A DNA stretch of 64,000 nt from Ridgeia piscesae (Eukaryota; Annelida; Polychaeta; Sabellida; Siboglinidae). The first letter of the stretch is position 1. Each line of letters starts with the position of its first letter. Made by a program: the position numbers and the translations under genes. The stretch is from positions 432,501 through 496,500 of the forward strand of contig JAODUO010000477.1 of the NCBI GenBank assembly GCA_025642075.2. The letters run 5' to 3'. Below the pieces are notes generated by a model. That model searched no databases. It saw nothing but the letters and a program-made list of their open reading frames with translations, and had not been told where the DNA came from. Below, one piece after another: positions 1-64,000 of this stretch.

Positions 1-225
1 TATACGCGACTAACTAACACATGTATATTTTAATCACTGTTGAGAATAGCCAGGTTTAAACATAATCCCAAGCCAGATGTATATATTATATATAATTAAT
101 ATATTGACTTCTGTATTGCAGATAAAACATTCTGTGGTGGATTCTTCCACGAAAAGGGGACCTATTCTGTGTGCAAATTTGGGTATGTTCAACAGACAGA
201 CTATGCCATGGCACATTTGTCTCTG

Positions 226-360
226 TCTCTGTCCGCGTCCGCGTCCGCGTCCGCCTCCGCCTCCGCTCCGCCTCCGCCTCGCCTCCAGCCTCAGCCTCAG
301 CCTCAGCCTCAGCCTCAGCCTCAGCCTCAGCCTCAGCCTCAGCCTCAGCCTCAGCCTCAG
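226..360. repeat. Compound hexanucleotide tract (GTCCGC/CTCCGC then CAGCCT)
   Basis: Imperfect GCGTCC and CTCCGC units run into about 12 perfect CAGCCT units. Open frames on both strands here are repeat artefacts. Confidence 0.9.
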
Positions 361-403
361 CTTCTCTCTGTCTCTGTTTCTCCCTCTATATCTACTATTT
401 CTA

Positions 404-1532
<1,129 letters not shown>

Positions 1533-1573
1533 CGACATCGTCGTCGTCATCATCATCATCATCATAATCATTA

Positions 1574-1622
<49 letters not shown>

Positions 1623-1624
1623 GT

Positions 1625-1714
<90 letters not shown>

Positions 1715-1721
1715 TCTTCTC

Positions 1722-1753
<32 letters not shown>

Positions 1754-1754
1754 A
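1533..1754. repeat. (CGT)n trinucleotide microsatellite
   Basis: Long CGT/GTC repeat with ATC-rich edges and two short interruptions, near 1621 and 1714. It reads as poly-Thr or poly-Asp in the minus frames, which I regard as an artefact. Confidence 0.95.
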
Positions 1755-2992
1755 TGTCGCCCAAAGTAAGCGCGGCTATGTAAATTAATACATTCCTCAC
1801 ATACAGTAATAACATTACAGCATGTAGGGCTGGTTTTGGGGTTAGTATTAGGCTTAGGGTTAAGTTAGATTATATCCGATTAGATTAAAGTTACATTTAA
1901 GGTACTTATGTCAAGATTGACATCAGGCGTTTACATGCATGTGTGTGCACAGATCACTGTTAAAATTCTGCACAGTCACTGCGGTCATGCTACTGATATG
2001 CAGATCAAATTTCATCAAAATCACACGTCTCAGGCTCTTTTAAAATGCATGCATGTGCACTGTCCGTCAATATTGACCAAGTTTAGCATGTGTTCTGCAT
2101 CCCGCAGGGTCATGTAAGAAAAAATTGCGCCAAACATCACTACGCCAACTACACTCTGCCTAACACGCGTCATTACACATGGGTCATACCACGATATTGT
2201 TAAATACACGATTCCATATCGCTTCCGATGTCTCTGTCTAACTTTGCTCTGACCCCTTGCACGTGGAGGGTGTAGCAAAATAGCCACTTCCGGAGATCTA
2301 TGGGTCTACGCAAAGTGTCCTGGGTAAATTGCGTTCGTGTGAATACGCGAAAGTATAACAAGAATAATTGTGATGCCTGCGGTGGAAGTGAGATTGACAT
2401 GTCATATACAACACATACATACGTTATATTAATCCGCCGTCCACTCACAATGTAAATAAACAATTATCTAGTTTAAACAAATTCTGTTAATTTACACTTT
2501 ACACTTACCATTTCGAACGCAGCATAAACTTCCGCACACTATCTTGGGCAATATAGGGCCTGTTTCTTTAGGTAAGTCCTATACAAAACAAAGGTAAAAA
2601 CTGACATTTCGAAGTAGTTCCTATGAGGCGCAGTTGTTCCTGATATCATCAATTCTTCTAGCGAGAGTCTGCTGTAAATGTTGTGATTGAAAACGTCGAA
2701 ATCTTGTTTGCATATCACGTAATCGAGTATTAGTTTTAAATGCAGATAGGAAATTGTGGTTCATTTAATTATAATGAATTAAAGAAACACGGTTAAAGAT
2801 TAAAATTATGAATAATTCCAAACACCGTTTTGAAATTCATGTCGCGTCAACCCATTACGTTGTTCTTCGATTACATATTTGAAATGTAGTAGATTTAAAT
2901 AACTATACCAGTATAAACATTGCTGACCAACGAAACGCAAACGAAATTCAGACCTTCGCCGACTCCTTTATTCCTCTCGTAAATGCCAACGT
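1755..2992. other. No recognised feature
   Basis: Several short open frames exist on both strands, but none shows family motifs or paired splice signals. Confidence 0.45.
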
Positions 2993-4281
2993 GTCGCCAC
3001 CTTCTGTTGCTAACGGAGGCTGGTACATGACTGTACCTGTCGCCACCTTCTGTTGCTAACGGAGACTGGTACATGACTGTACCTGTCGCCACCTTCTGTT
3101 GCTAACGGAGACTGGTACATGACTGTACCTGTCGCCACCTTCTGTTGCTAACGGAGACTGGTACATGACTGTACCTGTCGCCACCTTCTGTTGCTAACGG
3201 AGACTGGTACATGACTGTACCTGTCGCCACCTTCTGTTGCAAACGGAGACTGGTACATGACTGTACCTGTCGCCGCCTTCTGTTGCTAACGTAGACTGGT
3301 ACGTGACTGTACCTGTCGCCACCTTCTGTTGCTAACGCAGACTGGTACATGACTGTACATGTCGCCACCTTCTGTTGCTAACGGAGACTGGTACATGACT
3401 GTACCTGTCGCCACCTTCTGTTGCTAACGTAGACTGGTACGTGACTGTACCTGTCGCCACCTTCTGTTGCTAACGGAGACTGGTACGTGACTGTACCTGT
3501 CGCCACCTTCTGTTGCTAACGGAGACTGGTACGTGACTGTACCTGTCGCCACCTTCTGTTGCTAACGGAGACTGGTACGTGACTGTACCTGTCGCCACCT
3601 ACTGTTGCTAACGGAGACTGGTACATGACTGTACCTGTCGCCACCTTCTGTTGCTAACGCAGACTGGTACATGACTGTACCTGTCGCCACCTTCTGTTGC
3701 TAACGGAGACTGGTACATGACTGTACCTGTCGCCACCTTCTGTTGCTAACGGAGACTGGTACGTGACTGTACCTGTCGCCACCTTCTGTTGCTAACGGAG
3801 ACTGGTACATGACTGTACCTGTCGCCACCTTCTGTTGCTAACGCAGACTGGTACATGACTGTACCTGTCGCCACCTTCTGTTGCTAACGGAGACTGGTAC
3901 GTGACTGTACCTGTTGCCACCTTCTGTTGCTAACGGAGACTGGTACGTGACTGTACCTGTCGCCACCTTCTGTTGCTAACGGAGACTGGTACGTGACTGT
4001 ACCTGTCGCCACCTTCTGTTGCTAACGTAGACTGGTACGTGACTGTACCTGTCGCCACCTTCTGTTGCTAACGGAGACTGGTACGTGACTGTACCTGTCG
4101 CCACCTTCTCTTGCTAACGGAGACTGGTACGTGACTGTACCTGTCGCCATCTTCTGTTGCTAACGCAGACTGGTACATGACTGTACCTGTCGCCACCTTC
4201 TGTTGCTAACGGAGACTGGTACGTGACTGTACCTGTCGCCACCTTCTGTTGCTAACGTAGACTGGTACGTGACTGTACCTG
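2993..4281. repeat. 46-bp minisatellite, 28 units
   Basis: Uninterrupted array of a 46-bp unit containing CGCCACCTTCTGTTGCTAAC and an inner GGTAC..GTACC inverted repeat. Units differ mainly at two positions: the base after AACG (giving gga, gta or gca) and tacAtg versus tacGtg. The length is not a multiple of three, so frames shift between units and the minus-strand open frames are not genes. It begins after an AT-rich stretch and ends at GGCACGCG with no coding sequence beside it. Confidence 0.95.
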
Positions 4282-5250
4282 GCACGCGAAGGTACTAAGC
4301 GCGTCTCAAACAGTTGTGGTTTCAACGTGCAATTTTTCAAACTCATTTACACTGGTGCGTGCACATGTCATTCACGCCTTAGCTTTGATAAACGGTTATA
4401 ATATGGTTTTGTAAACATCATAGACAAAGTGACTGCGCTGTGGTCATAATTTATATAGAGTAGCATAGCCAATCGGGATTCCAGATTTGAGTGATGTTTG
4501 TTATGAAAGATGCATATCTGCTTTCAATAACATTAACACAATATTAAGAGATCAAATAATAACGGAGAACAAATACACATATTACTATATATACGTGTCA
4601 GATATTAAATGCTCCTAAAACATACCGATAGTCTTTTTAACAACAATACGTAATACCTATATGTTGAATAAAATTAGAACAAAATGCATTTTTTTCGATG
4701 TGGACAAAAGCATCGCGTAGTGTTTAGCTACATGCAGAAATATAAAATAAATCATAATTGTTGTGCTGCTCTGTCTGTCCTTGCTGTTGACCCCTTGTAT
4801 TGTCCAAGCTTTCCCGGTAAAACATAAATTACATTTCCATTTTTTTTATCTATAATGTTAAACTTCCTTTTACGCACATTTGATATTGTGTAAAGTAGTA
4901 GTACGTTTCGGTTAAATAATAAACAACACAGTCGTTTGTCGGAAGAAGAATTCCTTCCAAGCAATATTGTGATGGAGTAATTCCGTTGAACCGTCGGTCC
5001 AAAACATTAGAAGGATACAAACTCCTGCCAAATCTGACTAAGGAAGGTCTAGTTGCTGCCTTGACATTTTCAAGACACCCTTGCCTTGAAAATGTCAACG
5101 GTACGGGCAGTTGTTTCAGGCAGCTCGTTCCCGTCTTTGACGGTATTGGAGAAGAAAGAATTTCCTCATTTGGTTCTACACCAGATCAGCAGAGCTCCTG
5201 TGAATGCTTTGTCTGTTCGAGGCTGGAACGAGTTCGGAATAAACGACTAT
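4282..5250. other. No gene recognised
   Basis: AT-rich sequence with short frames only. The last 250 bases (4986-5250) are open in two plus frames but show no domain I recognise. They may be older transposon or host sequence flanking the element that starts at 5251. Confidence 0.4.
5061..5098. repeat. Perfect 14-bp inverted repeat (hairpin)
   Basis: Arms TTGACATTTTCAAG and its exact reverse complement are separated by 10 bases. It lacks a following T-run and lies outside any gene I can model, so its role is unknown. Confidence 0.8.
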
Positions 5251-5725
5251 TTAGTCCAACCGATATGTGACAAAATATGGTTGAATTGTGCGTTTTATGA
5301 TACAAGCATGAAATTTGGCACACACATAGAGTACATAATTACAAAAATATTTGGATATAGGGCCATCTCAGATTTTGCCATGGAAGTGGTTGGCAGCCAT
5401 TTTAAAAATGGCCGCCGAAAACCAATTTCCTCTATCTAGACTTTTGCAGCATAGACTAGATATTTTGGAACCAAAACATACAATTTCTGGGTCAGTGATT
5501 TCAAATATGTTACATTTGACCTTCTACGACATTCAAATCCGCCATTTTTAAAGATGGCGGCCGCCAAAACTAATGTTCCCATATCTCATGAACTACGTTA
5601 ATTGGAGCGGTAATGTTGTTGTCACAGGATAAGTATGTGGACAGCCGACGTCAGTGATTTGAATATTTTTGCATTTGACCTTCATCGACCTTCGTACCCA
5701 CCATTTTATAAAATGATGGAACGAC
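5251..5725. repeat. Left terminal inverted repeat
   Basis: Reverse-complement match of 8130-8595. It carries two internal palindromic blocks: CCGCCAT..ATGGCGG near 5541-5565, and GGCAGCCATTTT..AAAATGGCCGCC near 5390-5415. The first codons of the transposon protein lie inside this repeat. Confidence 0.75.
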
Positions 5726-7787
5726 AACGTCACACCAATTACGCCAGATGGATACCTGTCCATCTGCGTGACATGGTTTCTCTGAACGACAAGCATCCTG
5801 GCGTCTTTGCAGAGTTTAGCAAAGGAACTTTTGTTGTCAAGAAAACAACACACGTCTTCTCTGGTATTGCGATTAACCAGGCTCATGAACAGAATAATGC
5901 CTTGTGAAGGGTGATGGTGGGGCTGTGGGTTTGACTGAGAACCCTGCAGCACTGCGGCGTTGGATGGTGTCTGGCCCTGAAATGGCACGTCTGATTGGAG
6001 AATTTGAGGTTTCAACCAAGAAGAGAAAGAAACAGATTTCCGGCATCACGAGCAGACGAAACATGCACAGATGACATTCGGACGAGATATCACGTCATTA
6101 ACTGATGTAATAGAAGAGACGCGAAATCCATTCGCTGAGAACAGCAAGGATTTGCTTGTACTGGATAGCAGAGACCTTGCAGATCCAGCTGTGATTGACA
6201 CGTTGCGTCAAATCAAATCTCTCGGACAAGAGCAGTATGACACCTACGTCAACGAGCGCCTTGTCAACCAAAGAAACCCCATTACAGATCCAGTCAAGAG
6301 AAATAACCAGCCGGCCTCCAGTGCGAGAGAAATCAAGAGCACAACTACAGCGATCAACACTCAAGAATGACTGTTCACTGTTCTCCAGGTTGTACATAGC
6401 GTCGCAAATACGGAGTGATTATCTCGATCAGTTCTTTCAACATGAAAATCAAGCGTATCCACCTGCTTTATCACAAATGGGGAAACTGCGGACAGGAACA
6501 AAGTCTGATCTGGTCGGCTGCTTGGAAGATCTCGTTCCTACACAAGACCTTTCCCCCACTCCTGTCATACAAGTCATCCTGCGTGATGGGGCTGCAATCG
6601 TTAACATGCTTCGACCGGGTTTTGCAAAGACATTTTCCGATTACGCGACCCAAGTGTTCCTGCCGTACATCACATCGCAACTGCAACACGTGAACAGACT
6701 AGATGTTGTGTGGGATGAATATATCGCAGATAGCTTGAAGGCCGAAACACGAACTCGGAGAGGGAAAGGTATCCGCCGACGCGTAGAACCATCCAACACA
6801 ATTCCTGGGAACTGGCAGGAGTTTCTCCGCATTAACGACAACAAGACCGAATTGTTTTCGTTCTTGTCGACTAGTTCAGCAACCATTGCCACCGACAAAC
6901 AAGTCATCAGCACGTGTCAGACTGGTGTGCTGTGTACTCAGTCCCGAGCGTGTCAGGCCTTGCTCCATGCACCCATGAAGAAGCGGACACACGAATCCTA
7001 CTCCACCTGGAAGATGCTGTGAAACAAGGTATCCCTTCGAACAGTTGACACTGACGTGGTTGTTCTTGCAGTGGCATCAGCTCAGCGCCTCAACCTCACC
7101 GAACTGTGGATTGCCTTTGGTGCTGGAAAGAACTTTCGATATTTACCGGCCCACGAGATGGCCGACGCACTGGGTCATGATCGTTGTGTTGCTTTGCCAA
7201 TGTTTCATGCCTTCACTGGTTGTGACACGGTGTCATGTTTTGGAGGCAGGTGCAAACGCACAGCATGGGACATGTGGAATGCCTATGACGAAGTCACACC
7301 AGCTTTCTGTGCCTCGGCTGCTACCCCGGAGACCGTAGAAAATTGGCTGGGTACACTGGAACGAGTTGTAGTCCATCTGTACGACCGTACTAGCAGCCAG
7401 GAATTTGTCAATGGAGCGAGGAAGCAGCTGTTCACACAGAAAGGTAGAGCTAGTGACGGTCTTCCTCCGACACAAGCAGCACTTCTCCAGCACACAAAGC
7501 GGGCTGCTTACCAAGCCGGCCACTGTTGGGCACAGACGATGATCGCGACTCCGGAGCTTCCATCTCCAAGTGAATGGGGGTGGAACAGGAACGAAAATGG
7601 CGGTTGGAAAATATATTGGACAACTCTTCCTGAAGCGACACAAGCTTGTCGAGAACTATTGCGCTGGGTTGCAAGAAGGGATGCATGGGACTATGTAAGT
7701 GCCTCAAGGCATGACTTCAATGCACTGCTCTTTGCTACTGTGGTGGACTGTGTGCTCGTAGCTAATGTGCGACACAGTAAACATTAG
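5635..7787 (+). pseudogene. Frameshifted transposon protein with TGCD motif
   Basis: The reading starts with NYARWIPVHLRDM (near 5740), continues through AHEQNNA (5880), then GAVGLTENPAALRRWM after a shift near 5905. It goes on through DPAVIDTLRQIK (6190), FSRLYIASQ (6390), the conserved block RRGKGIRRRV (6760) and HEEADTRILLHLEDAV (6975-7020). The final part runs from VDTDVVVLAVAS (7050) through FHAFTGCDTVSCF (7205) to a stop near 7787. Segments occupy different frames, with breaks near 5905, 6070-6200, 6370, 6965 and 7045, so no intact protein can be made. The last 243-codon stretch alone is open. The DTDVVVLA and TGCD motifs suggest a PIN/FEN-like nuclease fold, but I infer this from motif shape only. 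Confidence 0.7.
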
Positions 7788-8129
7788 GCCGTCTAGTAAT
7801 TAGTAACTGTTACACTTTCCATAGGACATTTTGGTCGTGGACAATGTGTATACACTTATCGTGTTACACACACACGTGTTACAGGAATGCTGAACTATCA
7901 CAGACGACATAGTAAGTTTCTGCTGTTGAATGTTTCTATTGGCATATCAGAAAACATGGACTCAAACAACGCAAAATAAAATAAACAATGAGTTAAAACT
8001 GTGAGGCGTTTCGGAGTTTTCTAAAGATCAAGAGAGGGAACGACTTCTGATACCCCTCTCGTGAATATAGGCTAGCTAGTAAATAGCGTTTGTTGATAGC
8101 CATTATAGAATATAACCGCCATTTTGAAA

Positions 8130-8595
8130 AAAGACCGATAAAATAAAATGGCGGATACGAAGGTCGACAAAGGTCAAATGCAAAATATTTTAATACAATG
8201 GAATCGGCTGTTCAGTTACCTATATTTTGACCATAAAATTTGCTCTCTAGGTCGCGTAGGTCATGATATATACGGTTATTAGTCTTGGCGGCCGCCATCT
8301 TTAAAAATGGCGGATGTTAATGTCGGAGAAGGACAAAAGTAATACATGTGAAATGGCTGATCCCGAACATCTAGGTTTCAATACCAAAAGGACTGATTTA
8401 CTTGACGTAGTTACTAAGATATGCGAAATTAGGTTTACGGCGGCCATTTTAGAAAATGGCCGCCAATGCCTTCCCGGGCGAAATTTGAGATGGCCCTATA
8501 TTCAACTATTTTTGTATTTATGTGTTCTACGTTTGTGCCAAATGTCACACTTGTATCATAAAACGCACAATTCATTCACATATCGGCTGGACTAA
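8130..8595. repeat. Right terminal inverted repeat
   Basis: Inverted copy of 5251-5725, including the GGCGGCCGCCATCTTTAAAA block near 8288 and a GGCGGCCATTTT..AAAATGGCCGCC palindrome near 8441-8466. Confidence 0.75.
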
Positions 8596-8739
8596 TTGCT
8601 TGCTTTTTAAAGATTTCATGTAACATGGCCAATCTTGGCAGTTTCTGCAGAGGTGGAGAGATGCCATTTGAGTGGTGATTATTGCGGTGGCACTAGATGT
8701 CGTCTGACATGATTGTCAAGACATCATCCATAATACTGC

Positions 8740-9021
8740 CTAATAAATATTATATATATATATAGTGTCAAAGTGCACTAATAAAGATTTGCTCCACCCA
8801 ACAAATTATGTTAGTGTGTCAGTTTATTTCCCAAAAAAACATTGTTGCACCTACTCCTATAACATAATATATACATGCACACACATATATATATATATGC
8901 ATATATATATATATGCCTAGAGAAATATATATATATATATATAACATATAAATATATGCATATATATAATGTGCATATACATATATGTATGCATATATAT
9001 ACATATATTTCTCTAGGCATA
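8740..9021. repeat. AT-rich tract with 17-bp inverted repeat
   Basis: (AT)n runs broken by GC dinucleotides. A perfect 17-bp arm, TGCCTAGAGAAATATAT (8914-8930), recurs inverted at 9003-9019. The intervening 72 bases are themselves nearly self-complementary AT sequence. Confidence 0.8.
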
Positions 9022-10348
9022 TTTTAAGATTTGTCCATAAACAGATATTTAGTTTTTCCAGTCTCAATAATCTGCATAAATTCTACTCTCTTTTCTCGCA
9101 TTCATAAAAGTCACAAGAAAATATTTACAAACAATGTATGTTAGCAAATGTGCTTAGGTAGCACAACAGTTACATATAGGTTGTAGTAGGGGACATCTGA
9201 ACACAACACATGACTAATTATAAACATCACATGAACGACTTAGCTACTGATCACAATGCAGTAGTCCCATATAAGACACGATAATGTAAGGCATTAAAAA
9301 CCAAACATCAATTTATTCCAGATCCTGGAGTACTGACAAAATAACTTCTTTCAATTCAGACTGTTAAAAATGATGTTGGTTTGGTTTTTATAAACACGCT
9401 AATCTACGTTCAAAGCATAACAGCCTATACAAATTACTATAAGCATTTGCTTTATCTTGTATGTAATATCAATAGCTACCTCTATATGCATGTAAAAGCA
9501 CACGCATGATATGGAATATTAAGTAAGCTGCCTGCCATAGTGGCAACATGCATTATCATAACAGATATACGACTGTTTCTGGAAGCATATACATTACAAC
9601 GAAGCCATGAACAAATGCAAAACAAAAAAGTAAGTGTGTAAAACGAACACATAAATGCTATGTTCAACATAGCAAATAAACTTAACAAATAAATTACTTT
9701 TCACATATTGCAACCACTGTCATGGTAATAACATAACAAGTTATACAATATTCAACTGATTTTCACTAGTAATGGTAAAGTAATAGTTTCTTAACAGTCA
9801 CAAAGCAAAAAGAAAGTATTCAAACCATCTTCACATTTTCATAAGGAGTAATATTTTAATATTACGTTACACTGTTTGCTGAATTGTGTTACAACTTTAG
9901 TACCAGGTAGTTGTCTTTTTGTAGGCAAACAATAATAAACTAAGATTATGTGCCAGATGTACAGTAATTGTAATATCCAACATAATAATAACACATGTAA
10001 AATGGTAATATCAAAACTATCACAAAATGCAATCGCGACCTCCTTAAACCAAAGCACATGATGAATACGTTTTCATAGCACTTCTTAAATTAGTGTTTGC
10101 CTTTGTGAAAACCTTAATGCAATTACCACTTTGTTGAATCAAGGCATATGATGGATACGTTTTCATAACACTCTTCTATAAATTAGTGTTGGCCTCACCG
10201 AAAACCATGATATATCTTAAAACAAGTAGATAATGGGAGGGTAAAACCCTACCACCCCTCATATAAAAGTGGGTTAATCATGTCATATCACAACTCTCCC
10301 TCTACTCGTGTCATCACATGATGTCATCCCACCAGTAGCCACTACACA
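9022..10348. other. Probable 3' flank and 3' UTR of the SLC22 gene
   Basis: No coding signal. A minus-strand AATAAA lies at 9312-9317, about 1 kb past the transporter stop; it is a possible but unproven polyadenylation signal. Two similar segments occur near 10040-10110 and 10125-10190, sharing 'gatacgttttcata' and 'attagtgtt'. Confidence 0.35.
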
Positions 10349-13300
10349 CTACTCGTGGGAGCGGTCTGGCAAAGGCTGTAGAAGACATTGTCCGGTCTCT
10401 GGGTGTTGGTCAGTCTGACTGTCCTGCCCCATGTTTTCTGCCTGCTCAATTGTGTCGACTAGCGGCAATCCCAGGGTCTCCGGTAGCACCAGGGTGACCC
10501 CACTGCCCACAAGGGACAAGACGCCAAAGATGACCAGTGGTACTGACTTTGACCACACAGTCCCCTGTACAAACATAGAGGTATTGCTGCAAAACTCACA
10601 TTTATGATGAGCTCCACTATCTAAATTATATTATAGTTTTAATCATGTAGTACTTAAATTAAATGTAAATGGTAAAAAAGGTAAAATAACTGCATTTACA
10701 CTCTGCATTTCTTTGTATTGTCTAGTTTTTGTTTACAAAAAAGTATCATCAAAAATACATTCGTGTACACCTAACAGTGGCGCCACACAGTGGACTAAGC
10801 AGTATACAATTGGTTTTTCTGGACTGCTGTGAAATCTGTTTAACATGTCATCTTCAAAAGGAAGCAGTGAATGTCTTGTGTTGTGTTCAGTGGTTTAGAA
10901 GCACACATGCACGTATGTATGTACACTTGCACCAGTTGAAGACCTACCAGTATAAGGATTTGTGGTGCGACAACACCACCAACTCTTGCCCAGAAAGCAC
11001 ATGTTCCCACTGCCAGATTCCTGGAAATCAAACAAAATCGTCAATAATATATACATGTGTAATAGTTGAACTTGACATAAAAAACAATTATAAATCCAAG
11101 TGTAAAGGGTTAGACCAATGTTAAAATTGCATATCACAATTATTCTATATAACTGAACACTTACAAATAATGACATTCTTAGCTGTCCGAACATTTTACA
11201 ATACACACACAATATTTGTTGGTATCTAAAACATATGAACACCTTGTACTAGTCAGAACCAATAGGTATCTGATGACATATAATACATAAAAGTTATGAT
11301 ATTGTTTCATTTTTAGGGTGTCTGTAAATGTAGTGTCCGAATATTTTGTCATTAAGGTAATTGTATTGTTTTGGACTTCATAAACCTACGAGACCATCCA
11401 TAGAACATGATGAGCAAAAAATTAACATGATGACAACGTGAGGTCAAAGGTCAGCCAGAAAGAAATCACCTGATGACAGTGGGGTAGAGTTCACACGAGT
11501 AGAGGATCATGACAGTGAAGACGCCGGCCACCCCCGCCCGCCCCACCACGGCCAGGAGGGTGCGTATCCAGCTCAGATGCCCTGCTACATAACAACGCAA
11601 TGTTACATACAAACACAGCACAGCCTAGGGTTGACCTACCCATCACCTGTTGCCTAGCAACAGTCATCAAAGTCATTAAAAATGGCTGCCGGAACATGGA
11701 ACATTTAGACAATCAAATTGGAATTTTGACCCACAAACTTGTTTATGACAAAAATATATACAGCAATGTATATATAGTTGACCAAGCAAGAATTATATGT
11801 GGTAAAAGTTGATTTAGTGAAAGTCACACCTCAATAGTAATGCTTGCATGTATAATTCTGATTATGACACAGATGGTGGCATGGATCCAATCATTGCAGT
11901 TTGAATGGAAGTCACAAATGATGATTGACAACAATATTGTACATTATGGTATAAAACAACCTTCTGTACAATATTGTTTACGTTGTTTTTAGTAGTAAAA
12001 GACATAAATAAATCATCACTTTCACAGATGAAATAAGTTTCTCACTGGATATCATAAGTACATCGCATTCATTTGTTTATACATATAAACATAGATATCT
12101 ATCAGCTTGTTGCTCAGATAACATTGATTAGCAATATAAAAATAGTACAGGTGATACTTTAGTGAAACTATTATGTTTTGATACATAATCTCTTGAATGC
12201 ATATGAGCTTAACAATTATCCTTTTAAAGTAAGTGAATATAAGCATATTACATACAAAAAACAATGTAATATTTTTGTATGCATGTTATTGATACAATAA
12301 AAGCAAATATAATATTTACAGACCTTATAGCAAACAGACAAACCACTGAACTAATGTTCTCACATATAAGTAATACAATATCGCAACTTACAATCACCAC
12401 CAGGGACGAAGGCTGCTGCAAGACATGTGCTGCCACCTATCATCAGGTAAACGCATAATGGATACTTCCGACCAAACCTGGCAACAAATGCAAATAAATG
12501 GAAACAATATAAATTACTGAACAAAAAAGTCACAACCCAGTGATGAGACTGCAGTTGTTTAAGTGAATGATGTTTATTTTTATAGCTGTTCAGGATTGTT
12601 ATCTTATGTGTGTGTTACTGTTTATGCCATAGTCACACCATTTTAAAGATAATTAAATAAGCATCACAATAAACTCAACTTGCACTTACAGAAAATCAAT
12701 AGTGTTGAAGATAATTTGAAGCTTAATAAAAACTTGCAGAAGCAGCCTGCCATAGATGGAATACCAATTAGCTCAGTTTTCCAGGCAGGCCACCTGGCCG
12801 TCAGTGTGTGGCAGGAGACAGTCACAAGTACCCAATTATCAATTGGATTGAATATGAGTAAACATGACAACATATATATTAGCTAAAGCTACATTTACAT
12901 TTATACACATTTACGGCACATGTCTACTCTAGCTCAGTACCGGAAAGATAACATCCTAAATTTTTCCACTGTATTTTTTATCAACCTATGCACTGTATCA
13001 GAAAATTATATCTGGCATAATACAAAACTCAGGGATCATGACTGGACAAAGGCCTGGTTGACAACAGATTTGCGGAGGTGTTTCACAGTTATGTAAGCGG
13101 CTTAGTTGAAAAACTACTGTCTGACTCGGTGGCATGGTTCAACCTGCCTGTGGCGAGCAATCATGTTGTAGCTCCAATTATCTGCTGTTATTTTTAACCT
13201 CTACGCAGAACAAAAACAGAATACGGCCCAAAGGACTACAAATGAAATATCTGCATTTATAAATGCCAATAAATACTTATCTTAAGACGATGAAATGTAC

Positions 13301-16300
13301 ATTTTTAATATTCAAATTGAGTTACAACCTTTTTTGGTAATAAAAAAATCAAGTGTTTCAGAACAATCACTTCTAAATCAACACCTGTCGAGATTGTTGT
13401 ATTTTGTTCATTCTATTCTACAAAACATTGTTAAATCATCAAATGTTTACTACGGTACATCCTTTGCTGCAAAGAAGAAACTGCTAAAGATGTGTCAGAC
13501 ATTATACTTAAAAATATATTTTCTACCAGTTTTGTGACAAACTGTCTACTGATCCCATCTTTGAACAAATCATAGTATCTTTGTTCAATAAACAATAGCA
13601 AGCTAGGATTCAGGCAGAAAAACTTTCAAAATGTTTTTATGAATTTACCATATTTTGGCATAATCTATGCAAATAAAATATGGTTTTTCGGCGCCAGATT
13701 TCACTTACCATTTCAGAATGAAAATGGCGCTGATGTATGCTGGTAACTCCACCAGGCCACACATAAACAGGTTTTCATACTTGTTGCCACTGAGAGAAGT
13801 AATCGCCATGGACAACCCGTAATAACACACAGCCATGACAAACCTGGAACACAGAAAACCACTGAAAAGTAATGAACAATTCAGAGTGATATCATATCTG
13901 CAGAAGACCTACCTTTCCCAAACAAAACCGGGTGTTTTAAGGGTACAACATAAAACATTACAATAACCATATGTATGTATATAAAACATCATAACTTTAT
14001 CATGTACATGTAACAATTTATATTAAAATTAAATATGACGAACCCATAAGTAAAGCAGTTGATCATGTGACCACTGGCGCACATGTACATTTAAAAATAA
14101 ACTACACCATTGTATTAATGAAATTTCGCTGAAACTGTATGGCTAAATTGTCAAATTATACAGATATTATGATGACCATGTATCCTAACAGGAGGCCAAT
14201 CGTCTAGGATAACAGGTTCATTCCGGAATAAAAAATAAAAACTATCAATTATAAAAACACAAAGTAACTGCAACTAACATGTAAGATAATTACAACCTTT
14301 GACTTTAACACTGGCAAGCTGCTTTTTTGAAGCTGATAGGCCAGTTCAGACCACCACTTTTCATATATTACTAGCCCAAAACATCTGACTGGCTCATACC
14401 TAGCGATTATGTCCATCGCATTTTCACATCGCACTGTCTACTCAACCACATTACTACAAACTGCATGTTTTATTAAAAATAAATGCACATATATATTAAT
14501 ATTATATTCCCGCAAAATTTGGAATGGTAACTTTAAAAATGTGTTGGCCCCTGGGGATACAATTTGACATTAATGTCAACGCCTGTTATGAAATCTTATA
14601 AGATCACTGGACACCCGTCTTGACGTACCAAATATAGAAGAGGACCAAAGTCCGCTTGCGTAACTGAGGTGTGCGAAGCATATCCAAGACAGTATAGCGA
14701 TGAATCTTTTTACATTCGTCCTTTGAAGACGTGTTAGTTTTCTCGTTCTCACTGCGAGATCCACTGAACAGCTCATCGGGTATTGTCACCCCGTTGCTTT
14801 TTGCCATGTTGCGAAGAATGCGCTCTGCGTCAGATAATCGGCCCTGTGTGACGAGCCAGCGAACAGACTCAGGGATCAACCTGCAAGAAATCAGTCGTGC
14901 ATGACAAGCTACTGGTACTTGGTATGTTTATTTTTTGGCAAAATCGATTTGAGATAATACAACTGAAAAAATTGACCTAAAGATATCACTTTAACATTGT
15001 TGCCAATATCTGAGGAGATCCTTATTAACATTACTGCCAACGACTGAGGAGATTCTTTGACTACTGCACCCAATTACTGAGATCCCTTTAACATTTAACA
15101 ATGTTGCCAATAAATGTGGAGATACCTTTAACATTGCTGTCAATCGTTGTTGAGATTCCTTTAACATTGCTGCCAATTACTGTGGAGATTCCTTTAACAT
15201 TGCTGTCAATTACTGTGGAGATTCCTTTAACATTGCAACCAATGACTGGGTAATCCATTTAACATTGCAAGCAATTACTGTGGAGAACCCTTTAACATTG
15301 CAACCATTTACTGAGGAGATCTCTTTAACATTGCAACCAATTATTGAGGAAAGCCTTTTAACATTGCAGCTAATTACTGAGGAAATCCATTTAACATTGC
15401 AACTAATTACTGAGGAGATCTCTTTAATATTGCAACTAATTACCGAGGAGATCCCTTTAACATTGCAACTAATTACTGAGGAGATCCCTTTAACATTGCA
15501 ACTAATTACTGAGGAGATCTCTTTAATATTGCAACTAATTACCGAGGAGATCCCTTTAACATTGCAGCTAATTACTGAGGAAATCCATTTAACATTGCAA
15601 CTAATTACTGAGGAAATCCATTTAACATTGCAACTAATTACTGAGGAGATCTCTTTAATATTGCAACTAATTACCGAGGAGATCCCTTTAACATTGCAAC
15701 TAATTACTGAGGAGATCTCTTTAACATTGCAACTAATTACCGAGGAGATCCCTTTAACATTGCAACTAATTACTGAGGAGATCCCTTTAACATTGCAACT
15801 AATTACTGAGGAGATCCCTTTAACACTGCAACCAAAGTGAAACTAAATAGTGGTCTGTCCCCAGCACACTGGGACGTGAGAACTGACCAGATAAAGACGA
15901 TGGTGATGGTGCTGGGTAGGGAGATGGCCAGTTGGATGTGTCTCCAGTCGCGGAGGGCGTAGGAGATGATGGCCAGCCACACAACCCCCACCCCCCAGAA
16001 CACTTCCACAATTGTGCCCGTGTAAGTTCTGTGTTCCGGCAGTGACTGCTCCATGATGAGTACATAGCAGCAGGTGTGTAGACCCTGAAACACAGCAACA
16101 GGTGTGTAGGCCCTGATACATAGCAGCAGGTGTGTAGGCCCTGAAACAAAGCAACATGTGTGTAGGCCCTGATACATAGCAGCAGGTGTGTAGGTCCATC
16201 AACACAGCAAAATATTTTCAGAGCCTGAAACAAAGCAGCCCATGTGAAGACCCCAAAATACATCTGCATGCTGTATTCAGGGCCTGTAATCCATGAAATA

Positions 16301-18707
16301 GAGTTGTGGTATCAACACTGAAATAAACTTGCATGTGAGTAGATGGTCTAACACAGCAGAAGGTGTACAGGTCGATCATATATCTTCTACACTTTGCCAC
16401 CGAATTTCATGAACTAGAACTAGACTGTTCACATGGCCTAATTTGTTTATAACACATCGTTACAGTTAATTTAAATCATGTCACTACAAAATAAATTAAA
16501 TCCAATTAACGTCACTTTGGACTGACAGATCAGAGGTCAACATTCTAAGGCAGTGAATGAATAAATTATGCAGCAACTGAACCATTACACATAATTCTTC
16601 CTTTATTTTACTCTTTATATTATTACGTTATTTGCTTTGGTGTGATTTGTACTGTAAAGAGTTACAATAAATTTGTTTTGATTTGACTGGGAGGAGATAC
16701 AGATACCTTGCCCCAAAGTAAGCACACTAATGTAACAGTTACCTGAAGCAGAAATCCGAGAGTGAACCTGAGGATGACGAAGGTGAGGTAGTTGTGTGCG
16801 AGGACTAGGCTGGTGGAGATGAGGGCCTGTAGGTAGAGGCAGGCAAGAAACACCGGCTTCCGACCGTGGATGTCAGACAGTGTGCCAAAGACGAGGCCTC
16901 CCATCATTACACCGAGGAAGTACACGGTGGTCGCGACGTTAGACAGGTAGGCATGGTCACACACCAGGTCAAACTGAAACATCATGGTGACATTGTTACG
17001 TGTACATGTGTTTAGTTCTTATATATAGCACAATATCCCATCCTCAGGGGTGTTCAAAGTGTTTTACACTTTACTTCCCTAACATACACCATCTCAACTT
17101 CTCTGTGAAGCATCCAGCCTTATACTGCAATTGTGAGAAGGCTGCTCGTACACATATCCACCACTGTCTATAGCGAGGTAATCATTTATACAGCTGAGTG
17201 AACTGGAGCAATGTAGAGTGAAAAAACCTGCCCAATGTTTTAACACAGCAGCACACGATTCGAACCCGGATCCTCTTAGTCGAGAGTCCGAAGCGCTACC
17301 CCTGAGCCACTGCGCTCTACTATATGCTAACGGGGAACCTACACGATCGCTAGGAGGCACCGAAATGCACCTTGGGCCTGTGACGTAATCGCGCTCTTTG
17401 CACGGGCGCTGTTTTTTTTCCCAGTTCGTCTTTGAATTCTTTTAGGCTCCAACTGTTATTAATATAAGGCATATGTGTGTTGACAAACATAGGATATAAT
17501 GAGTGAATGCGGGTTAATGTGGTATCAGGGTACTGGCAGTTGAGAGCATAAGGACCAAATGTCACCCGGTTGATTTGTCTGTAGGTTTCCCACTGATACA
17601 AAGTACATGTCCAGTAGCGGCAATATTATCTTAGGAGTGTGAAAAATTATTTTTATTTACTAAATATGTATAATTATATATTATTTGATATCTTACTATA
17701 CATGTTGTGTATGCATTTGGCACATTTTCTGAATCTGGCAATCTTCAGGTTGCAGTGCTGTGAAATCTGTGGTGGTATGAAGGACTGCAGGATACAAATG
17801 ATCCATGTGTCTGCAGATTGTGCAATCAGGACACATTGTCTTGATTTTACAACCCACAGATTGTGTCACAGAGTCTGTGTCACTACACCTGAGGTTCTGA
17901 TGAGTTGTCTCTTTTGTCTACGGAAATCACACTAGTGTTTAAACCTGCCTTACATTTGATATCCTACATGTACAACATTTTACAGAAACAGAGACACAGA
18001 AAGAGTTAGAGAGAAACAGAGAGATAGATTTAGTCCAGATAGCATAGGCACCAAGATAATGCAATGATATAAAAATAATAATATTTATTTATTATTTATA
18101 AAGCGCAATATCCAATATGCTCAAAGCGCTGCACAATAAAATATAAAGCTATTTATGATGTGTTAAATATAATATTAATAATAATAAATACTTTAAGAAA
18201 AAAATGTAGAAATGTTAAATTATTCATATTAAAACTGTTAATGAAATATTACAGGTGTATAAAGAATTAACGTCGATGAATAAAATAAATAAATAAATAA
18301 AAACCAAAAAATGATAGTTTTTAGAAGGGAAACCTATCCGCACTGACACCACACTCTGAAATGAATGACAATCTTACCTCCATGACGATGCTCTTTTCCC
18401 GTGGCAATGGGTCGTATTTCCACCCATTGGGACAAGGAAGAGTTTCGTTGCTGCTCTGACTGTAGTTCTTATAGACATGACATGAATCAAGTTTCCCTGC
18501 TGCCGTCTGTGGAACAGCATCACTTGTGTTGAAGCCTTCAGGTATGACGCAATGGTGTGGAACTGGAGAGCCATAAATGACGACAGACAGGTGGTTGAGA
18601 ACTATCGGAAAGTAGTTCGAGCATAGGAGAATAAACGTGATGATGCTATGTCGACCTGGATTTCCAAGAGCACGGAATATCTTGTCAACATCCATGGCGT
18701 TCTTCAT
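10349..18707 (-). CDS. SLC22-family organic-solute transporter, 9 coding exons, 543 aa
   Basis: Major-facilitator transporter of the SLC22 (organic cation/anion/zwitterion) family, expected in the plasma membrane; its substrate cannot be read from sequence. Coding exons in transcript order: 18707-18378, 16973-16743, 16084-15888, 14880-14629, 13843-13709, 12477-12392, 11581-11470, 11020-10948 and 10564-10349. All junctions are GT..AG, phases agree (0,0,2,2,2,1,2,0) and the total is 544 codons. Seen features: TM1 about residues 20-45; a large extracellular loop with Cys52, Cys76, Cys92 and N-glycosylation sequons at N60, N81 and N87; MFS motif GTLSDIHGRKP at 140-150; PESVRWL at 256-262; the family signature ELYPTVIR at 441-448; and a short hydrophilic C-tail. 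The length matches the family. An acceptor 22 bases before the ATG implies an upstream non-coding exon. Exon 3's donor (GTCAGT) is the weakest site, and its acceptor lies in a 28-bp tandem repeat. Subfamily is unresolved. Confidence 0.92.
14985..15838. repeat. 33-bp minisatellite filling transporter intron 3
   Basis: About 17 regular units (CCTTTAACATTGCAACTAAT plus TACTGAGGAGAT) at 15265-15838, preceded by roughly 8 degenerate units. Because 33 is divisible by three, the plus strand stays open for 191 codons as an 11-residue repeat. There is no start context, domain or splice evidence for a gene. The array begins 50 bases past the exon 3 donor and occupies most of the 1-kb intron. Confidence 0.9.
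16063..16200. repeat. 28-bp tandem repeat (5 units) across the exon 3 acceptor
   Basis: CAGGTGTGTA-type anchors recur at 16071, 16099, 16127, 16155 (CATGTGTGTA) and 16183, exactly 28 bases apart. On the minus strand, four units carry a CAG|GG acceptor (exon starts 16084, 16112, 16140, 16168). They alternate between GTTTCAG and GTATCAG, suggesting 56-bp higher-order doubling. The annotated exon uses the last unit in transcript order. Confidence 0.9.
17000..17335 (-). mobile_element. tRNA-derived SINE
   Basis: On the minus strand, GTGGCTCAGGGGTAGCG (A-box-like, near 17293-17309) and GGTTCGAATC (B box, 17257-17266) have pol III promoter spacing. An unrelated body follows, ending near GATATTGTGCTATATATAAG, a tail type seen in invertebrate SINEs. 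The tRNA part would not fold into an intact tRNA. It lies in intron 1 of the transporter. Confidence 0.7.
18060..18300. repeat. AT-rich repeat with AAAGCGC tail motif
   Basis: ATAAAGCGCAATATCCAATA and CTCAAAGCGCTGCACAATA resemble the 3' tail of invertebrate SINE/LINE elements. It is followed by (AATA)n. A complete element cannot be delimited. Confidence 0.4.
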
Positions 18708-18729
18708 CCATACACCCGCTCAGTCAACT
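18708..18729 (-). other. 5' UTR part of the first coding exon of the transporter
   Basis: On the minus strand, TTTTATTTTCAG precedes position 18729, a strong acceptor. Only 22 bases separate it from the initiator ATG at 18707, so at least one untranslated exon lies upstream. Confidence 0.6.
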
Positions 18730-19105
18730 CTGAAAATAAAACAGAGGTTACCATACATCCAGGCCTTTGTAATTGCCGCCAGAACGTGCACTGAAACAGC
18801 TGGAACAAGTGCTCGAAAGAGCCGGAACGGACTTAAAACATAGCTATACATCTAGTTTTCACACATTTCTAAAATTCCTCTTAAATTCCCCAATCCATTG
18901 TCATGCAAATAAGTGTACATGGATAGGTATATACATATACATATATATATATATAATTTCGAAGTTTATGTTTTGGGGTCACAGGATGACGGCACAAAAT
19001 GTGCCATGTAATAACACTTTTCGTTTTGTTTGCTTATGTAGAATGTAATGTTATTGCAAAATTAAATTTGACTTGACATGTACTTTAGATAAAAAAATTA
19101 CTTTG

Positions 19106-19148
<43 letters not shown>

Positions 19149-19170
19149 AATTTAATATATATATATATAT
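19106..19170. repeat. (AT)n microsatellites
   Basis: Two AT runs separated by AAAGTAATTTA. The bases TAAATTACTTT-like on either side make the region partly palindromic. Confidence 0.8.
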
Positions 19171-19681
19171 ATCATTAAATAGTGGTATAATGTAACTCAT
19201 CTGTCAGTATGGCGACATAATAATTAATATGTAGCAAAAGGTATATTGATGAGTGACAGAACCAATGGAATGGGATGTATGAGTGACAGAGCGTGAGAGA
19301 ATGATGACAGAATGTCAGTGGCCCTAAGTTGGTGTCTTTAGTTACGGCCGTCCCATGTATTATACATACCCCCGCTCCTTCATCGTTCCATCACTCATAA
19401 ACATATCTTATTCTGTATATCATGTTGTCGTACTGACAGACGAGTTATACTATATGCCACTATTCAACGACATACAAAGTATGAATTTTACATGAAGCAC
19501 ATACATATATCTATTCCAGCCTTTCCAGCGCTCGTTCTGGCAATTACAGAGGCTCCACACTTCCTGCATTTAGATACGGTCACATATATTCAGAGTTCCA
19601 AAACAAATATAACAATAGCAACATGGTGGATGTGATTTAACTAGTGGCCATGTATTGTGTCCGCAAGCACCAACCAAATGA

Positions 19682-19683
<2 letters not shown>

Positions 19684-19760
<77 letters not shown>
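19684..19760. repeat. (AT)n microsatellite
   Basis: Pure AT dinucleotide run of about 38 units. Confidence 0.95.
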
Positions 19761-19764
<4 letters not shown>

Positions 19765-20391
19765 ATATAGCACATATATAATCAACATCATTTGGCCACT
19801 TTATAATTTCTGCTGTATTTAATTACCTCCTGTCAAACAACGTCAAACTACTTCAAGCACCGTAGCTCTTTCAGGGCCTGACACAATATATACATATATG
19901 CTATATTCCCACTTGGCAGTGGTGACTCACCTACAGTCTTACACACCTTATCAGACAAGCCAGAAATGTGCTCAGCCAGACTGCTGTGATAGCCTATCTG
20001 AGACCTAACAACACACCTTGCTGCACCAAGTCATCAACAGCCTCTGGCCAAATGCACTGTATAACCACTGACACTGACTCCAGCTGCTGGCAATACTGGT
20101 TACATGACCTCAACTCTAGGCCAGCCACTCAACTTACAGGAGCAAGTCTATAGGTATTGACCAACATAATGATACAACTCTATGAAATCAGGACATGGCC
20201 CTGTAAAGTGTAAACATAATGTCAGGCAATGTCATCCAGCAGAGCTGATGGATAATTCATGTCACTTGTCAGTCAGGGCCAACCACCCCAGGGGCCAGGG
20301 GGAGCACTACCTATACTAGCTGTACTGTGGATGTGCCAACTTCATGGTTTGTTTTGTGACTGAGTCTCTGAAGATTAATAAGGGCCTGTTT

Positions 20392-20880
20392 TAACATGTT
20401 CTCCCTAGAACAAGGGCCAGTTTTAACATGTTCTCCCTAGATCAAGGGTCCGTTTTAACAATATTATGTTCTCCTTAGAACAAGGGCCTTTTTAACATGT
20501 TCTCCCTAGAACAAGGGTCCGTTTTAACAATGTTATGTTCTCCTTAGAACAAGGGCCTTTTTAACATGTTCTCCCTAGAACAAGGGCCGTTTTAACAATT
20601 ATTATGTTCTCCCTAGAACAAGGGCCCGTTTTAACAATATTATGTTGTCCCTAGAACAAGGGCCTTTTTAACATGTTCTCCCTAGAACAAGGGCCCGTTT
20701 TAACATGTTCTCCCTAGAACAAGGGCCCGTTTTAACATGTTCTCCCTAGAACAAGGACCCATTTTAACATGTTCTCCCTAGAACAAGGACCCATTTTAAC
20801 ATGTTCTCCCTAGAACAAGACCTATTTCAACATGTTCTCCCTAGAACAAGCACCAATATTAAACAGAAGTTCCCTAGACA
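20392..20880. repeat. Variable 31-39 bp minisatellite, about 15 units
   Basis: Units share GTTCTCCCTAGAACAAGGGC followed by a GTTTTAACAT linker. Some linkers carry an extra AATATTATG or similar insert, so the period varies. It lies between the transporter's first coding exon and the proposed upstream exon. Confidence 0.9.
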
Positions 20881-21478
20881 AGGCTATCACTTCAATGAAC
20901 TCTTCATCTCTCCCTATAATAAGAATAGGTTTTTATCGCAACTGCATTCACAGTTACCCACAGTGTATATTTTGGAATATCGCCAACTACTCGGGACAAT
21001 TTTCATGAGACATTCAGCCAAAATAATTCAAATACTTACATTAAAAATGTGTATTTCTTAAATTTTCCCCTAGATCAAGGATATATATTTTATCTGGGAT
21101 ACCCTTATCAGAGGCAGGGGTATGTGACTTTCAGCTGCTCGCCCCTATCTACATGTAAGGATAGTGACCCCCAAAGTATAGGCACCCAGGTAGACCAAAC
21201 AACCCCGGACATGTAACTGATTAAGCAACTATTTATTTGACAACAATATGTCACACTTAAAGTGTTTTTGCAGCTGGTTTAACATGTATCTTAATTATCA
21301 GTGCCTCTGATGCAAAACCCTTTAGAAAAACCCGACAGGCACCTAACAGCTGTGTTCAATTGATGTACACCATCACATGCCTGGGCTGGCATTGCAATAA
21401 ACTGTGCAGGCAATTTCCAGAAAAAAAACCACAACTAAAACTGGTCTTGAATAGGATGATGGAGGTTGAAGGTCAAAA

Positions 21479-22139
21479 AGGGAGAGAGAGAGATGGAGGA
21501 GAGAAGAGAGAGATGGAGGGAGAGACGGAGGGAGAGAGGGAGAGAGGAGAGAGGAGAGTGAGAGAGGGAGAGAGGAGAGAGGGAGAGAGGGAGAAAGGGA
21601 GAGAGGGAGAGAGGAAGGGAGGAGGGAGAGAGGGAGAGAGGGAAAGAGGAAAGAGGGAGAAGGAGAGAGGGAGAGAGGGAAGAGAGGGAGAGAGGGAGAG
21701 AGGAGAGAGGGAGAGAGGGAGAGAGGGAGAGAGGGAGAGAGGGAGAGAGGGAGAGAGGGAGAGAGGGAGAGAGGGAGAAGGGAGAGAGGAGGGAGAGAGG
21801 GAGAGAGGGAGAGAGGGAGAGAGGGAGAGAGGGAGAGAGGGAGAGAGGGAGAGAGGGAGAGAGGAGAGAGGGAGAGAGGGAGAGAGGGAGGGAGAGACGG
21901 AGAGAGGAGGAGAGGGAGAGAGGAGAGAGGAGAGGGGAGAGGGGAGAGAGGGAGAGGGAGAGAGGGAGAGAGGAGAGGGAGAGAGGGAGAGGGAGAGAGA
22001 GGGAGGAGGGAGGGAGAGAGGGAGAGAGGGAGAGAGGGAGAGAGGGAGAGAGGGAGAGAGGGAGAGAGGGAGAGGAGAGAGGGAGAGAGGGAGAGAGGGA
22101 GAGAGGGAGAGAGGGAGAGAGGGAGAGAGAGGGAGAGAG
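21479..22139. repeat. (GGGAGA)n purine tract, about 660 bases
   Basis: The plus strand is almost pure purine. Long polypurine mirror repeats can form triplex (H-DNA). The long Arg/Glu/Gly and Ser/Leu/Pro frames are artefacts. Confidence 0.95.
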
Positions 22140-22976
22140 GTCACCACACACATTCTAAACACACACCAAAATTTCTATTCTAGGAAATCAACCGTCCTAA
22201 TTCATCCATGATTACTTCATGTTATTTTCACATGACAATTAAAAAGACAGTTCCAAGAACACTTATTTTTGCCTCACAACAAAAATCCCATTTGTCAATG
22301 TTTCGTGAGAATCAATCATCTACATTTTCATGTACATGCATAATTTTTCTAAATTATTAACTTCACCAAAATGTAATCATAGAATAATTTGATATTATTT
22401 CCTTGGAAAGACCACATTTAATTCAAGTATAGTTATTCTGTAATTCCAGTGTCCACTGTCTTTATTTTCCAGTAAATTATAAATCAAGTAGCAAAGCATT
22501 TTTCAGAGAAATTCCTAATAATTGCTAGCTGTACTGAATAACAAAATATGTATTCAGAACATTGCATACAATATAAAAGGCATTATCAGAATCAATACCC
22601 ACTCATCATGTGAATTGATTTTGCACATTTGATAATAAGGCTATTATTATATCTTTGGTGACTATCTGATTGCGTGTACCTAATTGATATGAGCACGGCA
22701 TTTGTCAATCGTTAGCATTATATCTGTCATTGAAATATAGAGTTAACAGAAGAATATTGAATAATAATTTTTTATTGTTTTGTTCTTTTCTAATCTATGT
22801 AATTGTTTCTTAAAGTGAAGCAAAGGACAATTATTTGGGGATATGCATTTAAAAGTATATATATGAAACCCATTTGGAATTAAGAATATTAATGCCAGGA
22901 CGTTACACTGCATTCAAAGAAATTTTAACAATGGACCACCAAAGAAATGTCATCATCATGTTGACTATATAACTAG

Positions 22977-23310
22977 CCTCGGTTACCCAGGCTCCATGAG
23001 GTGGCAGCACTTTTAAGCTTCACAACTCTGCCTGGAAAATTAATGAACTACGTTTGTAACCGCCAGGGCGGCCTTACCCTAGATTAGGGTAGAGACACTG
23101 ATTGATTTTCAGGCCGAATTTGAAATAACATTTTTTTATAATTTTTTTTTATCAGATAGTGCTGTATTATAAAAACTATTCAACATTAAACATCCAGTTG
23201 TTTATAAAATAGGAATTAAGTCAGGATTAAATGTTCAGTATCACGAGATGGCAGTATTGTTCAGCTCCACACGGATAATATTTAAAAGCCGGTAGAGTCA
23301 CCAGACTCTC
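22977..23310. repeat. Dispersed repeat with GAGGTGGCAGCAC core (two copies)
   Basis: GTTACCCAGGCTCCATGAG (22982) followed by GTGGCAGCACTTTTAAGC is closely matched at 24596-24625 and 27240-27300. A degenerate copy at 23243-23292 retains the CACACGGATAA..AAAAGCC part. It looks like a short non-autonomous element. Confidence 0.6.
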
Positions 23311-23666
23311 TTCTCGGCATAGTTCCGCAGCCGACCGACAGTCGGTTAAGCTTATACTATATAACTAACTACATTTGATTTATGTAATTTATAAACTAAT
23401 GCTATCACACTTTTTCTGCAATAAGTTATTAAAATTTGACAATTATATGACACACATATAAATAGCTCTTGACATACATAGGATAAAAAAATTAGGTTCA
23501 CTAACTTATGTGTCAAAGTTCTTACACAAGCTGCTGAAACATGTGTGTCAATGTGTAGTCCTCCAACTGTCAATATAAAAATGTTGAATTCTCATTAGCA
23601 AAAAAATGTGTGCATGTAAACATAATACTGGTATAATTGTTTGAAACCAACATATATAATATAAAG

Positions 23667-23667
<1 letters not shown>

Positions 23668-23737
<70 letters not shown>
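23668..23737. repeat. (AT)n microsatellite
   Basis: Pure AT run of about 35 units. Confidence 0.95.
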
Positions 23738-23739
<2 letters not shown>

Positions 23740-24131
23740 ATGATTATAGTGATTTAATTTACATGCATGCAGGCCTGCCACATCAATTTGAATGACTCAA
23801 TTAAAATATGTGAAGAGGAAATACTAAAAATGTTATGTAATATGTTATAATTATATAAAATGGAGATAGGCAGATTTCCACTATGATTGTAATATGTATG
23901 TTGTACGTATTTCGAAAGTGAAACTGCTCATATAATCTGCTATTTCAACCTCACAAAAAGCATCATATATTATATATTTCATACTGCATGCATACATGAT
24001 AAATGTAACAAGGAAATTGGTAAGTTTTCAATCAAGCAAACTTGAATTAAGACCCGATATGCCATTCATTAAAAACAATTATGGCCGCGTGTAATAATTG
24101 CTCCAAAACAAAAAGCACTATTTGCGTGTCT

Positions 24132-24173
24132 ATTGAACCACGGACTTATATGCATATAAGTCCGTGATTGAAC
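24132..24173. repeat. Perfect 28-bp palindrome flanked by 7-bp direct repeats
   Basis: CACGGACTTATATG (24139-24152) is followed at once by its exact reverse complement (24153-24166). ATTGAAC sits directly on both sides (24132-24138 and 24167-24173). The layout resembles a target-site duplication around fused terminal inverted repeats. Confidence 0.85.
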
Positions 24174-24502
24174 GAAGTCGGTGACACTATTGCAACTTTA
24201 GCAGTCAACAGATGATATTAAATATTACAGTGCTGGTTAACTTACGAATGTTGGAAACTACACGAAAAACATAATCCGGGCACTCTGCCTCGGCTCTGCA
24301 CTACTGGGCCACGCACGGCATTAGTATGACCTTCGCGCTAGCAGTGTTTCACGGCCGGTCTGACAGCTGTAACAGCCCACGCTCAGTGAAACATACGCTT
24401 GGATAACTCGCATTTTAACTACTAGTGAAGCTGTCCAGCGAATATTAATTAAATGTTATAATTACACATACGAATTGACCCAACAATGTGGTGTTAACCT
24501 AC

Positions 24503-24570
24503 CTGACACGACAGCCGGCGACAATCAACGACAACGCGCCCCTAGCTACGGCCACCGCCATCTTGCGCAA
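24503..24570 (-). promoter_or_regulatory. Candidate first exon and YY1-type start site of the transporter gene
   Basis: The minus strand reads CAAGATGGCGGTGG (a YY1-like motif typical of transcription starts). About 60 bases later comes a strong donor, CAG|GTAGGT, with exon end at 24503. Splicing to 18729 would leave an upstream ORF starting at 24561 that stops after 22 codons, before the main ATG. No transcript evidence is available. Confidence 0.4.
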
Positions 24571-25042
24571 CACGCTTACCGTGAATGTGTAATAGCCAGG
24601 CGCCGTGAGGTGGCAGCACTCATTACCCCCTGAATTTCTTTTGTCCGCCAGGGGAAAATAATGAATGACGCACAGATATAAATAGAACACACTGGTAGAT
24701 AGGGGAAAGATTAATAATGCGGCGCATGGCAGGCCTACGCCTTTCGCCAACACTGATTGGTGAGAGCAAATAACGAAAACCTGCACCAGTAGATCTAAAC
24801 GTGTTTAGAAACTTGTGATTTTATTGACAGTCAATTAGAAAATGTCTTGATCTTCACTCCACATTTTGCACGAAATCGATGCCACCAGGGAAATGAAAGT
24901 TACGATGAGTTGAATTGTAAACGTAGCTTAACCACAGCGGCAGCTGTTCGATCTGGCCAAATCTAATTCAAACTTCAACTTCGTCACCGGTCAAACAGCC
25001 TGTAGGGTCGGTCTATATACGTCGTTCACTCCGCGTTACAGA

Positions 25043-25273
<231 letters not shown>

Positions 25274-25580
25274 CGTTTATATATATAATAATATTTGTTA
25301 CAATGGTGTAAATATTAAAAATTAATTAATTAATTTAGTCAGCTTTTCATCAGTGAATTAGCGAAAATGCGCGCCGAAATTGTCATGTCAGGGGTGCATC
25401 GGCACGATACAATTTTTACCGACAGGTCGATGCAAATCGAAAACATGCATTTGTAAACTAATATTTGTAAAACACATGAATCCTTGTCATTCAACAGTGC
25501 GATTTGGAGAGGGCAAATATACCCAACGTCTGTGACAGACACAGCCCCCAGAAGAAGAAGTGACAATACGTAATTACCGA

Positions 25581-25588
25581 TGACGTCA
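25581..25588 (+). promoter_or_regulatory. Palindromic CRE (TGACGTCA) upstream of the kinase start
   Basis: A full TGACGTCA lies 198 bases before the kinase ATG, with CCGCCATTTTGGC (25635-25647, YY1/E2F-like) between them. CREM/CREB-type factors are known to act through this site in testis-expressed genes of vertebrates. The link here is inference. Confidence 0.45.
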
Positions 25589-25785
25589 TTATTTACATAC
25601 GCATATACGTAGACGGCAAGTAGACTCGCAACCCGCCATTTTGGCGTTGTCCAGGGTAATTACAATAGTGAGTTAATCAAATATATCACTACTGATATGA
25701 CACATGCTTTAGACCCATATTAGTCTGGACCGGGAGAACGCCAATTCATCCAAAACCTCCGTCTTCGCGCTTAAATCGACCAGCC

Positions 25786-28700
25786 ATGCTTGATAAATTA
25801 AAAGGACGACTGTCCCTAAGCCTCCGGTCGAATACTCGGAATAGCATGGCGCATATCTGGCAGGGAACACGTAGCGCTTCGATGCCGGGAGCTTCGCTGG
25901 GGATGATCGAAGTGGCGAAGACGAAACAAAGCGGCCTTCTGCAAGACTCCCCCCGAGACAATGGCGTGCCGCCGGTCGACCATAACGGTGGTTTGGTGCA
26001 AATCGGAGGACGACATCAGTCGACAACAGCAACAGGTACACGCACCAGCGCAATGCCAGTCGGCGTGCTGGATCCTTTGGTGAGTTGACTCTCCTAGATG
26101 GCAGTACCAACTTAAAACGATGGTGTCTGCCCCTATGGTTTATTTTAATTTATTTACAATTACGTTCCTATTACTACATCTAAGTTGAAGGTTTACTGCG
26201 TGCATACTTGTATTTTGTTACTTTATTAAGTTCGGAGCAATGTTCGTCATTTGAAAGATTCCCCCCGTAATCCGTTCAAATGGTAAACAAAACATCCAGT
26301 TTCAAAATAGAAGTGACTGTCAATAATGCCGGAGCGAGCACAATTAAGCGCAACAGGCGCGGGTAATCTACTGGTTACCATGTCCACCTGGCACAACGGC
26401 GGTCCAGGTTCAATGCCCGGTCACGAGAGGCATGGTATATTTGGTGTAAAACCTGGCTCTCAACATTGGTGATTGTGTGAATCTGACCCAGTCTCAATTT
26501 GTGACGTAAACAAACACTGAGGACGACAAGAACCCTGGCAGTGACCACCCCCAGTGGTCGGCTTGGCGTAAATGTTCTGAAACAGACTGACTAGTTCAAT
26601 GATAGCTCATAAGAGCATAACGTTGTAATCACAATATGTACAGACTAGTCAGTAGTTAGTTGGTAGAACCCAGCCGAGTGCTGGAAACAACTAGAACTAG
26701 AATACCCTTTGATGTTTAACTTTCCCACTTTCTTGACAACAAACGTCTTGTTTCAAATTCTGGATAGAGGATCAGGCCTTTAACATTCGTCCATAGGCTC
26801 ACCGAAACCAAAACAACTTTCATGTTCTCCAAAAATAATTTCTTTGCATTTTTGAATAGATCTTTTAATCTAGAACTACTGTCTGTATTGCGTGTTGTGG
26901 TCAGGTGTCGGGGGCGGGCCTGGCGAAGGAGGAGAGCATGGCCCACGGCTACCGACTCGGCGACATCATCGGAATGGGTGTTTTCTCACACGTCCACATC
27001 GCACTAATCAGGAAAAACCAGGATTCGGTGCAGTCTTCGAAAAATAGGACATATGTGAGTAGCTCTATCTCTGAAGAATCCTAACGTTATTCAGTTGGAC
27101 GAAGACTGTAAAGCATTAACAATGCTAGATATTTCACTGTGAAAAAGGAATGTAATTTTTTTTAATGAAACGATAATTAAGAAATTACAAACTGGTACAA
27201 TTTCGTTTATTCCACGACGCCTCAGTTCACGTAGTCTCGATTACCCAGGCTCCGTGAGGTGGCAGCACTTTTAGCGTCTCACACGGATAACATTCAAAAG
27301 CCTGGTTACATACATTGTAGCATATTATTAAGTAAATGAAAGTTCTCAGCGAATTATCTCCAGTGTGGCTGAATGATTCCCGCGGAAGCTGAGACGGTGT
27401 TCCAACAAATATATCTGATGAACGTCGTAAGAACTGGACAATGCGCTACGTACGACTCTTTCTTTCGTAAAACATTGCTTTGCCTCTTTGTCGCGTTAGT
27501 CGTGGTGCAGCAGTGACATTTACGTTGACATTTGTCCACCAGTGACATTTACGTTGACTTTTGTCCAGCAGTGACATTTACGTTGACTTTTGTCCAGCAG
27601 TGCGCGCTGAAGGTGATGGACCAGAGGCGAGTGACGACGGTGTTTCGAGAGAAGTTTCTCCCTCGAGAGATCCTCGCCCTCCAAGCCTGCTGCGGACACA
27701 CTAACGTGGTAAGCGCTAACGATTTGTAACCGTTTACCGCTAGACGCGTCCTCGCCCGCCAGGCGTCGCTGCGGTTGATTGCGTCAGTACCAGCTCTTCT
27801 GTACGCCGGGACACGTCCCTTTCAAAAACTCAATGAAATCGCACACGAGGAGTGTGGTTATCCTCCGACCAAGTAGTGCTTTTGGGTGATTTCAGCCACA
27901 CGCGGCTCATGTTACATGCAATGTTTAGGATGTGAATGGATCACTATTATAGTCGTGTAGCCGTCTACAAATTGGGGCGGGTAATTGCATCTGACGCAGT
28001 GAAGTCAATTGCTATAATTGTATAGTTCGACTCCTCTCTGTCCCCAGCTTTAGGGAGACCATTGGCCAGGGATATAGTAACGACCCTTGGTTTGTGAGGA
28101 TGGCTAGACAAACAGCAAAACAGTTCTGTCTCCTTTGCATTCTTATGAGGATATATGATGTAAGGTCTAAAAATGATTCAGATTTGTTTACAATATCAGA
28201 AGACTCGAAGAACGTTGTACGTAGCAGAACACGAAGGTCCTCCCGTTCGTAATACTGGCTCTGAACCAACTAAAAGTACCCATAAACTAAGAAATTGTAA
28301 CGAACTGGTGTTTTCGAACACCGTGCCGTTGAAGTCCATTCGTGGGTTAAAAATACCATTCAAATACCATTGAATCATTTTTAATGGTACTTGAATGGTC
28401 CTAGGGGGTATTATGGCCAAGGGTATTTGAATGGTATCTGAATGGTTTTTTGAATGATATTTTGGATTCTTTGTACCGTCCAGTGGTATTGAATAGCATT
28501 TAAAAATACCGTTGGGAGTACCACTGAGTCCTACTGAAATATCACTGAATGGTCCAATTCAATGGTAATCAGTGGTATACCATTGGCTTTTTTTGTGTAA
28601 GGGTACCGCATATATTAAAAACACATCCATGTTAATGTCGCTATCAGAAATGTGCCCAATTCCTAAAACAACGATTCCACTGACTGTCAAGACGTCGCTA

Positions 28701-29536
28701 TTGCAAACTGTTATGAACAAGGCTTCAATTCCCGTCCAGGTGAAATTCTTGGACTTTTTCCAAACGAGCCATCACATCTACATTGTTACCGAGTACTGCG
28801 ACGGAGGCACTCTCCTCGCCTACATCAACGCGTGCTATGCCGCGGTACCCACTGGGGTCACGCACGCCAACGCCCAGAGCATCTTCCGTCAGATCTGCCT
28901 CGGGCTGCGTTACTGGTAAGCATAGAGCGTTTAATAGAAATCTCGCAACGTTGCAATACAAATTCTCGTGCTAACGAGATTTATTGATGTGCTGGCATGG
29001 CACAGGGCATATTGTTTTTATCGTTTTTATGCTGTTTTGCCAGTTTCATTCATGATTCTGTCCCCAACGACTCTAATGAATTATGTAGTATTTCGCATAC
29101 GGGCGTAAGTACCGCAACAGAAGCCTTCGTTGTAAGTGATGTAGGTTTTATAGGTATTCCACTCAACAAATCATCTAGAAGGTGGAAACTATTATGCAAA
29201 TAAATGATTATTTACAAAATGTCTGTATTGCAGTAATTTCGACTTTTTCGGCTTACGCACAACGAAACGGGGATCAATTGTGTACGGTATTAGACATCAG
29301 TTGTATCATAAATACATAAATATACTCCTGTGCCCACCCGCAAGTCTGCCTCTCCAGCACGACGTATTTTACCATGTAACCACAATAGGCCCCAACAGAA
29401 TGTATACAGACCCTAAATATGGTGCGTTTATTAATATAACTATGATCGAGCTAGCGAATTTTACATTATGTATGTATGTATGTAGGTAGGTAGGTAGATA
29501 GGTAGGTGTGCGTGCGTGCGTGCGTGCGTGCGTGCG

Positions 29537-29613
<77 letters not shown>

Positions 29614-30622
29614 ATTTATGTAAGTATGTGTATGTATGTATGTATGTATGTATGTATGTATGTGTGCATATGCGTAACCTTATGTGATGTTTTTCCTTCT
29701 AGACGATTTGTGTCTCAGGCGATAATACCACACGAATATAACAACACATTTAAAAATACCCCAAATGTACTATATACTAAGGGCCTATAGTTTCTGCACC
29801 AAGTATGTCGTGGCTACCTTGTCTGGGTATTCAAACCGATGCACCAGGGTATCATGACCTTATGATGAATGATAAATAGTACGTCATGACCAGCTTTTGA
29901 CGAATGATAAATAGTACGTCATGACCAGCTTTTGACGAATGATAAATAGTACGTCATGACCAGCTTTTGACGAATGATAAATAGTACGTCATAACCAGCT
30001 TTTGACGAATGATAAATAGTACGTCATGACCAGCTTTTGACGAATGATAAATAGTACGTCATGACCAGCTTTTGACGAATGATAAATAGTACGTCATGAC
30101 CAGCTTTTGACGAATGATAAATAGTACGTCATAACCAGCTTTTGACGAATGATAAATAGTACGTCATAACCAGCTTTTGACGAATGATAAATAGTACGTC
30201 ATAACCAGCTTTTGACGAATGATAAATAGTACGTCATAACCAGCTTTTGAATGATAAATAGTACGTCATGAGCAGCTTGTGATGTTTGTAGCCACAGCCG
30301 AGGCATCGCACATCGGGACCTAAAGTGTGAAAACATCCTCTTGGACCAGCACAACAACGTGAAGATAGCGGGTAGGCACAACTCAACATATGAACCAGTT
30401 TGAAGGCTTTCAGCATATTGTCACAGCGATACTTTGCATGGCGTGTTAATTAAAAATAATACTGATTGATTGTTTAAAACAAACTTTACTGAATTGATGA
30501 GTGAATGCAAGCGTGTTTGGGTGCATCCGCGTCGTATTCCGATTTTTCAAAGCATTGTAGTGCCACTGAAATACTACATTTTGTCAAGTATGGCTAAACG
30601 ATCCGGATTCTTTATGATGAAG

Positions 30623-30709
<87 letters not shown>

Positions 30710-33700
30710 TAAAGGGGCTTAGTTAACGAACAATTTGCGTGATTCTGGTGTATTCCTACACTATCATTAATTCCACGTTAAAAGTGAACTGGTCGTGTCG
30801 TTAATTTTATATAGTTCTGGTAAAATAACCTTTTTGGCAAACATATTTCAAGTGTTTGTGTTTACCGTTCATGCCAATGCCATCCATGACAACATAAGCA
30901 TATATCATAGTTATGTGTCGCACTCTACGTCAGCAAAATGTCAGTAACTTCCAAATATTGCAATGTCTCAAGTTTCACCCAAGACGTATTAATTTGGTTG
31001 CGAACATTCATTTAATTGCAACATGGTCACAAGCGATTTCCCCAAACAATACTATTCGGCATAATCACATCACACGCATGGGGTATTGTAATCATTTATA
31101 AATGTCCTTCCCGTGTTGTTTATATAAACACGGTATGTAATTCGTTGTCTTAGCAACAGCGGACAGAAATCGACCATTTGACCCATATGTTTCTGTGATG
31201 CCATGGTAATCGTCTGGTTGCGTGTAAGATGTTGCATAGCTTTGCATGTGTCTTTACTTACTTACTTACTTACTTATGCCTGATTGCTCGCTGGGAGCAT
31301 AGGCCATCGACCAAGGAACGCCACCGTTTTCTGTCCGTGGCCATCTTCTCCATTTCTCTCCTGGTGTATCCCATCTCCTTCGTTTCTTTTTCTGTGTCTC
31401 TTTGCCAGGTGTTTCGTGGCCTACCTCTTCGTCTCTTCCCTGGGGGGGTTCCATGTGATGGCTTGACGGGTGATGGTGTTTGGTGGTTTCCTGAGTGTAT
31501 GTCCTATCCACCTCCATTTTCTCTTCTTTATTTCATTTTCTATGGTTCTATTGGTCATTTTCCAGAGTGTAGTGTTGGATATCTTGTCTGACCACTTCAG
31601 GTGTAGGATTCTACGCAGGCATTTGTTGATGAAGGTCTGTATTCTTTTTAGTGTCTTCTGTGTACTTCGCCATGTCTCCGATCCATAGAGTAAAACTGCC
31701 TTGACATTTGAATTGAATATTCTCAGTTTGGTGTTAGTTTTAATTTGTTTTGCTCTCCAAATTTTTCTCAACATGATGAATGCAACTCTTGCTTTCTGTA
31801 TCCTTGCTTTGACGTCTTCTGCTGTGCCTCCATGTTTGTTGATTGTACTGCCCAGGTATGTGAATGAGTCTGTCTCTTCCAGCGGCTCTCCGTTCATTGT
31901 AATGGGGTTGTTGTTCTTTGTGTTGGCTTTCATAATCCTTGTCTTGCTTCTGTTGATGTTGAGTCCTAGCTGTGTTGACACTGTGTTTAGTAGCTCTGTT
32001 TTTTCCTGCATTTGTTGATGGCTGTGTGAGAGGAGAGCGAGGTCATCCGCAAAGTCCAGGTCCTCCAACTGGCTCCAAGGTGTCCACTGGATCCCATTTC
32101 TTCTATATTTTGTAGTCTTTTCATGATCCAGTCTATGGCGAGCAGGAATAAGAATGGTGACAGAAGACATCCTTGCCTCACTCCTGTCTTCACCATGAAG
32201 GAGTCTGTAAGTTGTCCTGCATGAATGACCCTGCATGCCATATCTTCGTAACTATTTCTTATCAGAGATATAAGTTTATTCGGTATCCCGTAGTGCTGTA
32301 GAAGCTTCCACAGTGTATCTCTGTCGAGGCTATCAAATGCCTTCTCGTAGTCTACAAAGTTTATGTACAGGGATGAGTCCCATTCCATGGATTGTTCAAC
32401 AATGATTCGCAGTGTTGCTATTTGGTCTGTGCATGATCTGTCTTTGCGGAAGCCAGCTTGGTGGTCTCTGAGCTTGGCATCCACCCCTGTCTTCAGTCTG
32501 TCCAAGATGACTCTGTTGAGGACCTTTCCGGGTACTGATAGGAGCATTATCCCTCTGTAGTTATTACAATCTTGCATATCTCCTTTCTTTGGGAGCTTCA
32601 CGAGGTATCCTTCTTTCCATTCAGTTGGTATTTCTTCTTGCTCCCATATCTTCCCCAATAGATCATGCAGTATCTCTGTGGAGGTCTCTATGTCAGCCTT
32701 GATTGCCTCGGCAGGAATTTTGTCTGGGCCTGAAGCTTTCCCTCTCTTCATGTGATGGATGGCTTTCTCAATCTCTGCCTTACTTGGTCTTTCGCAGTTT
32801 ATCTGGAGAACTTCTTCAGCTGGTGTGATGTCTGGAGGGTTCTGGGGTGGTGGCCGGTTTAGCAGTTCTTCAAAATGTTCCCTCCATCTCTTCAACTGGT
32901 CTTCGTCACTGGTAAGTACATTGCCATTCTTATCTTTGATAGGTCTGTCTGTACGCTTGTACTTTCCTGCTAATTTTCTTGTTATTTCATACAGTTGTTT
33001 CATGTTTCCTTGGGCTGATGCATCCTCTGCTTCCTTGGCTAGGTCTTCAATGAAGTTTGCCTTGTCTGTTTTTACGCTGTTCTTGACTGCTCTGTTTGCC
33101 TCTGTGTACTCTTCCTGGGCTGTTGCTTTTGCTGCTCTCGTTCGGCTGTTGTTAATTGCACCTTTCTTTTCCTTCCTCACTTGCATTTTGTTGAGAGTGT
33201 CTGCAGAAATCCAGTCTTTTTGTTGGTATTTCTTCTTTCCCAGAACTTCGCTGCATGTGCTGGTCCACATCTCCTTGATCTGTTGCCATTGTGTGTCTAT
33301 GTCCATGTTTCCTTCGTCAAGAAGATCTTGTAGGGCTTCATATTTGTTTCTGACTGTAAGTCGGAAGGTCTCTGTTGTCACCCTGTCCTTTAGGAAGTCC
33401 ACATTGTACTGCGTTCTGGTGCTCCTCTTGACTTTTCTCTTCTTTAGCTTCATCTTCATTCTGGCCAGCACTAGATGGTGGTCTGAGGCTGCATCTGCCC
33501 CTCTCTGCACTCTCACATCCTGCATTGATCTTCTGAACTTCCGTCCTATGCAGATATGATCTATTTGATTTTCTGTTCTGTGGTTTGGTGATACCCAGGT
33601 TGCCTTATGAATCCTGCGATGCGGGAACACGCTGCCTCCGATGATCATGTTGTTAAATGCACAAAAGTCAGCCAACATCTCGCCATTTTCATTCATTTTG

Positions 33701-35967
33701 CCAAGTCCCTGTCTGCCCATGACTTCTTCGTACCCGCTGTTGTCTGATCCAATTTTGGCGTTCAAATCTCCCATGAGTATTGTCATGTCCTTCTCTTTCA
33801 GTTTGTCACACAATGTTTGCAGTTTGTTGTAAAAGTCCTCCTTTGTTTCCTCATCCTTGTCGTTTGTGGGTGCGTAGCACTGGATGATGTTGAGCTTGAT
33901 GTTTTCTTTCTTTGTTTTGAACGAGGCATAGATGATCCTTGGTCCCGCCGCTTCCCAGCTAATGAGAGCATTCTGTGCCTCATGTGACAACATGAAGGCC
34001 ACGCCTTCTGTGTGATGTGCGTCTTCCTCTTCATGCCCCGAGTACAGTATCATTTCTCCCGTATTCAGTCTGACTTGCCCGACTGTGTCCACCTCGTTTC
34101 ACATAGCCCTAATACTGTGATGTTGTAGGCCCGTCGTTCCCTTGCTATTTGGGCTGCTTTGTTTGCTTCGAACATGGTTCTCACGTTCCATGTTCCGATT
34201 TTTGATATTTTCTTGGAAGACAAGAAGGGTATCGGCGATGTAGCTTCCTTACGGCTTTCACTGCATGGCGTCATACTCTCCCCAGGAGGCCCTCCCTCTC
34301 CCAAGTTCAGTAGAGTTCCTTTGGTCGATGTTTTCGTAACAATCTGTTTTTTACGGGAAAGGGTTGTTAGCCCTTTGCCCAACCCTCCTCTTTTCTCAGC
34401 CGGGCTTGGGACCGTCCATGGCAGAGTGTCTTTACTAAGTGAATTGAATTGACCACTTCTTCTTATTTCAGACTTCGGGTTTGCGTACATCATAGGAACG
34501 AATAATTTCAAACGCGAGCAACTGAATACATTATGTGGCAGTTACGTGTATTCGGCGCCAGAGGTCCTCATGGGCTTTACTTATGACGGTTTCCTCGCTG
34601 ACGTATGGAGCACGTAAGGCCAATAAGCGTAGTTGTAGCAAATTGTGCTGTCACATCTGATTGGATTAAATTTGCAGAGGTTTAGGAATCCCGTGATTGG
34701 CTGGAATTACAGCGTACGTGTACACCGCCTCCTGTTGCGTCAAACATGAGCTTATTCTTCTTTCATTTTAAAGAATTCCAAATGGATTTTTGTAAATATT
34801 TACTTTACAATGTCATAGCGTATGCCAGTGTTTCATTGTTTGCAGCATGTTATGACAAATGCAGCTACCCGGAATATATGCCTTTTGAATTGAACGTGTC
34901 ATTGAAAAATAAATTGTAAAATGTATAGGTGAGGGATGACATGGTAATATCAATATTTCTGTTTAAATACCATTACGCCATTTATTTAGGAAATTATTCA
35001 TATTAGTTTAAAAAAAAACATTGTTGAACCAAAGGTATACTTTTTGCATCTTGTATGATTGGCTCTTAACATGACTGGCATAAACAGTAGGTCATTAGAT
35101 ATAAGTGTAATTTATATAGTCGTAATCCATGTCGCAGGGGAGTCATCTTATTTGCAATCGTCAACGGCACGCTACCTTATAGCGAAGACAGACTTAAAGA
35201 CGTCACTGAAAGCATGCGTTTCCAGCGGCTCACATTCAGAGACGACACACGACCTAGTAAGTGTGGGGGGAATGGTATATGCCACTGACAAATTGTCTAA
35301 GCTTAATATATCTACCTCCCATCTTCTCCCTCGTCGTGCTACATCGGAAGAACTGGTCCACGGTTCAGTCTGCGGTCATAACAATCTCTCTCGATTGTTC
35401 TCGGCTTTCAGCGACGGTGTCCTCTCTTGGCCGTTTGTACGTGCCTTTCAAGATCTCACCTTTCTTTCCATTTAAGTTTTTGTCATCTTTTCCTCTTCTT
35501 GTTCTTCTCTCATTTTCTAGTCGTTCTCTGAACGCGTCCTGCCAATTTTAATCTGTTCCCTATTTTGTTTTGGGCGTTTCTACGTGCCAATTGCTTGTCA
35601 AAGTTCTCTAGTAAAACACAAAGTGTAGTGCTCTGATGCCGAATCAAACTTAGCAACTCATTGAAGTGCACACGATAAATATGTTTTGATTAAACATCAA
35701 TGTGAAATATGTTTGAAGAAGGAATGTCTAGATGTTTTATTGTAAGAGTATGCTTTATTTTGGTGCATTTTAAAACACAAACATGTACTTGTTTCTTAGT
35801 AGATTGTAAGAGTAAATTAGAATTAGCAGCACCACTTACAGTGGCAAAATGTTTCAGGCGCGGTTCGACTGACACGGCGAATCTTGCAATGGGACCCGGA
35901 GAGCCGGCCTAGCCTATCGGCAATACTCCAATTTCCATTTCTGAGGAAAACCACACCACCATCTGAA
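25786..35967 (+). CDS. TSSK-like serine/threonine protein kinase, N-terminal and catalytic exons
   Basis: Eight exons: 25786-26079, 26905-27054, 27601-27708, 28740-28915, 30298-30371, 34472-34613, 35138-35256 and 35858-35967. Junctions are GT..AG, phases agree (0,0,0,2,1,2,1,0) and they give 391 codons. Residues 1-110 are a low-complexity extension. The kinase domain starts at GYRLGDIIG with glycine loop GMGVFSHV (121-128), beta-3 Lys152 in ALK, alpha-C Glu171, catalytic loop HRDLKCEN (248-255; Asp250, Asn255), DFG 268-270, [11 protein letters not shown] (288-298), DVWS (311-314), and C-lobe Arg in [15 protein letters not shown] and LCGS..Y.APEV are typical of the testis-specific kinase (TSSK) branch of CAMK kinases. 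All catalytic residues are present, so activity is expected. The last exon could also use an acceptor at 35840, but only 35858 keeps frame. A LINE fills the HRD-to-DFG intron. Confidence 0.85.
26138..26345 (+). repeat. Copy 1 of a ~280-bp dispersed repeat, interrupted
   Basis: Shares TTACTTTATTAAGTTCGGA, AAATGGTAAACAAAACATCC and related blocks with 47096-47372 and 60168-60500. The matching end (CCTTTGATGTTTAACTTTCC) resumes at 26706, so 26346-26697 is an insertion inside it. Confidence 0.7.
26346..26697 (+). mobile_element. tRNA-derived SINE nested in the dispersed repeat
   Basis: GCGCGGGTAATCTACTGG heads a tRNA-like region with B box GGTTCAATGCC (26407-26417). A body follows containing CCCCCAGTGGTCGGCTTGG and CTGAAACAGACTGAC. 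It lies in kinase intron 1. Confidence 0.65.
27236..27306. repeat. Dispersed GAGGTGGCAGCAC repeat
   Basis: Most complete copy of the family also seen at 22982, 23243 and 24596. Both the CCAGGCTCC and CACACGGATAACATTCAAAAGCC halves are present. Confidence 0.6.
27511..27600 (+). repeat. 29-bp repeat x3 carrying the kinase exon 3 acceptor
   Basis: CAGTGACATTTACGTTGAC starts at 27511, 27540 and 27569. Each unit ends in TTTGTCCA(G/C)CA. The annotated exon begins right after the third unit's GTCCAGCAG (27600). Earlier copies provide extra AG sites 29 and 58 bases upstream; the first repeat end reads CCACCAG rather than CCAGCAG. Confidence 0.85.
28340..28600. repeat. Cluster of AATGGTA / TACCATT motifs
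   Basis: Many variants of ACCATTCAAATACCATTGAA occur in both orientations, ending in a T-rich GTGTAAGGG. It may be a short non-autonomous element with internal subrepeats. Confidence 0.45.
29468..29662. repeat. Compound TGTA / TAGG / GTGC / GT microsatellite
   Basis: Successive tetranucleotide tracts built from ATGT, GTAG, GTGC and GT units in kinase intron 4. Confidence 0.9.
29865..30280. repeat. 35-bp minisatellite, about 12 units, ending at a splice acceptor
   Basis: Units contain GAATGATAAATAGTACGTCA and CCAGCTTTTGAC. Some have ATGACC and others ATAACC. The last, shortened unit ends 18 bases before the acceptor of the HRDLKCEN exon (30298). Confidence 0.95.
30626..30706. repeat. (AT)n microsatellite
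   Basis: Pure AT run of about 40 units in kinase intron 5. Confidence 0.95.
31259..34425 (-). mobile_element. Near-complete non-LTR retrotransposon (endonuclease + reverse transcriptase)
   Basis: Lies antisense in the kinase intron between the HRD and DFG exons. Reading on the minus strand: [18 protein letters not shown] (endonuclease start, near 34200), [21 protein letters not shown] (near 33470), then reverse transcriptase with [33 protein letters not shown] and [10 protein letters not shown] (near 32060), and a C-terminal [10 protein letters not shown]. Frameshifts near 34075 and 32100 inactivate it. The 3' end is a (TAAG)n tail at 31259-31275. An 11-bp direct repeat, GTGTCTTTACT, flanks it at 31248-31258 and 34426-34436, so the boundaries are well defined. 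The clade (RTE-like or I-like) is uncertain. Confidence 0.9.
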
Positions 35968-35970
35968 GTA

Positions 35971-35971
35971 C

Positions 35972-36007
<36 letters not shown>

Positions 36008-36870
36008 TATATATATTATAAGATCCAAATATATTGCCATTTTAAGATGGCTAAACGGTGTAAATGTTGTGTGTATATTGGCAAAAGTGTATAATGGCAA
36101 AATTAGCACACAAAAATTCTGTTGATTAAAAATGGCATAACGTTTTATTTATACATCTATTAAAATATTGTTTTCAGGATTTTGAAATACATTGACTAGA
36201 TTCATTAGTTACGAAATTCATTTTTTCATTCTAATTAATGTATTTAATTAGTTATTATTAGTTAAATAACGCACAACCCCAACAGACACAGACATTATAA
36301 TTAAAGATCATAATGACTTGTGACTATGAAGATATTTACATGCATATTATGCAATATGTATGACCACATTAATAATGGTAATAAATATGCATTATCAAAT
36401 CATATAATAGTAATCATTTATGTAACTAGTACGAATTTGATAATTAAAATGCAACCATGACCAACTGATACACTTCAGTGAAGGACATAATGTCCACGAT
36501 TGTGAAGATATTAATACATAAGATGAAAAGTGTATAACCACATTACCAATGGTTGCAAATGAACATTAACAAATCATATAATAATGTTTTCAATTATACA
36601 TTACTGGCTAATTGACGCGCAACATTGACGTGCCGACACATTTAAGTAAATGGTCATAATATCCATGATTATGAAGACAGTATCATTAATTTTATGCAAG
36701 CAGTAAACCACATTAATTGTGGTAATATATGCACATTAACATAGTCATAGCAGTTATTAATGACTTTATTAATAAATTAATAAGTCAATACTGACAAAAT
36801 AGGACATAAACTAACTCAACATGACAATGAAATACATACGCATACTTCACTGTGTGTATGTGTGACTGTC
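35971..36870. other. (AT)n run then AT-rich sequence
   Basis: (AT)n at 35971-36002 follows the kinase exon donor directly. The remaining 850 bases contain related ~170-base blocks (TGACTATGAAGAT, ACCACATTAATAATGGTAATAAATATG near 36310-36390, 36485-36560 and 36655-36735) that look like a degenerate tandem repeat. No genes are visible. Confidence 0.5.
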
Positions 36871-36877
36871 GTAACAG

Positions 36878-50147
<13,270 letters not shown>

Positions 50148-52499
50148 CAATCGCCACACCAGCCCTCCACTATTGACGATATGCATTCCCTTATGTGAGC
50201 TTCGGTTCTCAGACCAACAAACCGGACGCGCATACGGCTAAATGCTGGTAGCAACGCAAATCCAATCGCAACTAGAGTGTTACCCGTACGCTATGCTTGG
50301 CTCTGCGGATGTGTCTGTGATCGTGTTGCCAATTGTCTCCCCGACGACTAATATAGGCAACTCATCAGTGCGGATAACTTCCTACCACGATTCCCAGTAA
50401 ATCAACCCACAATTCTGCTCTGTAAGAGTTTTTAATTATTAAATATTTTTTCTGTAAGAGTTTTTAATTATTAAATATTTCAACCTTCACCTTATCGTAT
50501 GACCCGTAGAAATCATTGGGCTACCATTGATGGCTTCTTAAACCAGTTCTTTCCACAGTTTCTATTCTTCACTAAGCATTTGCAATTATAAGAAAAAATG
50601 TCAAGCCAGTAGCTTACAAGAACTACTTATTAGTGTGTTGAATATATAGCCTTTAAATTACTCGGTCAGTGTCGTTATGATGGCACGCCTACGTCACCGA
50701 TCAGAGTGTGGTCGATCCGCCGTAGTCTAATTTGCATCGCATCCATAACCCATATGTTTTGGCCAATTGTTTGCTAAAATTCTTATTGATAAACCTGTAT
50801 TAGCTACTCAGATATGTTAGTTGCTTTATGTATATTGTGACGTGTTTGTATCCATGCCCCACACAGCAGATCAGGCAGAGATCCACGTAATTCTGTAACT
50901 ATCTAGACATAAATTATTACAAAACCATGCTGCACAATACGTTATTTTGACAGTTTCTCGTCCATGATGACTGATACTCTGTTGGGTATTGAAGGGAATA
51001 TGAGAAACTAATGTAGGCCCTGATACAATACCCACTTTTCGAGCATAAACACAATTAACAGTTGTCGTCACAGCCGGATCATTGCAATGAAGCACTGTGC
51101 GCTTATTGACTAATTATCGTAGATATATTCCAAAATTCCCAAAATTCCCCCAGAATGTACCAATCACTTGTAATGTTTATCGTTTAAATTCGAATAGGTG
51201 CCTAAATTATATGTGCCTGTTGTTGCACAGATATATCACGGGTTACTCTTGTGGTCGAGACTGACGTATCATGCATACATGCACCAAAGAGATGTTTTCT
51301 TAATGTCACAATTCTACGTCAGACCCAAAACACAAATAAAAACGAATAATCATATATCTTATTTGAGCATAGGGTATGTGTTGCTATTAGGAAACAATTA
51401 TTTACTGTCGCATCGGTGAACATTATCATATCCTGTGTTTTCTTACATCACATAAACAGAGTTAAATAAAGCACAACTAATCGCAGTATATTTGGTTTCT
51501 GTGTTTGTTTCATTTTGACCACGGTTCTAGAAGAAAAAGACGAAGACGAAAAAGAAATTTCGTTTGATTGTAAAATGTCTCTAGTCATCATAAATACGAT
51601 ATCTTGCTAAGCTATACACATTGGGTTCCGAACATGTGAACCGTCCACACATTCTTTCGTATACGGACAGTCCACAATTTCGTCGTGCGCAATTGGATAA
51701 ATTGTTTTAATAAAACAAAACGAGCGAGAAAGGTCATTTATACTGCAAATTGCCCAAATATCAGCGCTACATACATATGACAATGTTCCATAATTTTACT
51801 TCATTAAAAATAAAAACGATACGATTAAAATAATGTTTGCCTGTACTATAGGCAGACGTTCAAATTGAACGAGCATAGCTCTATTTATATACCACACTAA
51901 ACATATTATGTAACAACTGTTATGATGTAAAAGGTCGGTTGTGTAACACATGACATAAATAATGTATAACATTATACTGCAACACATGTACGTGTCAAAC
52001 ATAAATGGGTTCTTACTCAAAGGCGCAATGCAAAAACTAAAATGTAAACAGTATATTTCCCATTGATGACATAAACGCAATATAAGGTCGGCAAATGTAC
52101 CTGTAACAGGAAATTACTACAATAACGTCCATGCAGTAAGATAAGCTCCTTACTGAGCGTTGTCATAACGATACCACCGCAAGCATCAAGCGTGTCTGTT
52201 TGTGACCAACACACCGGAGTCGGAAGTAGACCAGGCCATGCGTGACGAGATGAGTCACTTTGAATTTGTCGTCGGCAACAACCAATTTCGCAAAGTAGTA
52301 ACATTTTGTTTATTTGACTAGGGTGTAGGGGTACAAGAATGTATATAATATCGTTTCAGTCTAAACAAAAGTGGATTTTGACCACATTGGTATGTATATT
52401 CATACACAGCATGACGTTGTTTCCACCGTGTGTAGGCCCCCAATCTGATAGGTAACGCGCTAATGAATGGTGTAGGATCGATGTTATTGTAAGCATTCT
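50148..52499. other. No recognised gene
   Basis: AT-rich sequence after the proposed kinase stop, presumably 3' UTR then intergenic. A 34-base direct repeat (CTGTAAGAGTTTTTAATTAT plus TAAATATTT) occurs at 50420 and 50452. No family motif is seen in the short frames. Confidence 0.45.
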
Positions 52500-52963
52500 T
52501 CGTTCGTATACTCTATACAGCCCCTTCTGGGGCTAACATAGGAGTTTGTGCGGTGCGCAAGGCTAAAGGTGCATGAAGATGAAAGTGAAGGTAGAAGAAC
52601 AATAGAACTGAAAACGTGCGATTAACTGTGTATATAAGTGTAATAATTTGTTCAGATTAAAAACAGTTTGCTGTGTATATTGTTTGGCTATAATCTGGTG
52701 AGGTGGGCTGGAGCAACAAGGTGGATGGTACTGAGGGCTTGTTGGAATGGGTGTAGTGTTGGTATGCTTATGACTTCTGGGGGGAGTGTGTTCCAGGCCC
52801 TAATGACTCTTGGATAGAATGAATATGCATATGTATTGATGCGTGCGTGGATTTGTAAGTACTTGTTTGGATTGCTGTTTCGTGTACAGGAGGCGTACCG
52901 GTGGTAGTTTGTTAAATTGTAGGGCCCCTTTGCATTTATAATAGATGCTTCTATAAATTTCAT
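52500..52963 (-). mobile_element. 3' end fragment of a non-LTR retrotransposon
   Basis: The minus-strand frame 52963-52688 reads TYAYSFYPRVIRAWNTLPPEV, like the extreme C-terminus of LINE polyproteins (Y-S-F-x-P-R-x-I-R-x-W-N-x-L-P). It is followed by a 3' UTR with CCCCAGAAGGGGCTGTATAG (near 52520). No reverse transcriptase core remains. Confidence 0.65.
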
Positions 52964-55835
52964 ATGGTTACAGTCACATTGTTGCCTTAGAACAATGTTG
53001 TGATCATATGTCCTTTATCGGCAGCTTATCGATTAAGTAGATATGGGTACTTAATTTGTAATATTTTCAATCGAATTACACATTATATATCATCAACTGT
53101 ATCTCTGTGTGATAATACATAGTCGAATTGAGAATAATATTATAAGTCTACTTTGCGGTGCCTAGTAAAAAAAACACGTATTTGGGCTAACCGTTTGGTT
53201 TTTTCCGAGGCCCGTGCATGTAATATGGGGTATTTTCAAAAAGCACAAAGGCTATAGATGAATCGGCGTGATGCCACAAAGACCCTGTCCACAGGACAAT
53301 ATTTTACTTAACGATTACGAAAGTTACTGTTATCAAATGTCACTTATTCTATGGCAATAGTGCGTGTATAACCACATGGCTAATTAGCCTATCATATTAC
53401 AGCATCAGAACGTCAAAATCATAAGTTTTGGAATAAAGTTATATGCCCATTCTCCCCTATTCAGGCGCCATACCCCACCATGCCCTTCCTCATAACGTAT
53501 ATCACAAGAACACAAAGACACATCTGATCTCGCATCTCAAATGACAGAACTTCACCGTCTCTCAAGCAACGTTTGTATTTATTCCAAGATGTCGCCACTA
53601 TGTGCAAGAAGGCACTGCTTAATCTCTGCATATGTACCTACATGTTGCACAAACTACATCCTTCTACAACTATTGACAGCCGTAGCAAACATGTGGGCTA
53701 TGCTGCTGACTGCCTGTGGAAGACACATACGTCTTAATACATACATCTATATTTCTAACACAGCTGGTCTGGCTGCATCAATTCAAACAAAACAGTCGAT
53801 TTCCGGACATTTTATAAACGTCTTGGTAACCTTCAGCAGCTTAGTACTATACTTATGCCATGCCCATGTTATTTGCAGCTCGCTTATTTACTGAAACGAC
53901 CTTCTGAATATTGCCCATTAAATTCCATTACACATTGTTCGTCATTTCAATGTGTTGTCCGTGAAAGTGTCCAATTTAATAAACAACATTCAATAATTTT
54001 TAGTAAATGTATCCTATCTGAGCACGCCTTTTCATGACTAGTACACTACATACAGTCGAGAACGTCACAGGTTTCTAGTGGGAAAGGTACAATTGTTTCA
54101 GCGAAATTCTGTACATGTGTGTGTACCAGATACTTTTATTACAACTCCTGGCTTGAGATGTTGATTCGAACACAGTTCAGATTAACTGCAAGATGTGGTG
54201 AAACATAATTGGAATGTCCATGTTCCTGGTCATCATACTTTATATGACGTCTAGGCCTCCGGCCATCTAGCTAAAACAAAAATTACCCATCATGCTTCGC
54301 AGCATCACTACCCGTATTTACGCTGTTGTATTGGCTTTCGGTTGTACATCAAAATCAAATTAGCTATTATTACATGCTGTGTCTATTCTACTCAACAATC
54401 ATCTTATTTAGTCAATATATGTGCATTTCTGCAACATCCCCAGGACTATGAAATAGTCAGGTTTGTTCGAAATCGCATTCCCACCCTCAACTTTGTCCCA
54501 TGCTACAATGACAATTCCTGCCTGTTTTCTTTCATGATTACACTTAATGATTTTGTTATGTCACGTTTCTGAGCTCAGATTCTTAATGATCAATATAGGC
54601 ACTATAGAACTGGTAATATTATTATTCTAATTCATCACATTCCTTTAAAACATCACCTTGAATATAACAAAAACAAGCTTTGTGACTTCTACGTTTCATT
54701 GCGTGCATATTCCTAACAACACACCTATCCCATTGAAATAGCACATCATTTTGATTATACATATCACATGCACCATAATAACGTCCATATATAAAATGGA
54801 GGAATTTGTATTTTTAAAACACCTTGTGTGTGCCACGTTATTTATCCTGTTAACGTTGTAGAATCATTACAATAATGTACTGCCTATGTATCAATGTTAC
54901 TAGTCACCTACTAAATCCATTCAAGTAGTAACAACAAAATTGTTGGCAGCAGTTTCATACGATTAACACAATGTTTGCGGCGAACTGCAAAATAATGATA
55001 CACATAATACCCATAAGCTTAGCAAATTTGCAAAGCACACACAAGTAAACGTATAATAATTTGACCACATTTGAGTTGCAGACGAATGCCTCAAACAAGT
55101 AAACGCTTTGCACATATTACAATCAGCATTTTGACAGCAGCCATTCAAGCACAATTTCTGTTACAAAAAGACCTGTTACACTTTCAGCACCAGAGCCACA
55201 ATAGATGAACACACTTCAAGAAATAAATGTAAACTGATACACTGCCGTCAACATGGTATCCAGCAGCAATGCCCTATCACAAACAACTCTCTATTTGGTG
55301 GCTACACCTGTTATGGAAAGATTGACTGAGTGAATGAATATGTAATTCACTGGCTCCTTTAAATCATAAATAAAGTGTACTTGAATTAAACTAAGGCTCG
55401 TCCTCCTCTTCACCCATTTCAACATGAAACCTATGGTATTACTAAGACGTTAGTGAATCAATTATAAGTTGCCATTTTGCAACCAATCATAGAAGCAACA
55501 TGACCTCGCAGTAAGATTAAATAAAGGTACGCATCAGATTTTTTCCACCAGGCCAAACAAACTTTATATTTCATTACAGACATGACACAAACATAAACGC
55601 TGTGACCATACCGTACCTGTGTCATCACACAGTGACAACATTCTTAGGACATTTGTTACCTCCACCTAACAACCTCTTATATGTATATCATATCACATTG
55701 GTGCCTCTGCTACGTCACAGATTTAGTCAACCACATTTTAAATTCCTGAACAAAGCCTCAGTGGGACAATTCAGTATAAATATTATTTTTTGCAATCTTG
55801 ATTTTGTGATAACTAACTAAGGACTGGACTAGCCA
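52964..55835. other. Gene-poor, AT-rich region
   Basis: Short frames only on both strands, without recognisable domains. The part nearest 55835 is expected to include the distal 3' UTR of the NUDT9 gene or its downstream flank. Confidence 0.45.
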
Positions 55836-56180
55836 CAGTGACGTCATCACAGTGACGTCATCACAGTGACGTCATCACAGTGACGTCATCACAGTGACGT
55901 CATCACAGTGACGTCATCACAGTGACGTCATCACAGTGACGTCATCACAGTGACGTCATCACAGTGACGTCATCACAGTGACGTCACCACAGTGACGTCA
56001 TCACAGTGACGTCACCACAGTGACGTCACACAGTGACGTCATCACAGTGACGTCACCAGTGACGTCACCACAGTGACGTCACCACAGTGACGTCACCACA
56101 GTGACGTCACCAGTGACGTCATCACAGTGACGTCATCACAGTGACGTCATCACAGTGACGTCATCACAGTGACGTCATCA
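55836..56180 (-). repeat. 14-bp minisatellite of CRE-containing units, about 25 copies
   Basis: On the minus strand the unit is TGATGACGTCACTG. All of about 25 units contain TGACGTCA or its GTGACGTCAC-centred variant. Several units read GGTGACGTCACTG, and a few lack 2-4 bases. The first triplet of the first unit (56180-56178) is the stop codon of the NUDT9 reading frame, so the array starts at the stop and fills the proximal 3' UTR. Confidence 0.92.
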
Positions 56181-58399
56181 CCAGTGGGCATTGTGCAGCT
56201 GGGCTACTTTCTTGACAAATTCGGAGTGACTCGCAAACAGCTGCAACGTTCCAGTGATGTCCATCCACTGTACCCCCACCGCGTCGTCACCTACACAGAA
56301 ACCAGAACACTGAACATTAGTCGACCTGTCGCTCTCACACACTCGCCAGCCCACCCACCCTCCCAGAGTCAAGGCAATTAACAGGGGCAAACTGTAGTTT
56401 TTAATATATTGAAGCACAGTGTTAGTCACTTAGTTTATGACAGGATGACTGATCCTCATCTACAACCACACCAAACCAGTTCAAGCTGGTTGTTTCCCGC
56501 GGGACCATGAAGCGTCCTACCAAACCCAGCAGTGGGCATTCTTGTCTCAGTGATCGACAGAGACACACACAAGTTATTCTTCTCATTCTCCCTGTGCCAT
56601 GCCACCATGAGGCCATGCGAAACGGGAAGGGTTTGACACCCAGAGGGATGCAAGCCCCAGGATTGTCTGGCCATATGACCACAGTCATATGACCATGACC
56701 CTGTAACATTGCATATCTGGTCAGGCGAAATATCTGGGCCTCGCAGCCAGTCCTCTTGGTGTCACAGCTTGCCCCAGAGAGATACAGCTGGGAATTTTGC
56801 CAAAGTAATAAAAAAGTTTATACCTTAACAAAGATGTGGGGCTGTTCTGTCATAAATTGAAGGGTTATGAAACCACTGTGTGACTACACTTTAGAAACCT
56901 ACACTTGGAGGCCGCACCATAACCTTAGTGAAGGAACAGTGTAGATTAGGTATCACAACAGCTTAAATCTCGCAAAGGAATATAAATGAGTGTTCAACAC
57001 ATCTGCATGAATATTACCAAAAGCATGATTGTACACAGTAAGACATCCTTGCTCACTTGCAATCTGGCCTTTTCCTTGCTAACGTCTTAATAAAATCTTC
57101 ATAAACCAAATAATATACGATATAAAACAAAAACTGACAGCGCTGCTACGTACCTGCATGCAACTTGAACATGCCTACATTGGTGCCTTTCTCATCGTGG
57201 AAGTTGACTGCAACTGTTTCCATCCAGGAGTTGTCTGTGTTCCGCGGGTCATCCACGTAGCCCTTATACACCTGCTCAGTCCAAGGGTACCCATTTGCAA
57301 CATACTTAACACAATCTAAATAAGAACAACTCATTTCTTATTTAGCAAAAATGGAACCCAGAGATAACGTCATAGTTTGTGAGCCCATACAACAAGCAAT
57401 CAAATTTCTTAGTTCGATGATTTGTGGCAGACGGTGCAATGTACAGAGATGCATCGAACAGTTTCTGTACATAACTGCCTCAGAAATCTGACAGACATAC
57501 TGCAATTTTTGCAAGGATATCAAAAATAATTCTAAACTACATAAACCACCCCAACATATTGCTGGATATTTGACTTTTTGATTTACATTCATAGAAAAAG
57601 GCTTTGTGCAAAAAAACCAATAACTAGTGCAAACCCTTAAAGTTGCGTTCTGAGACATCCCATCGTTTGTATACAAATTACCAGCATGGCTTGTAGACCA
57701 TATGTTACGTTTCTCAAATTTGTAAAGACTTTGTTCATATTATGCAAGTGTAATATAAAAAAGTGCAAAGGACAAACAATTTTATCTGCATTCCAATAAT
57801 TTTGCAAAAGCATGATTTATTGAACAACATATCCAATGTTATGGTAGCATATTTAGTCAAGTAAATCTATATTATCCTTGATATACATCATATATGCTGT
57901 TAAAAACAGTTAATACCTGATGATGGTAGTTTAACACAAAATGCAACTATAACCAATGGGGATTTAAAAAAGAGATAAGCATTCTGGATTCTCCCTGTAC
58001 TCTGGGAGAATCCATAATGCCTATCTCTGTAGACATAGAAGTATACCAAAATCTATAGTTCCAACAATAATAAATAATGGAGGCATTAGTTTTGACGCTT
58101 GTGGTGTGAAACCATTGATTAACCGAGTTGTACATGCATGACGGAACACAAATATCTAAGTGTAACTAAGAGTGCAGGTCGATTAATTACCTCTTGTCCT
58201 TGAGAAAAAAGTGTAGAAATCTTCTTTGCAACTTTGTTTTTTTGATCAGTGGATGTGTTGCTCATAGCTTCCTCCATAAATTCACGTTTTAACGTTGTTG
58301 ACACCTGCTCACCAGCGTCGACCATTCCCTGCATGGCAACAAACAATGCAATCATAATTATATCATGATACAATTCCACTCAAATGATATTATTCTATT

Positions 58400-58448
<49 letters not shown>

Positions 58449-61400
58449 TGTGCGGTGCGGTGCGGTGCGGTGCGGTGTGGTGTGTGGTGTGTGTATTATA
58501 CCCACGCATTCCTATGATTCCTATGCATACATGTTGTACAAATATATATATTATATACACATACATTAACTGACATTTTGACAGCCAGAATTTGAATCGA
58601 TCACATCTTAAATACACACCCCAGGTATGGCCCAGTCCCCATTGTCTTGGCGTTTTATGCACACAAACTGCAAAATTGGTTTCTTTGTTGTCTTGTCGAT
58701 TACTTTTTTCCCTTGTTTGTCTGTCTTCCATCTGAAAAAATCATCAGCATCAATAAACAGTCAGTTAGCATATGACTCGTAATAGTTACAATGACTATTT
58801 ATCACTTTAATTGCACAACAATAATTATTAAAACACACTTTTCAAAGTTAACACTCTCAAGACAACGCAGAAAGTATTTTGGTTTGGCTTGGTGCTGATA
58901 TAATAAAATAATCTGTAGTTATTTATTTACTTTATCTGTCAGAAAACAGCAAACTTATAACTCTTGTAGTGCTGACACAGACGGGCAATTTGTTTTACAC
59001 ATGTGACAAAAACCTCATATGCATTGTCTTCTAATAAAATTGTGATAATACAATCGCAGTAGAATGATAGTCCGTCATTGCAGTGATTAAATAGAAACCA
59101 GTGAAGAAGCAGCTGGCGGGATACAAATAATGGAAGGAAAATATCCACTAAAGAAGGTGAACATACTTTGACTGGGGACTGAAGAGAAAAATCATAACAA
59201 GATTTTTAACAAGATTTAACAAGATTGCCACCTAGAGAATCAACTTCAGATGGCAGTTAGACAAGGAAGCCCTTTGGCTTGTCGAGAGTCCAACCTATCT
59301 ATCTAAGTGTACCCTGTATATGTCAATTTTATTTTTAAACATATTAACACTGCTAGCACCTACACAATCAACTGATAATATTATGTTCCATTCGTTTACT
59401 GTTCTTTGTCGAAATGTGAATGTTATATCTATATACAGCAACTGTATATGTATCTAGTCTACACTGCTTCTTTGCTAACGTAACTCCATGTCCTCTTAGT
59501 CCTTCTCTCTTCCTTAACTGAGAAACATTTTCTCTATCAATATTTTCATACCCATTCCCATTCAGATGAAATGATAAGGAGGACTTGGCAGATTTGGAAA
59601 GGAGAGAACAACAGCTACCGGTAGACATTATCAGCAGAAATGGCTGGAAGGGAACAGTGAAAGGTGATGGGAAAACAATTGAGGCATCACCCCAGACCAC
59701 AGGGATAGAGACCAGAGCGAAACAGCAACACTACGAAGACAGCCATCGGCCGACATCGTCTACAGCGTACCGTGTAACTATTGGGTCTGCAGCATGGTTT
59801 GGACCCCAGCGACCAAGGGTGCCTCGAAGACAGATCCCTGTTCGCCCAACTGGATTCCTGCAAAGGATCATGGGAATGCATAAGCACGAGGTGGACAGAA
59901 TGAGGTATTGTAAAATAAACACACATCATTGTGTGAAACAATCTCTCGTTGCTGCTTGCATGTCAGTGCTGAGGTCAGGTGGTCGTTTTAAGATGTCAAT
60001 GTTTTGTCCTAAAGTAAAAGTTTGAGCCAGATGTTCAACAAAATACACGAACAGAATTACCAAGTGTACCATATGTTTGGCATCCATTCATAACAGCCTG
60101 ACATCTTTTGCTAGACAACAGTTCATGTGACAGATAGAGTCAGTGGTTAAGTGAAGATGCCAGGTCCTAGTTTTATTTTTTCATTTAATATTATTGTCTT
60201 ATGACTCTCTCTCTTTGCTGTCCATTATGCCTGATGATGACATCAGTATTATGACTACAACATGCATGTTGAAGGTCCTGCCAGTCAGTGTGTATTTAAT
60301 TACTTTATTAAGATCGGAACAATTATTTGAAGTTTGAACAATTCTGCCAGCAACACTTTCAAATGGTAAACAAAACATCCAGTTTCAAAACAAAATTCAT
60401 TGGCAATAATGTCGAGGCGAGTAGAGTTAACCCCAATACCCTTTGATGTTTGACTTTCCCACATTCTAGACAGCATGCTTCTCATTATAAACTACTGCTC
60501 TGCCAAGTGTGTGTGTGTGCATGCATGTATGTGTCCATGTGTTTTGAATTTTACAAGTTTTACAGATAAATTAATCATGCATAATTCTAATAAGCACATT
60601 AGCCCCTAGAAATGCTGCTTTTGTTAAATTATGTAGAGTTTTCTAGAATACCTCAGTTACAATTTATCGCAAACAAACATATATAACAATGCTACATTTA
60701 CCAAAAAATCTATGAAATAATATGTCTCGTCATACAAAGTACACAGAAAGTTCACAGAAGGCTTATAGGTGCTATCTTTATTACCCACCTTGGTACACCA
60801 CCTTCAAGCTCATATTTGCCCAAGTAACTTATAGGTGCTATCTTTATTACCCACCTTGGTACACCACCTTCAAGCTCATATTTGCCCAAGTAACTTATAG
60901 GTGCTATCTTTATTACCCACCTTGGTACACCACCTTCAAGCTCATATTTGCCCAAGTAACTTCGTCTGTCTACATTTCCATCCAATTCATTCCACTTTGG
61001 TGGGACTGCTGGCTTCTCATTTCTGGAAGAATACATGACATGAACATGTGAGATGATCACAGATATTGGAAGTGTGCGATAGGGTAGTGGTTAGCAAATC
61101 ACCTGGAACACCAGCACCGGACTGTCACTCGAGGGGACAGTGGCTCCATCCCACCTGCCGCTGTTTTGAAACGTAGGCAACTTCGTTCATCCCACATTTG
61201 TCTGCGTCTTTCGGAAGATACACTAAAAGCCGGTGGTCCCTTCTGTCTGGTGTCTATGCCAGGGGAAGTAAAAGATCCCACACAGGGGTAAATGTGTAAC
61301 CTGTAGTGGACTCACAAATTCTAGAGAACAACAACTCCTGCATTAACCCTAGTTTGGGCTATTTGGAGGTAAACCTAAGGCATCCAGAAATGCATTCATA

Positions 61401-63315
61401 TAAAATTATGTTCCACTTGACTAGAGAGCCACTCTAGTGATTACATTTCACATCAATGCTTGGTAACAACCTCCCCACAACCCACCCTGCCACTATGACG
61501 CATTTGTTAGGACTGTAACCTCAGGTAACCCCCTCAGCCACACCTCACGTTGGTGGTTGTCTAGGTTTATGAGACGTCCATATTACATTAATTTCCAGAT
61601 GAATGTGTAACCTAAATAAGGTCTTCAGAATCAATAGCAAATCATCATATGAAGTGATTTTCAACAATAAAGCCTGCAATTTCTATGAAATGCTCAATAG
61701 TACCCAGTAGATCATTAATTGTGACAGGCAATCAATACTTCACTGCAACATGTGTAAAACATCTAGTATGAAGAGAGAGATGCAGCCATGTAGCACACTC
61801 AGATCACGCAAAACAGAGAAAACGTCTCTTGCATATGCTAGTGGCGTTAAAAAGGGGATTACATGTACATGTAAAATCCATTAATGACATTACAAAAACA
61901 CAGCCATCTGTCTGTGCAATGCCAGATATCCTGGCTAGTTAGTGCATACAATTATACAGTTTATGCTAACTACTGTGTATACCACACTATTTTACAACAA
62001 TGACCACCTGTGAGTGCATTGCCAAATCTCACTTTATATTCACATCCCAATTAAGGTTACCCCAAGGTAATTACAAATTTGTTGCACATACCGTTAGGTA
62101 TAGGAAAGATAACATGATCACCTTGATAAACAGGTGACATCAGCAGTTCCTAGAGTGATCTACTAGTAACATTCCACCAGAACCAGTGGATAGGCAGCTG
62201 GTGCCCTCTGGGATTTAAACATGGAGGCACCATTATGAAAATTGACAGCACTCTCACCACGATGGTACCAACTGCATGCTATCTCGCTCATAAGTCTCTC
62301 TCAATTTTGGATGTCTCATCAATGTAGCGCGATTTTTTTAATGAAAACTTACAGCATAAACGATCTTACAAATGTCACAGGACTAAAGTTTTAAACAAAT
62401 GTTTGCTCTAGGACATCACAGTAATTAATGTAAAATAGTCATATATTTAACCACTACCAATGTTTCTAGCAAAAGGCAAAGCTTCACGCAAGTCTCGCAG
62501 ATAATTCTTATTGTGATGTAGGCTAACTGCAATGGCACCAGTTACTAGCTTATCCAGGGCAGAACTTTTATCTATTTTATTTATAGTGATGCTCATTTTT
62601 TGGAGATCATGAGCTATTTTATTCACAAAACTCTCTGAAAATAGTATGGCGTTACAAATTAGTCTTACAGTTTCTTAATTATGAACACAACATTGGCAAA
62701 ACAAACTAGTTTCATCCAGGGACACCGTCAATATGGGTCTGAAGAGAACCAACTCTGTAATCCAGTAAATCCACTAGTCCTGGGGACCACTTCACTAAGA
62801 TAAAGAGCTCTTAAGGAAACCCATCTTTGAACAAAATCGGTTGTTACATTAAAAGATTTTTTCGAAACGTAAATATCCATTGGTGTATTACAGAGAACAC
62901 TATTTCTATGACAAACAAGTGACAATGTCCCACTGGTGCTTTGTGGTGTTGACATTTAAAAAAAAATCTAAATCACTGTTAAGGATCAAAATATATATTG
63001 AATTCCAAAATCGGGTTTGAGAGCTCTTAACAACTTTAGTGAAATGGTCCCCTGGTTCCACCAATCACAGAGCAGCGTTACTTACTTGAAGTCTGGGTCT
63101 GCCCAGACAGGTTTCTTTAACACTGCATCCGAGACAAACTCAACTGGTTTATACTCGGGGTATTCCTGCTTCCACGAGACAAGGGCGTCGGGCACTTGGA
63201 AGCGGTTTATGTTCTTTCCGCGTGGATACAGCTGATTGCGACATTTGTGATGTGTTATGGGCGTAGCCACGCATGAGGTAGACATCTTTGGGGCCGGACT
63301 CAATAAGTTACCCAT
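56178..63315 (-). CDS. NUDT9: ADP-ribose pyrophosphatase, NUDT9 type, 7 exons, 299 aa as modelled
   Basis: Hydrolyses ADP-ribose to AMP and ribose 5-phosphate; the vertebrate enzyme is mitochondrial and cytosolic. Exons in transcript order: 63315-63086, 61022-60921, 59857-59771, 58731-58620, 58328-58191, 57271-57154 and 56290-56178. Phases agree (2,2,2,0,0,1) and total 300 codons. Diagnostic segments: WADPDFK at the end of exon 1, [36 protein letters not shown] (exon 3/4), ILQFVCIKR and WAIPGGMVDAGE. The Nudix box is G178-x5-E184-x7-REFMEE (192-197), with the REFxEE residues needed for activity. [16 protein letters not shown] and [11 protein letters not shown] follow. The start at 63315 is the first ATG after a strong acceptor at 63327, so an upstream exon, perhaps with a targeting peptide, may lie outside or be unrecognised. 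A TRPM2 NUDT9-H domain is less likely given the NUDT9-like motifs. Exon 2's donor is triplicated. Confidence 0.93.
58400..58495. repeat. (GT)n and (TGCGG)n microsatellite
   Basis: GT run followed by five GTGCG-type pentamers and GTGGT units, in the intron between NUDT9 exons 4 and 5. Confidence 0.95.
59206..59562 (-). mobile_element. Short 3' fragment of the same CR1 family as 41311-44495
   Basis: Closely matches 41320-41650: the TTAACAAGATTGCCACCTAG tail, GAGAGTCCAACCTATC, AACACTGCTAGCACCTACAC, and the end of ORF2 reading NGYENIDR. Severely 5' truncated, it lies in the intron before NUDT9 exon 4. Confidence 0.85.
60168..60500 (+). repeat. Copy 3 of the ~280-bp dispersed repeat
   Basis: Shares TTACTTTATTAAGATCGGAA, AAATGGTAAACAAAACATCC and CCTTTGATGTTTGACTTTCC with 26138 and 47096. 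A short CTCTCTCTTTGCTGTCC-containing insertion is seen near 60206-60250. Confidence 0.7.
60762..60959 (-). repeat. NUDT9: 66-bp tandem triplication spanning the NUDT9 exon 2 donor
   Basis: Three units start at 60762, 60828 and 60894 and appear identical. Each contains the last 39 exon bases and the first 27 intron bases, so AAG|GTGGGT donors occur with exon ends at 60921, 60855 and 60789. Using the first-transcribed donor (60921) gives the normal protein. Confidence 0.93.
61070..61375 (+). mobile_element. tRNA-derived SINE
   Basis: Starts GATAGGGTAGTGGTTAGCAAAT (A-box-like), with a degenerate B box GTGGCTCCATCCC. Then come CGTCTTTCGGAAGATACAC and GGGAAGTAAAAGATCCCACA, body motifs that recur in marine-invertebrate SINEs. 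It lies in NUDT9 intron 1. Confidence 0.65.
61376..63085. other. NUDT9 intron 1, no further feature recognised
   Basis: AT-rich sequence with no exon-like block. Short frames on both strands lack motifs. Confidence 0.5.
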
Positions 63316-63327
63316 GCGCAACTTGAT

Positions 63328-64000
63328 CTGAGTACAGAAGAAAAACATTTATCTGTAGAGGTTCATAATATATGTCATCACCACAATATAAGTTTTGACA
63401 GTCACACTGGTTTGGTGGATACGTGGGTGTTAATTCTTATACATACACGCAGGTTGAGATGTGTTTCATGACCTGAAAGAAAGTATAGAAACACACAAGT
63501 GACACACATCAAAAATCACATATCTGTGATTTTATAAGACATTTTTGGCACCCGTCCACTAAAATTTCTACCAGTCCACATGAGGCTCTACCCATCCAAA
63601 TGATGGGTGGGCAGGTCATAGAGGTTTGTATGCTATGTATGTCATAAATGTCAGTAGCTCCACTCAGTCCCACAAACTGTGATGTGCATAAGTTACGTCC
63701 AAACAAATGACACCCTCCAGTTAACATATAAACTCTATGTCTTCATATGCTAATTAGTACCACAGGAGAATAAGGAGACCTTAGTTGAACAATTCCAAGT
63801 TAACAGTCACACTGATCCTACCAGTAACAGTAGAGCACCAGACTGACAGTGAAGAGGGCTGGACTTCAACTCCCAGTATTTATCCTAATCATGAGCAACA
63901 TTTTACTAAAGAAACATTATACATTTATGGTGTCTGTGCAAGATAAGTGATATACCATGCAGGAGGTAAATAAACCACTCCTGTGAGTATCCTTTGATGT
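63328..64000. other. Upstream flank of the NUDT9 coding exons
   Basis: The minus strand has a second acceptor-like TTTCTTTCAG near 63481, followed by ATGAAACACATC, then a weak donor GTGTAT. This could be a small upstream exon, but support is poor. A degenerate tRNA-like stretch (AGTAGAGCACCAGACTGAC) lies near 63826. Confidence 0.35.

Follow-up and report, generated by a model that had tools for sequence, protein, structure and literature searches.

In human segmental-duplication genes, internal tandem repeats (minisatellites) have been described at exon-intron boundaries, where, according to De Grassi and Ciccarelli (2009, PMC2812944), transcripts both retaining and removing the repeat occur. 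Tandem duplication of a segment containing AGGT is in addition an accepted route of intron gain, for which ATP2A1/ATP2A2, 24-bp repeats in fission yeast and a potato RdRp serve as cases (PMC4974935, PMC3443670, PMC2891723).

What becomes of duplicated donor sites depends on how the exon is recognised. By an earlier proximity rule centred on the intron, which PMC9225289 ascribes to Reed and Maniatis, the donor nearest to the downstream acceptor is favoured; at near-equal donor strength this rule is reported there to hold for short introns, with a switch to exon definition near an intron length of 250 nt. Five human-cell minigenes with 365-nt introns, each offering a pair of identical strong donors, spliced exclusively from the upstream one; when both donors were weak, this preference persisted in the shorter constructs, whereas in the longer ones the exon was mostly skipped (PMC9225289). 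The same source reports that among human events of near-equal strength the upstream donor is preferred in 60% overall, more clearly in exon-defined classes and also in the LL events, and that without a strength filter the downstream donor is preferred in all four intron classes. This exon-definition rule rests on human genes and cells, not on annelids.

The locus described here, in a NUDT9 gene of the annelid Ridgeia piscesae, joins the known boundary minisatellites. Like the human repeats, it appears to be a recent minisatellite lying over an exon-intron boundary that may change splicing and protein length. The repeats of PMC2812944, as described there, involve novel introns, some of them arising via cryptic sites, in recently duplicated paralogues, whereas the units of the present array each contain the native donor of a gene found in one copy. 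With the intron-gain cases the locus shares the tandem duplication of an AG/GT-containing segment, and with those of fission yeast also the presence of multiple copies; in the intron-gain model of those reports, however, an exonic AGGT is duplicated and an intron created, whereas here the donor of an existing intron has been duplicated and a new intron is unneeded. What is unusual is that the donor of an existing intron has been tripled in frame. Among the literature titles searched, none mentions a tripled NUDT9 donor, although this does not prove that such a report is absent from print.

A perfect 66-bp triplication at a NUDT9 exon end

Seven exons visible in the window (the whole stretch of 64,000 nucleotides that was analysed) splice to an open NUDT9 of 299 residues (Table 1). 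The similarity to human NUDT9 is full-length (1q33_A, E 2.1e-99 over residues 21-299), and the best of 2704 homologues is the NUDT9 of the tubeworm Lamellibrachia satsuma, with 76% identity and homology that reaches a few residues upstream of the ATG at 63315, to 63333. The match to the Nudix family (PF00293) starts at residue 163. The Nudix box, GMVDAGEQVSTTLKREFMEEAMS, has the G, E, RE and EE of the general signature, given as GX5EX7REUXEEXGU in PMC5671594, in place and lacks its last G, a residue that the aligned chain of human 1q33 (REFGEEALNS) lacks as well; in this the box is as in human NUDT9.

A counterpart of the leader exon of L. satsuma NUDT9 was matched on the same strand some 12 kb upstream (L003:3263-3409, minus strand, E 9e-17 in a small local database). 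Because of this upstream leader exon the gene is one for a stand-alone NUDT9 enzyme, an ADP-ribose pyrophosphatase, and the C-terminus of a TRPM2 channel was ruled out as its identity. The leader exon, which lies outside the window, also carries a hydrophobic stretch, LYVNTRWCWLLVFCTCVLVF, which suggests a membrane anchor or targeting segment. Once it is counted, the triplicated exon is the third; the label "exon 2" used in the preliminary description holds for the coding exons inside the window. The 628-Mb assembly yielded a single set of NUDT9 exons: a search of it in which only the best candidates were scored gave seven exon matches at one locus and no retrocopy with a processed junction. 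A plasmid collection gave no match, as expected.

Table 1. Coordinates of the array, its units and the NUDT9 exons in the window
Feature	Position	Strand	Basis
Perfect 66-bp tandem array, 3 copies + 3 bases (AAG, both ends)	60762..60962	-	TRF, sequence
Unit 1, transcribed first: last 39 nt of exon, donor 1, 27 nt of intron start	60894..60959	-	sequence
Unit 2: duplicated exon end, donor 2, intron start	60828..60893	-	sequence
Unit 3: duplicated exon end, donor 3, intron start	60762..60827	-	sequence
First NUDT9 coding exon inside the window, taken from the ATG at 63315	63086..63315	-	translation
Triplicated NUDT9 exon without extension, 102 nt, between two phase-2 introns; donor 1 AAG/GTGGGT after 60921	60921..61022	-	translation; aligns to human TRPM2 residues 1292-1325
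Exon extension with donor 2, +22 residues	60855..60920	-	in-frame translation
Further exon extension with donor 3, +22 more residues	60789..60854	-	in-frame translation
Next NUDT9 exon, starts within Arg codon of R/NPVGRTG	59771..59857	-	translation
NUDT9 exon	58620..58731	-	translation
NUDT9 exon, most of Nudix box (GMVDAGEQVSTTLKREFMEEA)	58191..58328	-	translation
NUDT9 exon	57154..57271	-	translation
Last NUDT9 coding exon, stop TGA	56178..56290	-	translation

Direct reading of the sequence and TRF (period 66, 3.0 copies, 100% matches, score 402) agree on one perfect three-copy array that straddles the end of this exon and its donor, with head-to-tail units of more than 10 bp crossing the exon edge. 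The preliminary description had reported three tandem units at 60762..60959, which is the same array minus the three-base overhang (minus-strand AAG) that its two ends share. Chance cannot account for a perfect triplication of 66 bp, and one such locus was found in the 628 Mb (4875 contigs) that were searched.

The sequence AAG/GTGGGT is common to the three minus-strand donors, 60921, 60855 and 60789. The acceptor of the triplicated exon is TTCTTCCAG, and the three donors have a common downstream acceptor at the start of the next exon, 59857. In-frame translation is open from all three, giving 299, 321 and 343 residues, with donor 2 or donor 3 adding WVIKIAPISYLGKYELEGGVPR once or twice. The spliced translation bears out the gene name, coordinates and frame given earlier, as well as the peptide starting WVIKIAPI and the arithmetic of 22 or 44 residues, and it places the insertion where it had been proposed, directly before NPVGRTG. 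Selection need not be invoked for the open frame, because with the intron composition of this gene a repeat would have a period divisible by three and also be stop-free with a probability of about 0.21 (0.633 x 1/3 for the frame, 0.633 being the stop-free fraction among 5658 positions, drawn from five introns out of six).

By energy of pairing with U1, the three donors tie for first place (-11.5 kcal/mol) among the 72 GTs that the exon and its intron contain, and the five other donors of the gene pair more weakly (-4.3 to -9.5 kcal/mol). In plain consensus matches the array donor is middling, with 6/9 against 5 to 8 for the other five. Each unit also contains, 4 nt downstream, a candidate donor that would shift the frame (TGG/GTAATA), which was set aside for its weaker pairing (-6.3 vs -11.5 kcal/mol).

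Choice among three identical donors

The introns that flank the triplicated exon are 2063 and 1063 nt long, and 931 nt of intron remain downstream even from donor 3; at such lengths exon definition is expected for this exon. The situation resembles that of the PMC9225289 minigenes, with identical donors on one exon and introns longer than 250 nt, in a natural version with three donors. Those were, as described in that report, two-donor constructs in human cells with CAG/guaagu or the weak GAG/guguca, whereas the donors here are AAG/gugggu. By this analogy, donor 60921, as the closest one, would mostly be paired with the acceptor at 61022, the additional two units would remain in the intron, and the expected main product is the ordinary NUDT9 protein with its 299-residue core. 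Donors 2 and 3 have the sequence of donor 1 and follow extensions that are open and in frame, so that small amounts of the +22 or +44 isoforms would be possible. Overall, we consider a young triplication of the minisatellite type, mostly silent and with minor long isoforms possible, to be the probable explanation of the locus.

The preliminary description had gone further, in that the gene could produce three length variants from equivalent donors. The sequences of the donors are indeed equivalent and the frames are open; their positions probably are not, as the upstream one would be favoured under exon definition, and equal use would be at odds with its exclusive use in the minigenes of PMC9225289. 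A gene in which the three donors were used side by side, yielding NUDT9 variants of +0, +22 and +44 residues in meaningful amounts, would draw on the tied U1 pairing, on the three open frames, on a Nudix match left untouched by an insertion after residue 111, and on the human boundary repeats, for which alternative splicing, often with support for the repeat-retaining transcript as well, is reported (PMC2812944). The minigenes argue against such use, as do the related proteins and the predicted structure considered below, and we regard it as unlikely.

If instead the intron-proximal donor 60789 prevailed, the main product would have 343 residues, 44 of them extra. That outcome would follow from the intron-centred rule and would fit the downstream leaning of human events without a strength filter, both as presented in PMC9225289; the same source confines the rule at near-equal strength to short introns, and the 931 nt that follow donor 3 do not form one. 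It would also depart from a length that varies by no more than 2 residues among the 120 relatives listed, and we give it very little credence.

The AAG/GT in each unit could serve as acceptor as well as donor. Successive donors delimit a 66-nt GT...AG segment, and in a Rogers-type gain the units would act as newborn introns of 66 nt, the removal of which would lead to the same final mRNA. Duplication of AGGT is an accepted beginning of such introns in the reports cited above. The AG of the repeat is preceded by a poor pyrimidine tract, with 7 of 16 positions compared with 8 to 12 of 16 at the six real acceptors, and a new intron would be superfluous, as donor 1 yields an identical final mRNA. 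This reading appears to us the least probable.

RNA structure hiding donors 2 and 3 was also considered. Folding of the whole segment spoke for it, donor 1 being the most open in 38 of 42 folds; local folding did not, as the difference was gone when pairing was limited to 70 nt (openness 0.012, 0.012 and 0.008), and no weight was given to this candidate.

Junction reads had been proposed as a test for the variants. The transcripts of donor 1 and of donors 2 or 3 are identical in their last 42 exon-side bases, and those of donors 2 and 3 share 108, so short junction reads are unable to separate the donors; the test is invalid with short reads, and long reads are needed. Splices between repeats that are invented by aligners are a known artefact, as described in PMC10632439.

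The insertion site in relatives and in TRPM2

The inserted residues would enter after Arg111, directly before Asn112, the Asn of NPVGRTG, which is invariant in an alignment of 40 relatives picked for spread from the 120 listed of 2704 homologues. Among these 120, the length of the stretch differs by 0 residues in 79, by +1 in 40 and by +2 in one, and none has an insertion of at least 3 residues at the site; the comparison used annotated proteins, which cannot reveal extra units inside introns. The annotated L. satsuma protein reads RRSHMGEYKIVKGVPRNPVGRTG, without the inserted residues; over the repeated coding stretch and the residues immediately preceding it, it agrees with the protein encoded here at 9 of 16 positions. 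A database search for the inserted peptide yielded no protein at E <= 0.001 among 313 candidates, scored over a 71-residue stretch and without a positive control. In the predicted model of an annelid relative (P0035), the insertion site falls in a confidently predicted coil (block mean pLDDT 93-94). The uniform length, the negative peptide search and the confident prediction all argue against side-by-side use of the donors. As a separate observation, in a comparison of P0002 with P0004 (Lingula anatina), P0002 is 91 residues longer and has a stretch that includes the Nudix box repeated, as if by duplicated exons or a faulty gene model.

Skipping of the triplicated exon (102 nt, phase 2 on both sides) would be an in-frame loss of residues 78-111, which align to residues 1292-1325 of human TRPM2, as counted on the HMMER alignment with a 7-residue offset between 6puo and 6mix. 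These are the residues missing from the human splice variant TRPM2-deltaC according to PMC8307439; the triplicated exon is therefore, within the NUDT9 homology domain, a known site of splice variation. The likeness lies in the stretch concerned. TRPM2-deltaC lacks it, whereas the exon here could lengthen it, and the gene here encodes a stand-alone enzyme.

With the same offset, the TRPM2 residue aligned to Asn112 is N1326. Human TRPM2 carrying N1326D is reported to respond neither to ADP-ribose nor to H2O2, while the ADP-ribose response of a sea anemone channel was unaffected by the corresponding mutation (PMC4917252). New residues ahead of this conserved Asn would probably impair the handling of ADP-ribose, and we infer an inserted form that keeps the catalytic domain yet probably handles ADP-ribose poorly. 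The match to TRPM2-deltaC makes the edges of the triplicated exon of interest for ADP-ribose enzymes and channels.

Origin and significance of the array

No copy difference is seen at 198 site-copies, which puts the 95% upper bound on divergence at about 1.5% per copy if the copies change independently; conversion among copies would mask the age of the array. As the copies are identical despite the divergence of the protein from that of L. satsuma, the array event, or a homogenisation of its copies, likely postdates the split from that species. Under the preferred explanation, a recent event of the minisatellite type would have tripled 66 bp comprising the end of the NUDT9 exon, the donor and the first bases of the intron; the likeliest origin is a tandem duplication between the 3-bp microhomologies (AAG), with slippage or unequal exchange as the later step.

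The window contains 35 merged tandem arrays that cover 7857 of its 64,000 bases. Thirteen are minisatellite-like, and two of these overlap NUDT9 coding exons. Long minisatellites lie at 2992-4281, 14990-15832, 20380-20883 and 29859-30282, with units of 46, 33, 32 and 35 bp. A 14-bp x 25.5 array at 55834-56186 (consensus CACAGTGACGTCAT) starts within the final two codons of NUDT9 and extends over its stop codon, so that NUDT9 has minisatellites over two of its exon ends; the consensus unit contains TGACGTCA, the sequence of the CRE/ATF site. A minus-strand open frame at 52688-53014 contains YPRVIRAWNTLPPEVISIPTLHPFQQAL, which looks like the end of a LINE reverse transcriptase.

An improbable explanation is an error in copy number or an assembly that records the state of a single allele, with a true locus of one or two copies or of a number that varies among animals. 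Three copies without any difference would fit such a case, as would the finding of one locus and one exon set, and no second haplotype, in the 628-Mb assembly, and such arrays are described as often polymorphic in PMC2812944. Against it, much harder repeats are resolved on the same contig, namely 28 copies of a 46-bp unit and 290 bp of pure TG, and the window contains no N; this suggests long reads, for which 201 bp is short.

The array could be a copy-number-encoded series of donors, in which the number of units sets 22-residue steps before the Asn of NPVGRTG and a polymorphic minisatellite tunes the enzyme via donor competition; we consider this very improbable.

Should the array prove silent, which is the expectation, it would be a young repeat of an ordinary kind. 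It shows a route by which a minisatellite can reach a splice donor while the reading frame stays open, and, as a natural competition among three identical donor sites, it could be used to test the proximity rule of exon definition outside vertebrates.
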